A stretch of DNA of 64,000 nucleotides from Gammaproteobacteria bacterium Ga0074134 (GCA_001464965.1 LNEJ01000072.1:1-64000); one strand, 5' to 3'; positions 1 through 64,000 are shown, counted from the stretch's first letter. The notes: generated by a model not told the origin, from the letters alone. Program-made: numbers and translations.

Positions 1-91
1 CAGAGATGTCGTGTCGATGAAGGGTGGCTAGCATTCGGTTATGGACTCTTGAACGAAAACCGCATTTTGACACATCTTGTGACGACAGTAT

Positions 92-1144
92 CTAGCAGTG
101 TTGCATTATTTTCTCAAACACGGCTTTCGCTAGAAGAGGCGGCACGGCATTGCCCACTTGCTGCTGCTGAAATCCTATTGACCCTTTGAACTCGAAGCTG
201 TCGGGAAATGATTGTAATCTGGCGGCTTCCCGCACCGAAAGCCCTCTGTGTTGGCGCGGGTGTACCAGCATGTTTTTCCTGAAGTTCCCAATAACCACGG
301 AAGGCTCGGTCTCCTTGAGCCGATGATAAATTCCAGTGTGACAGCGGCTTCTGTCGGCGTAATTGTCCATCATGCATTCAGGAATGTCTTCCCAATTGCC
401 GCCTTGGGGAATATGCCGGTAACGGTCAATGATATGGGGTGCATTTCGGGTTACCAGGTGATTGGCGGATTTCTTCAATCCTCCCCTCATGTTGCGCGCG
501 TACTCCGATTTGGACTCGCTCTTGTATGGCAGCACGTCCTGAGATGCTCCGGTTTCTAGGTCGGGAAGATCCGAAAGTGCTTCGCGCACAGTCACCGGAA
601 TGGAAGTTGCAGGCTCAGGTATGTTCACACTAATTCCATGCAGTGATCCGATTACAAAGAGCCGTGACCGGTTTTGCGGCACGCCAAAGTCCTTTGAGTT
701 CAACACATCGTACGACAAAGTGTAGCCCAAGTCACTCAGGCCATTCAGGACATGATCAAGAAAAGAGGCTCCTTCCGTTTCCAAGATGCCCTTTACGTTT
801 TCAAAAACTACGAAATCGGGCCGCAGGTCTCGAGCAAACCGGAGGTATTCAAGGAATAGCCAATTCGTTGGATTGGCGGACGACCTCGTCCGCTGATTCG
901 ACGTGGAAAAGCCTTGGCAAGGAGGGCCGCCAAATAAAACCGAAGGCTGGGCGTCATGGTCAGCGACCTCCATTGCTTTGATTTTCCTGATGTCTTTGTT
1001 CAGCATCCGAACGCCAGGGTGATTGTGCACATATGTCGCGGCTGCGTGTGGATCGGCCTCAACTGCAACAGTTACACGAATGCCGCACATTTGGGCCCCC
1101 AGTGACATCCCTCCGGCACCAGAAAATAGGTCAAATCCAATCAT
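92..1144 (-). CDS. C5-cytosine DNA methyltransferase (Dcm family)
   Basis: A 350-aa enzyme that would transfer a methyl group from S-adenosylmethionine to carbon 5 of cytosine in a target DNA sequence. Conserved motifs are visible in order: motif I DLFSGAGGMSLG (residues 5-16), motif IV GGPPCQGFS with the catalytic Cys at 76, motif VI ENVKG (115-119), motif VIII QNRSRLFVIG, and the C-terminal GNAVPP motif X. The ATG at 1144 is chosen because the methyltransferase fold begins right after it; an upstream in-frame start would add 21 residues without family support. No cognate restriction endonuclease is visible in the window, although only 91 bases remain downstream. It may be an orphan methylase protecting the element, or half of a restriction system cut off by the window edge. 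Confidence 0.93.
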   Translation of the reverse strand: MIGFDLFSGAGGMSLGAQMCGIRVTVAVEADPHAAATYVHNHPGVRMLNKDIRKIKAMEVADHDAQPSVLFGGPPCQGFSTSNQRTRSSANPTNWLFLEYLRFARDLRPDFVVFENVKGILETEGASFLDHVLNGLSDLGYTLSYDVLNSKDFGVPQNRSRLFVIGSLHGISVNIPEPATSIPVTVREALSDLPDLETGASQDVLPYKSESKSEYARNMRGGLKKSANHLVTRNAPHIIDRYRHIPQGGNWEDIPECMMDNYADRSRCHTGIYHRLKETEPSVVIGNFRKNMLVHPRQHRGLSVREAARLQSFPDSFEFKGSIGFQQQQVGNAVPPLLAKAVFEKIMQHC

Positions 1145-1207
1145 AGGGCAAGTATTCTTGTGTCTGGAAATTTCCACGCAGCGTATCACAAGCACTGGAC
1201 TTGTCAA

Positions 1208-1682
1208 TTGGGTTTAGCGCATCTGGCCCGCCGCATTCTACCATCTATCGTTTGGTAATCTCTTTGCGTCTTTTCTTGGCATCAAAGTGCTGCGCACACA
1301 AAATGATCACCCCAAATGGCTGTCGCAAAGGGCCAAAACGGTTGGGAAGGGAAGGGGGTTGTTAATGGAAAGGCCCTATCCTAAAAGGGCTGTCGCAAAG
1401 GGCCAAGGGTTAAAAAGGGCAAAGGCCGCTGACACTGATCCAAGGCCTTTGCCGCATCGTCCACGCCGCGCCCGACGGCGATTCAAGCAAGGTGACCGGC
1501 CAGCGCGTCAAACTGACAGTGGTGCCAGAACAGCTGGTGTTCATGGAAAAGTAGGGCAGGGCGGCGTATATTGATGCCGTTCTTGATTTGGGGAAGTTGG
1601 AGTCCGATCCGGACCCCTTAGCCTCGGCCTTCCCAGGGTTCGAGGGCGCCAGATGATTCATATCAAACGAAGGAGATTGATA
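1208..1682. repeat. Intergenic stretch with a 19-bp direct repeat and an unmatched ORF tail
   Basis: This gap between the methylase and HU holds two identical 19-bp copies starting GGCTGTCGCAAAGGG (1318-1336 and 1388-1406), 70 bp apart, in a run rich in AAGGGC. From 1414 to 1554 a frame stays open on the plus strand and ends with the peptide VPEQLVFMEK; it has protein-like composition but no start or recognised family, so it may be the tail of a lost gene. A good ribosome-binding site, AAGGAG (1670-1675), belongs to the HU gene. Confidence 0.4.
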
Positions 1683-1982
1683 GTGAGCAATAAGACAGTC
1701 AATAAAGCAGACCTAATCGACGCCGTGCATGCCAGGCTCGACACAATGACCAAGAAGGATGTGGCGGCGGTCATCAAGAGCTTGTTCGAAGAGGTGACGC
1801 ACACGGTCGCCAAGGGCGGAGAGATCAGCCTGATCGGATTCGGCAAGTTCCATGCGGCCCAGCGTGCGGCACGCACCGGGCGCAATCCGGCCACCGGCGA
1901 GGAGCTCAAGATCGCTGCGTCCACCGTACCGAAATTCACCGCTGGCAAGGCCTTCAAGGATGCGGTTGCCAAGAAGAAGTAA
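1683..1982 (+). CDS. HU-family nucleoid DNA-binding protein
   Basis: A 99-aa histone-like protein that would bend and compact DNA as a dimer; in mobile elements such proteins can assist recombination, replication or regulation. The family pattern is clear: the N-terminal helices NKADLIDAVHARL, the turn GEISLIGFGKFHAAQRAARTGRNP at the start of the DNA-binding arm, and the C-terminal VPKFTAGKAFKDAV. The GTG at 1683 is preferred because AAGGAG lies 7 bases upstream and the family N-terminus starts there; an ATG at 1653 would add 10 basic residues. The arm is close to HU rather than to IHF alpha or beta. The gene stands alone on the plus strand, facing away from the methylase. Confidence 0.93.
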   Translation: MSNKTVNKADLIDAVHARLDTMTKKDVAAVIKSLFEEVTHTVAKGGEISLIGFGKFHAAQRAARTGRNPATGEELKIAASTVPKFTAGKAFKDAVAKKK

Positions 1983-2129
1983 CTGTCGCAACAAACAGCA
2001 GGCCGGTGCTTGAAGCGGGGGCTGTCCGTTATTGACAGGCACCACCTCAAAGCCAATGCAGCCTGCAGGTTTTGTAATCATTTTGTCACAAACTTGCGGC
2101 AGTGCAGATTTGTGTGGGGTACGCACAGA

Positions 2130-2154
2130 GTTATCCACAGATTCCGTGGATAAC
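2130..2154. repeat. 25-bp palindrome of two inverted DnaA-box-like sequences
   Basis: Two 9-bp arms, GTTATCCAC (2130-2138) and GTGGATAAC (2146-2154), are perfectly inverted around a 7-bp centre. The left arm reads TTATCCACA at 2131-2139, a perfect match to the DnaA-box consensus; the right arm is TTATCCACG on the minus strand. It lies between HU and the FlhD-like gene, converging on it. It could be a DnaA or replication-linked site, or a factor-independent terminator lacking a clear T-tract. Confidence 0.55.
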
Positions 2155-2166
2155 TCAAATCGACCA

Positions 2167-2484
2167 TCAATGATCCTTAGGCGGGCGAAGGGGTATCACG
2201 TTGTTGAACTGATGGTCGATTTCCCACTGGCGTGAGAAAGCCTCCAGCTGGTCAGGCGTGGCGCCCTTGCCGATCTGCTCCAGCATGGCCACCAGCAGGT
2301 CGTTATCGACTTTGACCCGGAATAGGTCGGGTTCCTTGCGGTCGATGTATTCGATGTCGTCCATCGACATCGACCGGATCATATCCGCGTACCTGGGCGG
2401 GACGCCAAGGCGGCGCAGGGCATCCAGATCGCCGTTTTCGATCGCCTTTTTGGCGGTGGTCAGGATGATGTAGGTCATGCCCAT
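2167..2484 (-). CDS. Small helical protein, possibly FlhD/SetD-like regulator
   Basis: A 105-aa soluble, mainly helical protein; no signal peptide or membrane segment is visible. The central stretch, with an RLG motif, alternating hydrophobics and an FRVKVDNDLL segment, aligns loosely by eye with FlhD. FlhD-like proteins (SetD, AcaD) activate transfer operons in SXT/R391 and IncA/C elements together with an FlhC-like partner. No FlhC-like partner is visible in the window, and the similarity is weak, so the role is a hypothesis. The gene starts at ATG 2484, with an alternative ATG two codons later at 2478. It could simply be an unnamed ICE protein. Confidence 0.6.
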   Translation of the reverse strand: MGMTYIILTTAKKAIENGDLDALRRLGVPPRYADMIRSMSMDDIEYIDRKEPDLFRVKVDNDLLVAMLEQIGKGATPDQLEAFSRQWEIDHQFNNVIPLRPPKDH

Positions 2485-2633
2485 GGCGGCGCCCTCCGTG
2501 GTGGCGGTGTATCTTGGAATAGGGCGAGGATTATAGCTGGCAAACCCCGTCCTCCGCTAGATTGATAGTGTTGGCCCATTACAATAGGCTTAAGGCAAAA
2601 CAACAACGGGGGTGTCACTTGAAATACATAAAA

Positions 2634-3400
2634 ATGTTTTCCATCATATTCCTTCTCGGCGTTCTCGCGGGTTGCGCGCACGCCCCTGGTTACCGGGGAA
2701 GTGATTTGACCACTTTTGTAAACGGCTTTGGAGTAGTAGATCCGAATAACGAGAAGGACCTTATAGCCATAGCCAAAAAACATTTCGCTACGCATGCGAG
2801 GGCCGCCATCTATGTCGTTGGCCAGGTAGCGATCCGTCATTTTTCGTTCTCACGCAATTCCAGCAATGGTGTGAAATCAATGGCGGTTCATTAAGTTACG
2901 TCCCGCATGCGTCATCGAATAGAGACTTTCTTCGGGCCTCTGGGACTCTAAATTCAATAAAAGCCGAGGAAACGGGGATGGGCAACTATGTGGCCTATTC
3001 GTGCGCGCCTACCAAAGAGGGCGCGTCTTACCCGTTAGGATCCCTACTTGTGTATAGCGTTGGCGATCGCCGGTCGCTAAGGTACGCTCTCGACGAAAAA
3101 GTGCCTCAGGTTTTCTTGTTTTATGACGCCATGGCGATGCGGCAATTTTCGACATATTACAATGCGGAACAGGGGAAGCTGGATCGCGCTACGGTGGAAA
3201 AACGAGAGCACGAAGTAAGGGTAAAAATGGAGCGAGATAAAGCGCTGAGGGATAATATTAACGTGGGTGCTGAAGTTATTTATCAATATAACATCGGTCT
3301 CGTCGTCGAGATAAGGCCTCCACTTGCGCTCATTCAAATAAGAGGGCCTTCGGGTGCCGAAACTGTATGGGTACCAATTGATCGGCTTGAGTCCCGATGA
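2634..3400 (+). pseudogene. Frameshifted lipoprotein gene
   Basis: The 5' part encodes a lipoprotein signal peptide ending in LGVLAGC, so the mature product would be lipid-anchored at Cys. After about 70 codons the frame runs to a stop at 2894, but the other frame stays open without a break from before that point (FVLTQFQQWCEINGG) to 3400. Joining them at the five-T run 2840-2844 needs one more T and gives 255 residues. So the gene most likely lost one base, or the base is a sequencing error. The 3' frame alone has an ATG at 2978 but no obvious strong start. The codon use is more AT-rich than the neighbouring tra genes, which suggests later acquisition. I recognise no family. A TTG at 2619 is an alternative start. 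Confidence 0.65.
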
Positions 3401-3444
3401 ATTGCCCTAACGACACGTTGGATGCCGCCTAGGGAAAGCGAGCG

Positions 3445-3636
3445 GTGGCGTCAGTAATCTACACGGCCCGCCTGGCGGCTACTTTCCAGTATGCGGTTGT
3501 TCGCGGGGACATTCGGCGCGTTGTGGCCAATCGCTTTCCGTACAGCGTTTATTTTCGCGCGGAGAAACATCGCATTGTTGTTTTGGCGGTATTCCATGGC
3601 AGCAGAAATCCTGCCATTTGGCTGGACAGAGCCTAA
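3445..3636 (+). pseudogene. RelE/ParE toxin remnant with an internal deletion
   Basis: The last 45 or so residues, VRGDIRRVVANRFPYSVYF followed by IVVLAVFHGSRNPAIW, are the typical C-terminal strand pair of a RelE/ParE-family mRNA interferase or gyrase toxin. The start, VASVIYTARLAATF, resembles the usual toxin N-terminus, but the roughly 40 residues normally between these parts are missing. At 63 codons it is about two thirds of the family length. No antitoxin gene lies beside it. The remaining gap up to 3754 contains a perfect 7-bp-arm palindrome, CTGGCAG/CTGCCAG (3662-3679), and no other convincing gene. Confidence 0.6.
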
Positions 3637-3754
3637 CCCGCAGGCGCAAAAACCACTTTCACTGGCAGATACCTGCCAGCTGTGTGCAGTATCACTGAAA
3701 GCAGGACGGATCACCTATGCCGCCGCTTGGCTCTGTGGCAGGGGATAAATCAAA

Positions 3755-4744
3755 TCACCGCAGCTGCGCTCTGAATAGCCCAGCGACATCCTCCAGCATG
3801 CCATAGGACTTCTGCAGCCGCTCGAACAGCGAATACGCCGGGCTGTAATCCTTTGCGCTCTCGACGCCAAATTCCTGCTTCAAAACGGTGGACAGATCGG
3901 ACAGGCCGTCCGCCAGCCCCAGTTTCACCGCCTCGCCGCCTGTCCAGAAATCACCGGAGAACAGTTCGTCTTTCGGGCCATGCAGGCGCGGGCCACGCGC
4001 CTGCATTACCGTATCGATGAAATGGGCATGCATTTGTCCCAGCACCGTCTTGACCTTCGTCTCGTCCTCGGGCGATACCGCCTTGAAGGCATCGAGGCGA
4101 TCCTTGTGGGCGCCCGCCGTGTATACCCGGCGGTCCAGCCCGATGCCGTAGCGCTTGTTGAGCTGTTCCAGATCCACGCTGAACCCGCCGAGGCCACCCT
4201 GCATGATGACCCCGATGGATCCCACGATGCTGGATCGGTTGACGTAGAGCTTGTCGGCCGCCACGGCGATGAAATAGGCGCCGCTGGTCGCGGCGTCCTC
4301 GGCGACGGCGATCACCTTGCGGCCGGGATAGGCCTTGCGCAATGCCTGGATGCGGTCATGGATCAGCGCGGACTGCACGGGTGTTCCGCCGGGCGAGTTG
4401 ATCAGCAGCACTATACCCTTGGCCTTGGTATCCTTAAAAGCCTCACCCAGGGCTGGGTTGATCTTCAGGGCCGACACCCGGCTGTCCGGGCCGATCTCGC
4501 CCTCGATGCGCACCAGGGCGGCATAGTCGCCGCTGATACCGTCCCCACCCAACACAAAATACACGGTGAGGATATAGATCGAGGGACCCAGCACGATCCC
4601 CGCCAGAAATAGCCAGAATCGCCGCTTGCGGAAGCGCAGATCCTGCTCTTGCAGGCTCATCATCCGATCCATTAGCAGACTGTCCGTCTGGCGCCGGAGC
4701 GGGATGGGATCGGCTGGATTGTCGCCGGTGTGATCAGTATTCAT
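3755..4744 (-). CDS. sppA: Signal peptide peptidase SppA-like S49 serine protease
   Basis: A 329-aa membrane-anchored S49 protease that would cleave remnant signal peptides or other membrane peptides, with its catalytic domain outside the cytoplasmic membrane. An N-terminal cytoplasmic tail is followed by one membrane segment (about 43-66). The catalytic serine is in DAATSGAYF (Ser154) and the general-base lysine is in GAHKDRL (Lys214), the Ser/Lys dyad of the short SppA type; the NSPGG oxyanion motif is at 116-120. S49 peptidases recur in conjugative elements next to tra genes, where they may help pilin or channel turnover; that link is inference. The next gene on the same strand (4819-5073) repeats the anchor of this protein. 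Confidence 0.9.
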   Translation of the reverse strand: MNTDHTGDNPADPIPLRRQTDSLLMDRMMSLQEQDLRFRKRRFWLFLAGIVLGPSIYILTVYFVLGGDGISGDYAALVRIEGEIGPDSRVSALKINPALGEAFKDTKAKGIVLLINSPGGTPVQSALIHDRIQALRKAYPGRKVIAVAEDAATSGAYFIAVAADKLYVNRSSIVGSIGVIMQGGLGGFSVDLEQLNKRYGIGLDRRVYTAGAHKDRLDAFKAVSPEDETKVKTVLGQMHAHFIDTVMQARGPRLHGPKDELFSGDFWTGGEAVKLGLADGLSDLSTVLKQEFGVESAKDYSPAYSLFERLQKSYGMLEDVAGLFRAQLR

Positions 4745-4818
4745 GTGTGGGATCCTTTATTGATTGGTTCGTGGTGGAAAATCACGGGTGTGACAATGTT
4801 AAAACCGCCTCCATCGGG

Positions 4819-5073
4819 TTATATGAGCAGCGCGCACACCGGCGGCCCGAAGATGATGAGCGCCCAGAATAGCCAGAGGCGCCGGTCACGGGATTTCAGG
4901 CGCGCCACAGGCGTGGACAGCCACCGTTCCAGCAGAAGCTGGTCGGGATACCGGGCGAGGTCTGGGGTAGCGACGGCGGCATCCGCGCCGCGTGGGGAAG
5001 CGCCGCCCGGCCACCCGGCCCGTAAGGTATCTTGACGGTTAAGAAAGAACGGTATTCTCAGGGAAATAGTCAT
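4819..5073 (-). CDS. 84-aa tail-anchored protein resembling the SppA N-terminal anchor
   Basis: A small protein whose only clear feature is a C-terminal membrane segment, RRLWLFWALIIFGPPVCALLI. The stretch before it (LLLERWLSTPVARLKSRDRR) and the segment itself match the order and spacing of the SppA anchor immediately downstream (SLLMDRMM, RKRRFWLFLAGIVLGPSIY). It therefore looks like a duplicated or related anchor without a protease domain. The ATG at 5073 has the strong site AAAAGGAGAC just upstream. It precedes sppA on the same strand, with a 74-bp gap, and may form one operon with it. The function is unknown; it could be a partner that binds SppA in the membrane. Confidence 0.7.
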   Translation of the reverse strand: MTISLRIPFFLNRQDTLRAGWPGGASPRGADAAVATPDLARYPDQLLLERWLSTPVARLKSRDRRLWLFWALIIFGPPVCALLI

Positions 5074-5203
5074 CTTGAGTCTCCTTTTGGCTATGTCAGG
5101 TAATGGGTAAAAGAGGTTGCGCCCGCTGGTCCAGTGGCGGTATAGTTGAATCGGGTTTTTGCGCCACAGCCAATGGTTGGGGCATGAATGTAAGGAGCGA
5201 TTC

Positions 5204-5464
5204 GTGACGGTGATCGTGCTCGACAAAGACATTGAAGAACGGCTGGAACGGCACGCCGAACGCGTCCACCGCCCAGCGCCGGAGCTTGCAGCCGAAGTGT
5301 TGCGGAAATACCTGGAATACGAGGAGTGGTTTGTCCAGGCAGTTGAGGAAGGCATACGTGCGGCGGATGCGGGCGAATTCGCCGACGACGCGGAAGTGGA
5401 AGCGTTTTTTGCTCGATGGGGTAGTGATGCCGAAGGTCAAGTGGACCACGCTGGGGCTGCGTGA
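5204..5464 (+). CDS. Type II antitoxin (ParD/CopG-like)
   Basis: An 86-aa protein with a short N-terminal strand and two helices (residues about 8-50, LDKDIEERLERHAERV and APELAAEVLRKYLEY), the outline of a ribbon-helix-helix antitoxin, followed by an acidic tail that would wrap the toxin. The GTG at 5204 is chosen because AAGGAG ends 6 bases upstream. It overlaps the toxin gene by 38 bp, the usual tight coupling. It would bind the toxin and repress its own promoter, which must lie in 5074-5203 facing away from the small membrane-protein gene. Confidence 0.8.
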   Translation: MTVIVLDKDIEERLERHAERVHRPAPELAAEVLRKYLEYEEWFVQAVEEGIRAADAGEFADDAEVEAFFARWGSDAEGQVDHAGAA

Positions 5465-5714
5465 TCTTCGCGAGACGGTCGAATTCATCGCCAAGGACAA
5501 CCCGGTTGCGGCAAAGAATGTCGCCGGGCGGATCCGGAAAGCGACGTGGCTTCTTGCGGACCATCCCTCTCTCGGTCGCCCAGGCCGAAGCGTCGGCACC
5601 CACGAACTGATCATCCCCGGACTGCCATACATCGTCGCGTACCGGGTGCGTAACGGGATGATCGAGATCCTGCGCGTATTGCACGCGGCGCGGGCGTGGC
5701 CGGAACCATTGTAG
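5427..5714 (+). CDS. Type II toxin of the ParE/RelE family
   Basis: A 95-aa protein with the ParE/RelE fold signature: MPKVKWTTLGLRDLRETVEFIA at the start, the HPSLGRPGR loop, and the C-terminal strand pair LPYIVAYRV and IEILRVLHAARAWP. ParE toxins poison DNA gyrase, while RelE relatives cut mRNA; sequence alone does not decide between these. Its overlap with the antitoxin gene and the complete length suggest a working module that would stabilise the element. Confidence 0.9.
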   Translation: MPKVKWTTLGLRDLRETVEFIAKDNPVAAKNVAGRIRKATWLLADHPSLGRPGRSVGTHELIIPGLPYIVAYRVRNGMIEILRVLHAARAWPEPL

Positions 5715-5748
5715 GGCGCAGAATGTCTCAAGAAATAGAGGTGTCATC

Positions 5749-5991
5749 ATGAATATCATCAGAATCTTCTTCGAGTTTCTCCCGTTGCTGCTGCTGTTCA
5801 TCGGCGTGCTCATCATCGTGCGCGGTCGCCGGCGGCTGGCGAGGATGACGCCCGTGCAGCGGAAAATGCATGTGGAAAACGCGCGACGTGAGTCGAACAA
5901 CTGGCATGATGAAATGATGGACCCGACGAATCTAGCCGGATGGACAAACCCAGACTCGGGGGCGTATGTGGGCCGTCACGACGACGACTGA
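5749..5991 (+). CDS. Small membrane protein of unknown function
   Basis: An 80-aa protein with one N-terminal membrane segment (IFFEFLPLLLLFIGVLIIV, residues 5-24), a basic stretch (RGRRRLARM) that would place the rest in the cytoplasm, and a polar acidic C-terminus ending in DDD. It follows the ParE-like gene by 34 bp and ends 9 bp before the convergent traG stop. I recognise no family. Whether it is expressed from the toxin-antitoxin promoter is unknown. Confidence 0.55.
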   Translation: MNIIRIFFEFLPLLLLFIGVLIIVRGRRRLARMTPVQRKMHVENARRESNNWHDEMMDPTNLAGWTNPDSGAYVGRHDDD

Positions 5992-6000
5992 TTGTGTTCG

Positions 6001-8967
6001 TTACCACTGCCCCGATGTCCCCCGTCCTTTCCCCTTCGCCCACCCCGGCGGCGCGACATTGGGTGCGGGGAGATCGGGGAGGGGCGGGGCGCCTGCCTTG
6101 TTTTCCTCCCAGGTTCCGCTCGCGCCATGCTCCGATCGCGGCGGGAGTCCCGCCCCCATCTTGCCCAATACTTGCTGCACCATCTGTTCCGGGTTGCCGA
6201 AAGGCGTATCCACATTGGGGATTATTCCCACCACTGCGGCCGCCGCGGCATCGCCGGGCAGCGAGCTGTGGTTGACCTTGGTCTCCGCGTCCCGCCGCAC
6301 CGCGCCCCCGCGCGCAGCTACCCCCGTCTCCACTGACTGAATGTGACCTTGCGCTTCGCCCTGCAGGGCCTGCGCCTTCGGGGTCACGCTATCGGCGGGC
6401 AGCGCGCCCGGCGTCAGTCCCGCCGCCTGTTGTTGCCCCTCCACCCTGTCGCGGTTTTCGCGGTGCTGCGCCATGACCTGTCCGGGGCTGAAGGCGGGAT
6501 CGGTAGACGCCGCCGCATGGAAATCGCCCGGCGCGCCGGGATCCACGCGTTGGATGCCGTTGCGGTACAGGGCCTCGTCGGCATGGTTGGCCACGTACCG
6601 GTTGGCCCAGCCCTGCACCTTGCCCGCACGCTCATGGCCGGTGAGCGCGTCCCATGCCTCGGCGTTGCCGCCGTGGCGCAAGTAGTCCTTCCAGAAGTCG
6701 CCGGCGAGGTTCGTGCTGGTCTGCGCCCCGGCGCTACGGGTTTCGGAGGCCGCCTGCTCGTAGGCGGCGCTCTTTTGCCGCTGCACGCTGCTTTCCTGCC
6801 GCCAGCCGTCCGCAATATCGAGGTTGGCGCGCACCCCGGCGAGCGCGTTGCGGCTGCCCGCGTCGGCGTGCTCGTAGGACTCGGTGGTAGCGCCCTTCTT
6901 CATCAAATCAAACTTCTCCTGCCAGTTGTTTTCCTTCATGTACTTGCTGGTATCATCCAGCGCCGTTTGTAGCTGTGCGTCGCTTTTGCCCTGAAATTGC
7001 CCGCTCGCCTTCAGTACACTGACCCCCCCTCCAGGCGTGCTTACTGAGGCAGCTCCAAGCAGCGTAGCCGACTGAGCCGACGACCACTTACGATCCTCGC
7101 CAAACTGATCCACGAACTTCGCCACCTGCCCCGCCCCTGTCCCGGTCGAACCCTCCGTCCCCGTCGAGGCGCCCGTGCTGTGCCTGCCGGACGCGGCGGC
7201 GGCCTTGTCATAAGCATAGTACTCGGCGACCGCCGCCGACATGGCGCGCGACGCGGACAGCGTGGCGCTCTGTGCCGCCGTGTCGGCGTGCTTCGAGGCC
7301 TGGCTCCAGGACGCGCCGAGGGCACTCTGCGCGGAGATGTTCGCGCCCAGGTTGGGGATGCTGGCCCCCACGTCGTACAGCGCTCCGCTGGCTCCGTTGC
7401 CGTAGGTGCTGACCGTCGCGCCGGTATTGGTCTGCACGGCCATCCCGCCGCTCTTCATCGACACGTTGGTGTCCATCTTGTGCCCCGCCCAGGTGTTGAC
7501 CGCGGCGTTGTCCATCTTGAAGTCGCCAAGGCTGATGTTGCCGCTGCCCACTTGGCTGCCCGCCTGCTGCGCGGCGCTCTGCGCGGGCTTGTTGAGTTCG
7601 CCCACCACGGCGGTGCCGGCCACGGCGCCGGCCTTGACCAGCATCCAGGCGATCATCGGGATGCTGACGGCGATGTAGCCGGCGGCGGCGACCATGTCGC
7701 TGTTGGTGGACAGCAATGAGGCGGCGGTCTCCAGCGCCAGGCCGTTGGCGGACCCGCCGCCCATCATGCTGGCCGTGCCGTTCTGGTACTGGCCGTACCA
7801 GGTCATCACGGAGTTGATGATGGCGTAGATGGGCGCCCACAGCTGCAGCCAGACCAGCACCTGCACGTAGGTGAGCAGGGCCTTGCCCACCATCGGCAGC
7901 AGCAGCGCCACGGCGACGATGGGAAATAACCCGTAGACCACCGCCTCCAGCACGTTGCGGAAGATCGGCAGCAGCTTGCCCATCATGTTCCCGCCCGCGC
8001 GGGCCATGACGCGCCAGGTGGACTCGGATTGCGCCTGGGCGATGTTGACGGCGGCGGCCGCAGCGTCCGAGGAGGCGGCGTAGTTGAGCAGCGCCTGGCG
8101 CGTGGCGTTGATCATGATCTGCTGCTTGATCAGGTCGGAGGCGGCGATGCTGGCGCCCGTCATGTAGCTGTAGGCGCCGGAGGCGGTGGCGAGGATCGCC
8201 GCTCTGGCGTCCGCCGATGTCTTGCGCGGCCACAGCGCCTTGCCCCAGAACGTGGCCGCATCGTTGATCTGGGTATTCCAGCGGGTGTTGATATCGGCCA
8301 TCGCGTCGCGGCAGGTCCACAGGCGGCTGCCCGTCGCGGGGTTAGGATGGGAGAGCTGCACGTAACGCAATGTGGACGCATTGGCGGAGAGCAGCCCCCA
8401 GATGTCGGGAGCCTTCATGAGGGCGTCCTCGCTGATGATGCCGCGCGTGATCAGCCAGAATCCGCACTGCTCCAGCCAGGCGTTCATGTCGTGGGCGAAG
8501 TCGGCGTCCGGCGCCTGCAGCCCGGCCCCGGCCTTGATCAGGCTGGAACCGAACAGCATGCCGTTCTGGGCGTATTTCTGGTCGCCGGGGATGCTGATGA
8601 AGGTCTCGTACATGCGCGTCAGCCCGTCGCCGACCGTGGAGGTGAGGTGCGCCAGGATGCCGATGCCCAGCGGCACGCTGTCGACCACCACCGGGCCGCT
8701 GGAGGGCGGCTCGATGCGGTCCACGATCGCCACGTCGACCTTGGGCACCAGCAGGATGAAGTAGACCATGGCGAAGCGCACGAAGTACATGAAGTCCGGC
8801 ATCTGGTACTTTTTACCCAGCATCTCCAGCGTGACCCACAGCAGGCCCACGGCGCCCGCGAGCCGGATCAGGGTGGTGAAGCTGTCCGACCCCATGAACA
8901 GCTTGAGCGAGGTGAAAAGCTGCGCGAGGTACGCGCCGCCGCCGTAGGTGTAGATCTCATAGGCCAT
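6001..8967 (-). CDS. traG: Conjugal transfer mating-pair stabilisation protein TraG
   Basis: A 988-aa inner-membrane protein. The TraG N-terminal domain (residues 1 to about 470) carries several membrane segments: one near 30-50, one near 63-76, and a cluster near 325-460 (VVYGLFPIVAVALLLPMVG, YIAVSIPMIAWMLVKAGAV). The long C-terminal part (470-988) is rich in Ala, Ser, Gly and Gln, as in F TraG, whose periplasmic tail helps stabilise mating pairs and contacts TraN. F TraG has 938 residues, so this is slightly longer and complete. It is the last gene of the minus-strand tra operon, directly downstream of traH and the PH-domain gene. Confidence 0.93.
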   Translation of the reverse strand: MAYEIYTYGGGAYLAQLFTSLKLFMGSDSFTTLIRLAGAVGLLWVTLEMLGKKYQMPDFMYFVRFAMVYFILLVPKVDVAIVDRIEPPSSGPVVVDSVPLGIGILAHLTSTVGDGLTRMYETFISIPGDQKYAQNGMLFGSSLIKAGAGLQAPDADFAHDMNAWLEQCGFWLITRGIISEDALMKAPDIWGLLSANASTLRYVQLSHPNPATGSRLWTCRDAMADINTRWNTQINDAATFWGKALWPRKTSADARAAILATASGAYSYMTGASIAASDLIKQQIMINATRQALLNYAASSDAAAAAVNIAQAQSESTWRVMARAGGNMMGKLLPIFRNVLEAVVYGLFPIVAVALLLPMVGKALLTYVQVLVWLQLWAPIYAIINSVMTWYGQYQNGTASMMGGGSANGLALETAASLLSTNSDMVAAAGYIAVSIPMIAWMLVKAGAVAGTAVVGELNKPAQSAAQQAGSQVGSGNISLGDFKMDNAAVNTWAGHKMDTNVSMKSGGMAVQTNTGATVSTYGNGASGALYDVGASIPNLGANISAQSALGASWSQASKHADTAAQSATLSASRAMSAAVAEYYAYDKAAAASGRHSTGASTGTEGSTGTGAGQVAKFVDQFGEDRKWSSAQSATLLGAASVSTPGGGVSVLKASGQFQGKSDAQLQTALDDTSKYMKENNWQEKFDLMKKGATTESYEHADAGSRNALAGVRANLDIADGWRQESSVQRQKSAAYEQAASETRSAGAQTSTNLAGDFWKDYLRHGGNAEAWDALTGHERAGKVQGWANRYVANHADEALYRNGIQRVDPGAPGDFHAAASTDPAFSPGQVMAQHRENRDRVEGQQQAAGLTPGALPADSVTPKAQALQGEAQGHIQSVETGVAARGGAVRRDAETKVNHSSLPGDAAAAAVVGIIPNVDTPFGNPEQMVQQVLGKMGAGLPPRSEHGASGTWEENKAGAPPLPDLPAPNVAPPGWAKGKGRGTSGQW

Positions 8968-8970
8968 GGG

Positions 8971-9573
8971 TCACTCACCCTCTTCTCGCCGGCGGCTCCG
9001 GTTCCGGTGGTCGTAAATTAATTGGTGATAACGTTCCGGGTCGTGTATCCATTTCAAAATACAGTAGACATCCGCCGTGCCGGCGGTGCTCAATTCGAGG
9101 GTGCCAATATTCAAAAGACGATCTGTCACGGATTGCTTGATGTCGATAGTGCGGATGTCGATGATGGACACGATGGCCGTGTTGTTGGCGATGATCCCGT
9201 GGCGGGTTTCCACCCGCTCCGGCGTGATCGTGTAGAGGTTGGCGAGATAGTGGTAGGCCGCTCTTCCGGCCGCACCCAGGAAAAGCATCGCGCCGCCGAT
9301 CATCATTGCCGTGGCCAGCACCACATCGACATGGGCCATCCACGGACTATTCGCCGGGAGCGCGGCGCCCACCTGACCGTAACCGCCCGCCATGAATTCC
9401 TGGATAAAGGGGAGCACCGGTACAATGACCGACCCTAACATCAGCGCCAGTCCCAGCGCCGCCCACAGGTAGAGTTTGATGAAGCAGCGCCGTGCGGGCC
9501 TCAGGTAGATCGTCGCTGGCGCGGGGCTTGCTGCCCGGCCTGGGGGGTTACCGTCTGGTTGGCTCATGCGCAT
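8971..9573 (-). CDS. Membrane protein with a bacterial PH-like domain
   Basis: A 200-aa protein with two membrane segments (about 31-55 and 84-102), followed by a cytoplasmic region YTITPERVETRHGIIANNTAIVSIIDIRTIDIKQSV that fits the YdbS/YdbT-type bacterial PH (bPH2) domain. Such domains usually bind other membrane or cell-envelope components. The gene sits between traH and traG, a place with no counterpart in F, and follows the traH stop within a few bases (ATG at 9573; a GTG at 9582 overlapping traH is possible). Its position suggests a transfer-related role, but this is inference. Confidence 0.75.
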   Translation of the reverse strand: MRMSQPDGNPPGRAASPAPATIYLRPARRCFIKLYLWAALGLALMLGSVIVPVLPFIQEFMAGGYGQVGAALPANSPWMAHVDVVLATAMMIGGAMLFLGAAGRAAYHYLANLYTITPERVETRHGIIANNTAIVSIIDIRTIDIKQSVTDRLLNIGTLELSTAGTADVYCILKWIHDPERYHQLIYDHRNRSRRREEGE

Positions 9574-9578
9574 GTCCC

Positions 9579-11036
9579 TCACCGTGTATCCAGCATCTTG
9601 GCGAAGGCCAGGCGCTGTTGCATGGTGGGGCTGAAGCTGGCGGCCAGCTTGCGCTGCAGCAGCATGATCTTCTCGATCACCTCGGCCATGCCGCCAGCCT
9701 GATTGATGCGCATGTTGCGCTCGGACTGGGCCTCCTGTACCGCCGCGTTCATCTGGGCGGTCAGCGATTCGCGCCAGTCCTGCGATCCGGCATTGGAACG
9801 CTGCAGGGCGGCCCGGGCGATATCCACCGCCGATTTCATGTAGCTGTAGAGCATGTCGGCGACGATGGCCTCGCTGTAGGGCATCACGATCGCGCCCGCT
9901 AGGTCGCCGTTGATGTCGGCCGCCACCTGGATGAGCTGCGCCACCGGCAGCCCGGTGCGGGCGAGCAGCGCCTCCTGGCTGGGGGTCAGCGTGACCGTCG
10001 TGCTGCCGGTGTCCGTGGCGATCTTGGATACTACGGCGGCCAGGTCTTGTTCCACCCGGTGTCTCATGCTGCCCAGTTCCGCATCTTCATGATCGAGGTC
10101 CATGCACTCCGTCTCGCTGTCGAGGCACTTGTAGATCTTCTCCTTGACACCGGTCCTGGCGCTGAGCAGGGTGCGGAAGCTGACGATCTGCGGCCAGGGG
10201 TAGGGCTCCGGCGCGCCCCCCGTGGCCGCCGGCTTGGGCAGTACGATAGTGCCGGTGATCGACATCAGCATCCGGGCGAATTGCTTGTCGGCCTTGAGAT
10301 AGGCGTCATCCATCATGCCCTGCCACACCACGTTGCCAGTGATCGAGGCGGCGACCTTCTGGTGTTCGGCGGCGCCGAGTCCGCCCGTCAGCAGCCCGTT
10401 GGCTCCTTCCTTGATGGTAGTGTTCGCGAAGTCCTGATCCTGACACTTGATGCGGGCGTCGGCGGCATCACTGGCCTTGCCGCTGCTGTTCGCCATACGT
10501 TCGCACAGCGCCTGTTGCCCGCCAGTGACCAGGTCTTTCCCCGCATTGACCAGATTGATGCCGGCCTGGCAGGTGTTGATGCTCTGGTTGTTGATGGCGG
10601 CGGCATAGGTGTTCATCTGGTCTATCACGCCGCCGCATTTCGGGCAGATCGTGTCCAGAGCGAGCTTGAAGGCGTAACCGAGCGCGGAGCTGCCGATGTT
10701 CTTGAGCATGGTGATCAGTTGGGTGGCGTTGATGAAGCTGAAGCCGCCCGCGTACAGGTCGATGCCGCCGCAGCCGGCGCGGATGCTCGGGGCCTGCACG
10801 CTCGCCAGATTGAAGTTGCGGATCGGGGCGCGCGCCGAGAAGCCGCCGCCGCTGAAATAATTGGCCGACTGGCCCTGGTAGAGGGCCGCGCCGGAGAAGC
10901 TCGATCCGCCGCCGACGCTGGCGTAGAAGCTGTCCATGTCGGAGGCGACGTCGGCGGCCGCGGGCTGGATCAACAGGGTCATCGCCGTCACCGCGGCGGC
11001 GGTCTTTTTGAGTGTGTTCTTCATTTTCATCGTCAT
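9579..11036 (-). CDS. traH: Conjugative pilus assembly protein TraH
   Basis: A 485-aa periplasmic protein needed in F-like systems for pilus assembly and mating-pair stability. It has a signal peptide (KNTLKKTAAAVTAMTLLIQPAAA) and then typical TraH blocks: GGSSFSGAALYQGQSANYFSGG, the cysteine-containing AGCGGIDLYAGGFSF, and CPKCGGVIDQMN. The C-terminal third is helical with heptad character. The ATG at 11036 is preferred to the one at 11045 because GGAGG ends exactly at the latter and 9 bases before the former. Its many cysteines fit with the DsbC encoded in the same operon. Confidence 0.95.
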   Translation of the reverse strand: MTMKMKNTLKKTAAAVTAMTLLIQPAAADVASDMDSFYASVGGGSSFSGAALYQGQSANYFSGGGFSARAPIRNFNLASVQAPSIRAGCGGIDLYAGGFSFINATQLITMLKNIGSSALGYAFKLALDTICPKCGGVIDQMNTYAAAINNQSINTCQAGINLVNAGKDLVTGGQQALCERMANSSGKASDAADARIKCQDQDFANTTIKEGANGLLTGGLGAAEHQKVAASITGNVVWQGMMDDAYLKADKQFARMLMSITGTIVLPKPAATGGAPEPYPWPQIVSFRTLLSARTGVKEKIYKCLDSETECMDLDHEDAELGSMRHRVEQDLAAVVSKIATDTGSTTVTLTPSQEALLARTGLPVAQLIQVAADINGDLAGAIVMPYSEAIVADMLYSYMKSAVDIARAALQRSNAGSQDWRESLTAQMNAAVQEAQSERNMRINQAGGMAEVIEKIMLLQRKLAASFSPTMQQRLAFAKMLDTR

Positions 11037-11054
11037 CTCATTCATCCTCCAGAA

Positions 11055-11853
11055 TCAAAACTCGCCCGGCCTGGCCTGGGTCAGGGCGTGGATCCGCTCC
11101 AGCAGTTCTGATTCGCTCTGGATGCCGAAGGCCACCGGCGTGATGGTGCGGGTGCGGGGGTTGGCCATGAAGATCGCCGGCGTCACGCCCACGCCGATCT
11201 GCCGCGCCAGGCCGTTGTCGGGCACGGCGTCCGGAAACTCCGGCAGGCCGCTGCCGTCGAGACTCACCGCCTTCACGTTGAGGCCGTAGGTGCGCGCGAA
11301 ACGCAGCAGGATCGGCGCCTGCGCGGCGCAGTAGGGGCAGGAGGCCTGATAGAAGAAGAACAGCCCCTCGGTCCGGCCCAGGGCGCGCACGGCGTCGGCC
11401 TGGGCGGCGCGCTTCAGGTCGCGCTCCAGCGCCACGCCCACGGTAGTGACGGGGTGTGTCACGGTGGTATCGAGATCGGGATTGCCCCACAGCACCCGCC
11501 GCCAGGTGTCGGCGAACAGCCCGGAACGCTCCATCGCCTCCATCTGGAGAGCCATGTAGCGCTTCACCTTCCCCTCGTCCTTGGGGTGCATCACCGCCAG
11601 CGCGCGCGCATCCTCCAGCCGTTTCTGGTAGGACTGCAATTCGGCCTGGGGATCGGCGGGCGCGCCCGCCGGGGGGCGGCGCCGGGTCGCAGTACCAGAA
11701 CCACCCTTCGGCGCGTTGCGTGAAGTAGCGGCCCTCGGCGTCTGCCGGACCGCAGTTCGCCCCCGTTGGGATGGCGGCGTGCGCCGCGATTGCGGTCAGG
11801 CCGAAGGCGAGGGCGGCCAGACATTTGAGCGTGGTGTGCATGGCATTCCTCAT
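11055..11853 (-). pseudogene. traF: traF, thioredoxin-like pilus assembly protein, frameshifted
   Basis: TraF is a periplasmic thioredoxin-fold protein of F-type systems. Here the signal peptide and first 65 residues (MRNAMHTTLKCLAALAFG up to FWYCDPAPPP) are in one frame, and the rest (AELQSYQKRLEDARAL to the end, with the redox-like CPYC motif at SCPYCAAQ) is in another. The break is a six-G run at 11671-11676; with five Gs the two parts join into one 265-aa protein with the expected sequence across the join. The start ATG overlaps the traN stop (TAATG at 11851-11855), so translation is coupled. It is either a real inactivating or phase-variable +1 indel or a homopolymer error. The downstream frame could restart only after loss of the signal peptide. 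Confidence 0.85.
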
Positions 11854-12875
11854 TATTTTACGACGCTGGGCGCGAGGCTCGGGTCATACGGCGCCGCGCC
11901 GCTGTCCGGTATGCTGTGCGTTCCCGAGCTGTAGTAATTGGTGATGCGGTTGCCGACCGCCGTGCCCATCTGGGCCGGATCGAGTTCCTTGGCCTTGAGC
12001 ATGGCGTCGGTGTAAAACTCGGACAGATCCATCTTGCTGAAGTCCAGACCCTGTATTTCGGCCGGCGTCAGGCCTCGGCAGTCGGGGCTTTCGGGCGATC
12101 CCCAGCCCAGGCCCAGCTGTGGCCGGCCCTGTTCCTGGAGGAGGCGGGCGAGCTTGGAGTTGAAGCAGCAGTATGTCTCCTTTTTCGATTCGCAGAACCC
12201 CAGGACGTTTTTGCTGGAGCAGTAAGATCCCACCAAGTGACAAGTCTTGGCCTGCCGGTTCATGCCCAGCTGCTGTTCTTCGGCGGTGCATTTCGTCAGG
12301 TCGAGATCCATGCCCCATCCCGAGTCGTTACAGCAATTCTTGAACCCCAGGATCGGGGTTTTGCTGCACCGCTCTTCCTTGCCCTTGAAGATCTGCATCA
12401 GCGTGGCGTCGAAATCCTTGCCGGCCTCGAACATGATGTTCAATGACGTGACCGCCAGGCCAAAGTCCGGATTGGGGGCGGACTTGGCGTCGAAACACTT
12501 GCCGTCCATGCAGAAGGCGTTGCTGCCGCAGTCGACCACCGTGGAGCTGACGCCTGGGGAGGTCTGGCACTGGTATTTCTGCTCCCACAGCGAACACTGG
12601 CCATCGATGAGTTTCTGGATGCAGGCCGAGCCGATTTGGGAGCAGCCAGCGCTGAGCAACGGTGCACAATCATTGGTCGTGCCCGTCAGGCATTCGTACT
12701 GTGCGTCGTATTTCCAGCAGGCGCGGGTGACCGGCTCGCCGCTGATGGTCTTGGTTGCCGGGCCATCCACGCACCCTTCCGACGTTTTGAAGCAGGTTGC
12801 TCCGGCGGCGATGCCGGGCGCCGCCAGCAGCGGTAATAAAAGGACCGCCGCCAGTCTCACATGGACGGATGTCAT
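11853..12875 (-). CDS. traN: C-terminal half of TraN, with its own signal peptide
   Basis: A 340-aa cysteine-rich secreted protein matching the second half of TraN, the outer-membrane adhesin that stabilises mating pairs. Its core has the TraN pattern of paired cysteines: CVDGPATKTISGEPVTRACW, YECL, CAPLLSAGCSQIGSAC, CSLWEQKYQC, and later GFKNCCNDSGWGM and CCFNSKLARLLQEQGRPQLGLGWG. The ATG at 12875 starts a signal peptide (SVHVRLAAVLLLPLLAAPGIAAGA). The frame is also open upstream without a stop to 13547, so a fusion with the preceding gene is formally possible. The first half of TraN is at 13849-15246, and three small genes lie between the halves. Confidence 0.8.
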   Translation of the reverse strand: MTSVHVRLAAVLLLPLLAAPGIAAGATCFKTSEGCVDGPATKTISGEPVTRACWKYDAQYECLTGTTNDCAPLLSAGCSQIGSACIQKLIDGQCSLWEQKYQCQTSPGVSSTVVDCGSNAFCMDGKCFDAKSAPNPDFGLAVTSLNIMFEAGKDFDATLMQIFKGKEERCSKTPILGFKNCCNDSGWGMDLDLTKCTAEEQQLGMNRQAKTCHLVGSYCSSKNVLGFCESKKETYCCFNSKLARLLQEQGRPQLGLGWGSPESPDCRGLTPAEIQGLDFSKMDLSEFYTDAMLKAKELDPAQMGTAVGNRITNYYSSGTHSIPDSGAAPYDPSLAPSVVK

Positions 12876-12935
12876 GCATGCGTGCTTTCGTGATAAATTC
12901 GCAACAATCGCTGGCTGAAGCAGAGGAGATCGCTC

Positions 12936-13169
12936 ATGGCGCTGGCGCCTTGCAGAGAATGTAAAACCAGGGTAAGCACGTCGGCGATGGAATGCCCGGT
13001 ATGCAGTGCCACGAACCCGGCCGACAGGATGAGCGTGCAGGGGAAAAGACGCCTCCGGACGATGATCAGGGTGCTTTTCAGTCTGGGGGTGGCCATCGCC
13101 GCCGTGCTCTATTTCTGGTACGGCATTCTGTCTGGCCTGCACCAGGGCATCCTGAACCAGGCTCCGTAG
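12936..13169 (+). CDS. Zinc-ribbon membrane protein, antisense inside the tra operon
   Basis: A 77-aa protein with an N-terminal zinc ribbon (CRECKTRVSTSAMECPVC: two CxxC pairs, residues 6-23), a basic linker, and one membrane segment (VLFSLGVAIAAVLYFWYGIL, about 47-66). AGAGGAG ends 8 bases before the ATG, so a plus-strand start is credible. It is the only plus-strand gene within the 21-kb minus-strand operon. It lies exactly between the traN C-terminal half and the gene before it, overlapping that gene's 3' end in antisense. It may be a later insertion or a regulator read against the operon. Confidence 0.7.
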   Translation: MALAPCRECKTRVSTSAMECPVCSATNPADRMSVQGKRRLRTMIRVLFSLGVAIAAVLYFWYGILSGLHQGILNQAP

Positions 13170-13547
13170 CGTGGCGAAATCCGCGTCGAGATCGGACCTT
13201 GACCATGAGAGCAGTGTGTAGAGCGAACGGGGACGGTGCGCCATCACCGGCAGCGCGAGGGAAAAGCACAGATCGTCACGCAGGTTGAACATGCCCCGGA
13301 TGTGCCAGGGGCAGCGGAGCCGCGGCCGCTCGCGGCAGAGGTCGCCGTAAACCAGCCGGTTGAAGACGCTAACGAAGGCGAGCGTCGCCTGAAAATACAC
13401 ATAGGGCGCTTTTACGCCGCGCCAGGTGAGATGCCCCTCGCAGGACGCGAGGGTGCGGCATACGCCCTCCGCGTTCAGCGCCTCCACCAGCGGCCGGATG
13501 CGTGGCTCGATGGGGCAGTCCCCGAGGGTACCGGCGTCCATGATCAT
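13110..13547 (-). CDS. Unknown protein between the traN halves, without its own stop
   Basis: The first 120 or so residues look like a real protein, with conserved-looking blocks CPIEPRIRPLVEALNAEGV, TLASCEGHLTWRG and YVYFQATLAFVSVFNRLVYGDL, and then CPWHIRGMFNLRDDLCFSL. It starts at ATG 13547, in an ATGA overlap with the upstream ribbon-helix-helix-like gene, so the two are coupled. The end is not defined: the frame has no stop until the traN C-terminal stop at 11853, and past about codon 145 the translation is merely the antisense of the zinc-ribbon gene. The end at 13110 is therefore a rough limit. Loss of a stop by an indel is likely. I recognise no family. Confidence 0.5.
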
Positions 13548-13834
13548 TGCGCCTGCTCCAATCCGGCATCCTGGCCGTCAAGGCGCGCCGCCGGTTCGGA
13601 CACATGGCGCTCCCGTTCGATCCGATCCAGCTCGCCGTGCGCGCGCCGGATCGCGTCCTCCAGTGCCTCGCGGGCAATGCCGGCGGCATTGAAGACGAGG
13701 GAGGGCGCCACCGTGGACAGGCGCGCCTTGACGGCCAGGATGCGGTCATGGAGGTTGTCGGGGATGTTGATCTTGACGCCCTTTCTGGCGCCTTTGCGCG
13801 CGATGGCGCGCTGCTGGAACACGGAATCTCGCAT
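13544..13834 (-). CDS. Small DNA-binding-like protein (RHH-type?) between the traN halves
   Basis: A 96-aa protein with a basic N-terminus (IARKGARKGVKINIPDNLHDRILAVKARL), a strand and helix start like ribbon-helix-helix or TraM/TraY-type proteins, and a long helix (AREALEDAIRRAHGELDRIERER). The ATG at 13834 is chosen because GAGGAG lies 6 bases upstream; the longer ATG at 13852 overlaps the traN end. If it binds DNA it could control the operon or relaxosome, but this is inference from composition. Confidence 0.5.
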   Translation of the reverse strand: MRDSVFQQRAIARKGARKGVKINIPDNLHDRILAVKARLSTVAPSLVFNAAGIAREALEDAIRRAHGELDRIERERHVSEPAARLDGQDAGLEQAQ

Positions 13835-13848
13835 GGGGGTCTCCTCTG

Positions 13849-15246
13849 TCATTTTGCCTGCGCCTCCAGCCCAGCGCACTGGTTGTCCCAGGCGTCGGTT
13901 TCGGTCACTTTTTTCACAAGCCTGGCGCGGGCGAAGTTGAGAGTGTTGGCGTCTCCGGTGACGGTGTAGCCGGTGGGGGCGTTCGTGATCTGCAGCCGTT
14001 GACAGCCGACGGGCGTGTAGGTGGCAAAAAAGCCGCTGCCCGATTTCGTGTAGGCGCTAATATCGCCCGCCGCGCAACCAAAGCCGGACGTCGGCTGCGC
14101 GGCAAAACATCCGCCAGGAGGCGGCAGGGGGGCATAGGTGGGGGCGCCGCCACCAGAGCTTGCAGTCATGATGTATAACGACTCCGCCGCCGTCGTCCCT
14201 GAAGGACACGCGGGGTAGGTGTAATCGAACTGCCCCTGGTCCATAATCGTGTAGCTGCAGCTGTCGCCGGTACATCCCCCGGCGTAATAGACATGCCTGG
14301 TCGATGATCCAAACCCTATGAAGTCGATATAGCTGTATAGCGGCTGTGGAATGGCGGTCGGCGCCTCCGGCACCCAAAAGGCAGGGGCGGTCATCAACGA
14401 AAGATTGGGCGCGAGGCCGGCGCCGCAGCCGGAGGCGCCCAATTGTCCCTCGTCGATCGGATCGCGCCGGTGCACGATCTTCTGGCGTCCGGCGCTGCTG
14501 TAATCGCACACCGCCGAGGCGTGGTAGCCGTGCCAGTCGTCGGCGCCGTCGTGTTTGTCGCAGGACTGACCCGCGGCGGAGGTGGCGATGACGGTGCCGG
14601 AGGCGCAACTCGGAACCCAGTCGACCTTGACGGCGACGTTGAGGATCTTCTGGCAGGCCTGCGGCGCCATCGTCACCGATTCGTGGCAGATTTTTTCTTC
14701 GTACACCGGAGGCGTGGAGGAGGTGATGCTGCTGCAGCCGCTGTAGGTGCCGGTGATGGCGCCGGCCACAGCCTCGGGATCGTTCTCGATGGTCTGCGAC
14801 TTGGTCATCATCGGATCGGTGGCCGGATCAATCGTGAACACCGGCCGTGTTCCGAAGGTGGTGGTGACGTGACTGCCGGCCTCGCTGGCGCCCAGGGCGC
14901 TCGTCGGGTCGAGCGTTCCGCCGCCGCCCAGCGCGGCCTCGGGCGGCTTGTCCAGCGCGCCCGTCGCCCCTTGCGCGGCGTTCATGTCCATGACATCGCC
15001 GATGCCGTAGGTCTTGCCGCCGAACGTGACGCTGCCTCCGCCTGTCTTGGCGGCGGCGCCCGGGTCGACGGCGCCGGTGTAGCTCTTGCCCGCCGTGAAC
15101 GCATCCCCCGTCGTCATCGGCGGGCCGGCGGTCACTGCCAGCGGCAGGGACAGCAGCGCGGCGACCGCCATGGATGGCGGAAGTGCTGGAAGTGCAGGAG
15201 CAACTTTCCAGCCGCCCATCCACCCCGGCAATCTAGCGGCGGTCAT
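13849..15246 (-). CDS. traN: N-terminal half of TraN
   Basis: A 465-aa secreted protein. A weak signal region (MAVAALLSLPLAVTAG, about residues 33-48) precedes TraN-typical blocks: GDAFTAGKSYTGAVD, FTIDPATDPMMTKSQTIENDP, YSGCSSITSS, YEEKICHESVTMAPQACQKILNVAVKVDW, and at the end TETDAWDNQCAGLE. In whole TraN proteins the W-x-N-x-C segment is followed directly by the cysteine block that here starts the separate gene at 12875. So traN is split at a domain boundary, and the order on the DNA is correct. The ATG at 15246 follows GGAGG and overlaps the trbC stop by 14 bases. Confidence 0.85.
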   Translation of the reverse strand: MTAARLPGWMGGWKVAPALPALPPSMAVAALLSLPLAVTAGPPMTTGDAFTAGKSYTGAVDPGAAAKTGGGSVTFGGKTYGIGDVMDMNAAQGATGALDKPPEAALGGGGTLDPTSALGASEAGSHVTTTFGTRPVFTIDPATDPMMTKSQTIENDPEAVAGAITGTYSGCSSITSSTPPVYEEKICHESVTMAPQACQKILNVAVKVDWVPSCASGTVIATSAAGQSCDKHDGADDWHGYHASAVCDYSSAGRQKIVHRRDPIDEGQLGASGCGAGLAPNLSLMTAPAFWVPEAPTAIPQPLYSYIDFIGFGSSTRHVYYAGGCTGDSCSYTIMDQGQFDYTYPACPSGTTAAESLYIMTASSGGGAPTYAPLPPPGGCFAAQPTSGFGCAAGDISAYTKSGSGFFATYTPVGCQRLQITNAPTGYTVTGDANTLNFARARLVKKVTETDAWDNQCAGLEAQAK

Positions 15247-16012
15247 AAAATCCTCCGCGGCGCAAGCGCGCCAGATACGGCTCCACCGTGGCCCTGGCCT
15301 CCGGTGCGGCGCGGCCGATCGCTTCCAGCGCGTAATCCAGCGAGACATCCCCGCCGATCGCCCAATGCGGCGGCGTGGGGGTGTTGCAGGCGCTGTTTTC
15401 ACAGCGCGGCAGGGTCTTGCCCGGCAGCAGCACCAGCGCGGGTATCTGCCTGATATCGAACTTCTGGAACAGTGTCGGGTCGATCAGGAAGGATACGTTG
15501 CGGTTCTTCAGCAGCTTGCCCATCTGCTCGGCGGTGCCGTTGAGGTCCCCGGGCTTGATCAGGCCGCGCACCACCAGGGCGGCGCCCGCCTGCGCGGCCT
15601 GATCGATGGCGCGGTCCAGCGACGCCGCCGGCATGGAGAGGCTGACGAACAGCAGCAGGCCCTGCTGTTCGTTGCGTCTGCCCTGCGCCGCCTCGGGATC
15701 GAAGGCGTGCTTGTTCTGCCGATACTTCTCCACCAGAGCGCCGATGTCGATGCCCGCGCCCGGCGTGATGTTGATCGGGGTATTGGCGCCGCCCTTTTGC
15801 GCCTCACGCAGAGCGCGTTCGGTGTCCTGCCGGTTCTTGCCGCGGACGGCATCCAGTTGCTCCGGGGAAGGCAGGGGATGCTCCGCCCGCGCCTTTTCGA
15901 CCTCGGCCTGGGTGGGCGTGCGCTCGGCCCACGCCGGAGCAAGGGACGCGGCAGCGATCAGCAGCACCGCCGCGGATACGGCCCGCCTATGTCCCGCGAT
16001 GAGCAATTTCAC
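15233..16012 (-). CDS. trbC: Pilus assembly protein TrbC
   Basis: A 259-aa periplasmic protein of F-type systems, needed for pilus assembly. It begins with a signal peptide (KLLIAGHRRAVSAAVLLIAAASLAPAWA), followed by a charged region, and then the TrbC thioredoxin-like core: GLLLFVSLSMPAASLDRAID, ALVVRGLIKPGDLNGTAEQMG, IDPTLFQKFDIRQIPALVLL. The GTG at 16012 is preferred: AAAAAAGGAGG lies 6 bases upstream. It lies 26 bp downstream of traU. The whole reading frame extends far upstream in the shadow of traU, which is not coding. Confidence 0.9.
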   Translation of the reverse strand: MKLLIAGHRRAVSAAVLLIAAASLAPAWAERTPTQAEVEKARAEHPLPSPEQLDAVRGKNRQDTERALREAQKGGANTPINITPGAGIDIGALVEKYRQNKHAFDPEAAQGRRNEQQGLLLFVSLSMPAASLDRAIDQAAQAGAALVVRGLIKPGDLNGTAEQMGKLLKNRNVSFLIDPTLFQKFDIRQIPALVLLPGKTLPRCENSACNTPTPPHWAIGGDVSLDYALEAIGRAAPEARATVEPYLARLRRGGFYDRR

Positions 16013-16038
16013 CGGCAGCCTCCTTTTTTGTTGATGGA

Positions 16039-17109
16039 TTAAAACGCACAGCAGTTCCTCTTGCGCCAGATGAGATAGGCGAAATCCTCGCCCTTGACCG
16101 GGAACTCCTTGCCGATCCCCCACAGCGCCTCGGTGCGCCCCAGGGGCTGGCAGCAGAACGGCATCAGCGGTCCCGCGCCGAGGGTCTCCGGCACCGGATA
16201 GGTCAGCTGGGTCTTGTACTGGCCCTTGGTGAGGATCGGCATCGGGTATTTGCCGCACAGCGCACCTGCGCCAACGGACCCCCACAGCAGACCCTGGCGG
16301 TGCAGTTTGTAGAGCATGCGCTGCACCATCAGGGCGGAGGAGGCTACGCCGCCGCTGGTCACGGCGCTGCTCTGGATGTTGCCCGTCAGCGGGTACATGC
16401 CACCCTGGCAGCCCGCGCACCAGAACAGCGGGGTCAGCGGGAATCCCACGGAAGCCGCCACGCAGTCGGCGGCGCACGCCATCTGAGCGATGGGATTGGC
16501 GAAGATGACCGCCTCGGGATTGAGGATGAAGGCCAGCTCGTCGTCGGCCCACAGCGGATCCAGCTCGGTGACATACCCCACGTCGAAGGCGGGCGTGGGG
16601 TCCATGCAGGCCGTTTTGGTGACCATGTCGATCAGCGCCGCCACCGGGTAGATGTAGTAGTGCACCTGGTAGAAGGCGCTGGAGGTCTTCTTGTCCGCGG
16701 CGGCGACGGCCTTGATCGTTCCGCCGGGCGCGAACACCCCCGGCGCCAGCTTGACCCCGCCTATGGAGATGAAACAGTAAGGTTCGCGCGTCACCTCGAC
16801 GATCCGCACCGGCTCCCAGAACGAGATGGTGACACCGGGCCGGACGAAAACCGGCGGCGGGGCGGGACAGAAGCATACCGGCGCCCCCGCCGAACCCTCC
16901 GCGAAGTCCTCTGCGCCGAACGAGGCCACCGGCACGCCGCCCACGGTGATGGGGAACACGCACTTCCAGCAGATGTCGGTGATGGGATTGATCATCCTGC
17001 CCGAACACAGGCCGACGGCGGCGGCCGTCAGGGGCAGGGCCAGCAGGCATGCCGCCAGCAGTCCCAGCACAGGGCGCGGCACGCCAGGGGTGTTACGGTA
17101 GCATTTCAT
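16039..17109 (-). CDS. traU: Conjugative transfer protein TraU
   Basis: A 356-aa periplasmic protein important for DNA transfer in F-like systems. It has a signal peptide and many cysteines, with the family blocks CSGRMINPITDICWKCVFPI, WEPVRIVEVTREPYCF, the YYIYPVAALIDM region, NPIAQMACAADCVA, FWCAGCQGGMYPLTG and, at the end, RKRNCCAF. F TraU has 330 residues, so this is complete. Its start overlaps the traW stop by 17 bp. The cysteine content fits the need for the DsbC encoded upstream. Confidence 0.96.
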   Translation of the reverse strand: MKCYRNTPGVPRPVLGLLAACLLALPLTAAAVGLCSGRMINPITDICWKCVFPITVGGVPVASFGAEDFAEGSAGAPVCFCPAPPPVFVRPGVTISFWEPVRIVEVTREPYCFISIGGVKLAPGVFAPGGTIKAVAAADKKTSSAFYQVHYYIYPVAALIDMVTKTACMDPTPAFDVGYVTELDPLWADDELAFILNPEAVIFANPIAQMACAADCVAASVGFPLTPLFWCAGCQGGMYPLTGNIQSSAVTSGGVASSALMVQRMLYKLHRQGLLWGSVGAGALCGKYPMPILTKGQYKTQLTYPVPETLGAGPLMPFCCQPLGRTEALWGIGKEFPVKGEDFAYLIWRKRNCCAF

Positions 17110-17743
17110 CGATTCTCAACCTCCCGCCTTCCTGATAGACCAGCGCGGGCACCTGTTCGATGCCGAAGCGTGTCGTCAACAGTCCCTCCTGGTCGTAGTA
17201 CACGGGCGTCTGCCAGCCGCGCGACAGCGGCATGAAATCCCCTGCGACCAGCACCGGCTTGAGCCGCATGCCGTGTTCGGCGATCAACTGCGACGCCAGA
17301 CGGCGCTGGCGCGGGTCGCGCCCGTCGAAGAACAGCAGCCGTTTTGTCATGGGCACGGTATCCAGCGGATTGATGCGGGTCCCGGCGGCGGCCAGCACCT
17401 GCCCCTCCGGGGTGCGGATGTCCTGCGGCAAGGTGATGGAGGGGTCGAATGTGAAGCTGCGCGGCTCCGTGGTGGTGCGCACGCCCGCCACTGGCGGCAG
17501 CGTCTCCAGGTGCTGCCGCGTCTTGTCGCGCATCGTCTTGCCCAGCGCATCCAGCTTGCCCGAGCGCTGGGCCTCCTTGAGCTTGCGCTCGATGTGCTTG
17601 AGGAAGTCCTCCTCCGCGATGGGGTAGACCGGCCCGATCACGCCCAGGTGGCCGGTCGCCGCCCATGCGGGCGCTGGCGCGGCACAGACGCACAGGACGA
17701 GCGCCGCGGCCAGCAGGGTGTGATCAAAACAGCGGGAACGCAC
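17093..17743 (-). CDS. traW: Pilus assembly protein TraW
   Basis: A 216-aa periplasmic protein needed for F-type pilus assembly. A signal peptide (TLLAAALVLCVCAAPAPAWA) precedes TraW blocks: GPVYPIAEEDFLKHIERKLKEA, RSFTFDPSITLPQDIRTPEGQVL, INPLDTVPMTKRLLFFDGRD. The GTG at 17743 overlaps the S26 peptidase stop by 20 bp and starts the signal peptide; a longer start at 17797 would add 18 unusual residues. The C-terminal half resembles TrbC-like folds, as in other systems. Confidence 0.93.
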   Translation of the reverse strand: MRSRCFDHTLLAAALVLCVCAAPAPAWAATGHLGVIGPVYPIAEEDFLKHIERKLKEAQRSGKLDALGKTMRDKTRQHLETLPPVAGVRTTTEPRSFTFDPSITLPQDIRTPEGQVLAAAGTRINPLDTVPMTKRLLFFDGRDPRQRRLASQLIAEHGMRLKPVLVAGDFMPLSRGWQTPVYYDQEGLLTTRFGIEQVPALVYQEGGRLRIDEMLP

Positions 17744-18266
17744 GGCCCACCACCTGTTCCGGCCTGATCCAGCCGATGTCCGCATACCGCGAGTCATAGG
17801 AGTCCTTGTGTGGCGTGTAAATGAAATAGTGTCCCGGCGGAATCACGCCCGTCGGGCCGGGCGCCAGCGGTTCGCCGAAGCGGGTGCGCGGTTTGGCATG
17901 GCCGATGCGCTGGCCGTTAACGTAATACCAGCCGTCCGCCGCTGTCACCCGGTCGCCGCCCACGCCGCCCACGATCTTCACCCACGGGTAGTTCGCCGGA
18001 TAGCGCTTGTTGGGTCCGCCACGGAAGGCGAGCAGTTCCCCGCGCCCCAGCGCCCCCGCTCCCGCCCCAGCGCCCTTCTCGATCAGGTACACATGCCCGG
18101 GCAGGCTATGGGTCTCGTTCAGCCAGATCTCGTAATAGACTTTCACCCACGCCATCAGCGCCCACCCGGCCATCAGGCCGGCCAGAGCGCCCCCTACCCA
18201 GCGCCAGAAGCGCTGGCCGCGCGCCACGGTTTCGGCGCTCAGTTCCGGTGCGCGGCTAAGTGCCAT
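17724..18266 (-). CDS. S26-family signal peptidase (TraF/TrhF type)
   Basis: A 180-aa membrane-bound signal peptidase that would process transfer proteins or pilin at the periplasmic face. It has one N-terminal membrane segment (about 24-44), the catalytic serine motif NETHSLPGHVYLIE (Ser59) and the downstream basic part YPWVKIVGGVGGDRV (Lys97), the Ser/Lys dyad of type I peptidases. The family is the plasmid TraF/TrhF peptidase, distinct from the thioredoxin-like TraF at 11055-11853. It starts in the trbI 3' end (ATG overlaps the stop). Confidence 0.92.
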   Translation of the reverse strand: MALSRAPELSAETVARGQRFWRWVGGALAGLMAGWALMAWVKVYYEIWLNETHSLPGHVYLIEKGAGAGAGALGRGELLAFRGGPNKRYPANYPWVKIVGGVGGDRVTAADGWYYVNGQRIGHAKPRTRFGEPLAPGPTGVIPPGHYFIYTPHKDSYDSRYADIGWIRPEQVVGRAFPLF

Positions 18267-18666
18267 GGTCCGGGTCCCTCGCTGCGCTCTCCCGCGCCGC
18301 CAGCCGCCGGCCCGCCTCGGCGGTCAGGTCCGGCAGGACGCCCGCCGCGACCGCCTGGCGCTGCACGATCACCACGCCGCGCTCCGCCGCCAGCCGCGCC
18401 AGCACCTGATCGAGCCGCCGGCCGAAGTGCGTGATGGTTGCCTCAAGCGCGGCGATATCCTGCGTCCGGCTGTTGGGTGAGGCCGCCAGTTGCAAGGCAC
18501 GGGTGCGCTCCGCCTGCACGAGGGACGCCATGTCGACCGTTGCCAGCCGCGGGGCGCGGGGCGGCAGATCGGCCACCTGCGCGATGGCCAGCACGAGGGC
18601 GGCGCCCGCCATGCCCCAGATCAGCCCCACGCCGGCCTGCGTCAATGATTGCCGCCACTGCATCAT
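18256..18666 (-). CDS. trbI: Type-F conjugative transfer protein TrbI
   Basis: A 136-aa inner-membrane protein that in F influences pilus outgrowth or retraction. One membrane segment (LIWGMAGAALVLAIAQV, about 15-31) is followed by a helical periplasmic part with ITHFGRRLDQVLARLAAERGVVIVQRQAVAAG, the TrbI hallmark. The ATG at 18666 overlaps the traC stop as ATGA, so the two are coupled. Confidence 0.88.
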   Translation of the reverse strand: MMQWRQSLTQAGVGLIWGMAGAALVLAIAQVADLPPRAPRLATVDMASLVQAERTRALQLAASPNSRTQDIAALEATITHFGRRLDQVLARLAAERGVVIVQRQAVAAGVLPDLTAEAGRRLAARESAARDPDHGT

Positions 18667-21189
18667 GCCACCCCCCGTTCGCCCAGTACGTGGTCGATGG
18701 CGTCGGCCACGGACAGCCCCTGCGCCTGCAGCTGCCGGACGCGGATGAAGTCCTCGTTTTTCGAGGAGTACAGCAGCGCCGAGTAGGGGTCGACCACCAG
18801 CCGGCCCACGGCGTAACCCTGCGGCCCGCGCACCAGGATGTCGGCATACTGGCCCGGCACGGTGGTCAGGCTCAGCAGCACGCGCTTCATGTGGCTGTCC
18901 ACCTGGAAACGCCCGGAGCGTTCCAGCTGTTCGATGGATTCCGGCGTCTGGCGCAGCAGGAACACCCATCCCGAGTTTTCCCACGCCGCCAGCGCCGCCG
19001 AGGTCTTGTAGTAGTCGTTGACGCCCTGCGTGGCGGAGAGGAATGCGCCGCCGTACTTGGCGATGCGGCGGTAGCCCTTTTCGATGAAGGTGGCCGCATT
19101 CTCGCTTTTGAATAAGTCCCAGGCCTCGTCGATGATGCACACCTTGCGCTGGCCGTCTTCGCGGCCCAGATAGACGCTCTGGTTGATGCGCATCATCAGC
19201 AGCAGCAATACGCTGGCCTGCAGGTCCGGCTTGGAGTTCAGCTCCTCCAGCTCCAGGACGATGAAGGGGTTGTCGAAATCCAGCGTGGCCGGCCCCTCGA
19301 AGAAGCGGGCGTAGACGCCATCGCGCGTATAGGGAAACAGCGCCTGGCCGAGTTCCCTGGCGCGCGGATGGTCATGGGACTCCAGCCAGGCGGCGACGTC
19401 GGTCAGGGTCCCCGCGGTACCCCTAGCGGTCCAGACGCTGTTGATGGCCTGTTCGATCCAGGCGTTTTCCAGATCGTCGGTCTTGCGGCTGGGCAGCGCC
19501 ATCTGGGCGACGATGGGCTTGAGTTCCGCCACCTGCTCGGCGAAGACCTCCGGGTTGTCGCCGCACAGTGTGGTGAAGGGGTTCAGGCACATCCTGGACC
19601 CCTCGCCGAATTCCACGAACTGCCCGCCCAGGAGCTGGCAGATCTTTTCATAGGACCGCCCGATATATCTCGTTGAGCAGGAAGGACTTGCCGGACCGGC
19701 TGGCGGCGGCGATGGCGACGTTGAAGTTGCTGCCCACGGCGTCGAACAGATCGATGAACTGGATCTGCCCGCGCCGCCCGATCAGCATCAGCGCCGGCGT
19801 GCCGCTGCCCTGCCACTCGCCGATCACCGGCATCATGTGGCCGGCATTGCGGGTGGTTTTGGTGCTGAGCCGGCCGAGGTTGCCGATCTCCTGCGCGAAT
19901 CCGCCCGACAGCGTCAGCGGCAGCGCGCCGAGCAGCGCCTGGATCTGGGCGCCGCTGTCGATCTCCATTTCCCAGCCCTTGGTGCTGTAGAGGGCCTTGA
20001 CGGCCTGTTCGGTGCGCTCGCCTTCGCCTGTAGCCGAAAAGGTCACCAGCTGATGGTAGAGGCGCACCCCGCCATGGCCTTCGTCGATGGCCTTGAGCAT
20101 GATGTCCCAGTCGCGTTTCTTGTCCGAGAACTCCGGCAGGTATTTCGCCATCCGGCTTTCCGCGTTTTGCGTGGCGCGGGCGCCGCGCAGCTGGGCGGTG
20201 CGGCGGATGTCGGTCTGGCGGGGAATCGTCACCCCGAGCGTGAGCAGGAAGGGGCAGGGCATCTGCAGCGCCCCCTGGAAGCTGTCGCCGATCAGCTCCC
20301 CCATATGGCACAGGGACCAGGAACGGGGGTAGCTGCGCACGCTGTAGCAGCGCACCGAGGTGTCGTTGATCGCCAGACCCTTGCGTCCGGCCAGGACGCG
20401 GGTGGCGGGGGACACGATCTGGTGCTTCAGCAGCCGCCCGTCGTCCCAGTTCAGCGCCGCGCGCCGCTGATGCCCGGTGATGGGGTTGAGGATCTCGTCC
20501 AGCAGATTGATCAGTCCGCCGGCATCCATCACACGGCTGGCAATATCGGCCGTCGACAGCAGGCTGGCGATGCCGTCGCGCGCATCGAGCAGTCTGGTCA
20601 GTCCCTGCGGGTCGATGCCGCCGGCATTGTCACGTTTTACGGTGGGAAAGGTGACGCTGACCGCGAGACGGAAGTCGCGCACCAGGAAGGGCTGGCTGCG
20701 GAACAGCGAGCGGTGGGCGCCGCGCAGCAGATACTCGACGCGCCGCCGCGCGATGCGGCGGTAGATGTTGTCGTTGCGCACCGGGCGGAACGCGGCCTCC
20801 GAGCGCTGCGCGATGTCGGGATCGGCCAGGCGCCGGTCCGCCCACTGCGAGAGCCGCGGCAGGATATGGGGTCCACCCCATAGCATCACCTGGATGCCGG
20901 CGCCCTCTGGCAGGGTCTGATTATTGAACAGGTTGCCGAGCATCGTCGCCACGGATTCGCCCGCGCCGCTCAGCGGCAGGCAGTCCAGCACGAACCCGTA
21001 GCTGTCGTCGTTCTCGAAGACGCCGCTGGCGGCGTCGAACCGCTCGTAGGGCAGCAGGTCCGAAAACCGGTGCACATTCAGGAATTCGCTGACCCGCGCG
21101 ATGGACGGCGGAAGGGAGCCGCGCAGCAGCGCATCCTCCGGCGTCTCCTGCGGCGGCGCAAAAAAGCCCTTCAGCAGGCGGGCGATCAC
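18663..21189 (-). pseudogene. traC: traC, T4SS assembly ATPase, broken by a deletion and frameshift
   Basis: TraC is the cytoplasmic ATPase (VirB4 family) that powers F-type pilus assembly. The N-terminal 513 codons (21189-19648) include TraC_F blocks and the Walker A motif SRSGKSFLL, then stop in NEIYRAVL. The C-terminal part (to 18663) is in another frame and includes RSYEKICQLLGGQFVEF, the Walker B IIDEAW and the later TraC blocks. In TraC proteins about 14 to 16 residues, a GGKVWVID-like strand, separate Walker A from the GRSYEK block; here they are absent. So about 40 to 50 bp were lost, a size of 3n+2, since the remaining 2527 bp are out of frame by one. Without this repair the ATPase cannot be whole, although both parts are otherwise intact. 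It starts with a GTG overlapping the traV stop. Confidence 0.9.
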
Positions 21190-21800
21190 TTGCCGTCCCC
21201 CGGTTCTTTCTGGTCCTTTGCACCCACCAGATCGGCCGCCTCCTTGCGTGCCTCCTCCTGGGTCATGGGGGGCGCCGCGCGGCTGTCGCTGGCGTCCGGC
21301 GCTGCCGGTTGACGGGCGGGTGGGGCAAGGCGTCTGAAGCGGCGCGGCTCATCCAGCATCCCGCGGTTCTCGTGGAGCAGCCAGCGGCCCGGGTCGGTCA
21401 CCATGTAGAGATAGCTCTGGTCGTGGAAATCGCCGTCCGAATCCACCCAGGGCGTGAACCACACCGCCAGGACGGCCGGATCGCGGCGGATCGGGGTTCC
21501 CGGCGTGAGAGGTATGGGGTAGGGCGCTGGCGTGGCCGCTGCGGTTTCATTCTTTCCCTCAGGCGCGGCGCTGTCCCGGCCGGCGGTTACTGCCGGTATC
21601 CGTGTCTCGCGCGGCACTTGCGCATCCTGTGCGGCGGGGCGCGTTGCAGGCAAAGTGCCGCCGATGCTCTTTTTGTAAACCTCGCCGATGCTCATGCAGG
21701 GTATGCCCTCGGGCGCGTTGCAGGCGTATTTCGGCGCGCAGCCCGACACCGCCGCCGCGGCGGCCAGGATGGCCAACAGGTGCTTCGCGTGTTTAATCAT
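21186..21800 (-). CDS. traV: Outer-membrane lipoprotein TraV
   Basis: A 204-aa lipoprotein that, with TraK and TraB, forms the outer-membrane core of an F-type channel. The lipobox is AAVSGC (Cys21), then CAPKYACNAPEGIPCMSIGEVY, the TraV signature cysteine block. A Pro/Ala/Thr-rich linker leads to the VWFTPWVDSDGDFHDQSYLYMV block. F TraV has 171 residues. The ATG at 21800 overlaps the dsbC stop. Confidence 0.93.
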   Translation of the reverse strand: MIKHAKHLLAILAAAAAVSGCAPKYACNAPEGIPCMSIGEVYKKSIGGTLPATRPAAQDAQVPRETRIPAVTAGRDSAAPEGKNETAAATPAPYPIPLTPGTPIRRDPAVLAVWFTPWVDSDGDFHDQSYLYMVTDPGRWLLHENRGMLDEPRRFRRLAPPARQPAAPDASDSRAAPPMTQEEARKEAADLVGAKDQKEPGDGK

Positions 21801-22635
21801 CGGTCTTCGCCTTGTGTGTCTTGTTGCTGCCTGCGTCGATCCATGCCTGGAGCTGTTCCAGCGGACGGTAGCCGGCCAGCACAGCGCCGTCCCCGCGCAC
21901 CAGGGTGGGCGTCCCATAAAAGTTGTTCGCCTTGCCGAACGCGATGACGCGGTCGATGGCGCCGGCATCGCACGCTTTCGCGGGCGGCGGCAGGCGCTGG
22001 TCCTTCATCGCCTTGTCCAGCGCCGTTGCCCGATCCGGGCTGCACCACACCGCCCTGGATTTGGCGATGGCCTGCGGATGCAGCTCGGCCAGCGGGTAGA
22101 GGAATTCGTGGATTTCCACGCCCTTGAGGCCGGGCAGGATGTCGCGCAGCTTGCGGCAGTAGGGGCAGTCGGGATCCGTGAACACGGCGAGTTTCGCCGG
22201 GCCGGGCGCGCCCCAGCGGATGGCGGCATCCAGCGGCAGTGATTGCCATTCGATGCGGCGCGCGGCGTTGGCCGCGGATGCCGCGGGCAGCCGCGCCTGG
22301 GTCAGGTCCTGTCCGGTCCTGGTGTCGAAAATATGCCCGACCAGGAGATAACGCCCCTCGGCTGCGGAGTAGGCGATGTTGCTGCCCATGCGCAGTTCGT
22401 ACAGGCCGGGGATCTCCGAGACCTGGATGCTGTCGATGTGCGTGCCGGGATAGGCGGCGCGCAGCGCCCGCTGCACGTCCTCGGGAGCGTCCTGTGCGGC
22501 GTGAGCGGCCATACTGGCCACCAGCCATACACCGGCGATGGCCATTCCAGCCCTCTGCGGAATGGCCATCGCCGCCGCCCGCCATGCACGGGCCATCATC
22601 GTATTTATCCCGGCGCGCCACAGTCCTGTTTTCAT
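21793..22635 (-). CDS. dsbC: DsbC-like thiol:disulfide isomerase
   Basis: A 280-aa periplasmic protein that would shuffle wrong disulfide bonds in cysteine-rich transfer proteins such as TraN, TraU and TraH. It has a signal peptide ending AAHA and the DsbC/G dimerisation domain (APEDVQRALRAAYPGTHIDSIQ), and then a thioredoxin-like domain with the active motif DPDCPYCRKL. The cis-Pro segment FYGTPTLVRGDG is intact. It starts at ATG 22635, overlapping the traB stop (ATGA). dsbC between traB and traV or traC is a feature shared with SXT/R391 and IncA/C elements. Confidence 0.93.
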   Translation of the reverse strand: MKTGLWRAGINTMMARAWRAAAMAIPQRAGMAIAGVWLVASMAAHAAQDAPEDVQRALRAAYPGTHIDSIQVSEIPGLYELRMGSNIAYSAAEGRYLLVGHIFDTRTGQDLTQARLPAASAANAARRIEWQSLPLDAAIRWGAPGPAKLAVFTDPDCPYCRKLRDILPGLKGVEIHEFLYPLAELHPQAIAKSRAVWCSPDRATALDKAMKDQRLPPPAKACDAGAIDRVIAFGKANNFYGTPTLVRGDGAVLAGYRPLEQLQAWIDAGSNKTHKAKTDD

Positions 22636-23987
22636 GGGATTTCCTCCTCGTCAGTTTCATCAGATCCGCCAGCGGCGGCCAGTTTGTTGATGTCGGCATC
22701 CAGCAGCACGCCGCCGGTCATCACCACCTCCACCGTCCGTCCGGCGGCCACCTCGACGATCGGAAAGGTCTTCTCGGCCAGGGAGATGTAATACTGCGCC
22801 AGCCGGTCGAGGGCCCGTCCGATGCCGCTATAGGCGCCGCGCTCGAATACCTTGCTGGGGTCCACCGTCTGGGTGGCGCCCAGGGGGCTGATGGAGACCG
22901 TCGTGGCGGTCTGCGCCAGCGCCTGTCCGAAACCCGACCCCAGGCCGGCGATCAGCGCCATCGCCAGCAGCTGCCCGTCCTTTTTCACCAACCGGCCGCG
23001 GATCCCGGTCTTGCCGTCCTCGCCGGCCACATAGCCCTTGAGGGGAATCTCCAGCACCTGCCCGTTGCGCAGCACGCAGCTCAGCGTTTCGGTGCGGATG
23101 TAAGCGCGTTCGCTGGAGATGTCACCGAAACCCGCGCCGACCACATGGCATTCCCTGGTGCGGGCGCGGAAGCGGTTGGGCAGGATGCTGTTGTCGCGCA
23201 GCTGCAGCACCACCGGATGAGGGTTGCTCTGCGCCTGGCCGCCGGTCGGCGCGTCCAGGCCGCCGAGCAGGACGGCGCTAGTAATGCTGCCGGCGGGCAG
23301 ATAGGTGCCTACCTGCTTCGGCGCGGCACGATCCGCATCCGGGCCGATCTCGCCGCGGGGCGCGTTATCCGCAGCCGTCTTCGGCGGCGCCAGACTGATA
23401 TGCAGTATTCCCGATCCGCCCTCTGCGGGCGTGCCGCCTCCGCCGGGCGCGGCGGGCGCATTAGCCCCCTCATTGCCGCTTGCGCGGTGGCCGCTGGGGG
23501 GCGGCGGCACGCCGGGGGGCAGGGGACGCACCGCACCATTCCCGGCGGAGGCGCTGGGAATGGCCGGTGGCAGGGTGAAGGCGGGCATCGGCGGCGCCGG
23601 AGACGGCGTGCCGGGCGGCGGGGCGGCAGCGGGGCTTCCGGCCTGGACGGCCATCGAGGTCTCCTTCTGGCGTTGTTCCTGCTGTTCCTTCCAGCGCTGC
23701 AGCTCCTTGAGCTGCGACTCGTGCTCCTTGATCTGGACTTCCCCGCCCGCCATCCACGCCTCGCGCTCGTTCAGCGACTGGCCGGGGACGTGGAATTGTT
23801 TGGAGGTTATTTCGGCGGTGTCGCCGGTGCCCGATGGGCCGGCGCCGGCCAGCCACATCCCGGCCATGACCACCGCAAACAGCGCCATGCCGGCCACCGC
23901 CATGACCGCCTGCTGGCGGCGGCGCGCACGCGCCGGATCCGGCACCGCCAGCGGAGCGTCTGGCAAGGCCTCATGCTGTTCACTCAT
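22632..23987 (-). CDS. traB: TraB, channel scaffold of the T4SS core
   Basis: A 451-aa VirB10-like protein that spans from inner membrane to outer-membrane core. Order: a short cytoplasmic head, one membrane segment (about 29-48), a coiled-coil region (EHESQLKELQRWKEQQEQRQKE), a long Pro/Ala/Gly-rich linker (about 115-215), and the C-terminal beta-barrel domain with YLPAGSITSAVLLGGLDAPTG, NPHPVVLQLRDNSILPNRF and the conserved C..VGAGFGDISSERAYIR. The ATG at 23987 is preferred since AGAGGT lies just upstream and it overlaps the traK stop. Complete. Confidence 0.95.
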   Translation of the reverse strand: MSEQHEALPDAPLAVPDPARARRRQQAVMAVAGMALFAVVMAGMWLAGAGPSGTGDTAEITSKQFHVPGQSLNEREAWMAGGEVQIKEHESQLKELQRWKEQQEQRQKETSMAVQAGSPAAAPPPGTPSPAPPMPAFTLPPAIPSASAGNGAVRPLPPGVPPPPSGHRASGNEGANAPAAPGGGGTPAEGGSGILHISLAPPKTAADNAPRGEIGPDADRAAPKQVGTYLPAGSITSAVLLGGLDAPTGGQAQSNPHPVVLQLRDNSILPNRFRARTRECHVVGAGFGDISSERAYIRTETLSCVLRNGQVLEIPLKGYVAGEDGKTGIRGRLVKKDGQLLAMALIAGLGSGFGQALAQTATTVSISPLGATQTVDPSKVFERGAYSGIGRALDRLAQYYISLAEKTFPIVEVAAGRTVEVVMTGGVLLDADINKLAAAGGSDETDEEEIP

Positions 23988-24702
23988 TCCGGCTACCTCT
24001 TTCATGCACCAGGAAGACCCGCGTCGACTGGCCGGGCGCGAGCACGGTGCGCTCCGGCGCGGCCGCCAGCAGGCCGGGGCGATAGAATTCCTGCGGCGTC
24101 ATCACCAGCTCGGATCCCGAGGCGTTCACCAGGGTGTATGCCTCGCCGTGCAACGTCTCGCCGGCATATTCCCGCTCCAGTACGAAGCGCGCCTCCTTCC
24201 ACAGCGGCACGGCGGTGTTGCGCTCGCGCACCTCATAGCCATCGGGCACGCCGTCCTTCGCCATCTGGCGTATCAGGGATTTGACCGCCTTCTGGTAGGC
24301 CTGAGCCTGCCGCAGGCTGCGCGCCGCCGGACGTGCCGCGCCGGCCGGCTTGATCAGCACGGTGTCGGCCGGGATGTCCGTGGGCACCAGCACCAGGGTA
24401 TAGGTGCGCCCGGCGTCATCCACGACGAAGACATTGACCGGCGCCGCCGACGCCGGCGGCGCCAGGCGCACGAAGAGCTGGCCCTGCGCCTCGTCCTTTT
24501 CGATCAGGAGCCGCCCGTCGCTGCCGAACAGCTGGGCCACACGGCCGCCCGCCACCGCGATGCGCGTCACCTCCCGGGCGGACAGCTTGCCCGCCACGGT
24601 CACGCCATCGGCCGCCTCGATCACCTGGAGCGCGCGCGATTCAGCCGCCGGCAGCAGCAGCGCCGCCGCTAGAAACAGGCTCTTTCTTGCCAAAGGGGTC
24701 AT
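23980..24702 (-). CDS. traK: TraK, secretin-like core protein
   Basis: A 240-aa periplasmic VirB9-like protein of the outer-membrane core complex. It has a signal peptide (SLFLAAALLLPAAESRA) followed by VTVAGKLSAREVTRIAVAGGRVAQLFG, the family N-terminus, and then NVFVVDDAGRTYTLVLVPTDIPADT. The C-terminal part ERTVLAPGQSTRVFLV is also typical. It overlaps traE by 62 bp at its 5' end. Confidence 0.95.
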   Translation of the reverse strand: MTPLARKSLFLAAALLLPAAESRALQVIEAADGVTVAGKLSAREVTRIAVAGGRVAQLFGSDGRLLIEKDEAQGQLFVRLAPPASAAPVNVFVVDDAGRTYTLVLVPTDIPADTVLIKPAGAARPAARSLRQAQAYQKAVKSLIRQMAKDGVPDGYEVRERNTAVPLWKEARFVLEREYAGETLHGEAYTLVNASGSELVMTPQEFYRPGLLAAAPERTVLAPGQSTRVFLVHERGSRNE

Positions 24703-25264
24703 CTGCTTTTACCTCGTCTGTAAACTCTGTTACCCGGATCTCCCCGGACTCCATGGCGAACCGGATACGGAACGTCTTGTCCTCGGACTTGACCTGTTTG
24801 TCGCCGATCAGCGTGACCAGGGTTCCCGATACGGTCGTCTGCATCCCCCGCTCATCGACGGTGATGCCCTTGCTCAGGTAGAACACCTGCGAGGCGTCGT
24901 TGCGCCGGAGGCGCGCGGTTTCGAGCGCCAGCCGGGTCTTCAGCGCGCCGCGGACGCGCGGGCTGGTATGGCGTAAAAAACGCTCGGCCTGATAATCCGC
25001 GCTCTCCGGCGAGACCGTCAGCCCGGTCTGGGCAAACCAGACCGACATCTCCTCCAGGTATTCGCGGGAAACCCGGTCGTTCTCGACCCAGAAGGTCTTG
25101 TGGATTTCCGGCGGGACGATCACCGTGCGCTCGTTGCCGGCGTTGAAGGCCAGCCCCGCAGCGAGCGCCAGATTCGACGCCAGCAGGATGGCCGCCGCGA
25201 TCCGCCAGGCCTGGCGTTCGCCGATCGCGCCGATCAGCTGGGAGCGGTACGTGTCCGTTTTCAT
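24641..25264 (-). CDS. traE: TraE, inner-membrane core protein
   Basis: A 207-aa VirB8-like protein with a single N-terminal membrane segment (about 21-40, IAAAILLASNLALAAGLAF) and a periplasmic domain with the signatures VIVPPEIHKTFWVENDRVSREYLEEMSVWF and GTLVTLIGDKQV. It takes part in the assembly of the pilus base. Start ATG 25264 overlaps the traL stop. Confidence 0.95.
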   Translation of the reverse strand: MKTDTYRSQLIGAIGERQAWRIAAAILLASNLALAAGLAFNAGNERTVIVPPEIHKTFWVENDRVSREYLEEMSVWFAQTGLTVSPESADYQAERFLRHTSPRVRGALKTRLALETARLRRNDASQVFYLSKGITVDERGMQTTVSGTLVTLIGDKQVKSEDKTFRIRFAMESGEIRVTEFTDEVKADDPFGKKEPVSSGGAAAAGG

Positions 25265-25554
25265 CCCACGAACTCGCGGATGTGCGACGGCGGGGTGCGC
25301 CGCAGGCCAAAAAGATGGCTGGCGGGCAGGTGCCAATAGATGACCCTGCGCAAATGGCCGGGGCCGCCGCCGGCCTTGAGGCGCGACAAGCCGTAGACGG
25401 CGGCGAAGCACAGCGCCGTGCCCAGCAGAAAAGAGCCGCTCAACGCGCCAAAGCCCATGGCGCAGGCACCCGCGATGAATGCATCGGCATCCCACCACAG
25501 CAACTTAGCGGACTCGTCGAGCCGCCGGGGGACGGCGTAATCCAGATCGTTCAT
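25261..25554 (-). CDS. traL: TraL, small inner-membrane pilus assembly protein
   Basis: A 97-aa protein of the TraL/VirB3-like family, needed to start pilus assembly. The signature is VPRRLDESAKLLWWDADAFI, followed by two hydrophobic segments (about 27-38 and 41-56) and a basic C-terminus. The ATG at 25554 has GGAGG 10 bases upstream; a GTG two codons earlier is possible. Confidence 0.92.
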   Translation of the reverse strand: MNDLDYAVPRRLDESAKLLWWDADAFIAGACAMGFGALSGSFLLGTALCFAAVYGLSRLKAGGGPGHLRRVIYWHLPASHLFGLRRTPPSHIREFVG

Positions 25555-25616
25555 TGCCACTGTTCCTCCAGTGAAGCGGCCCGGAGAAATGATCCGGGCC
25601 GCAGTTGACACCCGGC

Positions 25617-25964
25617 TCAGATGGTGGCCGAGATCATGCCGTTGAGGATGGCCGGGCCGACCATCACGAACAGGCCCAGCACCACGGCGCCTGCCGCCAG
25701 CGAGGGCTGCTGTTTGCCCGCGGCGACGAACGCGCCGTAGATCAGCGCGCCAAACACGATGGCGCGCCCGAGATAGCCGCCGAACGAGTTCGACAGCCAG
25801 TCGAAGGCGGGCTTGAACTCGGCGCCGGTGGTGCCGGCGATGGCCGCCGTCCCCATCAGGGCGGCAACGATCAACAGCAGCGGCAGGACGAGCCTGAGCA
25901 TGTGCCGGGGATCGGCGCACGCGGCCCCCAAACGGTAATACCCCTGGGAAAAGGACTGCATCAT
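25617..25964 (-). CDS. traA: TraA-like pilin (conjugative pilus subunit)
   Basis: A 115-aa precursor of the major pilus subunit. A leader of about 45 residues (MMQSFSQGYYRLGAACADP, then a hydrophobic segment MLRLVLPLLLIVAALMGTAAIAGTTGA) would be removed near GTTGAEF by a leader peptidase; the mature part has two hydrophobic helices (AIVFGALIYGAFVAAGKQ and AAGAVVLGLFVMVGPAILNGM), as in F pilin. The chosen ATG at 25964 has AAGGAG 7 bases upstream. It is located just before traL, as in F. Confidence 0.88.
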   Translation of the reverse strand: MMQSFSQGYYRLGAACADPRHMLRLVLPLLLIVAALMGTAAIAGTTGAEFKPAFDWLSNSFGGYLGRAIVFGALIYGAFVAAGKQQPSLAAGAVVLGLFVMVGPAILNGMISATI

Positions 25965-25975
25965 AGGTTTTCTCC

Positions 25976-26629
25976 TTACTCTTTCATGACAACGGTGACA
26001 ATCACCTCTACCCGCCGGTTGGCCGCACGGCCCTCCGGCGTCCTGTTCGAGGCGGCGTAGCAGCATTTGCCCTCCGCCTCGATACCGATCCGTCCGGCAT
26101 CGACGCCGTAACCGATCAGGTATTCCCGCACCGCTTCCGCCCGGCGAAGGGCGAGACGGTCGTTATCCGGTTTGCCGCCCACGGCGTCGGTGCGCCCCCG
26201 CAGCGTGATGCGCTCCGCCGACCGCATATCCTCCATCAGCGCCCGGAGAGGGGCGAGGTCGCGGGCGGTCGGGTGGGCGCGCGCAAAGGCGAAGCGGACC
26301 GCCACGGAGCGGATCACGGCCATCTTTTCTACCCCCGGCCCAGGAGTCCGGGCCGGGGGTGCTGGCGGTGCTGGAGGTGGCAGTGGAATCGCCGCATCGA
26401 GCGTCTTCCGCGTTGGTTCCGGGCAGGGAACCTCGCCACCGCACAACGTGAATTTGGGTATGGCAGTCGTGGCGGCGGGCGCGGTCTGCGCGATGCGCAC
26501 GATCGGGCCGCCGCCCGCTGGGACGGGGGCCGCATCCCGCGTCTTTGAGACGGTCATGGCGGACTCGGGCACGGCGGCGCACGCCGCCAGCGCCAGTGCC
26601 GTCAACGCCATCGAGAGGGCATGCCTCAT
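25976..26629 (-). CDS. OmpA-family lipoprotein
   Basis: A 217-aa lipoprotein with lipobox ALAAC (residues 13-17), a Pro-rich linker, and a C-terminal OmpA/MotB peptidoglycan-binding domain: [37 protein letters not shown], and [17 protein letters not shown]. It would link the outer membrane to the cell wall, perhaps anchoring the transfer apparatus. It starts in the ATGA overlap with the transglycosylase stop and ends 11 bp before traA. Confidence 0.88.
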
Positions 26630-27102
26630 GACGGACCCCCTTGGGCCAGATGGCGATAGACGCGATGGGCGTAGCGGCTGCGCTGGGCAAGGCAGGCGTC
26701 GCCCTTCAGTTGCGTGCATGCGGCGTTGTAGGCGCCGACCGCATTCCAGGTATAGCCGTGCCTGGCAAAAAGATTAGATAGGATCCACGCGCCGACATGG
26801 ATGTTAGTGCACGCGTCATAGAGATCGGCCGCAGTAATCCCGTATTTCGCAAGCCGAGGAGTCCAGCGGCTGTTGATCTGCATCAGTCCGATATCCACGC
26901 TGCCGGTCACGGCCGCGTGCCTGCGGTTGACGGCGCGGGGATCGAGCGATGACTCGACCCGGGCGATGGCATAGAGCAGTTGCGGCGCGACGCCGTAGCG
27001 TGCACCGGCCTCCTGCCAGCAGTCGCCTCCTGCGGCGGCGCCCCGCGCGCACAGCGCTACCATCGCCGCCATCGCCATTTTCTTTCCCCATCCCCGTTTC
27101 AT
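26626..27102 (-). CDS. Lytic transglycosylase (VirB1-like)
   Basis: A 158-aa secreted protein with a signal peptide ([15 protein letters not shown]) and an SLT domain: [31 protein letters not shown] with the catalytic Glu in ARVESS, then [14 protein letters not shown] and the C-terminal [14 protein letters not shown]. It would cut peptidoglycan locally to let the transfer channel through. It is the first gene of the minus-strand operon, so the operon promoter should lie in 27103-27433. Confidence 0.93.
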
Positions 27103-27433
27103 GAAGTCCTCTCCGGTTTCTCGGGCATCCCCTTAAAAAAGCCCGCGCCCCTGGGTGAGGGAATGGCGCGGGAACAGTGCCCACAGGCAGGGAAGCCGTT
27201 TGAAGTGGCTTCATCTTGTGGACGATCGATCCGGCTGGCAAGCGAAAACCCTGTTTTGGTGGCGCGGGGGTTTTTCCCCGTGAAGGGGACGATGCCGGTA
27301 AACCCCCTGCAAAGCAAAACAGGGTTTTGTGTTGTGTTCGGGCGGGCGCCTGCGCCATCGTGCATGCGGCGGAAGGACACTTTCTGCGGGGAACCCGCCA
27401 CGCCCGTAAACACGACCACGACAATGCACGGCA
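27103..27433. promoter_or_regulatory. Divergent control region between the two transfer operons (candidate oriT)
   Basis: This 331-bp region separates the tra operon from the relaxase operon, so promoters for both must lie here. It contains a nested inverted repeat (see 27245-27328), and a small hairpin of GAAGCC and GGCTTC near 27192-27212. No protein-coding gene is convincing in it. Position next to a relaxase gene and dense symmetry make it a reasonable oriT candidate, but no nic consensus can be named. Confidence 0.45.
27245..27328. repeat. Nested inverted repeat
   Basis: The outer arms, AAAACCCTGTTTTG (27245-27258) and CAAAACAGGGTTTT (27315-27328), are perfect 14-bp inverted copies. Inside, GGGGGTTT (27266-27273) and AAACCCCC (27300-27307) form a second pair, and the centre contains GTTTTTCCCCGTGAAGGGG. 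The whole could form a cruciform. Such symmetry is usual at oriT or operator sites. Confidence 0.8.
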
Positions 27434-27856
27434 ATGAAAGAAGAGACCCTTGGAGAGACATTGATTGAATCGCGCCTCTACGCGGCGCTGACGAAGGGCG
27501 GCCTGCCCGGCTGGATCCCGGTGGTCGCGACCCTGGCGTTGCGTTTCCAGGGTCTCGAAGAGGTCATGGAACCGGACGACGCGCCGCCGCTGCACCAGCT
27601 GGCCCGGCTGGCGCGCGAGGCGGTCTCGTTCACCCCCGCGTGGCGGGAACGTCTGCTGTTCCACCGCCTGGCCCGGCTGCCGCTGTTCCACTGGCGCGCG
27701 GCCAACTCCTCCGGGAAGTGGGATCCGTTACACGAGTCCCTGCTGGAATTCATGGCGCGGGGTGAGACCGCCCTGTGGCAGGAGGAGACACCCAGCCCCC
27801 CGCCCGGGACGGTGGAACACTGGTTGCGCCATCAGTTGCGGAAGGACATCAAATGA
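27434..27856 (+). CDS. Unknown protein upstream of the relaxase
   Basis: A 140-aa soluble helical protein (VVATLALRFQGLEEVME, LARLAREAVSF, LLFHRLARLPLFHW). Its stop overlaps the relaxase start as ATGA, so it is translated with the relaxase and may be a relaxosome accessory. I recognise no family and see no clear DNA-binding motif. The start at ATG 27434 lacks a strong ribosome-binding site. Confidence 0.65.
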   Translation: MKEETLGETLIESRLYAALTKGGLPGWIPVVATLALRFQGLEEVMEPDDAPPLHQLARLAREAVSFTPAWRERLLFHRLARLPLFHWRAANSSGKWDPLHESLLEFMARGETALWQEETPSPPPGTVEHWLRHQLRKDIK

Positions 27857-29583
27857 TTCCGTCATGGTGGCGCCGCGCCGGGCGCGGCAAGGACGGTGCG
27901 GCGGTACCCGCGGACCTCCTGCCGGTGCTGGAGTCCCGGGCGCTGCTCGCGCGCCCGGCGCGGCAGGCCAGGCTGCGCGAGCTGGCGCAGCTGGCGGCGG
28001 TCCCCGATGCCCATTTCGATGCGCTGTACCGGGCGGCGGTCGAGGTCTTCGCCCGCTTCGTGCAGCAGCTGCCCGCCTCGGAGTCCCACCACCACGCGGG
28101 ACAGGGCGGCATGCTCGACCACACGCTGGAGGTGGTCGTGGCCGCCCTGTCCCTGCGCCGCGGACGCTTGCTTCCCGCCGGCGCCGAACCCGACGCGCTG
28201 GTGCGCAAGCAGGACGTGTGGACCTACGCTGTGTTCGCGGGCGCGTTGCTGCACGACATCGGCAAACCCGCCGTGGATCAGCATATCGCGCTGTTCGATG
28301 GCGATGGCCGCCCGCTCGGCCGCTGGGATCCGTGGGGCGGACCCATGATGCCGGGGGACTGGTATCGCGTCCATTTCAACCGAGAGCGCCACTATGGCCT
28401 GCACACGCGGGCGGCGCCCCTCCTGGCGCGCCTCATCCTGCCGCCGCAGGGGTTGTCATGGCTGGCGGCGGATCAGGACGCGCTGGCCACATGGCTTGCG
28501 GCCCTGAGCGGCGACCGGGAAGCGGCGGGGTCGCTGGGCGAGATCATCATGCGCGCCGACGGCGAGTCCGTGGCGCGCAATCTGGGGGCGGGCGACAGCG
28601 CCCGCTTTCCGGCGGCCAGCGCCGTCCCCCTGCACGAAAAACTGCTCACCGCGCTGCGCCATCTGCTGGGCGAGGGCGGTTTGCCGCTCAACCGCAACGG
28701 CGCCGCCGGCTGGCTGGCCGGGGACGATCTGTGGCTGGTCAGCAAGCGGGCGGTGGACGCGCTGCGCGAGCACCTGATCAAGGAAGGCCACGCGGGCATC
28801 CCGGCGCGCAACGACCGGATTTTCGATGTACTGCAGGAGCACAACATCCTGCTGCGCAACGGCGACCAGGCGATCTGGCGGGCTACGGTCGCGGGGGAGG
28901 GGTGGGCGCACGATCTCACCCTGCTGCGCTTGCCCGCCGGGCGGGTGTGGCCCGATCCCGGGGCGCGCCCTCCGGCCTTCGATGGCACGGTGACGCCGCT
29001 GTCGGGCGCGGTGCCGGAGGAGGAGCCTGCACAGGAAAACTTGCGCAACGATGGCCCTGTCCTGCCCGCACGCGTCACGCGCGGCGCGACAGGCAGTGCC
29101 GCCGCTGCGATGGAGGCAGCTCCGGAAGAATCCGATGGCGGCAAGGTGATATTCCTTCAGGAGCGCCTGGCCGAGCGAAGTGGCGAGACGGAAGACGATG
29201 ACGGCAGGCGCTTCCTGGAATGGCTGCGCACGGAGGTGGCCGAATGGCGGATCAAGGTCAATCAGGCCGACGCGCGCATCCATATCGTGCCCGAAGGGGT
29301 GCTGCTGGTGAGTCCGGCGGTGTTCAAGGACTATGCCCGTGCGCACGGCGGCGAGTGGGAGCATGTCCAGAGGCGGTTCCTCAAGCTCAAGCTCCACCGG
29401 CTGGCGCCGGATGACACCAACATTTTTCAGTACGGGGTCGAACTCCCGGGCGGTAACCACGACAAGAAAACAGGGAAATCGGGGGGGGTCAAGGGCGTCG
29501 TCATTGCCGATCCCGCCGTGGTCTTTTCGGCGGCCGCGCCACCCGCCGCCAATCCGGTCTTGCGGCGCATAAATCCGGGATAG
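27853..29583 (+). CDS. traI: MOBH relaxase (TraI_2 family)
   Basis: A 576-aa enzyme that would nick the transferred strand at oriT and stay attached to it. Like other MOBH relaxases it has an HD-hydrolase-like metal site: ESHHHAGQGGMLDHTLEV (His79-81, His90) and ALLHDIGKP (His134, Asp135). This is followed by the N-terminal TraI_2 domain, a Pro-rich linker near 390-420, and the C-terminal TraI_2_C domain (GRRFLEWLRTEVAEWRIKVN and FKDYARAHGGEWEHVQRRFLKLKLH), a winged-helix part. ATG at 27853 overlaps the preceding stop. R27, SXT/R391 and IncA/C belong to the same family. Complete. Confidence 0.93.
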   Translation: MIPSWWRRAGRGKDGAAVPADLLPVLESRALLARPARQARLRELAQLAAVPDAHFDALYRAAVEVFARFVQQLPASESHHHAGQGGMLDHTLEVVVAALSLRRGRLLPAGAEPDALVRKQDVWTYAVFAGALLHDIGKPAVDQHIALFDGDGRPLGRWDPWGGPMMPGDWYRVHFNRERHYGLHTRAAPLLARLILPPQGLSWLAADQDALATWLAALSGDREAAGSLGEIIMRADGESVARNLGAGDSARFPAASAVPLHEKLLTALRHLLGEGGLPLNRNGAAGWLAGDDLWLVSKRAVDALREHLIKEGHAGIPARNDRIFDVLQEHNILLRNGDQAIWRATVAGEGWAHDLTLLRLPAGRVWPDPGARPPAFDGTVTPLSGAVPEEEPAQENLRNDGPVLPARVTRGATGSAAAAMEAAPEESDGGKVIFLQERLAERSGETEDDDGRRFLEWLRTEVAEWRIKVNQADARIHIVPEGVLLVSPAVFKDYARAHGGEWEHVQRRFLKLKLHRLAPDDTNIFQYGVELPGGNHDKKTGKSGGVKGVVIADPAVVFSAAAPPAANPVLRRINPG

Positions 29584-29591
29584 GAATCAGG

Positions 29592-29612
29592 GGTGGTGCA
29601 CGGTGCACCACC
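29592..29612. repeat. Palindrome 1 (GGTGGTGCAC / GTGCACCACC)
   Basis: Two perfect 10-bp arms around one base, 9 bp after the relaxase stop. It is related in outline to the two palindromes at 29687 and 32503. It could act as a terminator stem, a protein-binding site or a mobile palindromic unit. Confidence 0.75.
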
Positions 29613-29686
29613 TCATTGCGCCCTTCACGGTGATCACGGGCAGAAAGTGTGGGGGAATTGAAACCGCGGTGGAGGTAGATAAACGC

Positions 29687-29709
29687 AGGTGGGGCACCGT
29701 GCCCCACTT
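29687..29709. repeat. Palindrome 2 (GTGGGGCAC / GTGCCCCAC), upstream of traD
   Basis: Perfect 9-bp arms at 29689-29697 and 29699-29707 around one C. Apart from the centre base, the 23-bp unit is identical to the one at 32503-32525. It lies in the 155-bp gap before traD, which has no gene. Confidence 0.85.
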
Positions 29710-29738
29710 GAACCGCGAAGAGGAGGGAAGGTGGAAGT

Positions 29739-31784
29739 ATGAGTCATCCGATCGACAACAGGCTGCGCCCCGCCGTGGAATTCATTCCCGCGGTGGTGTC
29801 CACCGGCTGCATGGCGCTGGCGCTTTCCGAACCCGGCATGTTTCTCATGCCGCCCATCGTTGCCACGGCCGCGGCAGCGGGCTTTACAGGCCTGGCGGCC
29901 TGGCGCGCCAGCCAGGGTCTGGACGTGCTGCGCTACCGCCGCAACCTGCGGCGCCTGCCGCGCTACAGCCTGGCGGCGCCCGGCATCCCCGTATCACGCA
30001 GCACCCTGTTCCTGGGACGCGGCTTCCGCTGGCATCAGACCCATACCCAGCGGGTATTTCAGGCGCGGGAGCCGGAATCCGCGCTGTGGGTGCGCCCCGG
30101 CAGGCTGTACCGCGCCGCCCGGCAACTGGAGATCGGGCTGGAAGATTCGCGCCTGCTGGGGCGGGTATGTGCGCTGACCTCCTGGGACAGTCCGCTGAAT
30201 CCCATCCGCCCGCTGCCGCCGGTGGGCGGCGATCCCATGCTGCATGGCGTGGGCATGGAGGATGAGCAGGACGTGCACCTGCCGCTGGGCGAGCGCGTCG
30301 GCCACGCTCTGGTGCTGGGCACCACGCGCGTCGGCAAGACGCGGCTGGCGGAGCTGCTGATCACCCAGGACATCCGGCGCGGCGATGTGGTGATCGTGTT
30401 CGACCCCAAGGGCGACAAGGATTTGCTCAGACGCGTCTATGCCGAGGCAAAGCGTGCTGGCCGGCTGGATGAACTGTACATCTTCCATCTGGGGTACCCG
30501 GACATTTCCTGCCGCTACAACCCGGTGGGCGATTTCGGGCGCATCACCGAGGTGGCCGGGCGGACGACGGGGCCTTTGCCCGCCGAGGGCAGCTCGGCGG
30601 CGTTCAAGGCATTTGCGTGGCGCTTCACCAACTCGATCGCACGCGCCCTGGTGGCGCTCGGGCGCAAGCCCGATTACGGCCTGATCATGCGCTACGTGAC
30701 CAACATCGAGGCGCTGTTCATCGAGTACGCCGAACACTGGCTGGATCGTAGCGGACCACAGGACTGGCGGGCTATGGTCCAGAAAATCGAGGGTGCGGTG
30801 GGAAAAAACCGGGATCTGCTCCAGACTTACAAGGGGCGAGGCCACCACGCCATCGCCCTGGCGGAGTACCTGCTCAGCATGAACCATTATGATCCCGTCC
30901 TGGACAGCCTGCGCGGGGCATTCACCTATGACCGCACCTACTTCGACAAGATCACCGCTTCACTGCTGCCGCTGCTGGAGAAACTCACCGCCGGCAGGAC
31001 GGCCGAACTGCTGGCGCCGGATTATACGGATACCGGCGACGGGCGGCCCATCCTCGACTGGAAGCAGGTGATCCGCCGCCGCGGCATCGTCTATGTGGGG
31101 CTGGACGCCCTCTCCGACCCCGAAGTGGCCTCGGCGGTGGGCAACGCGATGTTCGCCGACCTCACCTCGGTCGCCGGCCATCTGTACAAGTTCGGACAGG
31201 AGCACGGCCTGCCGCCGCTGTCCGGCGATGCCAGCGGGGCGCTTCCCCGCCTAGCGATCCACGCCGACGAATTCAACGAGCTGGTCGGCGACGAATTCGT
31301 GCCGATGGTCAACAAGGCGGGCGGGGCAGGGTACCAGGTGACGGTCTACACTCAGACCATCTCCGACATCGAGGCGCGCTTCGGCAGCCGCGCCAAGGCG
31401 GGCCAGGTCATCGGCAATCTCGGCACCCTGATCATGCTCCGCGTCAAGAACGTCGAGACCGCCAGGATACTCACGGACCAGCTTCCCACGGTCCGGGTGA
31501 TCAAGAAGATTGCCGCCAGCGGCACCACCGACAGCAACGACCCTTCGAGCAGTTCGGAGTTCACGTCGCGCAACGAGGACCGCCTGACGGAAACGGAGGC
31601 GGACATGCTGTCCCCGGCCGACCTCGTTCAGCTGCCCAAGGGGCAGGCCTTCGCCCTGCTGGAAGGCGGCCAGTTGTGGAAGCTGCGCATTCCGCTGGCG
31701 GACAACCGGGACGACCCCTGCTGGCCGCGGGATGTGGAGAGCATCGTGGCCGAACTGGCGCGGCGCTACCGGAGGGCCGCGTAA
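29739..31784 (+). CDS. traD: Conjugative coupling protein TraD
   Basis: A 681-aa ATPase of the VirD4/TraG family that brings the relaxase-DNA complex to the secretion channel. Two N-terminal hydrophobic stretches (about 13-30 and 37-55) anchor it in the inner membrane. Walker A is GTTRVGKT (194-201), and Walker B-like FDPKGDKDLL follows; LAIHADEFNELV contains the second acidic motif. It belongs to the ICE/SXT type of TraD (the long central segment with RFTNSIARALVALGRKPDYGLI), rather than F TraD. The start ATG has AGGAGGGAAGG upstream. Its stop overlaps the DUF4400 start. Confidence 0.95.
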   Translation: MSHPIDNRLRPAVEFIPAVVSTGCMALALSEPGMFLMPPIVATAAAAGFTGLAAWRASQGLDVLRYRRNLRRLPRYSLAAPGIPVSRSTLFLGRGFRWHQTHTQRVFQAREPESALWVRPGRLYRAARQLEIGLEDSRLLGRVCALTSWDSPLNPIRPLPPVGGDPMLHGVGMEDEQDVHLPLGERVGHALVLGTTRVGKTRLAELLITQDIRRGDVVIVFDPKGDKDLLRRVYAEAKRAGRLDELYIFHLGYPDISCRYNPVGDFGRITEVAGRTTGPLPAEGSSAAFKAFAWRFTNSIARALVALGRKPDYGLIMRYVTNIEALFIEYAEHWLDRSGPQDWRAMVQKIEGAVGKNRDLLQTYKGRGHHAIALAEYLLSMNHYDPVLDSLRGAFTYDRTYFDKITASLLPLLEKLTAGRTAELLAPDYTDTGDGRPILDWKQVIRRRGIVYVGLDALSDPEVASAVGNAMFADLTSVAGHLYKFGQEHGLPPLSGDASGALPRLAIHADEFNELVGDEFVPMVNKAGGAGYQVTVYTQTISDIEARFGSRAKAGQVIGNLGTLIMLRVKNVETARILTDQLPTVRVIKKIAASGTTDSNDPSSSSEFTSRNEDRLTETEADMLSPADLVQLPKGQAFALLEGGQLWKLRIPLADNRDDPCWPRDVESIVAELARRYRRAA

Positions 31785-32482
31785 TGGCGGGCGATACCCG
31801 CCGCGTGGACCGTGGCCTGCTCTGGATATTGCTGAAGTGGTTCCTGCTGTGGATCCCGCTGCTGGTGATCGTGGTAGATATGGTCTGTGTCTTCATGGTG
31901 TGGAAGCCGGACGGCGTGGCGCGGCTGCGCGGGGTCTTGGCGCAGGATCTGCAATACATCGGCGTGACGCTGGACGGCGCGGCGGCGGACCGGCCGGCGG
32001 AATTCGCGGTGAAGACGGCGGATACCTTGTACAGGGGGGCGTTCGTCGTTACCGGCATCGACGGCCTGGCGCGCCGCTATGCGACTCCGCCGGCGCCGGA
32101 CGCCGAGACTGGAGAGCGCATATTCCGTCCTCTCTTCGTCGATGCCTGGCCGGTCATTGAAGCGCTGATGGTGATCGTGCAGCTGTATGGCGTGCGGCTG
32201 GCCGTGCTGGCGCTGTCCCTGCCGCTCTTTGCGCTGACCGCGGCCGCGGGCGCGGCGGACGGCGGCATGGCCTGGTATCTGCGCCGGGTTGGCGGAGGAC
32301 GCGAATCGGCCTATCTGTATCATCGCTTCAAGCGCCTCATTTTACTGAGCCTTATCGGTGTGACGGGCATCTACCTCGTGGCGCCCATATCGCTCGATCC
32401 CCGCATGGTCATCCTGCCGTTCGCGGCGGCCTTCGGGATCGCGGCACGCATGAGCATCGCGTTGTTTAAGAAATACCTATAG
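31784..32482 (+). CDS. ICE membrane protein, DUF4400 family
   Basis: A 232-aa inner-membrane protein with four hydrophobic segments (about 10-36, 121-150 twice, and two near the C-terminus, ILLSLIGVTGIYLVAPI and VILPFAAAFGIAARMSIALF). It follows traD in a TAATG overlap; the same order is found in SXT-like elements and other ICEs. In those it is called an integrating conjugative element membrane protein; the role is unknown but probably helps DNA delivery. It is a family assignment from position and topology. Confidence 0.85.
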   Translation: MAGDTRRVDRGLLWILLKWFLLWIPLLVIVVDMVCVFMVWKPDGVARLRGVLAQDLQYIGVTLDGAAADRPAEFAVKTADTLYRGAFVVTGIDGLARRYATPPAPDAETGERIFRPLFVDAWPVIEALMVIVQLYGVRLAVLALSLPLFALTAAAGAADGGMAWYLRRVGGGRESAYLYHRFKRLILLSLIGVTGIYLVAPISLDPRMVILPFAAAFGIAARMSIALFKKYL

Positions 32483-32492
32483 TCGAATTCCC

Positions 32493-32951
32493 CTACACTT
32501 TCAGGTGGGGCACGGTGCCCCACTTGCCTGCTCCTGAGCAGTTTGCGAAGAGTCCCTTGTTGGTGCTCGGTTCCATACCATTGTCGTTATGGTCTTCACC
32601 GTCCGCGTCTTCAAGAATGGCGGGCAGGCGCTCAAGCAGTTGCGGCAAGGCTGTCTGCACCGTGTCCCACACAACATCCAGGTTGATGTCGAAGTAGCCG
32701 TGCGCGATGCGGTTGCGCATACCTTTCATGTTTCGCCATGGCACGTCCGGGTGCTGATCAAGGAACGTTTCGTGATCTTTCAAGAGTTTGGTCGCAGTCT
32801 CTCCAATGATGACGATGTTCAGGATCACGGCTTGTTGGGTGCGCTTGTCGGCAAGGAAGTCGTCCTTGCACATACCTTCAATGTAGCTTTATGCCTGCTG
32901 GGTGGCTTCCAGCATGTGGTTGAGGTAATCAGGGAGGCGGCACCCGCTCAT
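32493..32951 (-). pseudogene. hepT: HEPN toxin (HepT/DUF86) interrupted by a stop codon
   Basis: HepT is the RNase-type toxin of the MNT/HEPN module. The coding frame starts at ATG 32951 in an ATGA overlap with the MNT gene: SGCRLPDYLNHMLEATQQA, then TAA at 32891-32889, then SYIEGMCKDDFLADKRTQQAV. The HEPN signature RNRIAHGYF is intact. The stop can be a single-base change of a leucine codon (TTA). Translation could restart at the ATG of MCKDDF (32873), giving 126 residues without the first helix, so an active form is not excluded. The last residues, GKWGTVPHLKV, are encoded by the palindromic unit at 32503. Confidence 0.8.
32503..32525. repeat. Palindrome 3, copy of the one upstream of traD
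   Basis: Arms GTGGGGCAC (32505-32513) and GTGCCCCAC (32515-32523) around one G. It differs from the unit at 29687 by the centre base. It lies just after the DUF4400 stop and overlaps the 3' end of hepT on the other strand. Confidence 0.85.
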
Positions 32952-33238
32952 ACCGGGCTGGCCTCCGCAAGTATTTGGTCGCGGTACTTCGGCGGCAGGT
33001 CGCCAGGAGTCAGCAGATCGACTGGCACGCCAAGCAATTCTTCCAGTTCGACTTGCAGGCCACCAAGGTCGAACAGGGTAGTGCCGGGCAAAGCGTCCAC
33101 CAGCAAATCAAGGTCACTGCCGTCGCGGTCGTCGCCGTGCAGAACGGAGCCGAACACACGCGGGTTTGCAGTGCGAAAGCGGCTTGCCGCATCGCGCACA
33201 GCATTGCGTTTCTGATCAAGGGCAACTGAAGGCTTCAT
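32948..33238 (-). CDS. mntA: MNT nucleotidyltransferase antitoxin
   Basis: A 96-aa minimal nucleotidyltransferase. The motif GSVLHGDDRDGSDLDLLVD (GSx10DxD) is intact. In MNT/HEPN modules the MNT protein AMPylates and so neutralises HepT. Start ATG 33238 is chosen by fold start; upstream codons are less likely. Its partner is broken at codon 20, so the module may be decaying. Confidence 0.9.
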   Translation of the reverse strand: MKPSVALDQKRNAVRDAASRFRTANPRVFGSVLHGDDRDGSDLDLLVDALPGTTLFDLGGLQVELEELLGVPVDLLTPGDLPPKYRDQILAEASPV

Positions 33239-33428
33239 GCGAGACTCCCACAACATAATCCGGTTTCATGATAGCGTGACGGCTGGGGCATTGCAAAATA
33301 TGGGTGTCGGTTTTTTCTGCCACCCGCTGACCGCCCCCGATGTCTTGCTGAACGGTTTAACACAGGTTTCGGGCTGGCTGACTAACGCCATGACCCAAAG
33401 TACAAATGAAAAAACACAAGGAGGGGGT

Positions 33429-34406
33429 ATGGATATTAGTGATCTTCAAGGGGCAACGATTTCCAGCTTGTCGGAAATCTTCCTCAGTGAAACGGTGTTG
33501 CGCCCACCGTCCATCCGGCAATACCGGCTGGTCGCCAAGCTCTTCATCGACGCGGAAGGCGACCTGCCGATCTCGAAGGTCGACCGTGCCGCAGTGATCC
33601 GCTTCAGGAATCAGGTACTGGCCCGCGCCTCTTCGGTGACCTTCAACAACTATCGCAGACATCTGCGCACGCTATGGAACTTCGCCATCCGCCACCAACT
33701 GCTCGCAACGAACCCATTCGCCGATGTGCGCCCCGCCCCGGAACCGCGCAAGCGAAAGAAAACGATCACCGCTGACGGTTTGAACTATGTGCTCGACTTT
33801 TTACGACAGGAAGCGTCCAAGCCGCTTTCCGATCAGAAACGTCTCAAGCCGGCCTGGTTCTGGCTGATCGTCGTGCAACTGCTGTATGCGACGGGCATCC
33901 GGCGGCGCCAGTTGGTCGAGCTGCGCTGGGGGCACCTCGATTTCGCCCAGGGCATCCTGCTGCTTGTCGCCGAGGGCAGCAAAAACTATCGGGAATGGTC
34001 GATTCCCATACCACAACACCTCATCGAGCCGTTGGCGATACTGCGGCGATGCACGATTGATCGAATCGGCACAAGCAACATCGGCGCGCACCAAATTTTC
34101 AATGTCACGCTGTTCAACCCAAAGTATCAGGGCGACCGGCTGACCGTGGATCATGTTCACGCATTTTTCAGGCACCTCTCAAAGGCGACGGGTGTATGTA
34201 TCACGCCACACCGGCTGAGACACACCATTGCGACGAACCTGGCCAACCACCCTTGTGCCAACATGAGATCCGTGCAGGAACTGCTGGGGCACACCGATTT
34301 GCGCACCACGCTGGAATATTACGTGGAAACCGATGTGGAACATCTGCGCAAGATGATCGAGGAAGTCACCCAGAAAACAATCGCTCAAGAAAAGCTTGCG
34401 ATTTGA
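33429..34406 (+). CDS. int: Tyrosine site-specific recombinase (element 1 integrase)
   Basis: A 325-aa tyrosine recombinase with an N-terminal SAM-like core-binding domain (residues about 10-115) and the catalytic domain. Catalytic residues are visible: Arg in TGIRRRQLVELRW, His-x-x-Arg in TPHRLRHTIATNL, His in LLGHTDLRTTLEYY, and the nucleophile Tyr at the end of that motif. The ATG at 33429 has AAGGAGGGGG directly upstream. It lies 98 bp from the tRNA-Lys 3' half, which fits an integrase gene beside its attachment site. Confidence 0.9.
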   Translation: MDISDLQGATISSLSEIFLSETVLRPPSIRQYRLVAKLFIDAEGDLPISKVDRAAVIRFRNQVLARASSVTFNNYRRHLRTLWNFAIRHQLLATNPFADVRPAPEPRKRKKTITADGLNYVLDFLRQEASKPLSDQKRLKPAWFWLIVVQLLYATGIRRRQLVELRWGHLDFAQGILLLVAEGSKNYREWSIPIPQHLIEPLAILRRCTIDRIGTSNIGAHQIFNVTLFNPKYQGDRLTVDHVHAFFRHLSKATGVCITPHRLRHTIATNLANHPCANMRSVQELLGHTDLRTTLEYYVETDVEHLRKMIEEVTQKTIAQEKLAI

Positions 34407-34504
34407 GCGATACTCGTGTAAAAGTCACCGCATGGAATTTTTAAATGCCTGTGGGAGCGGGATTTGCTTTTTATGGCCCTTCCCTCGTCATCTTTTGAGA
34501 CAAC

Positions 34505-34549
34505 CTCTTAATCAGTAGGTCGTAGGTTCAAGTCCTACACGGCCCACCA
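34505..34549 (+). repeat. att direct repeat, tRNA-Lys(CUU) 3' half, copy A
   Basis: A 45-bp sequence equal to bases 32 to 76 of a tRNA: anticodon loop CTCTTAA (anticodon CUU, lysine), 3' half of the anticodon stem TCAGT, a complete T-arm GTAGG-TTCAAGT-CCTAC, acceptor end ACGGCCC and ACCA. The identical copy is at 43210-43254. The sequence before it does not contain the tRNA 5' half, so this is an attachment site, not a functional tRNA gene. Confidence 0.92.
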
Positions 34550-34593
34550 ATTTAATCAATAGGTTATAAAAATTGCCATTTTGCGGCAGAGGG

Positions 34594-34616
34594 ATTAGTA
34601 GGAAAATAGTAGGAAG
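34594..34616. repeat. TAGTAGGAA repeats near the left att
   Basis: ATTAGTAGGAAAA at 34594-34606, then ATAGTAGGAAG at 34606-34616. The same TAGTAGGA core occurs three times next to the integrase gene at the other end (43068-43184). Probable integrase arm-type binding sites. Confidence 0.65.
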
Positions 34617-34750
34617 CAGGAACAAAATGCCCGACACTGGGCGGGAACATTTTCCCGACAACATGCTGCTAGAGTGTGTGGCGGTTTATCTTGATTGTTC
34701 GGCTTGACCGAACGCCGTAACAGGTAAAACCTGAATTTTGGCTTCCTCCC

Positions 34751-36298
34751 TTATGGCAGAATAAGCGCGTTGAAGTATCTTTCTGCACGTTCCGGGTCGA
34801 GCTTGCGTAGCGTCTGGTAAATCTCACGAACCTTGCCGCGATTACCCTGAATACTGTAGGAAAAACCGAGGAAGTACCAGGCCATCGTATGCTTCGGGTT
34901 GATGCGCAGCGCTTTACGGTAGGCATCAATCTCCTTGTCAGTTTGGTTGATCTGACCGTAGGTAATACCGAGGTAGTACCAGGTATTCACATCCTCCGGG
35001 TTGATGCGCAGCGCTTCAAGGTAAGCCGCAATCTCCTTGTCATATTGCTTAAGCTTACCGTAGGTAGCGCCGAGGTCGTACCAGACGTCCGCATGCTCCG
35101 GATCAATGCGCAGCGCCTCACGGTAGGCCTCAATCGCCTTGTCATATTGCTTGAGCTTACCGTAGGTAGCGCCGAGGTCGTACCAGACGTCCGAATGCTC
35201 CGGATCAATGCGCAGCGCCTCACGGTAGGCCTCAATCGCCTTGTCAGTTTGGTCGATCTGACTGTAGGTAGCGCCGAGGTCGTACCAGGCATTCACATCC
35301 TCCGGGTCGATGCGCAGCGCCTCCCGGTAGGCATCAATCGCCCTGTCATGCTGATTGAGCTTACCGTAGGCATTACCGAGGTAGTGCCAGGCATTCACAT
35401 CCTCCGGGTCGATGCGCAGCGCCTCCCGGTAGGCATCAATCGCCCTGTCATGCTGATTGAGCTTACCGTAGGCATTACCGAGCCAGTACCAGGCATCCGC
35501 ATCCCCCGGGCGGGCTTTTACCCATTTTTTGCTGTAAGCAAGCAGCCCTGGCCCGTCTTGCTTTTCCTCCAGCGCCCACGCTTTAGTCATCCACGCAATG
35601 ACGCTATCGGTTGCGGGCTTGGCGGGTGCGGCCTGTTTGGGCAATGGGGCCACAGCGCGCTTGGGCAATTCGGCAATCCACGCCGCAGGCAGTGCAAAAT
35701 TGAGATTTTGGCCTTCCGCAAAGTAGAAGGTGGTAATACCAATGAGTTGGCCGTTTTCATCAAACAGGCCACCGCCGCTGGAACCGGGAGAGATGGCCGC
35801 CGTGGTCTGGATGTACTGAGCGCCGTCCAAATCCCGCAGGCTGGAGATCAAGCCTTCGCTGATGGTGAGTTCAAGCCCCTGGGGCGCGCCGATGGCATAC
35901 ACGCGCTGGCCGGTTTTGAGCTTACTGATAGTGATGGTTGCAGGCAGGCCTTTAAACCCCGTGACGTCGAGTTGACACAAGTCCCGGTCAATATCCTGAT
36001 AACGCAGCGAGGCGGGCTGGGGCTGATTACCCTTTTGATTGCTCTGGCGAATCGTGAAGGTCTTGCCGTCTTTGATGACATGGCAGTTGGTAATGACCTG
36101 GCCGGGGGCGATGATCACGCCGCTGCCAAAGCTGATGGCCTCACCCTTGGCCCCGGACACTTCGACCACCACGATGCTTGAAGCCACCTGGCGGAACACC
36201 TCTTCCGGCGAGCCTGCCATGAGAGGGGCACTGAAAGACATTCCGAGAGGTAAAACCAAAAGAATGGCGTGGCGTAGGCGCATACTCTTTTCCTGCAT
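34751..36298 (-). CDS. Secreted trypsin-like protease with seven C-terminal TPRs
   Basis: A 515-aa protein. A signal peptide (MRLRHAILLVLPLGMSFSAPLMAG) is followed by an S1C/HtrA-like serine protease domain (about 32-230): FGSGVIIAPGQVITNCHVI with His73, DIDRDLCQL with Asp106, and SPGSSGGGLFD with Ser174. No PDZ domain is seen. From about 265 to the end are seven 34-residue tetratricopeptide repeats, the first two nearly identical in protein and DNA. It would act in the periplasm, with the TPRs binding partners. The ATG at 36298 has AGGAA upstream; the ATG at 36283 is a shorter option. As cargo it may act on host envelope proteins. Confidence 0.9.
   Translation of the reverse strand: MQEKSMRLRHAILLVLPLGMSFSAPLMAGSPEEVFRQVASSIVVVEVSGAKGEAISFGSGVIIAPGQVITNCHVIKDGKTFTIRQSNQKGNQPQPASLRYQDIDRDLCQLDVTGFKGLPATITISKLKTGQRVYAIGAPQGLELTISEGLISSLRDLDGAQYIQTTAAISPGSSGGGLFDENGQLIGITTFYFAEGQNLNFALPAAWIAELPKRAVAPLPKQAAPAKPATDSVIAWMTKAWALEEKQDGPGLLAYSKKWVKARPGDADAWYWLGNAYGKLNQHDRAIDAYREALRIDPEDVNAWHYLGNAYGKLNQHDRAIDAYREALRIDPEDVNAWYDLGATYSQIDQTDKAIEAYREALRIDPEHSDVWYDLGATYGKLKQYDKAIEAYREALRIDPEHADVWYDLGATYGKLKQYDKEIAAYLEALRINPEDVNTWYYLGITYGQINQTDKEIDAYRKALRINPKHTMAWYFLGFSYSIQGNRGKVREIYQTLRKLDPERAERYFNALILP
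34890..35491. repeat. 102-bp tandem repeats in the TPR gene
   Basis: The TPR-coding segment is built of 102-bp units (34 codons). The units around 35288-35389 and 35390-35491 are almost identical, others diverge moderately, which suggests recent duplication and a chance of copy-number change. Confidence 0.8.
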
Positions 36299-36457
36299 TA
36301 TCGTTCCTGGTATGTGCAAGGAGTTCTACCGAGGGTGGCTTCTTCGTTGTGAAGAGCCATGTTATCAACACTGTAGCGCGGCCGGAAGAAATATTTATCG
36401 CCACCCGCCCCTTTTATCTTGACCAAACCCTGTAACGCGCCTGCGCGTATACGTCGG

Positions 36458-36793
36458 TTAATTCCCGTCTCTCGGCGTTATTCCCTGCACTGACCTTGCT
36501 GTAATCCTGCCGTCACGAAACTGCTTCAGATTGGCCAGCACCCTGGCTTTACCCTCAGGTGTTTTCGGGCCAGTGGACAACCCGCCGTGGAACTTGCACC
36601 GCTTTTTTCCGGGCAGGGGCTTGCACTGGCACGGCGTACCTTTGCGAGTTTTGGCGGCGCAGATCAGCTTGCCCTTGGCGTTCCTTGGTGGTGGTGGCTG
36701 CCCAAGGTGATGACGGCAATACCGTTTACCCGGTAACATGGATAACCGGCAGCGAAGGTTTCCGACGGTTTTTCCCCAGCAAGGCCACTTCAT
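36458..36793 (-). CDS. HGGxSTG-type cysteine-rich protein
   Basis: A 111-aa protein. Two related cysteine/histidine blocks are visible: WGKTVGNLRCRLSMLPGKRYCRHH and CAAKTRKGTPCQCKPLPGKKRCKFHGGLSTGPKTPEGKAR, the latter being the HGGxSTGPKT motif found in small proteins of prophages and islands. The C/H pattern suggests metal binding. The function is unknown; it lies between the protease and the replication module. The gaps on both sides (36299-36457 and 36794-36895) show nothing recognisable. Confidence 0.75.
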   Translation of the reverse strand: MKWPCWGKTVGNLRCRLSMLPGKRYCRHHLGQPPPPRNAKGKLICAAKTRKGTPCQCKPLPGKKRCKFHGGLSTGPKTPEGKARVLANLKQFRDGRITARSVQGITPRDGN

Positions 36794-36895
36794 GTTCCAA
36801 ACCTCAGGTCCTGCGCTCGCGGAATGTTTGTTAACCTGGGTGGTGGCGGACTCTCTGTTAACTCGCCTCGCGCGCGCAATTGGGCCGCCTGAACA

Positions 36896-37399
36896 TTAAC
36901 AAACCTTAGCATTTCTCAACAAGCGTAACTCACCGCGCGCGTGCAGTTGTGTTAGCTCTTCTTCGCCAGGCGATTCAACGCTTAAGCTGCTAACGCAGTG
37001 TCCCCGTTCCGTTGTCACCAATACACCGGCGACGGTGGTGCCGTGAATGCACAGGATGTCCCGGTTCTGTCTCACCCGTCCGGCAAAAACCTTCGCGTAA
37101 GCAGTTACGGTTTCCGGCGGAATGTCACCCGTTGCGATGTCCGCCAAATCATCGGCGGACAGCAGGGCGCGGAGCTTGCTGGTGGTTATGGGCAGGGTTT
37201 CGCGGGCTTGGGCAAGAATTGCGTCGACCTTCGCGGACTTTTGTAGTGCATCCACGATGCCGGGCTTATGTTCGCGGATGATCGGCAGCCAGCGGCTCAC
37301 CGCCGCGCCGTCGCCAGTCGCCTTGATGGTGCCAGCAGGGGAAAGCGCCAGCCTCACCCCGTCCGCTTGCGCCTCTCGGATGATGGTCGCCGGGGTCAT
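36896..37399 (-). CDS. Unknown protein with a TubC-like N-terminal segment
   Basis: A 167-aa protein. The N-terminal part, IIREAQADGVRLALSPAGTIKATGDGAAVSRWLPIIREHKPGIVDAL, resembles the TubC_N-like docking segment frequently seen in phage and island proteins next to primases. The rest is helical without a clear match. Its ATG overlaps the stop of the primase gene (ATGA), so it is part of the replication operon. Confidence 0.75.
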   Translation of the reverse strand: MTPATIIREAQADGVRLALSPAGTIKATGDGAAVSRWLPIIREHKPGIVDALQKSAKVDAILAQARETLPITTSKLRALLSADDLADIATGDIPPETVTAYAKVFAGRVRQNRDILCIHGTTVAGVLVTTERGHCVSSLSVESPGEEELTQLHARGELRLLRNAKVC

Positions 37400-39441
37400 A
37401 TTTCCACCTCCACCTGCCCGGTTTTTTCTTTGCTGGTTTCCGGGCTTCTATCCGCTACTCCGCTACCCGCCTTATTCCATGCGGGTTTCAGGGTAGCGGA
37501 TGGGTTCTGGGTAGCGGCTACCTGATTTCTATCCGCTACCGTGGAAGCCGCACTACCATTGACATGTAGCGGGTAGCGGATGATTTCAGGGGGAAGGGCA
37601 GCAGAAAGATAACGCGAGAATGCTTCCTCAAATTGATTACTATCGAAGCCCTTCTTCACGTCACCATAACCAATTTTAAGATTTTTGGACTTGATACCGT
37701 ACCCATCGAGCTTGCGCGCCAGTTGCCGGGGATTCATCGGCTTGCCACGGTTATACGTCGCCCACGGCTTTTCGTCATCGCCACACAAAGCCGTTATTAA
37801 ATCCGCCGTAGTAATACGGGTCACTTGCTTGGTGTCAAACATTTCCTGAATATCCAGGAGCAATTCGGTGCCGATACTTTGAGCCGGGTTGTCCGCGCCA
37901 GACAGCTTAAGTGCCGCCTTGCGGGCAAGATCAGGCCATGCGCCACCTGCCACCTCCGCAATGGCAAGGAGCGGCTCCCAGTTGTCTTGTGCGCGGTCGT
38001 TGAGGCTTTCGGGTAAGGCAGGCCGTGCGCGTCTGACATCCTTGCAGTAGTCCTGCGCAAAACGCGCCAGCTTTGCCGCCAGGTCATCGAATAATCCCGG
38101 TTCCGCGTAGCGCAGTCGATCAGCCTGTTCATGGGGCAGCTTGCGCCGCAGCTCCAGCAAGATTGACCTATCCATGAGTGTATCTGCCAGATGGCCGATG
38201 CCTGCCAGCGCCTTCGCACCCCACACATTGAATTTCTTGGGGGTGAAATCCTCACCGACTGTTCGCACGATGTAGGCTGAATCCCGCGTGTGTCCGCAAT
38301 TGAGCAAGCCGCGAAGTTCCTCGTTTTCGCGCATGAAACTATCGGCTTCATCCACCAGCAATGTAGGCTTCCAGGCATCTATCGCACGGAACAACGCTGC
38401 CGGGGATATGTTGCTGGCGGTTAGTGGGCGGCTTACCAGCCTGCCCAGCAAGAACAATAATTGCGACTTGCCACAGCGTTTCTCAGGGGCGGTAATGATG
38501 GCCAAGGGGGCGACTTGAACAACATCCATAAGCCAGGTCATGGCCGTCCACAAGGCAACGGCGTGTGACGTTTCCTCCTGACAAACGATGAATCGCCGCA
38601 CCACGGCTGAAATGTCTGTCAGCAGTTGAGCGGGGGCGATGGGGTACGGCCAAGGTTCCACCTCATCAAATACTAAACCCGTGTCCACTTCGTCCTTGCG
38701 TGCCGCCGCTACCAACTTGTCCAAGGTGCCAGGGCGAATGCCCAAGGCTTCGGCTTCTTTCTTGCGCTCCCGGTCATATTGAACGGCGGGTAGAGCCGCA
38801 AGACGTTGGATAGCCGCATCGTCGTGGTTTTCCGTCCCGGTTGATGTTTTGGTATCACCCGTCACCGTTACGTCACTTGCTGGCGATTCTGGAAGGTTGA
38901 TAGTGGGTAATGCCAAAATATCCGCCACCGTTGCGCCAGGGTTTACCTTTAACCAGTCCACCACGTCACCCTTAAGGGGAAGATTCAATGCCGCTGTGTC
39001 GATTACCCGCACCGTGCAATTCATCTGTAACAGGATGGAAGCCGCCGCATCGGCATAACGCCGCCCAGCCTCATCGTTGTCCGGCCAGATCGTCACGCAT
39101 CGCCCAGCCATGATTGACCAGTCGGCTTTCTCTGCCGAATCCGCCGCGCCGCTGGTGGTGGCCAGTGCCCCGGTTTTCAGCAGGGCATCGGCGCACCATT
39201 CGCCTTCTACCACGATCACCACATCATCAGGCCGGGCTGCCAGATCGTGCAGGCGGTACAGCGGTTTGCCGTCTGGGTATTCCGGCTCGCCCAGCGTGTA
39301 GCCCGCGCCGTTCAGCTTCATGGGGCGAATCCACTTCTCACCAGTGAGGGGATTTTTCAGTCGAATGCGCCAGTACAGTGGGCCACCATCGCCGTCAGTG
39401 TATTCTTGCCAGCCGCCGGGCTGCATCTTTGAGGATCTCAC
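37396..39441 (-). CDS. Toprim/DUF3631 helicase-primase
   Basis: A 681-aa protein that would prime or unwind the island's DNA. The N-terminal third has a Toprim-like domain (VVIVVEGEWCADALLKTG and CVTIWPDNDEAGRRYADAA, the latter with the DxD-type acidic pair). A P-loop domain follows, with ITAPEKRCGKSQLLFLLG as Walker A and TLLVDEADSFM as Walker B, and DUF3631 blocks (NVWGAKALAGIGHLADTLMDRSILLEL). The frame starts with GTG at 39441, but an ATG at 39445 in another frame gives MSEILKDAA, and joining them would need removal of one base in 39415-39425; the 5' end may be frameshifted. The C-terminal tail is degenerate. Confidence 0.85.
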   Translation of the reverse strand: MRSSKMQPGGWQEYTDGDGGPLYWRIRLKNPLTGEKWIRPMKLNGAGYTLGEPEYPDGKPLYRLHDLAARPDDVVIVVEGEWCADALLKTGALATTSGAADSAEKADWSIMAGRCVTIWPDNDEAGRRYADAAASILLQMNCTVRVIDTAALNLPLKGDVVDWLKVNPGATVADILALPTINLPESPASDVTVTGDTKTSTGTENHDDAAIQRLAALPAVQYDRERKKEAEALGIRPGTLDKLVAAARKDEVDTGLVFDEVEPWPYPIAPAQLLTDISAVVRRFIVCQEETSHAVALWTAMTWLMDVVQVAPLAIITAPEKRCGKSQLLFLLGRLVSRPLTASNISPAALFRAIDAWKPTLLVDEADSFMRENEELRGLLNCGHTRDSAYIVRTVGEDFTPKKFNVWGAKALAGIGHLADTLMDRSILLELRRKLPHEQADRLRYAEPGLFDDLAAKLARFAQDYCKDVRRARPALPESLNDRAQDNWEPLLAIAEVAGGAWPDLARKAALKLSGADNPAQSIGTELLLDIQEMFDTKQVTRITTADLITALCGDDEKPWATYNRGKPMNPRQLARKLDGYGIKSKNLKIGYGDVKKGFDSNQFEEAFSRYLSAALPPEIIRYPLHVNGSAASTVADRNQVAATQNPSATLKPAWNKAGSGVADRSPETSKEKTGQVEVEI

Positions 39442-39545
39442 TCATTGGTAAGCCCTCCATACCGGATCAACCACTCTGCGGCCTTCACAGGAAGCAATCC
39501 AGACAAAGCGAGCCTGAATATTATGTTCTTGGTTATGGCTTTCAT
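39438..39545 (-). CDS. 35-aa small protein between the zinc-finger and helicase genes
   Basis: A short hydrophobic protein, MKAITKNIIFRLALSGLLP and KAAEWLIRYGGLTNE, that overlaps its upstream neighbour (ATGA at 39542-39545) and ends inside the start region of the helicase-primase gene. The two overlaps favour a real coupled gene. The function is unknown; one amphipathic or membrane helix is likely. Confidence 0.6.
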   Translation of the reverse strand: MKAITKNIIFRLALSGLLPVKAAEWLIRYGGLTNE

Positions 39546-39856
39546 CGTTCCACCTCCCAAGCGTCCAGCGCCTTCGCTGCTTCGATAAAGCGCAGGCTAT
39601 GGCGTTTCATGTGGAAGGCCAGCACATCGCCGCCATGCGCCCCACAGACCATGCAGCGGTATCCGCCGGTATCCAACCGAACACGCAGACTTGGTTTGGT
39701 ATCATCATGGAAAGGGCAAATGGCATTTTTCCATTCCCCGCCACCGAACAGTTTCAAGCCCTGTTCGTGGTAATACTCGGCGGGAATTGGCAGAAGGTTG
39801 CGATTGAAGCCAAAGGGTTTGCGGGTATTGCCCCGCGTGGGGTGCGCGTAGCTCAT
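39542..39856 (-). CDS. CHC2 zinc-finger primase-like protein
   Basis: A 104-aa protein with the DnaG-type CHC2 zinc finger: CPFHDDTKPSLRV, GGYRCMVCGAHGGDVLAF, preceded by an LLPIPAEYYHEQG helix. It contains only the zinc-binding part, while the Toprim and helicase parts are on the next gene, so the two would form a split primase. ATG at 39856 is chosen by fold start. Confidence 0.88.
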   Translation of the reverse strand: MSYAHPTRGNTRKPFGFNRNLLPIPAEYYHEQGLKLFGGGEWKNAICPFHDDTKPSLRVRLDTGGYRCMVCGAHGGDVLAFHMKRHSLRFIEAAKALDAWEVER

Positions 39857-39866
39857 GGTCGTGCCC

Positions 39867-40100
39867 CTACGCTTTGTCTTGGCTGGTAGAGGTGACGCGG
39901 CGCTCATCCATCCATCGCTGAACATCCGCTATTTTGTAGCGCACGGCACGGGAGATTTTTGCGTAAGGGATACCATCGCCAGCCCATCTGGCCCGTTGAA
40001 ACCACGCAAGTGACATACCGGTGATCGCCGATGCCTCTTTTTCGTCTATCCACCGGTCAGGTTGAAGCTCGAAGTCTCTGCGTTGATTTTGCTCTTTCAT
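39867..40100 (-). CDS. AlpA-family DNA-binding regulator or excisionase
   Basis: A 77-aa protein with a winged or MerR-like helix-turn-helix: WIDEKEASAITGMSLAWFQRARWAGDGIPYAKISRAVRYKIADVQRWMDE. AlpA-like proteins control integrase genes or help excision in P4-type islands. It is followed closely by the CHC2 gene; the upstream region has the palindrome at 40186. Confidence 0.88.
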   Translation of the reverse strand: MKEQNQRRDFELQPDRWIDEKEASAITGMSLAWFQRARWAGDGIPYAKISRAVRYKIADVQRWMDERRVTSTSQDKA

Positions 40101-40185
40101 GATGCTGCCCTCTGTCATAAGAAACACAAGGACAGAATAATGCAGTTATTTATTTAAGCGCATGATTTTTAATTGTTTTACGCAT

Positions 40186-40201
40186 AAGTCAGGCCTGACT
40201 T
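40186..40201. promoter_or_regulatory. Perfect 16-bp palindrome upstream of alpA
   Basis: AAGTCAGGCCTGACTT is completely self-complementary. A second, imperfect one, AAGAC...GTCTT, lies at about 40216-40236. Being 85 bp upstream of the AlpA-like start, they may form an operator, perhaps for AlpA itself. Confidence 0.6.
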
Positions 40202-40254
40202 ACACCCAAAAAGCGCAAGACTGGCCTGGTTGTCTTAAAGGCAGGTTATGACAT

Positions 40255-41241
40255 TTATTTAAGCTTGGCTTTTACGCCTTTGGTGATGTCGCGAATGCGG
40301 GATAGGGAGTAAGGCTTTTTGCCATTGATAGTTACGTCGTGACGGTTGCCGTCATGTATCACGGTATCGCGGGTACCGCCGACGGTTATCTTTTTCCCCG
40401 TAGCCCACTTGTGAACATAGTCCACATGCTCGTCCACTGTTAAAAACGGATGCGCCTTGCAATGCTCAGTAAAAACGGCCGAGAATAATTTCTTTATGTC
40501 TGCTGCTCTTTTTTTATTACTCTCTTTTCCTTTCGGTCGCCCAAGCGCAAGGTTCTTTTTCTGTTGATTCAATTTCTCTTGTATTAGCCGGAATCTTGGT
40601 TCTAAAAATCTCGCATAGCTGGCTTCAACCTCACTAATTTTAGCCTTATAGCCATTCCGGAAAGTCAATTCGTGAGCAGCTCCACCGATGTCATTTTTTA
40701 AATCGTTGGCACAATCATGCAAAACCAGAGCCGCCAATATGTGTTCTTGAGAGATTTTGGAGAAGGAATCCAACAGGCGTGGGTACTCTTCTTTTTGAAG
40801 GTGGCAATAAAGATCATAGTGAGTTGTGATCCCCCAAAATTTAATACCATTCCAGTCCTCGTGTCCACCTGAGAAATAATCGTTTCGCAGCTTGGCGAAA
40901 TGCGCCGCTCGCTGCATCCTGTCTTCCGGGATACCGTTTTCGGCGAACCACATGCAGAAAACGCTATCGAGAAGATCCCAGACCGCGCGTACATATTCTT
41001 CCGTTTGGCCTTTCAACGTGCGCCGTGCTTCATGCACGGCATAATATACCGTGTCGTAGATTAGATCGCCTGACATAGAAGCACGGAAAGAGGATAAACC
41101 CAAACCACGGCTTTCAAGTGAGCCGCTTAACCAACTCTCGGATAGTGAAGGTTGCTGTACCAGTGCAACAAGACCACTTGGCTTTGCCGCGTCGCTTTCC
41201 TTTATTTGCGTAGAATGTTCAGTCGTTTTGCGACTATTCAT
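40255..41241 (-). CDS. Unknown 328-aa island protein
   Basis: A soluble, charged protein of 328 residues. I see no signal peptide, membrane segment or known motif. The middle (AVHEARRTLKGQTEEYVRAVWDLLD, MQRAAHFAKLRNDYFSGG) and the C-terminal basic part (ALGRPKGKESNKKRAADIKKLF, DVTINGKKPYSLSRIRDI) look like real protein; the latter could bind nucleic acid. ATG at 41241 is chosen because AAAGGGGAC lies upstream. It is an orphan in this setting. Confidence 0.7.
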   Translation of the reverse strand: MNSRKTTEHSTQIKESDAAKPSGLVALVQQPSLSESWLSGSLESRGLGLSSFRASMSGDLIYDTVYYAVHEARRTLKGQTEEYVRAVWDLLDSVFCMWFAENGIPEDRMQRAAHFAKLRNDYFSGGHEDWNGIKFWGITTHYDLYCHLQKEEYPRLLDSFSKISQEHILAALVLHDCANDLKNDIGGAAHELTFRNGYKAKISEVEASYARFLEPRFRLIQEKLNQQKKNLALGRPKGKESNKKRAADIKKLFSAVFTEHCKAHPFLTVDEHVDYVHKWATGKKITVGGTRDTVIHDGNRHDVTINGKKPYSLSRIRDITKGVKAKLK

Positions 41242-41338
41242 GGCGTCCCCTTTCACACTTCGCCCTTGAAATACGAGCCGCGCCAGCCGGGCAAGGGTGT
41301 CCCGGTTTTCGCCCCGTCGGGCTAGATGCGGCAAACCA

Positions 41339-41551
41339 TCACGCCGCTTTGGTAAGCTCCGCCAGTTCCGCCGGGTCAATGCGCAAGGGCAGGTAGCCCG
41401 CCGCTTTCGCTTCCAGAATCGTGATTTCGGCGATGCCCTTTTCGCTATAGCCGATGTTCACATTCCAGCCATAGGATTCGTCCCGGACGATCTTGTCCTT
41501 GCTTAACTCGATATGAAGGGTGTCGTCTTCCGGGTAGTAGTGGATATTCAT
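41339..41551 (-). CDS. DUF2283 protein (putative antitoxin)
   Basis: A 70-aa protein with the DUF2283 pattern: MNIHYYPEDDTLHIELSKDKIVRDESYG and GIAEITILEAKA. It overlaps its upstream neighbour by 4 bp (ATGA). Paired genes of DUF4258 and DUF2283 are common and considered toxin-antitoxin-like. Confidence 0.85.
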   Translation of the reverse strand: MNIHYYPEDDTLHIELSKDKIVRDESYGWNVNIGYSEKGIAEITILEAKAAGYLPLRIDPAELAELTKAA

Positions 41552-41811
41552 TTTGGTAACTCCTTGATCTTCCAATCGGTCATTACGGTTTTAACGATAA
41601 TTGCTTGCGCGTCGACCGCCGCCACGCACAGCAGATTGTCATCCCTCTGGGGGATGTGCTTGTAAATCCACAGGTGTAAATCGTCCTTATAGTTGGTCTC
41701 GCCGGTCTCGATGATTTCCAGGACAAGCCCTTCATCAATGTCGCGCTTCGCCATGCTCTGGCGTGCATGATCCGTGAGCCGGATGTTTTTCTGAAACCGT
41801 TCGCTGAACAC
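41548..41811 (-). CDS. DUF4258 protein (putative RelE-like toxin)
   Basis: An 87-aa protein with the DUF4258 pattern IRLTDHARQSMAKRDIDEGLVLEIIE, NYKDDLHLWIYKHI, and VKTVMTDW. It starts with GTG at 41811 just after the integrase stop (41815-41817), so it is read with the integrase. With the DUF2283 gene it probably forms a stabilising pair. The enzymatic activity is unknown. Confidence 0.82.
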   Translation of the reverse strand: MFSERFQKNIRLTDHARQSMAKRDIDEGLVLEIIETGETNYKDDLHLWIYKHIPQRDDNLLCVAAVDAQAIIVKTVMTDWKIKELPK

Positions 41812-41814
41812 TCG

Positions 41815-43047
41815 CTACCCTGCCGTTTTCAGTTTCAACACATCGGCGCTCGGTTTGATGCCCGCGCATTTCAGGATGTAATCGGTGATTTTCTGCATGG
41901 GTTCCCGCAACTGTTCTATGTCGTGTTGAATATAGCCCGCCGTCACGTCATTGGATTTGTGGTTAAGCAGGCGCTTTATCGAGAAGTAGCTCAAGGAGTG
42001 GTCAAGGTTGTTGACGCAGGTGGCGAAGGTGCGCCGCAGATCGTGCAGGGTGAAAGTCACCCCCGATTCTCCAATCACCCGCGCCATCGGCGTGCGGGGT
42101 TCCACAAGATAGCCGCCCGCACCTCCTCCGGGGAACACATACGCACTCACGGCATTGGTGCGCCGCCGTTGAAGCAGGCCGAAGATGAAATCGGACAAGG
42201 GCAGGGTATGGTTCTGGTGGTTCTTGGTGTCGGTTACGGTCAGCGTCCTGGCCTTGAAGTCCACGTTGTCCCAGGTCAGTCTTGCCGCTTCCTGCCGCCT
42301 CAGTCCGGTAAACAGCAACAGAAGAAGGTAGTCGCGCACCGTGCCATTATCGAGACCCTGAACCGCCATGAACCAGGCGGGCAGTTCATGCGGCTTGATG
42401 TAACTGTCACGCCGCCTCATCCGATACCAGGCGCGGGTTTGTGACAGGCGTTTGACCGGGTTTTCGGCAATCAGCGAGCGGCCTTGTGCATCCTCGTAGC
42501 GGCCTGCCGCAAAGTTGAATAGTGCCCGCAGCAGTCTCATGGAGAGGTTGGCGTAGGCTTCCCCCTGATTTTTCCCCAGCAGGGTATGGCGCTCGGCCAT
42601 TTTGTCCTTGGTAATCGACAGCAGGGGCTTGTCTTTCCAGTCGCCGAAAGCGATTTCTATCACCCGCCGGTAATCGTAGAGCGTTTTGGGCTTGAGCGTC
42701 TTGCGGGCTTTCAGGTAGTCATGGAAGACTTCATTCAGTGTAATGGCTCTGGCTTCCTGTTCCAGATCCTTGATTTTATTTTCCAGCCTAACGGCGTTCG
42801 GGTTAATTCTCCTGGCCATCAACCCAAGCAACTGCCGCGCCTCGTTTCTGGCTTGCTCCGCCGTAAACACCCCGTGCTTGCCGATGGTCACGCGCACCGT
42901 CTTGCCGTTGACCTTGGTCTCGGCGATATAGGTTTTGCCGGTAGTCCCGGCGCGTAATCCGAAACCTTTCAGGTCGTCATCCCAATAGAGTTTTTGACCT
43001 GCCTGGGTATAGGGAATTTTTTCCACCACGGTTTTAGTCAGCTTCAT
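41815..43047 (-). CDS. int: P4-type tyrosine integrase (element 2)
   Basis: A 410-aa integrase with the DUF4102 arm-binding domain (KLTKTVVEKIPYTQAGQKLYWDDDLKGFGLRAG), the core-binding domain, and the catalytic domain with Arg in FTGLRRQEAARLTW, His/Arg in FTLHDLRRTFATCV, His in LLNHKSNDVTAGY and the nucleophile Tyr in AGYIQHD. It points away from the tRNA copy at 43210, which is 162 bp upstream of its start. GGGGGG lies before the ATG. Complete. Confidence 0.95.
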   Translation of the reverse strand: MKLTKTVVEKIPYTQAGQKLYWDDDLKGFGLRAGTTGKTYIAETKVNGKTVRVTIGKHGVFTAEQARNEARQLLGLMARRINPNAVRLENKIKDLEQEARAITLNEVFHDYLKARKTLKPKTLYDYRRVIEIAFGDWKDKPLLSITKDKMAERHTLLGKNQGEAYANLSMRLLRALFNFAAGRYEDAQGRSLIAENPVKRLSQTRAWYRMRRRDSYIKPHELPAWFMAVQGLDNGTVRDYLLLLLFTGLRRQEAARLTWDNVDFKARTLTVTDTKNHQNHTLPLSDFIFGLLQRRRTNAVSAYVFPGGGAGGYLVEPRTPMARVIGESGVTFTLHDLRRTFATCVNNLDHSLSYFSIKRLLNHKSNDVTAGYIQHDIEQLREPMQKITDYILKCAGIKPSADVLKLKTAG

Positions 43048-43067
43048 TTTTGCCCCCCGTCTTCCGC

Positions 43068-43184
43068 ATTAGTAGGAAATTAGTAGGAAAGATAATTAAA
43101 ACTCACGCATAGACCTTCTGACTTATTAACCAGAAGAATATATGATTAGAAAGGAATTTTCAAACTAATTAAAAATTAGTAGGA
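43068..43184. repeat. TAGTAGGAA repeats near the right att
   Basis: ATTAGTAGGAAA at 43068-43079 and 43079-43090, then ATTAGTAGGA at 43175-43184. They flank the integrase promoter and the att core, as integrase arm-binding sites usually do. Confidence 0.65.
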
Positions 43185-43209
43185 GGGTATAAAACCGGGT
43201 TTTCTATAA

Positions 43210-43254
43210 CTCTTAATCAGTAGGTCGTAGGTTCAAGTCCTACACGGCCCACCA
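43210..43254 (+). repeat. att direct repeat, tRNA-Lys(CUU) 3' half, copy B
   Basis: This is identical over 45 bp to 34505-34549. It marks the right end of element 2 and the junction to the chromosome. The 5' half of a tRNA is absent here as well. Confidence 0.92.
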
Positions 43255-43281
43255 CCTTTAGTTTTCCTGTGTAGCCATCTA

Positions 43282-43424
43282 AGAACCTGTTCACGATCTC
43301 GATCAAGGGATGTAGTGCAAGGCAAAATCGCACGAAAAAGCGGAGCATACACGGAGTATGTGAGCATTTTGAGTGTGATTTTAACGCCGCAATGCGCCCT
43401 TCAGCGAGATCGTGAACAGGTTCT
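43282..43424. mobile_element. 143-bp MITE-like element with 20-bp inverted ends
   Basis: The ends, AGAACCTGTTCACGAT... and its exact complement ...ATCGTGAACAGGTTCT, are 20-bp perfect inverted repeats (43282-43301 and 43405-43424), and the inside (GCAAGGCAAAATCGCAC, CATAC/GTATG hairpin, GTGATTTTAACGCCGC) is also partly symmetric. No gene is encoded. It lies 28 bp after the att site. A partial relative is at 50238-50263, so this is a repeated family in the genome. Confidence 0.85.
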
Positions 43425-43448
43425 AAAGTGGGTGGCCGCGCGCCAGCC

Positions 43449-43904
43449 CTATTTGCCCCAGGTGTTTTCTGAAGCGCTAAAAGAGCTGTCGTTGTTTTTG
43501 TCCCACCGCTTGGCGCCCGTTCCATCCAGTTCCAGCATCCCATCGCTTGCCTGGCTTGTTCCCGAGATCGGGGTGGCTCGCACGGTGTAGGTTGTTTGTG
43601 TCGCGGCCGAAATGGACAGATTGTATTGTTTCGATGTGCCATCCAGCGGAGCCTGGGCGGGAAAAATGGCGCCTGCTCCGCTGCCCAGGGCTGGGGCGGC
43701 GCCGCCTGGCGTATAGGTGTTGTTTTGCGTGAACACCCGTTCCATTGCATTGCCCAGAGATATCAGCGCCGCCTGCGCCGCTGCGCGCCGGGATTGTCTT
43801 ACGCTGTCCTGGTAGGCGGGATAGGCTACGGCGGCAAGGATGCCGATGATGACCACGGTGACCATCAGCTCGATCAACGTGAATCCTGATGATTTATTTT
43901 TCAT
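43449..43904 (-). CDS. pilE: Type IV pilin PilE
   Basis: A 151-aa prepilin. The short leader ends in SSGFTLIELMVTVVIIGILAAVAYPAYQDSV: cleavage after Gly by the prepilin peptidase PilD and the Glu5 residue are as expected. The rest is a pilin head with ASDGMLELDGTGAKRWD. It is the last gene of the minor pilin locus. PilE would be a minor or major subunit of the pilus for twitching or adhesion. Confidence 0.93.
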   Translation of the reverse strand: MKNKSSGFTLIELMVTVVIIGILAAVAYPAYQDSVRQSRRAAAQAALISLGNAMERVFTQNNTYTPGGAAPALGSGAGAIFPAQAPLDGTSKQYNLSISAATQTTYTVRATPISGTSQASDGMLELDGTGAKRWDKNNDSSFSASENTWGK

Positions 43905-43948
43905 TACACATATACTCCATGGGTGAATAGGCTTGGTTCATGGTGCAG

Positions 43949-43977
43949 GCTGCCGGAAAAACGTGTCTTCCGGCAGC
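43949..43977. terminator. Hairpin between pilY1 and pilE
   Basis: GCTGCCGGAA (43949-43958) and TTCCGGCAGC (43968-43977) form a 10-bp stem with a 9-base loop in the 88-bp gap. In the direction of transcription no T-run follows, so it is rather a partial terminator or an RNA-stabilising stem that would lower pilE expression. Confidence 0.5.
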
Positions 43978-43992
43978 TTGCTATTCAGATCC

Positions 43993-46900
43993 TTATCGAC
44001 GGATCTCTTTCCAGGACAGGCGGCCTGTATTGGCTGCTTTGCCGGTATTGACACGCCCTTCGTCGACGCTGGCGCCCGATTTGTCTCCGCTGTTCGCGGT
44101 GTATTGATAGTCGCCCAAAAAGGCCGATTCCGCAGCGATGGCATCCTGCTGCATTCTCCTGCCGGAAATTGCAACGGTGGTTGATATGGGGATGGGGCCG
44201 GTATTGCCGGAAGCGGCGCCAGTGGTGTTGCTGGTAACAGTGGTCGTCGTGACACCTCCGATGATGGTGGTGGTGGTGATCGTGGCAGAGGTGGTGACGA
44301 CTTGGGTAGTGCCAGTGGCGGACAACTTGTCACTGTTATCAGCACTATTGTCATTGTTGAAGTCAAACACAGAGTCAGCGGGGCGTCCTCCGTTGACGAG
44401 TTTCGCGGCCATCAGCCATGACGATCCGCCAAAGGTGCATTCGGCGTTGTTGGGGGTCATGGTGTTGAAGAACACGTAGTCACCGCGCACCTTGGGGTTG
44501 ACGACCACCCGCTCGCCGGTTGCCGCGCTGGCGCTGTCGAGGTCGATGTACCAGCCACGCTTTGTGCCGCTGTAATCCACGGGGTTATCACTGAGTACGC
44601 GGGCGCTCGACGAGAAGCCGGTGAGGAATGTTTGCGCCACGAGGTCGCTGCGTTGCAGTTCTTTATCTCCTTCGTCCCACACGCCATAGAAGGTCTGGGT
44701 GCCGGTGGTTGTTTTATCGCTATTAACCACATACTGGCCCGTGCCGAACATCACCAGCAGATTGGGTGCATTGGAAGGCGAGTTGCTGTTGGGTACGGTG
44801 GGGTGTCTTACCACCGAGGGTTTGGAGGTGATGGGCTGGGCGTTGTTCGCTGCACTTTTTGCGGTAAACAAGGGTTTTGGGGTGCTGCCCTGTGAGTAGG
44901 CGACCTTCCAGTTGGTGTCCTTGGCCGTATCGGATAGGTCAAACGCCCACATATTGCCTTGCAGGTCGCCGGCATAGACCCGGTCGACCGTTCCGTTGCC
45001 GTCGAGATCGACCGCCACCGGGGAGCTTAGCCCGTTCTGGCCCGGGCTGACTGCGCCAACGCCGGTGGTGATCCTGTAGTAATCGGCATTTGGAGACCCG
45101 CTTGTGCTTAGGGTCCATGTGCCGTCCAATCCACCATCGAGGTAAATGATGAAAAGCTGGGCCTGGCCGACGCCCGTGTCGTTGTAGCCATTACCGAAGA
45201 TGGCTGCCCATCTGCCGTTATTCATGAGGCCAATCACCGGCTTACTGAATGTGTAGCCAAGATTAGCGTCGTTGGCATCCGTGAATTCCCACATCACCGT
45301 ATTGTCAGGGGCCGTGCCAGTTTCAGAAAATGCGCTTGGGCTGGTGATGTCCAGGGCAAACAGGCCACGGCCGCCAGCCTCTTGGCCGCCAACGAGCACG
45401 GTTTTCCAGCCCACCGCACCGCTGGGGCTGGTCTTGACGAAAGCATCCGACACAGTGGGGCCTTGGTCTACATAATAAAGATGTCCGTAGGACTTTTCGG
45501 TCAGGGCGTGCAAGCCCTTTCCAATTGCGTTGGAAAACAGGTTGTGTGGAATGTAGGCCATCACTTCATCGCCGCTGATGGCGTCAAAGCCATGCAGCAT
45601 CCCGTCATTGGCGCCGACATAAACAATGCCCTGGCGAGGAGTGCTTGTATAGGCGGCTTTAAATGTCGAGTACGGGACGGTGACGCCTGGCAACGTATCC
45701 GGGTAATTGAGGCTCGGTGGCCCGACATACACCGGGTTGGAGTGCACGATGTCGCCCAGCCGGCTGCCGCGCACGCGGAAGCTGGGTGTGGTGCCATCGC
45801 CTTCCTTGGAGCGGTCACCACGCAGGAAGGCAAGCCGGTCTGGTCCGTAGCTGTCCGCGGCGGTGGGTCCCATGTTCAGATCGTTTTGCTGTGCGGTCGA
45901 CAGGGTCGACAGGCCCGTGGTATTCCAGCGGAAGGGGATGCCCACTTTTGTGACGGGATTGTACGTTAGTATGGTGCGGTCATTAACAGACAAATTCCGG
46001 GCATCAAGCATGGTTGCCGCATTCCAGGTGGGTGAGGCGGCGAGGTTGCCGGTGATGGGGTCCAGCGCGTATGAAAGCAGCTCGCCACTCCATAGCCCAG
46101 AATTGAATTTGGCCTGGTAAACCGCGCTGCTGGTGCCCAAGGTTGCCGTATTGAATGCGACGGCCGAGGCACTGCCAATCCGGGAAGCGATGTTCGAAAC
46201 AATCTGTGCCAGGGCCTCTGTCAATGTATCGGCATTGGTTGCGGTAAAATACAGCCCTTTGCCGTAGCTCGCGGCGTCTTGCAGCATCTGGTTGTTGACG
46301 GCAAAGCCAATGGTGTAGGTGTTCAGGTTCTGTTTGGGGTAATTTGGGTCATCGAAACTGGTGCCGGTCAGGTCAGTGCCGAGCGTGGACGCGCTGGAAC
46401 CGGTGGCTGGGGGATTTCTCCTCAGGTCAATGTCATTGCCAAATTTCGCCAGGTCATCAAGGTAAAGCGTGTATCCTTCGTCTGTCGTACTGCCCGACGG
46501 TTGAAATCCATCCGAGTATTGGGGGAAGTTGGGGTACATTGCTGTCGTCGTGGCGGGGGCGAGGTTGTCCCAGTTCGGAAGCGCGCGCGTTGTGTCGAGG
46601 ATATCATCAGGGTCAACATTTGCTGAGGGAACGGAAGTGTCTTTGGTAGGGTAGCCGTCGGTGATAATAATGGTGAAATTTTTCTGGCAGCGGTATTGAA
46701 TCGGGCTGGTATAGTTTGTTCCGCTGATATATTGGCTGCTTATGCCCCTGAAATAGCGCGTTATTTCGTAATACGCCTCGGCCAAGGGGGTCCATGTGTT
46801 GGCGCTGAGTCCGTTAATTGTACTTGTCAGCGTAGATGTTGAGCTACCGCAGACGGCGGCAATCGTCGCCCCCTGGCTGCTGGTGTTGAACGATGCGATA

Positions 46901-47481
46901 CCAAAGCGTATGTTCGGGGTATTGGTGACGACATTGGTTGCCACTGCCTTGGCAACGGTAATGCGCGTGCCCAGGTTGACCGCGCTGACGATAGTGAGGT
47001 CGGTGTTGTTCGCATAAGTTTCGAACAGGTAATTGAGATAATTGCCGGAGTACATGGTATTGCCGCTGCCGACTGGGTCCGGCAACTTCAGGCACTTTGT
47101 GTTGGTGACGCCTGATATAACTCTAGTGCCATATTTATAACCGGAAGAGCATCCAGACCCACTGATGGATGAAAGTTTCACGTTGCTGCTAGTCGCGTTC
47201 CAGGTGGCGCCTCCCCAGTTGGGTTGGATGGTCGTGGTGGTGTAGCCCGTTGCCCAGGTAATGTTGTTCATGCTTCCTGAGTTGTCGATCAGCAACATGA
47301 CATTGGGCTGCACCGGCGAGGTCAGGAACAGCGGTACGTTGGACAGTGTGCCGGGCGCGGCCTGTGCGAAGGGCGATGCGAAGACCAGCACATAGGCGAG
47401 CAAGGTGCTCCAGGCGGCGGATTTTTTGCCCCTAAGGGTATCTATGCCACTCGGGGTGTAAGTCAATGTTTGCGGTTTCAT
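43993..47481 (-). CDS. pilY1: PilY1, pilus tip adhesin and assembly factor
   Basis: A 1162-aa secreted protein. After the signal peptide (TLLAYVLVFASPFAQA) there is a von Willebrand A-like domain (NVMLLIDNSGSMNN and a long loop to about 490). The C-terminal PilY1 beta-propeller runs from about residue 590 to 1000, with a calcium-binding loop DLDGNGTVDRVYAGD and VGANDGMLHGFDAISGDE. PilY1 sits at the pilus tip and controls retraction and surface sensing. It follows pilX, pilW and pilV in the usual order. Length is typical. Confidence 0.95.
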   Translation of the reverse strand: MKPQTLTYTPSGIDTLRGKKSAAWSTLLAYVLVFASPFAQAAPGTLSNVPLFLTSPVQPNVMLLIDNSGSMNNITWATGYTTTTIQPNWGGATWNATSSNVKLSSISGSGCSSGYKYGTRVISGVTNTKCLKLPDPVGSGNTMYSGNYLNYLFETYANNTDLTIVSAVNLGTRITVAKAVATNVVTNTPNIRFGIASFNTSSQGATIAAVCGSSTSTLTSTINGLSANTWTPLAEAYYEITRYFRGISSQYISGTNYTSPIQYRCQKNFTIIITDGYPTKDTSVPSANVDPDDILDTTRALPNWDNLAPATTTAMYPNFPQYSDGFQPSGSTTDEGYTLYLDDLAKFGNDIDLRRNPPATGSSASTLGTDLTGTSFDDPNYPKQNLNTYTIGFAVNNQMLQDAASYGKGLYFTATNADTLTEALAQIVSNIASRIGSASAVAFNTATLGTSSAVYQAKFNSGLWSGELLSYALDPITGNLAASPTWNAATMLDARNLSVNDRTILTYNPVTKVGIPFRWNTTGLSTLSTAQQNDLNMGPTAADSYGPDRLAFLRGDRSKEGDGTTPSFRVRGSRLGDIVHSNPVYVGPPSLNYPDTLPGVTVPYSTFKAAYTSTPRQGIVYVGANDGMLHGFDAISGDEVMAYIPHNLFSNAIGKGLHALTEKSYGHLYYVDQGPTVSDAFVKTSPSGAVGWKTVLVGGQEAGGRGLFALDITSPSAFSETGTAPDNTVMWEFTDANDANLGYTFSKPVIGLMNNGRWAAIFGNGYNDTGVGQAQLFIIYLDGGLDGTWTLSTSGSPNADYYRITTGVGAVSPGQNGLSSPVAVDLDGNGTVDRVYAGDLQGNMWAFDLSDTAKDTNWKVAYSQGSTPKPLFTAKSAANNAQPITSKPSVVRHPTVPNSNSPSNAPNLLVMFGTGQYVVNSDKTTTGTQTFYGVWDEGDKELQRSDLVAQTFLTGFSSSARVLSDNPVDYSGTKRGWYIDLDSASAATGERVVVNPKVRGDYVFFNTMTPNNAECTFGGSSWLMAAKLVNGGRPADSVFDFNNDNSADNSDKLSATGTTQVVTTSATITTTTIIGGVTTTTVTSNTTGAASGNTGPIPISTTVAISGRRMQQDAIAAESAFLGDYQYTANSGDKSGASVDEGRVNTGKAANTGRLSWKEIRR

Positions 47482-47553
47482 GATAGCTCTCCTAACACTG
47501 GGGTGTCAGTACAATTCAATGGGTTGATGAAATAGAATGTTGATTAATGGGCG

Positions 47554-48075
47554 TCAGAATTTCTTGCCGTAGTACTCCTGCAGAATTACCGTGGCGTTAT
47601 CGGATCCGCCCGTCCCTCTGGTGGTGATGCGAAGATTGGTAACTGTGCCCGCGCCGGATGAGCATCCGTAGCAACTCTCAAGCTCCGCGCCAGAGTTTCC
47701 TGGAGCTGAAACGAGCTCTATGATGTAGCGTGGCTCGGTCTTCACGTTGGGGATGTCGCTCCCTTTGTAGACGATTGAAGCGGTGCCGCTCCAGGTGGTG
47801 TTGCTGCTGATATCCGGGGCCGCGGCGCTGGATATGTTGTAAAACCCCGATGTGCCATTGAATGCGGCGACTGACGCCATGCCCTCGATGTAGGCTTCGG
47901 CATCCCTCAAGCCCGCTTCGGCGGCCTGGAAGGCGAGGTTCTGGTCACGGCTGTTGCCCGCCATTTTCTCTTCTAATGTCGATGTGCTCATGGCGGTGAT
48001 GCCGATGATGGTCAGCACCAGCAACATCAGCAGGCTGACAATGAGCACGGAACCGCGTTGGAATGGAGAGTTCAT
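47554..48075 (-). CDS. pilX: Minor pilin PilX
   Basis: A 173-aa protein: QRGSVLIVSLLMLLVLTIIGITAMSTSTLEEKMAGNSRDQNLAFQAAEAGLRDAEAYIEG is the PilX N-terminal signature with a Gly-cleaved leader. It has two Cys near the end (CYGC). It takes part in the priming complex of the pilus. Confidence 0.93.
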   Translation of the reverse strand: MNSPFQRGSVLIVSLLMLLVLTIIGITAMSTSTLEEKMAGNSRDQNLAFQAAEAGLRDAEAYIEGMASVAAFNGTSGFYNISSAAAPDISSNTTWSGTASIVYKGSDIPNVKTEPRYIIELVSAPGNSGAELESCYGCSSGAGTVTNLRITTRGTGGSDNATVILQEYYGKKF

Positions 48076-48077
48076 AA

Positions 48078-49106
48078 TTACAGGCCTCTATTGCGTAACC
48101 GTATGGTCGTGGTGAAGACGCGCCGCAGGCGCCGGTCCGCCGGCGTGATGGCTGCCGCCCCGTTGAAGGTGTAGGGCTGCGGCTGTGCCGTGATGTTGTT
48201 TTCAGCGCTGCGCACCAGCAGGCTCAGGCGCACGCTGACCACGTTGGCCAGGACGAGCCCGGCTGCTCCGGCGGGAACATACCTGTTTGCCGAGCCATCC
48301 ATCGGGCTATTCATGTCTTCCCCATAAAGGATCTGCATGTTCTCCACGTCTGCCGCCAGAGGTTGGGCGGCATCGCCCTGGTCTTGCCGATACAGCGTCG
48401 GAGCATTGTTGTTGGTTGCATCTGCCTGAATGAAATAGCGGCGCACTGTTGTCGTCATCAATTGTGCATCGCCTTGATAAATCTTCGACAGGCAGTGTGC
48501 ATTGGCGCCGACACAGGCGCCGGGGTTGAAGTTGCCGGGGCTGGTCGCGTTGCCAGTGTTATGGACTATCGTTCCTGTGCCGCCGGGGTTAGCGTTCGAT
48601 ATCTGGAAGATATCCCCCGCCGTGCAATCGCTGACAATCACGATATCACCCTGTTGAAGAGTGTTGCCTGGACGCACTCCGATGTTGGCAGAGGCCAATG
48701 GCCCAAATGGCGACAGAAGCGTAAGGCCCGTCTGCTCCGCCATGCGCAACGTGATGGAGTCAGTGGATCCGTCGGTTCCCTCTATGCCGTTTGCGAAACC
48801 GTGCAGCGTGGGGTTATACCCCGCGCCCCCTGCGTTAAGATTATTGGTAAGGGCGGTTCTGTTTTTCAGGCAGCCCCAGTAATCCGCCATGCGGATATCG
48901 CTGGCAAGAAAATCCATCGCAAACCGCCCGTTTTCCTGTATTCTTGCCAGCGCGTCCTGGACGCGGTAGGTCTGCCGGCTGCTAATGAAAATTTGCATGA
49001 CGCCCGCCAGCAGTATCAGGCTGATGGTGATGGCGACCATCACCTCCACCAGCGTGAGGCCGCGTTGAGAAATGCGATGAGTAACGGATGGCGCAGAGTG
49101 ATTCAT
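48078..49106 (-). CDS. pilW: Minor pilin PilW
   Basis: A 342-aa prepilin, with the leader ending SQRGLTLVEVMVAITISLILLAGVMQIFISSRQTYRVQDALARIQENGRFAMDFLASDIRMADYWGC, typical of PilW. The gene starts in the overlap with pilV (ATGA at 49103-49106). Confidence 0.94.
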   Translation of the reverse strand: MNHSAPSVTHRISQRGLTLVEVMVAITISLILLAGVMQIFISSRQTYRVQDALARIQENGRFAMDFLASDIRMADYWGCLKNRTALTNNLNAGGAGYNPTLHGFANGIEGTDGSTDSITLRMAEQTGLTLLSPFGPLASANIGVRPGNTLQQGDIVIVSDCTAGDIFQISNANPGGTGTIVHNTGNATSPGNFNPGACVGANAHCLSKIYQGDAQLMTTTVRRYFIQADATNNNAPTLYRQDQGDAAQPLAADVENMQILYGEDMNSPMDGSANRYVPAGAAGLVLANVVSVRLSLLVRSAENNITAQPQPYTFNGAAAITPADRRLRRVFTTTIRLRNRGL

Positions 49107-49624
49107 GGCTGGATACTCACGGAAAAACAGGTCAGGTCAACGGCCGGGTCTGCTCCGCAGGCGGTGCCGGTAGCGCCGGTGCGGGCGTCATCCCACATTA
49201 CGGTGATGGTGAGGCGATTGGGGGCAACCCGTGTTACGGTGCCCTTGCCTGCGGGTAGCGCACTTCCGTTGGTGGTTTGCCATTCGTAGATGTCGTATTG
49301 CGCCATCTGGGCCGGGGTGCAGCCGCCGCCGCTGACGCAGATGTTATTTGATCCCGCGTTTGTGGTGTTGATGTTGTCGTAAGGTCCCCCAGCCACCGCC
49401 GCCAGGGTGTTGGCGCGTATGCGGTCGGCCATGTCGTTGGCCTGCTGGGTGGCAATGGTCCGCAGATAGGCGCTCTGATTGTTGCGCAGCCCCGCGGCCT
49501 GTAGTCCCGCCAGGCCGAGCAGGCCGATGGACAGCACCACGATTGCGATGAGGACTTCCAGCAATGAGAAACCGCGCGCCGTATTTGTTGAAAATGGTGT
49601 GAGTTGAGTGAGCGTTTTGTTCAT
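49103..49624 (-). CDS. pilV: Minor pilin PilV
   Basis: A 173-aa prepilin: ARGFSLLEVLIAIVVLSIGLLGLAGLQAAGLRNNQSAYLRTIATQQANDMADRIRAN is the PilV signature. It is 11 bp downstream of the fimT-like gene. Confidence 0.94.
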   Translation of the reverse strand: MNKTLTQLTPFSTNTARGFSLLEVLIAIVVLSIGLLGLAGLQAAGLRNNQSAYLRTIATQQANDMADRIRANTLAAVAGGPYDNINTTNAGSNNICVSGGGCTPAQMAQYDIYEWQTTNGSALPAGKGTVTRVAPNRLTITVMWDDARTGATGTACGADPAVDLTCFSVSIQP

Positions 49625-49635
49625 ACGGGAAGCTC

Positions 49636-50157
49636 CTAAGGGCAGGCAGTCCGGGTGGTGCCCACCCTGCCGGTAGAGGCCACATTGATGGCGCGGACTT
49701 CGTTTCCCGTACAGCCGGGGATCGATAAGGTAAATGTGCCTGCCGAGCCACTGATGAAGCCGGAGGGCTGGTACTGAACGCGTGTGGCGTTGGTAAAGCC
49801 GTTACTGGTCAGCGTGCTGCCGCCATCAAGCACCCCGCTCACTTTTAGCAGGGTGTCTCCCGCGTCGACGTTTCCAGTGCTGTTTACATCGACAAAGGCT
49901 ATCCATCCGCTCGCCCAATTTGTGCCGGTGCAGGTTGCCTGATCGGTGCTGATGCATACGGTGACCCACAGGCCCCGTTTAACGGCCTCGCCGCGCGCCA
50001 GTTGCAGGGTCGAAACCAGTTCGTTGGCCTGGGTTGCAACGCGATTATTCTGTATTGTGGACCTGAAACTCGGCACGGCAAGCGTCGCCAAGATCGCAGC
50101 GATGGCGAGCACGACCATCAACTCAATTAGCGTGAATCCTGTGTGTTTTCTGTTCAT
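49636..50157 (-). CDS. fimT: Minor pilin FimT/FimU (GspH family)
   Basis: A 173-aa prepilin with HTGFTLIELMVVLAIAAILATLAVPSFRSTIQNNRVATQANELVSTLQLARGEAVKRG, the GspH/FimT pattern, and a Cys-containing tail. It is the first gene of the minor-pilin operon, so the promoter should be in 50158-50377 or before; nothing recognisable was seen there apart from the relic at 50238. Confidence 0.9.
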   Translation of the reverse strand: MNRKHTGFTLIELMVVLAIAAILATLAVPSFRSTIQNNRVATQANELVSTLQLARGEAVKRGLWVTVCISTDQATCTGTNWASGWIAFVDVNSTGNVDAGDTLLKVSGVLDGGSTLTSNGFTNATRVQYQPSGFISGSAGTFTLSIPGCTGNEVRAINVASTGRVGTTRTACP

Positions 50158-50237
50158 GGCTTTGTTGTATCACCGCAAATTTTTACTGTCATTCTAAAAC
50201 CGACGAGCTGTGCGGTTTCTCCGATGAATGGATTGTT

Positions 50238-50263
50238 AGAGCCTGTTTATCATCTCGATCAAG
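50238..50263. repeat. Relic of the 143-bp MITE-like element
   Basis: Over 26 bases this matches one end of the element at 43282 with four differences. The rest is replaced by other sequence including a GTGCGT/ACGCAT pair (about 50276-50289). The gap has no gene. Confidence 0.55.
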
Positions 50264-50377
50264 CGGTCATAGGGTGCGTGGGACGCATCTATATAGGTAT
50301 TGGCGTTTTTAAATAGAGATAGAACAACGTCAAACCCTCAATAGGTTTATCGGCAGAGGATGTGGGATAATTAAGCC

Positions 50378-51526
50378 ATGACAGATTGCTTGGTAATAGG
50401 TGGTGGCCTGATAGGCATGCTCACGGCGCGCGAGTTGCGGCTCGCCGGCGCTGAGGTGCGATTAGTGGAGCGTGGCGCGGCAGGGCAGGAGGCGTCGTGG
50501 GCGGGTGGCGGGATATTGTCGCCGCTCTATCCGTGGCGCTATCCGTCCCCGGTGACGGCATTGGCGCGCTGGAGCCAGCAGGCCTATGCGGGATTCTCCA
50601 GTGAGCTGGCAAACGAGACGGGCATTGATCCGGAATGGACGAAAAACGGGCTTTTGATTCTGGATGACAGTGAGAAGGCGATAGCGCGTGCCTGGGCTGT
50701 GGATGTGGGTGCCAGGCTTGATCTGATTGAGGCCGGTACGGTGCGCCAGTGTGAGCCTGGTCTGCGTGCCCCGTCCCAGGAAGCGCTATGGATGCCGGAT
50801 GTGGCACAGATCCGTAACCCGCGCCTGCTGAATGCCTTGAAGGTCGATTTGCCGGCGTTGGGCGTGATCGTCGAAGAGCATGCCGAGATAACCGGCTTTG
50901 TTGTGAAAAATGACCGGGTTGAGGGTGTCGAGACTCGCCATGGGCGGATCACCGCTGGCAGGGTGGTGGTTGCCGCGGGCGCCTGGAGCGGCCAGTTGCT
51001 CGCGGGGCTGGGTTATGCCCTGGACGTGGCGCCAGTGCGCGGCCAGATGATTCTGTTCCGGGCGCGCCCCGGTGTGGTGTCGCGCATCGTGCTGAGCCAC
51101 GGCCATTATCTTGTGCCACGTTGTGATGGGCGCGTTCTGGCGGGCAGTACGCTGGAGTATGTAGGTTTCGACAAAACCACCACGGAGGAGGCCCTTGCCG
51201 AGTTAAGCCGCGCCGCCATTGCCATGGTGCCGGCCCTGGCCGGTCATGAGATCGAGCGCCACTGGGCCGGACTGCGCCCCGGCTCACCCTGCGGCGTGCC
51301 CTATATCGGCGAACATCCGCGCGTGCAAGGCTTGTTTGTCAATGCCGGGCATTTCCGCAATGGCGTGGTGATGGGTCCGGCTTCGGCGCGCCTGCTGGCC
51401 GATATCCTGCTGCGGCGAAAACCCGTGCTCGATCCCGCGCCGTATGCCTTGGAGAACCGTGTAAGCATGGATTGTGGAGCGGAGGCGTTGCGCCGCAGGG
51501 ACTCCCATTGCGGATTTATCCCGTAA
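50378..51526 (+). CDS. thiO: ThiO-like FAD-dependent glycine oxidase
   Basis: A 382-aa flavoprotein oxidase of the DAO family. The FAD-binding GGGLIGMLTARELRLAGAEVRLVERG is at the N-terminus, and WAGGGILSPLYPWRYPSPVTAL follows, typical of ThiO. ThiO makes the glycine imine used for the thiazole of thiamine. Other thiamine genes are not next to it here. The C-terminal GLRPGSPCGVPYIGEHPRVQGLFVNAGHFRNGVVMGPASARLLADIL is the DAO hallmark. Confidence 0.9.
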   Translation: MTDCLVIGGGLIGMLTARELRLAGAEVRLVERGAAGQEASWAGGGILSPLYPWRYPSPVTALARWSQQAYAGFSSELANETGIDPEWTKNGLLILDDSEKAIARAWAVDVGARLDLIEAGTVRQCEPGLRAPSQEALWMPDVAQIRNPRLLNALKVDLPALGVIVEEHAEITGFVVKNDRVEGVETRHGRITAGRVVVAAGAWSGQLLAGLGYALDVAPVRGQMILFRARPGVVSRIVLSHGHYLVPRCDGRVLAGSTLEYVGFDKTTTEEALAELSRAAIAMVPALAGHEIERHWAGLRPGSPCGVPYIGEHPRVQGLFVNAGHFRNGVVMGPASARLLADILLRRKPVLDPAPYALENRVSMDCGAEALRRRDSHCGFIP

Positions 51527-51615
51527 CTGGTAACGTGCTGTGGGATTGAATCTTTTCTGGCATCTTACGGTCATAATAGCCAACCCAAAAAAACAGCCTT
51601 TGGATTCCCTTGTCA

Positions 51616-52923
51616 ATGCCTAGATTTGGATTTATCGCTTTACTGGCGTTGTTTATTGGCATCCTTCTCACATCTTTTTTGCCAATTACCACTTTTGCCG
51701 GGGATGTGCTGCTCACCGAAGATCAGGCTATCGCCCTTTTTTATCAGCGCAACCTTGACCTGATCGCGGCGCGTTACAATGTGGATGCGGCTCGGGCTCA
51801 ACAGGTTATTGCCGCCGCCGTTCCCAATCCCGTGCTTTCGCTATACAGCCAGTCTCCCAACATCGCTAAGATAGGAAGGCACGGTGGCTTCGCTGGAGCG
51901 CAGTATGACACTATTGCGCGGCTGGATCAGCTTATTGAAACGGCGGGCAAGCGGGGGCTGCGCAAGGAAGGCAGCGGGTTTGCCACGCAGGCTTCAGAGA
52001 GCGACTTGCGTGATGCCCTGCGCGTGCTCAGCAATGAGGTGCGGCATGCCTATTACAATTTGCTGTTGAGCCAGAAAGTAGTTGATCTGGCCAGGGAAAC
52101 CCTGGCGCGTTATGACGATATAGTGCGCACCAACAGTTTGAGGCTGGAGAGCGGGGATATCGCCGAATCGGATTTTTTGCGCGTGGAGGTGGAGCGTTTC
52201 AAGGCGCAGGGGGATCTGGACCAGGCGCTGCGTAGCCTTGCTGGCGCGCGAACGGGCTTGGCGGTGCTTCTTGCCTGGCCCGGTGACGCGATGAATTTTG
52301 CCGCGCAGGATGTCTCGCTCAAGCGCAGCGAAGTTGATGCGAAACAGCCCCCCGAGGCTTTTATTGACCAAGCCCTGATGCAACGGGCGGATCTGCAGGC
52401 TGCACGGTTGCGGGTAAATCAGGCAGAAAAAGCCCTTGCGCTGGCCCGCGCCAAGCGCATCCCGGATGTCACCATTGCGGTGCAGGATGAAGCGTGTCCT
52501 TTTTGTTATCCCAATGCCGACAATGCAATCGGTCTGGGGGTCAGTGTTCCTCTTCCGGTTTTTTACCGGAACCAGGGTGAAATCGCTCTGGCAGAGGTTA
52601 ATCTCAACAACTTCAATCTGCAAGTCCAGCAACTTGAGCAGAATGTTCGCGCGGAGGTTTTGGGGGCGACCGTCGCCTGGCGTACCGCCGATGCCCAGGC
52701 ACGCCGCTTCGAGGAGGATGTTATTGGCCGGGTCAAAACGGTTCGCCAGGCTGCGGAGCTTGCCTATAGCAAGGGCGCGACGGACATCCTGGACTTTATC
52801 GAGGCACAACGCAGCTACAAAAATAGTGTGCTCGAATATCAAAATGCACTTTACAGCCGGGCGGTTGCCTACGCTGATCTCGTCAAGGTGCTGGGCATAG
52901 AGCAAGTGCCGCTGTCCCCATAA
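51616..52923 (+). CDS. czcC: TolC-family outer membrane efflux protein (CzcC-like)
   Basis: A 435-aa protein, with a signal peptide (IALLALFIGILLTSFLPITTFA) and TolC-type repeats: LTEDQAIALFYQRNLDLIAARYNVDAARAQ, then two halves of coiled coil. It would be the outer-membrane channel for the CzcBA pair downstream. ATG at 51616 is preferred over a TTG at 51610. The stop is 21 bp before czcB. Confidence 0.9.
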   Translation: MPRFGFIALLALFIGILLTSFLPITTFAGDVLLTEDQAIALFYQRNLDLIAARYNVDAARAQQVIAAAVPNPVLSLYSQSPNIAKIGRHGGFAGAQYDTIARLDQLIETAGKRGLRKEGSGFATQASESDLRDALRVLSNEVRHAYYNLLLSQKVVDLARETLARYDDIVRTNSLRLESGDIAESDFLRVEVERFKAQGDLDQALRSLAGARTGLAVLLAWPGDAMNFAAQDVSLKRSEVDAKQPPEAFIDQALMQRADLQAARLRVNQAEKALALARAKRIPDVTIAVQDEACPFCYPNADNAIGLGVSVPLPVFYRNQGEIALAEVNLNNFNLQVQQLEQNVRAEVLGATVAWRTADAQARRFEEDVIGRVKTVRQAAELAYSKGATDILDFIEAQRSYKNSVLEYQNALYSRAVAYADLVKVLGIEQVPLSP

Positions 52924-52944
52924 CTTACAGCAGAGAACCAGCAC

Positions 52945-54051
52945 ATGAAGTATTCCAAACGTATTCTACTATTGCCGGTCTTGTTGTTTTTTTGCGTCCC
53001 TGCCGCCCGGGCGGTGGAGCAACCCCAGGACGCAGGCGTGCTGCGCTATAAGCCTAATGCCCCGCAACTTTCCGCTCTAAATATCGCCGTGATTAACCCC
53101 CGCCTTCGTCCTCTGAGTGAACCGTTACCCGGCCGCATTGCATACGATGAAGATCATACTAGCCGCGTTAGCTCGCCCGTCGTCGGGCGTGTCACCCGCA
53201 TCGGCGCCGAGCTTGGGGACACAGTGCGCAAGGGGCAGGCGCTGCTAGATCTGGATGCGCCGGAGCTGGGCGTGGCCCTTGCCGATGTCTCCAAGGCCGA
53301 TGCCGATCTGTCACAGTACCGAGCGGCCTACGAGCGTGCGCGGACACTCTTCGAGGGGCAGGCCATCGCGCGCAAAAATCTGGAGCAGGCCGAGGCCGAT
53401 CTGAGTAAGGCCGAGGCCGAGTCGCGCCGCGCCAAGATGCGCCTGCACAACCTGCTTCCTGAGGGCGGAAAATCCCCAGGGGAGACTTATACTTTACGCG
53501 CGCCAATCAGCGGGGTTGTTACCGAGCGTCACGTTAACCCTGGCATGGAGGTCCGCCCCGATCTGCAAGATCCGTTGTTTGTGATCAGCGATCCCACCCA
53601 TCTCTGGGTGATCGTTGAATTGACCGAGCGCGATTTGGGCAAGTTGCACACTGGGCAATCGGTGGGGGTGAGTGTTGATGCTTATCCCGGCCAGACGTTC
53701 ATGGCGCGGGTGGCAAACATTGCCGATGTGCTTGATCCTGTCACGCGCCGCGTCCGGGCGCGGGTGATTCTGGATAATCCCGAGCGCCGCCTGAAACCTG
53801 AGATGTTTGCGCGTGTGATGCCCTTGGCAGACAGAAGCCAGCCCGTGCTGGTGGTGCCCAACAGTGCCTTGGTGACGGAGGGCAGGCGTACCTTTGTATT
53901 TGTGGAAACGATACCTGGTGAATTGCATAAACGCGCTGTGCAACTGGGTTTGCAAACCCGCGACTTCAGTGTCGTGGAGAGCGGGTTAAGTGCCGGTGAT
54001 CGCGTAGTCACCAGTGGCGCAGTGCTTTTGAATTCTGATTTGCAAAGATAA
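52945..54051 (+). CDS. czcB: RND periplasmic adaptor (CzcB-like)
   Basis: A 368-aa membrane fusion protein with a signal peptide, a lipoyl/barrel-sandwich motif (VSSPVVGRVTRIGAELGDTVRKGQALLDLDAPEL), a coiled-coil hairpin (QYRAAYERARTLFEGQAIARKNLEQAEADLSKAEAE) and beta-barrel parts. It links CzcA to the TolC-like protein. It lacks the histidine-rich extra N-terminal region of some CzcB proteins. Confidence 0.92.
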   Translation: MKYSKRILLLPVLLFFCVPAARAVEQPQDAGVLRYKPNAPQLSALNIAVINPRLRPLSEPLPGRIAYDEDHTSRVSSPVVGRVTRIGAELGDTVRKGQALLDLDAPELGVALADVSKADADLSQYRAAYERARTLFEGQAIARKNLEQAEADLSKAEAESRRAKMRLHNLLPEGGKSPGETYTLRAPISGVVTERHVNPGMEVRPDLQDPLFVISDPTHLWVIVELTERDLGKLHTGQSVGVSVDAYPGQTFMARVANIADVLDPVTRRVRARVILDNPERRLKPEMFARVMPLADRSQPVLVVPNSALVTEGRRTFVFVETIPGELHKRAVQLGLQTRDFSVVESGLSAGDRVVTSGAVLLNSDLQR

Positions 54052-54170
54052 CGATCAATAAAGTCCACTGCCAAACCAGATGCCGAGAGTACTAAACAAT
54101 AGGAAGCGGCGTAATTCGCGCTTTGGGTGTTTCGGCGTTTCGACCGATGAAAAATCCAGGTTAGACCTCC

Positions 54171-57100
54171 ATGCTCGATAAACTGATCACCTTTGCATTG
54201 AAGCAAAGGATTTTTGTTCTTGGCGTCGCCGTGGTGATATTGATTGCGGGCGTTCTGGCGGTGCAAAGGCTACCTATTCAGGCCTTTCCGGATGTGCAGG
54301 ACGTGCAGGTATCGATCGTCACGCAAATGCTGGGGCAAGCACCGCCCGAGGTGGAGCGTAGCGTCTCGATGCCCATTGAGCGCGAAATGAATGGTATTCC
54401 CGGCCTTACCCAGGTGCGGTCCGTTTCCATTACCGGACTGTCGGTTGTCACGCTGACGTTTGCCGACAAGACCGATGATTACTTCGCCCGCCAGCAGGTG
54501 CTGGAAAAGCTCGCCAACGTCAACCTGCCGGCCGGTGTTCAACCTGGCCTTGCCCCATTGACTACCGCCGTGGGCGAGGTCTATCGCTATGTCCTCGAAA
54601 CGCCAAAGGATATGCCGATGATCGAGGTGCGGGCGATTCAGGACTGGGTCATCCGCCCAGCTTTGCGTAGTGTGCCGGGAGTGGCTGATGTCGTGAGCTT
54701 CGGCGGCGCCATCAAGGAATATCAAGTGCGCGTCGACCCCTATAAACTGCGTAAGTACAACCTCACCCTGGATCAGTTGTCTAAGGCGCTCGCCAATAAT
54801 AGTATGAATACTGGCGGTGGACTGATACGCCGTGGTGACGAGGCGCTGGTGGTGCGCGGCGTCGGTATTTTTACCAGCCTGGATAGCATCCGCCGTGTAG
54901 TTATCACAAGCATTAACGGTTCGCCGGTGTTTATCGATGACGTGGCCGACGTGGAGATCGGCCCGCGCACGCGCGCAGGTTATGTCGCTTACAATCAGCG
55001 GAACGATGTTGTGGAAGGCATCGTGCAAATGGTCAAGGGCCGCAATCCGGCGCTCGTCATCTCCGCCCTGAAGGACGAAATCAGCAAGCTTAACGCGCAC
55101 AAATTGCCGGCTGGGGTGAAGTTGCACACAATCTATGATCGCACCCAGTTGATCGCGCATACCGTGCACACAGTGACGGAGAATCTTATTGCAGGCGCGC
55201 TGCTGGTGGTTGTCATCCTGATTGTCTTTTTGCGCAACTGGAAGGCGGCGCTGATTGTCGCAAGCGTGATTCCCTTGTCATTGCTGTTCGCCTTTATCGG
55301 CATGGACATAAAAGGGGTTTCGGCCAACCTGATTTCTCTGGGGGCGGTGGACTTCGGTATTATTGTGGATAGCGCCGTGGTACTGGTGGAAGCCTTGATG
55401 GTGCGCTTGGCGCTGGCCCAGGCGGATCAGGCTGAGCACCCCAGTCATGGCACAGTCTCCTGGCGCTGGAATGCCTTGAAGAGCACCACGCTTCAGGTGG
55501 GGAAGCCCGTGCTGTTCGCCAAGGCCATCATCATCTGCGCCTTTCTACCCATCTTCACTTTCGAGCGTGTGGAGGGAAAGATCTTCTCGCCCATGGCCTT
55601 CACTCTGAGTTTTGCTCTGCTCGGCGCGATTCTTCTGACGCTGACGCTGATTCCCGTGTTGCTCAGCTACACCCTCAAGAACAATAGCATGGCGGAACGC
55701 CATAGCGCCTGGATGCACGCTTTGCAGGGATATTATCAACGCCTCCTTGTCCGGGCGCTTCAGTATCGCAAGATTGTCGTGGGCCTTGCCGTTGGGGTTC
55801 TTGCGGTAAGCCTGGTTCTCGCGCCGCGCCTGGGCAGCGAATTTTTGCCCAAACTCGACGAGGGAAATATATGGCTAACTATTACACTGCCGCCCTCCAC
55901 GGCGTTGGATAAAACCAAGGATGTGGAAGGGAAGATAAACAGCATTCTTCGCAGTTATAAAGAAGTGGACAGCGTTATTACCCACGTGGGCCGTCCCGAT
56001 GACGGCACTGACCCCAAGGGTCCCAACAATATGGAGATCATGGCTAATTTGACGCCGCGTGATAACTGGCGTTTTCACAGCAAGGAGGATCTCATCGAAG
56101 ACATGACCAAGCGTATGGAGACCATCCCCGGCATCCATACCAATTTCTCCCAGGTGATTCAGGATAATGTGGAGGAAGCGCTGAGCGGCGTGAAGGGAGA
56201 AATCGCCATCAAGATTTTTGGCCCTGATCTGGAAATACTTGAGGAAAAATCCGAGGAGACCGCTCGCGTGGTGAGCGCTATTCGTGGCGCGACAGACGTT
56301 GCGGCCATCAAGGTGGGGGGGTTAAGCCAGCTTAATATTGAAATCAATCGTGAGCAATTGGCGCGATATGGTCTCAGCGTCAGCGATGCGGCCGGCGCGA
56401 TTCAGACCGCGCTGGCCGGGAGCGCAGCCAACAGCTTCTATGATGGCGAGCGGCGCTTCGATGTTACCTTGCGTCTGGACAAACCCTACCGCGACAACGT
56501 GGAAGCCATCAGTGGCCTGATGGTGAGCGTGCCAGGCAGCGATATCCAGTTGCCGCTCTCCACGCTTGCCGATATCAGCATACGCGAAGGCGCCGCCCGC
56601 ATCAGCCGCGAGGATGGCGGGCGCAACGTGGCTGTAAAGGTTAACCTGCTGGAGCGCGACCAGGGCGGTTTCGTGGCCGAGGCCATGGAGAAGGTGCGCA
56701 AGGAAGTCAAACTGCCCCCAGGTTACGAGATGACATGGGGCGGGCAGTTCGAGAACCAGCAGCGCGCCACGAAACGCCTGGAAATCATCGTGCCAGTCAG
56801 CATCCTGCTTATTTTCATTTTGCTGTTCTGGGCCTTCCAGTCGGTAAAGAATGCACTGCTGGTGCTGCTCATGGTGCCCTTTTCCCTGATTGGCGGACTT
56901 GCGGGGCTGGGCATCACCGGGCTGCATCTATCAGTTTCTGCCGCAGTCGGTTTTATTGCCCTGGCGGGTATTTCTGTGCAAAACGGCGTGATCATGGTGG
57001 AGCAGATCAAGGAGCTTATCCGGGAAGGAAAAGATATGATGACTGCCACAGTGGAAGGCGCCGTGCGCCGTCTGCGCCCGGTGTTGATGACGGCGCTGAT

Positions 57101-57266
57101 GGCGGGCATTGGTCTATTGCCCGCTGCGCTATCCCACGGCATAGGCTCGGAGACCCAGCGTCCCTTTGCCGTGGTGATCGTGGGAGGATTGGTTTCTGCC
57201 ACGCTTTTAACGCTGTTGCTCCTGCCTATCTTGTTTCCCTATTTTAGCGATGAAAAGCAGCCCTGA
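54171..57266 (+). CDS. czcA: Heavy-metal efflux RND transporter (CzcA-like)
   Basis: A 1031-aa inner-membrane proton antiporter. Twelve membrane segments and two periplasmic loops of RND type are evident. The fourth segment has DFGIIVDSAVVLVEAL with Asp394, Asp400 and Glu407, the acidic triad of divalent-cation exporters (CzcA), but with Ser in place of the usual Gly and Ala in place of Asn. The second half has GFIALAGISVQNGVIMVEQI and AVRRLRPVLMTALMAGIGLLP. Substrate (Zn, Co, Cd or Ni) is not decided by sequence. It is 119 bp from czcB and read with it. Confidence 0.93.
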   Translation: MLDKLITFALKQRIFVLGVAVVILIAGVLAVQRLPIQAFPDVQDVQVSIVTQMLGQAPPEVERSVSMPIEREMNGIPGLTQVRSVSITGLSVVTLTFADKTDDYFARQQVLEKLANVNLPAGVQPGLAPLTTAVGEVYRYVLETPKDMPMIEVRAIQDWVIRPALRSVPGVADVVSFGGAIKEYQVRVDPYKLRKYNLTLDQLSKALANNSMNTGGGLIRRGDEALVVRGVGIFTSLDSIRRVVITSINGSPVFIDDVADVEIGPRTRAGYVAYNQRNDVVEGIVQMVKGRNPALVISALKDEISKLNAHKLPAGVKLHTIYDRTQLIAHTVHTVTENLIAGALLVVVILIVFLRNWKAALIVASVIPLSLLFAFIGMDIKGVSANLISLGAVDFGIIVDSAVVLVEALMVRLALAQADQAEHPSHGTVSWRWNALKSTTLQVGKPVLFAKAIIICAFLPIFTFERVEGKIFSPMAFTLSFALLGAILLTLTLIPVLLSYTLKNNSMAERHSAWMHALQGYYQRLLVRALQYRKIVVGLAVGVLAVSLVLAPRLGSEFLPKLDEGNIWLTITLPPSTALDKTKDVEGKINSILRSYKEVDSVITHVGRPDDGTDPKGPNNMEIMANLTPRDNWRFHSKEDLIEDMTKRMETIPGIHTNFSQVIQDNVEEALSGVKGEIAIKIFGPDLEILEEKSEETARVVSAIRGATDVAAIKVGGLSQLNIEINREQLARYGLSVSDAAGAIQTALAGSAANSFYDGERRFDVTLRLDKPYRDNVEAISGLMVSVPGSDIQLPLSTLADISIREGAARISREDGGRNVAVKVNLLERDQGGFVAEAMEKVRKEVKLPPGYEMTWGGQFENQQRATKRLEIIVPVSILLIFILLFWAFQSVKNALLVLLMVPFSLIGGLAGLGITGLHLSVSAAVGFIALAGISVQNGVIMVEQIKELIREGKDMMTATVEGAVRRLRPVLMTALMAGIGLLPAALSHGIGSETQRPFAVVIVGGLVSATLLTLLLLPILFPYFSDEKQP

Positions 57267-57316
57267 TATTGTGGTATATTTCAAAAAAATAGCCGCAGTA
57301 ATTAAGGTATAAACCG

Positions 57317-57826
57317 ATGACCGTTTATTCGGTTGACAAACTCATCGCAGAGGCGCGCCGCCTGTCCGCCGAATATCGCAAGGCGACAGGCAGGCCGCTG
57401 GGTGGCGTGAGCGGCGAAATCGCCGAGCACGATGCCGCGCGTCTGCTGGATCTGGATTTGTGCGATCCGAAACCGGGGGGGTATGATGCCATCGGGTGCG
57501 GCAGACGTGCGGGCAAGCGCATCCAGATCAAAGGCCGTGCTATTTTTGACGAAGGCAAGGCAGGCCAACGCATCGGGCAAATGAAAACCGACCAGGAATG
57601 GGACAGCGTCATGCTGGTGCTGATGGATGAGAATTTCGAGCCTTATGAAATCTACGAGGCGGAGCGTGACGATATCCTGCAAGCCATTGCCGACTCCGAT
57701 GCAAGTAAACGTAACAAGCGTGGCGCAATGTCCGTGGCTAAATTTAAAATCATCAGCCAGTTGGTATGGACGCGTGAAACCGGTGCTGAAGAAGGGGAAG
57801 TTTGGGATAATCAAGCGGCACGCTAA
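57317..57826 (+). CDS. Unknown protein with a PD-(D/E)xK-like motif
   Basis: A 169-aa protein. The segment VSGEIAEHDAARLLDLDLCDPKPGGYDAIGCGRRAGKRIQIKGRAIFD has the E...D...QIKG spacing of PD-(D/E)xK nucleases. The rest is soluble, with a TDQEWDSVMLVLMDENFEPYEIYEA strand region. This suggests a nuclease or a nuclease-like fold, possibly the DUF6998 type, but no family is certain. It is a stand-alone gene between czcA and the helicase. Confidence 0.65.
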   Translation: MTVYSVDKLIAEARRLSAEYRKATGRPLGGVSGEIAEHDAARLLDLDLCDPKPGGYDAIGCGRRAGKRIQIKGRAIFDEGKAGQRIGQMKTDQEWDSVMLVLMDENFEPYEIYEAERDDILQAIADSDASKRNKRGAMSVAKFKIISQLVWTRETGAEEGEVWDNQAAR

Positions 57827-57904
57827 AGTACAGTAACCGGAATTATTTCATCCCTGTTTTTTGAGGCCATATTCTTGCGCTACGCATAAATCAGGAGCTT
57901 CTCA

Positions 57905-59851
57905 ATGCAATCCCCCGCTGAACTCCTTGGCTCTGATGGTCCGCTAGCGAAGCGTATCTCAGGCTTTGCGCCTCGTGCGGCGCAGCAGGAGATGGCGGAG
58001 GCCGTCGCGCAGGCGTTAGACGATCATGGCCTGTTGATCAGCGAGGCCGGCACAGGCACGGGCAAGACATACGCCTATTTGGTGCCCGCGATCCTGTCTG
58101 GCAAGAAGGTCATCATTTCCACTGGCACCAAAAATCTCCAGGACCAGCTCTTTCACCGCGACTTGCCCGTAATCCGCAATGCCTTGGGTGTGCCGTTGCG
58201 TGCCGCGCTGCTCAAAGGCCGCGCCAATTATTTGTGCTTGCATCGCCTGGAGCTGGCTGAGCTGGACGGGCGTGGCCATACGCGCGAGAACCGTGCGATG
58301 TTGCAACGGATCAAAGAGTGGGCGGGGCGTACCCGCAGCGGTGATGTCGCCGAGGTGGTGGATGTTCCGGAGGATTCGCCATTGTGGTTCCAGGTCACCT
58401 CCACAGCGGATAACTGCCTGGGCCAGGAGTGCCCTGTGTATTCGGATTGTCATATCATGAAGGCGCGGCGCGCGGCACAGGAGGCCGATCTGGTGGTGAT
58501 CAATCATCATCTGCTGTTTGCCGACATGGCGCTCAAGGATGAGGGTTTTGGCGAGCTGTTGCCGGGCGCGAACGCATTTATTATTGACGAAGCGCACCAG
58601 CTCCCCGAGGTGGCGTCAAATTTCTTTGGCACCTCATTGAGCAGCCGTCAGATGCTGGAACTGGCGGACGATACCATTACGGAATATATGCGCGAAGCGG
58701 GCGACATGAGCGAATTGCCCGAGGCGGCGGATAAGCTGAAAAAGGCCGCGCTGGATTTGCGCCTGGCGCTGGGCCGCGATGCGTGCCGTACCGCATGGCG
58801 CGAGGTGGCGGCGCTCCCTGAAATAAGCACAGCCATGCAGCAATTGCGCGATGCGTTGACTCTATTGCAAAAACGGCTGGAACCGGCGGCGGTGCGCGGC
58901 AAGGGGCTGGAGAGCTGCCAGCGCCGCACTGGCGAGTTGCTGGCGCGGCTGGATAGTCTTGCTGGCGCGAGCCCGGCGAACCACGTCGTCTGGTTTGAAA
59001 CGTTCACCAAGAGTTTCACCCTCAACAGCACGCCGCTCGATATCGCCGAAATCTTTCGCGCTCGCACGGATGCGCATAAATGCGCCTGGATATTTACCTC
59101 AGCCACGCTGGCGGTGGGTGGCAGCTTCGAACACTTTTCCTCGCGCCTGGGCCTGCACGGCGCCGTGACAAAGTGCTGGGACAGCCCCTTCAATTTCTCA
59201 CGCAATGCCGTGTTCTATGCGCCTCCCGCCATGCCTGATCCCAGCAGCCAGAATTACATCGAGGCAGTGGTGGAGGCCGCCTTGCCGGTACTGGAGGCCA
59301 GCCGTGGACGCGCCTTTCTGCTGTTCACCAGCCACCGCGCCTTGCAAGAGGCGCATGAACGGCTACAGGGCAAAGTAGCCTATCCGCTGCTCGTGCAAGG
59401 CAGCGCCCCGCGTGGCGAACTGGTGGAACGTTTTCGCGCCATGGGTAACGCCATACTGCTCGGCACCAGTAGCTTCTGGGAGGGTGTCGATGTGCGCGGC
59501 CCGGCGCTGTCCTGCGTCATCATCGACAAACTGCCTTTCGCCTCGCCGGGCGATCCCGTCTTGCAAGCCAGGCTTGATGCCCTGCGCGCACAAGGCGGCA
59601 ATCCCTTCATGGATTACCAGTTGCCCCACGCGGTGATCACCCTCAAGCAGGGGGTAGGGCGGTTGATCCGTGACGTAAACGATCGTGGTGTAATGATGCT
59701 ATGCGACCCACGGCTGTTTTCAAAACCGTATGGACGTACCTTTATCAACAGCCTGCCGCCGATGATACGCACGCGCAAACTGGAAAATGTGCAACGTTTT
59801 TTTGAGTTGGAAATACAGAGCGCAGCCCCCATAGCAACAGTAGAAATCTAA
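57905..59851 (+). CDS. yoaA: DinG/YoaA-family ATP-dependent DNA helicase
   Basis: A 648-aa superfamily 2 helicase of the XPD type. Walker A is EAGTGTGKT (47-55); the iron-sulfur cluster cysteines are at NYLCLH and DNCLGQECPVYSDC; the Walker B motif is IIDEAHQLPE; the C-terminal motifs LLGTSSFWEGVDVRGPALSCVIIDKLPF and GVGRLIRDVNDRGVMMLCDPRL are intact. YoaA repairs replication forks. The fold and length fit YoaA rather than DinG (716 aa). Confidence 0.92.
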   Translation: MQSPAELLGSDGPLAKRISGFAPRAAQQEMAEAVAQALDDHGLLISEAGTGTGKTYAYLVPAILSGKKVIISTGTKNLQDQLFHRDLPVIRNALGVPLRAALLKGRANYLCLHRLELAELDGRGHTRENRAMLQRIKEWAGRTRSGDVAEVVDVPEDSPLWFQVTSTADNCLGQECPVYSDCHIMKARRAAQEADLVVINHHLLFADMALKDEGFGELLPGANAFIIDEAHQLPEVASNFFGTSLSSRQMLELADDTITEYMREAGDMSELPEAADKLKKAALDLRLALGRDACRTAWREVAALPEISTAMQQLRDALTLLQKRLEPAAVRGKGLESCQRRTGELLARLDSLAGASPANHVVWFETFTKSFTLNSTPLDIAEIFRARTDAHKCAWIFTSATLAVGGSFEHFSSRLGLHGAVTKCWDSPFNFSRNAVFYAPPAMPDPSSQNYIEAVVEAALPVLEASRGRAFLLFTSHRALQEAHERLQGKVAYPLLVQGSAPRGELVERFRAMGNAILLGTSSFWEGVDVRGPALSCVIIDKLPFASPGDPVLQARLDALRAQGGNPFMDYQLPHAVITLKQGVGRLIRDVNDRGVMMLCDPRLFSKPYGRTFINSLPPMIRTRKLENVQRFFELEIQSAAPIATVEI

Positions 59852-59887
59852 CTCGTCATATCCATCCACGAAAAAGGAGAAAGCATC

Positions 59888-60286
59888 ATGCTGCAATCAC
59901 ACACCTATGGTTTTGGCAGGATCGTCAACGTGAGCGTGGAGGAGGCCGAGGCGCGTGTCACCGAAACCCTCAAGAGCAAGGGCTTCGGCATACTCACGCG
60001 CATCGATGTGGCCGCTACGCTCAAGCAAAAACTCGGCGCGGACATGCCGCCTTATGTGATTCTGGGGGCCTGCAACCCGCCGCTTGCTCATCAAGCCATC
60101 AGTGCGGAACCTGAAATCGGCCTGTTCTTGCCCTGTAACGTGATTGTTTATCAGGATGCCCAAGGGCAGGTGCACGTTTCGGCCATGGATCCGCAGCCGA
60201 TGGTCGACATGATCAAAAATCCCCAGCTTGATTCCGTTGCAACGCAAGCGCGCCCCTTGTTGCAAGAGGCGTTGGAAGCAGTTTAA
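59888..60286 (+). CDS. DUF302 protein
   Basis: A 132-aa protein with the DUF302 pattern: SVEEAEARVTETLKSKGFGILTRIDVAATLKQKLG and YVILGACNPPLAHQAISAEPEIGLFLPCNVIVYQ. The family is widespread in sulfur-oxidising and other bacteria; the function is not established. It is 36 bp downstream of the helicase. Confidence 0.92.
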   Translation: MLQSHTYGFGRIVNVSVEEAEARVTETLKSKGFGILTRIDVAATLKQKLGADMPPYVILGACNPPLAHQAISAEPEIGLFLPCNVIVYQDAQGQVHVSAMDPQPMVDMIKNPQLDSVATQARPLLQEALEAV

Positions 60287-60313
60287 CAGCAACGTGCTGC
60301 AAGGACGGCGAAG

Positions 60314-61996
60314 ATGGACTCACCGAAGTTGGCCCCAGGGCATCTTCCCGTCCGTGACCTGCGGCGGCTGGCCCGTATCCTCCATGTGATGGTGGAGAAA
60401 GGCTGGGGCCATTATGTGGAGCGCCTGCGCCTGAAAGGCTATCTGCCCAAGGGTGCGGTGGAGCAGATATCTCCCATATTGAACGATGCCCAGCGTTTCC
60501 GTCTGATGCTGGAGGAGCTCGGTACCACGTTTATCAAGTTCGGGCAGATGCTCAGCGTGCGGCGCGATCTGCTGCCGGATGAGGTGCTCCGTGAATTGCA
60601 AAAACTGCAAGACACCGTGCCACAATTTCCCGCGGAGCAGGCGCGGCGGATTATAGAGGAAGATCTGCGGCAACCCGTGGCCCAGCTTTTCGCATCGTTT
60701 GATGATGAGCCGCTTGCCGCCGCCTCCATCGCCCAGGTACACACCGCAACGTTGCCCGATGGCGCAGCGGTCATCGTCAAGGTGCAACGTCCCGATATCG
60801 AACAGGCCATCCAGGCGGATCTGGAAATCCTCTTCTTCATTGCCAGGTTGCTGCACAAGCACGTTGCTGAAAGCCAACGTTATGATCCCGTCGGTCTGGT
60901 GGAGGAATTCTCGGAAACCATCCTGCTCGAAATGGACTTCCGCCGCGAGGGCCACAATGTGGAGCGCTTCCGTGACAACTTCAAGGATGCGAGTTCGGTT
61001 ATCGTTCCAGAGGTATTTTGGGATCTGTCCAATAAGCGGGTACTGACTATGGCGCGGAGCATCGGGCGCAAGATCAGCGCGGAATATCCGTCAGAACCTG
61101 TGGCACGCCAGCGCTTGGCCGAACTGCTTGTGCATGTTTATCTCGTTCAGTTTTTTGAGCATGGTTTTTTTCATGGCGACCCCCATCCAGGCAATCTGTT
61201 TATCATGGAAGATGGGCGTCTGTGTTTTCACGACTTTGGCATCGTGGGTCACCTCACTAAACGGGACCGGAGCAATCTTGCGCAACTCTTTCTCGCCCTC
61301 GTTGCACGTGATGCGGAGTGGATGGCAGATATCTATCTGGATATGGGCGGCGGGGCGTCCGACGTGGACCGCGCCGCTTTTGCCAGGGATCTGGGCATAT
61401 CCCTTGATGAGTATTATGCCGTGGCTGCGCAAGAGGCTTCCTTCTCCGAAGCCCTGTATCAGTTTATCCGGTTGATGGGCCGTCATCATATTCAAGTGCT
61501 CAGAGAGTTGTTGCTGGTCACAAAGGCGTTGATGACCATGGAGTCGGTGGTGCGCGCTCTCGATCCTCGCTTTGACATGATCGCCGCCTTGCAGGCCTAT
61601 GCGCCGCGCATGATAGGCAAGCAATTACTGCCGGATTTGAATCGGACGGAGATTCTGGGGAAAAGCTATCGCACCCTAAGCGCAGTACGCATGGCAGTGT
61701 CCGGGTTCCCCCGCACACTCGCCAGGACTGTTCAGCAATTACAGCGGGGCGATTTGGCGCTCAAACTCCGCCATGAACAGCTGGAAGGACTGGAGCAGCA
61801 TTTGGACCGTGCCAGCAATCGCCTGAGTCTGAGCATGATCATTGCCTCCATTGTGGTGGGGTCGTCGATAGTGATGAGCACAGACGTCGGCCCACATTAT
61901 GGGGATGTCCCCTTATTGGGCCTGTTCGGATACCTGGTGGCAAGTTTTCTCGGCTTATGGTGGGTGGTGGCGATGCTGCGTTCAGGGAAATTCTGA
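60314..61996 (+). CDS. UbiB/AarF (ABC1) family protein
   Basis: A 560-aa protein of the UbiB/ADCK family, with the KxGQ motif TTFIKFGQMLSVRRDLLP, AAASIAQVHTATLPDGAAVIVKVQRP, GFFHGDPHPGNLFIMEDG and FHDFGIVG. Two C-terminal membrane segments are present. UbiB supports ubiquinone synthesis; paralogues of the family outside ubi operons are frequent, and this one is not near other ubi genes. Confidence 0.9.
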   Translation: MDSPKLAPGHLPVRDLRRLARILHVMVEKGWGHYVERLRLKGYLPKGAVEQISPILNDAQRFRLMLEELGTTFIKFGQMLSVRRDLLPDEVLRELQKLQDTVPQFPAEQARRIIEEDLRQPVAQLFASFDDEPLAAASIAQVHTATLPDGAAVIVKVQRPDIEQAIQADLEILFFIARLLHKHVAESQRYDPVGLVEEFSETILLEMDFRREGHNVERFRDNFKDASSVIVPEVFWDLSNKRVLTMARSIGRKISAEYPSEPVARQRLAELLVHVYLVQFFEHGFFHGDPHPGNLFIMEDGRLCFHDFGIVGHLTKRDRSNLAQLFLALVARDAEWMADIYLDMGGGASDVDRAAFARDLGISLDEYYAVAAQEASFSEALYQFIRLMGRHHIQVLRELLLVTKALMTMESVVRALDPRFDMIAALQAYAPRMIGKQLLPDLNRTEILGKSYRTLSAVRMAVSGFPRTLARTVQQLQRGDLALKLRHEQLEGLEQHLDRASNRLSLSMIIASIVVGSSIVMSTDVGPHYGDVPLLGLFGYLVASFLGLWWVVAMLRSGKF

Positions 61997-62041
61997 TCTG
62001 CCGCCAGTGGTGTGACTGTTTTACGCTAGGGTTTGGCGCAT

Positions 62042-63184
62042 ATGCTGTGGCTGGCCGTTAAAACACTCTTTCACGAGAAGGTGAGGCTGATCATAACCTT
62101 GATTGGGATCACTATCTCCACTGTGCTGACCCTCATGGAGGTAAGCATTTATCTAGGGGTGATGGGCGATGCCACCGCCGTTATCCGCAATACCGATGCT
62201 GACATTTGGATTGCCTCAAAGAACATCCAGTCCTTTGATTTTGCCCTGCCGTTTCCCGAGCACAGAATCAATCAGGTGCGCGCGCTCCCCGATGTTTTGT
62301 GGGCGCAAAAGCTCTTTCTCTCCTGGGGTTTTCTGAAATTGGCCAACGGCGGGCGCGAGCAGGCCCAAATCATAGCGTATAACCCGGACAATGGTATTGG
62401 GGCACCGTGGGCCATGCTGGAGGGGAGTGCGTCCGACGTCAAAGGCGGGCGCTACATCATCATGGATAAAACGTCGGAGCAACGCCTTGGCAAGCTGAAC
62501 AGTGGAACGCTGTGGGAAATGACCGTTGGTAAAGATCAATATTCGTTTAAATTGGTAGGCCTCTCGCAGGGTATCAAGAGCTTCACCACAGTCCCGCTCG
62601 TCTTTATGTCATACAACCAATTCAAAACTCTTGCGCAGGAAATTGGCTGGGGAGATCAGACGTCTTTCATCGTCGCCAAACTCAGCGATCCAGCCAAGGC
62701 AGACGCGGTAGTGAAGGCGTTGAGGGCAACACTGCGGGACAACGATATTTTTACAAGGGATGAGTTTATCCACAAAACGGTGATGTACTGGACGGTACAG
62801 ACCGGAATGGGAATGGCATTTTTTCTTACCGCGATACTCGCCGTCCTGATCGGCGGCGCCATAGTCGGGCAGGCGATTTTCGCCAGTACCATGGAGCATT
62901 TGCGGGAATATGGTACGTTGAAAGCCCTGGGCGCGAAGAACAGTGAGATTTACTTCGTCATCATAAGCCAGGCGGCGATCAGCGCCGCCATTGGTTATGC
63001 AATCGGTGTGATCGTCATCCTTCTGACGAGGGGCGGCATGGAGCAATCGGGGGTTTCCATATACCTGAGTCCGATCTTGTTTATCACAGTATTTTTTATC
63101 ATCTTGCTGGTTTGCCTGCTATCCGCTTATTTCTCAGTGAGAAAAGTGCGGATGCTCGATCCGGTGACAGTCTTCAAAGGTTGA
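62042..63184 (+). CDS. ABC transporter permease (FtsX/DevC type)
   Basis: A 380-aa protein with an N-terminal membrane segment, a large periplasmic domain (about 45-245) and three C-terminal membrane segments, as in MacB- and DevC-type permeases. The domain TMEHLREYGTLKALGAKNSEIYFVIISQAAISA is the FtsX hallmark. ATG at 62042 fits better than TTG at 62033. The downstream ATPase and membrane-fusion genes suggest a DevBCA-like exporter. Confidence 0.88.
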   Translation: MLWLAVKTLFHEKVRLIITLIGITISTVLTLMEVSIYLGVMGDATAVIRNTDADIWIASKNIQSFDFALPFPEHRINQVRALPDVLWAQKLFLSWGFLKLANGGREQAQIIAYNPDNGIGAPWAMLEGSASDVKGGRYIIMDKTSEQRLGKLNSGTLWEMTVGKDQYSFKLVGLSQGIKSFTTVPLVFMSYNQFKTLAQEIGWGDQTSFIVAKLSDPAKADAVVKALRATLRDNDIFTRDEFIHKTVMYWTVQTGMGMAFFLTAILAVLIGGAIVGQAIFASTMEHLREYGTLKALGAKNSEIYFVIISQAAISAAIGYAIGVIVILLTRGGMEQSGVSIYLSPILFITVFFIILLVCLLSAYFSVRKVRMLDPVTVFKG

Positions 63185-63191
63185 TGATGCC

Positions 63192-63866
63192 ATGAGTCCA
63201 GCCCTGGAGGTGAAAGAGGTCAGCAAGATATACGGAAAGGGTGAAAATAAAGTTGCCGCCGTGGATTCCGTGAGTCTTGCACTCAATCAGCGTGAGGTTC
63301 TGCTGATTATGGGGCCGTCAGGCTCAGGCAAGACCACACTGCTTTCAATGATGGGGTGTATTTTACGGCCTACGAGCGGCGAGGTGTTGATCGCAGGAAA
63401 GCTGGTCAGCATGCTAAGCGAAGACAAGCTTCCCGATATCAGGAAACATTATTTAGGATTCGTCTTTCAGTCCTTCAATCTGTTCCCATCCCTTACGGCA
63501 GTGGAAAATGTGGAATTGGTGTTAAGGCTCAAGGGATGTAATAAAGAAAATTTAAAGGCGCAGGCGATGGGGCTGTTGGATAGGGTCGGTCTTGTGAAAA
63601 GGGCCCACCTCTATCCCATGGATTTGAGTGGTGGCGAAAAACAGCGCACTGCCTTTGCCCGCGCTCTCGCGGGAGATCCTCCTCTCATTCTCGCCGATGA
63701 GCCCACCGCCAATCTCGACTCCAAAACCGGAAGAGATGTGCTTATGTTGTTGAGGGCGCTCGCCGAGGAATCGGCCAAGGCGATAGCTATCGTCAGCCAT
63801 GACCCCAAGGCCGAAGAGCTGGCTCATCGCGTGGTCTTTCTGGAAGATGGAAGGTTGAAGGCATGA
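63192..63866 (+). CDS. ABC transporter ATPase (LolD/MacB type)
   Basis: A 224-aa ATPase: Walker A GPSGSGKT, Q-loop FQSFNLFPSLTAVENV, signature LSGGEKQR, Walker B LILADEPTANLD and switch His in IVSHDPKA are present. It starts 8 bp after the permease stop and partners it. Confidence 0.94.
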   Translation: MSPALEVKEVSKIYGKGENKVAAVDSVSLALNQREVLLIMGPSGSGKTTLLSMMGCILRPTSGEVLIAGKLVSMLSEDKLPDIRKHYLGFVFQSFNLFPSLTAVENVELVLRLKGCNKENLKAQAMGLLDRVGLVKRAHLYPMDLSGGEKQRTAFARALAGDPPLILADEPTANLDSKTGRDVLMLLRALAEESAKAIAIVSHDPKAEELAHRVVFLEDGRLKA

Positions 63867-64000
63867 ACAGGAAAATAGTCATTGCGTTAGGCGCAGTCTT
63901 GATTGCTGTGGCGGCCTATTTTCTGTTTGTACCCATGAATGAGGTTAATAAATCAACATTCGCGGCTACCCCAAAAAAGTATGTCGCAGCAGAAGGCAAG
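63863..64000 (+). CDS. Start of a membrane-fusion or secreted protein, cut by the window end
   Basis: The 46 visible residues begin MNRKIVIALGAVLIAVAAYFLF, a signal or membrane anchor. It overlaps the ATPase stop (ATGA), so it is probably the DevB/HlyD-like adaptor of the exporter; only the context supports this. Confidence 0.6.
   Translation, partial: MNRKIVIALGAVLIAVAAYFLFVPMNEVNKSTFAATPKKYVAAEGK

Follow-up and report, generated by a model that had tools for sequence, protein, structure and literature searches.

A pair of genes in the draft genome of Gammaproteobacteria bacterium Ga0074134 (80 contigs) probably encodes a two-subunit form of TraN, the surface protein by which many conjugative plasmids grip the recipient cell; the two halves would associate after export. 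The pair lies in the 64,000-nucleotide stretch of DNA analysed here (GCA_001464965.1 LNEJ01000072.1:1-64000; hereafter, the window). Two-part TraN recurs in Proteobacteria, for the most part without being labelled as such, and is a common variant of TraN, not a new system.

The window carries an F-type mating-pair operon on the minus strand, which includes traU (16039-17109; PF06834, E 2e-116), trbC (15233-16021; PF09673, E 7e-26), traF (11038-11853), traH (9579-11045; PF06122, E 2e-85) and traG (6001-8967; PF07916, E 2e-88). The two parts of traN occupy the normal traN position between trbC and traF, as in F-type systems. The N-half (465 aa; 13849-15246) directly follows trbC, the C-half (340 aa; 11853-12875) directly precedes traF, and 973 bp (12876-13848) separate them; both reading frames are present on the minus strand exactly where an earlier, sequence-only reading had placed them. 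F-type TraN is a single chain of about 550-1070 aa; here there are two genes instead, and the pair is therefore classed as a TraN variant and not as an ordinary TraN. The neighbouring traF matches PF13728 from profile position 42 in the frame 11055-11639, and its frame shifts at a run of C near 11671-11676, leaving the gene broken as assembled. Rfam gave no match within 11000-16000.

The N-half starts with a hydrophobic leader segment, contains 14 cysteines and ends in ...DAWDNQCAGLEAQAK. Its terminal motif, W453-D-N-Q-C457, is of the form W-x-x-x-C and agrees with the W-x-N-x-C block reported earlier. Of the five conserved cysteines, four (C171, C187, C198 and C214) lie in its base region, and the variable tip region spans residues ~215-450. 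Residues 113-211 align to positions 71-166 of TIGR02750 (E 3e-8), with a score under the curated full-length cut-off, as is expected of half a protein; no Pfam family was matched. The C-half has 22 cysteines and a clear signal peptide (MTSVHVRLAAVLLLPLLAAPGIAAGA) followed by TCFKTSEGC and the cysteine block, and its C-terminus is the conserved base domain. It matches PF06986 (F_T4SS_TraN) over positions 1-240 of 240 (E 7e-77) and TIGR02750 over 291-559, so that the halves cover successive parts of TIGR02750, the N-half first and the C-half after. The earlier claims that both halves keep a signal peptide, and that the C-half takes up the cysteine block following the N-half in complete TraN, thus held, and the end-to-end PF06986 match rules out a different cysteine-rich family for the C-half, an alternative which the sequence-only reading had itself raised.

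Both window halves show coding-like GC3 and conserved cysteines, and the conserved base cysteines (5 in the N-half, 22 in the C-half) are common to one-piece TraN. An obligatory disulphide between the halves was considered, given the odd number of conserved N-half cysteines, and was rejected; with window totals of 14 and 22, no need for such a bond is indicated. Sequence searches matched neither half to a solved structure, and AlphaFold2 models of each half, built from few input sequences, were unusable (mean pLDDT 29 and 50). The window N-half had no match in the plasmid collection, whereas other N-halves do have relatives there; the closest C-domain relative of the window C-half is a one-piece gene (51% identity), too distant for a strict use of the earlier criterion that intact traN in close relatives would speak against the split. 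We judge it reasonably likely that the window pair is functional.

The break was located by comparison with one-piece TraN (e.g. WESTCGALEQQAQAGMCVQQSQTCLEPGETRLIDG). At the junction, intact proteins read ...WESTCGALEQQAQAGMCVQQSQTC..., whereas split ones read ...WDNSQCAPLEQRAQ up to the stop, then a signal peptide and PDCQKTGTVC. The break sits before the cysteine block, in what is a linker of some five residues in the one-piece protein, and therefore cuts neither folding unit. Two-part N-halves usually end about 10 residues past the W-x-x-x-C motif (those of G101 and L097 are without the W), and C-halves resume, after the signal peptide, just ahead of the next cysteine. A hydrophobic leader was present at the start of all 13 C-halves examined, and one-piece and two-part forms alike retain the N-part's five cysteines as well as those of the C-part.

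The same arrangement was sought in relatives, as had been proposed, and was found repeatedly. With the window N-half as query, TraN loci were recovered in 10 other genomes of the class, four of them two-part (G131, G073, G101 and G318, the C-half of G073 running past a contig end) and six one-piece. A PF06986 survey, positive in 25 of 369 genomes of the class and 21 of 399 of the phylum, added G465, G690, G609 and two loci in G624 (Sulfuricystis multivorans plasmids). The same break with both halves is thus present in six other sampled genomes (G131, G073, G101, G318, G465 and G690), and both halves are also present in a named isolate, Stenoxybacter acetivorans DSM 19021, while viral contigs (IMG/VR) gave one additional two-part locus. 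Complete plasmids with the pair include those of Pseudomonas (P. aeruginosa pHN39-SIM, P. putida p716811-VIM, P. monteilii pJ20133-VIM), Burkholderia (B. vietnamiensis pBVIE01, B. ubonensis pMSMB2035, B. glumae p76s2p), Methylibium (RPME01), Acidovorax (pACP3.3, with only 3 bp between the halves), Sulfuricystis (pSTJ1) and Azospira (pAZI09); in Halomonas KO116, the gene order is the same but TraN is divergent. A pSTY N-half query matched 133 records in the plasmid collection, of which 127 are predicted to be conjugative and 97 are from Burkholderia. Some single TraN genes are without any tip (G298, G333).

Annotated records list the N-half as a 'hypothetical protein' and the C-half as a 'conjugal transfer protein TraN', except in pBVIE01, where both are hypothetical. 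No description of a two-part TraN was found in the openly accessible journal literature. The suggestion that a two-part TraN is a new arrangement stands to that extent; it is not confined to the window element, and annotation has long given the name TraN to the C-half by itself.

The 973 bp between the window halves do contain three genes, as first described: a small RHH-like gene (13544-13852, minus strand), an accessory 'SCEGH' protein gene (13130-13547, minus strand), previously noted as an unknown gene, and an antisense gene (12936-13169, plus strand) for a zinc-ribbon protein of 77 aa with a hydrophobic segment. The RHH label was assigned by eye and found no family support, with no match in Pfam or NCBIfam and none significant in PHROGs; the gene also had no match in the plasmid collection. 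Chained ATGA overlaps, of the RHH-like start with the N-half stop and of the accessory start with the RHH-like stop, suggest that both genes are co-translated with the N-half. The accessory gene has relatives on 965 plasmids, and its frame stays open into the C-half (13547-11853, 564 aa, no stop). The GC3 of this frame falls from ~0.8-0.9 to 0.38-0.42 between ~13070 and 12890 before climbing back from ~12875, indicating that accessory-gene coding ends at ~13150 (13130-13190) and that the C-half starts independently, as a gene in its own right. PHROG matches to the zinc-ribbon gene are weak (E 4e-5), and the gene shows a coding-like GC3 of its own. Elsewhere, the halves are separated by no insert, by a gene for a 237-aa secreted protein (pSTJ1) or by an antisense HTH and RelE-like pair (G073). 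Given this variety, the gap tolerates cargo and the split is not due to the insert, whose three genes in the window are an accessory trait of that element and separate from the split.

The halves can also be far apart. On a Cupriavidus campinensis plasmid (NZ_CP043439.1), the sole C-half (274046-275698) and the sole N-half (157938-159119) lie 115 kb from each other, and no TraN was found on the plasmid besides these two; a small secreted gene that elsewhere lies 5' of the N-half here precedes the C-half and is 61% identical to that of pBVIE01. In G609, 61 kb separate the halves. Strong purifying selection acts on both halves in the relatives where this was testable, with dN/dS of 0.07 (N-half) and 0.06 (C-half) for the unlinked Cupriavidus halves, and of 0.05 and 0.02, respectively, between pSTY and pHN39-SIM, where high dS makes the values rough. 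Further, the plasmids pJ20133-VIM and p716811-VIM, whose only PF06986 frame is in each case the C-half, were conjugated into PAO1 (PMC8905914), from wild donors in which help from another element is possible. Selection and conjugation speak for upkeep of the two-part form and for its compatibility with transfer, but not for binding of the halves to each other. The earlier proposal of two secreted TraN parts, divided at a domain boundary, is borne out by insert-free recurrence, by halves 61-115 kb apart and by the transfer of plasmids with only the two-part form.

In some elements, the N-half is duplicated. Two full tandem N-halves accompany one C-half in pSTY, in a P. aeruginosa AR19438 plasmid and in a Pseudomonas CIP-10 plasmid; in pJ20133-VIM and Stenotrophomonas KC1, the first of the two copies has a broken frame. 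The pSTY N-half copies are 82-95% identical over base residues 41-160 and 10-30% identical over residues 241-360. Since the recipient specificity of one-piece TraN has been placed in the tip, with the base as anchor (PMC13104618; PMC10516633), the two pSTY N-halves may represent two tips for one base.

We infer association of the halves, their membrane location and, from the work on one-piece tips, recipient recognition by the N-subunit. Each subunit would be exported by Sec via its own signal peptide, and would then fold and be oxidized in the periplasm. The N-subunit would contribute the entire variable tip contacting the recipient, along with the N-terminal portion of the base, and the C-subunit the cysteine-rich base seated in the donor outer membrane; with no peptide bond between them, the two would assemble into a functional mating-pair stabilization protein. 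With the units separate, the recognition half could be relocated, copied or swapped while a single base is retained. Whether this extends to a heteromeric TraN, with a constant outer-membrane base and alternative, separately encoded recognition subunits, is a more tentative matter: pSTY-type elements may keep two such subunits, and the N-subunit present might set the recipient range.

The split in the window could instead be damage, in which an accessory insertion broke traN in a copy now being lost, with the traF break as part of the same decay. A 973-bp insert with an antisense gene does separate the halves, the accessory gene has no clean end, traF is interrupted, and the closest relatives by path in the C-domain tree are intact (51% identity). 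Yet insert-free split relatives (G131, G465, L117 and Acidovorax pACP3.3) are broken at the same linker, a plain insertion would not equip the C-half with a start of its own and a signal peptide, coding-like GC3 and the conserved cysteines are kept in both halves, and the traF break at a run of C may be a sequencing error. We thus consider damage unlikely. An assembly artefact might be suspected in a genome of 80 contigs; the four-base start/stop overlaps that chain the N-half, RHH-like and accessory genes speak against it, and the same break in complete circular plasmids leaves it with next to no probability.

The C-half alone might also perform the TraN job, the N-half being either a secreted adhesin in its own right or a remnant that does not associate with it. 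The even cysteine numbers in the window would let each half satisfy its own disulphides, halves can be 115 kb apart, and tipless single TraN genes exist. We find this improbable, however, because the N-half retains the base region and five cysteines of one-piece TraN, adjoins the C-half in most elements read and is under strong purifying selection, while one-piece relatives join both parts in one chain and the one-piece tip is reported to be essential for conjugation (PMC13104618). A two-subunit TraN remains the preferred reading.

How the two forms arose is a separate question. The TraU-TraH-TraF tree does not support a single origin of the split and nor, with less force, does the C-domain tree. 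The former rejects a single split clade (AU p 5e-5), and its well-supported branches force at least three changes; the latter disfavours one clade (p 0.007; 0.085 when two long rows are left out). In the C-domain tree, most beta-proteobacterial and Pseudomonas two-part forms make up one clade (100/98); the window, G131, G690 and G101 fall outside it. Both trees are unrooted, and repeated fission and repeated fusion both fit. In favour of two ancestral genes, from which one-piece TraN came by repeated fusion at the same place, loss of a stop and a leader suffices for a fusion, whereas every fission must gain a signal peptide. Against this, one-piece TraN is widespread, including on alphaproteobacterial and IncF plasmids, and these elements swap genes, so that gene trees may not track the history of the split; we regard ancestral two-gene TraN as rather doubtful.

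The two-part form has the same segments in the same order as one-piece F-type TraN (TIGR02750; TraN-S/M/L, PMC13104618), the same trbC-traF position, the same cysteines and PF06986. It differs in having two polypeptides with separate signal peptides, in halves that may be unlinked and in N-halves that may be duplicated, and the published one-piece size classes of 550-1070 aa (PMC13104618) do not include it. Two NCBIfam models named 'conjugal transfer mating pair stabilization protein TraN', NF009015 (420 aa) and NF009019 (550 aa), fit stand-alone C-halves: residues 75-572 of the Stenoxybacter C-half align to NF009019 21-535, and residues 4-185 of the L080 C-half to NF009015 12-194. These models label the C-half as the whole TraN and do not mention a partner N-half. 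TraN has a part in setting the range of cells open to an F-type element. If TraN is two-subunit in many elements, annotation would miss the recognizing half, a 'hypothetical protein' near or far from traN, and surveys of TraN types and predictions of host range would miss the two-part N-halves. A separable tip would also give a direct handle on the cooperation of tip and base, which is hard to test in one-piece TraN.

Another F-type T4SS gene has been reported as split, namely traK in Rickettsiales RAGE (PMC10732058), although it is a different gene and has no link to the exchange of a recognition module. TraN-V of Acinetobacter baumannii plasmids (PMC13104618) likewise has one base for two different tips; in TraN-V, both tips are in one chain, whereas pSTY has two separate N-subunits and one C-subunit.

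Duplication of the N-half, the separately encoded part of TraN that carries the variable tip, was found on plasmid pSTY (NC_022739.1, 5648-8651), where one C-half is preceded by two tandem N-halves whose bases are very similar and whose tips are unlike. In two other carriers of two-part TraN, pJ20133-VIM and Stenotrophomonas KC1, the first N-half copy is frame-broken.

Three loci (L105, 2887-3303; L106, 2806-3225; L127, 4542-4976) encode a conserved protein of about 140 aa that is secreted. Its gene lies before the N-half or, in elements whose N-half has been relocated, before the C-half. The protein matched no Pfam family, and it is possibly a third partner.

The space between the halves can also hold other genes. 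In genome G073 (L085), an antisense HTH and RelE-like gene pair (3504-4104, minus strand), likely a toxin-antitoxin module, lies exactly between the two traN halves. Relatives of the window gene listed as unknown in the sequence-only reading (13086-13547, minus strand) occur on 965 plasmids, most of which are conjugative, and on a Vibrio plasmid such a relative directly follows a TrbI/VirB10 gene. The RHH-like gene of the window contains a 34-nt inverted repeat (arms 13556-13589 and 13720-13753, 88% complementary).

Other TraN architectures include single short genes without the tip and without the first cysteine block (L081 in G298, 5003-5896; L083 in G333, 3612-4757), and some one-piece and two-part proteins with two to four copies of the cysteine block of about 90-105 residues (L017, L104, L096, L095, L005). 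Genome G231 (L087, 1881-5721) encodes, in order, a 723-aa cysteine-containing secreted protein, which had no match among NCBIfam TraN models, a lipoprotein-like gene and a stand-alone TraN C-half; this may be a further two-part arrangement.

The traF gene of the window (11038-11853, minus strand) is interrupted as assembled, the frame switching, through a sequencing error or a real break, at a C-run near 11671-11676, and the TraF domain (11055-11639, minus strand) falls within the frame that follows the C-run.
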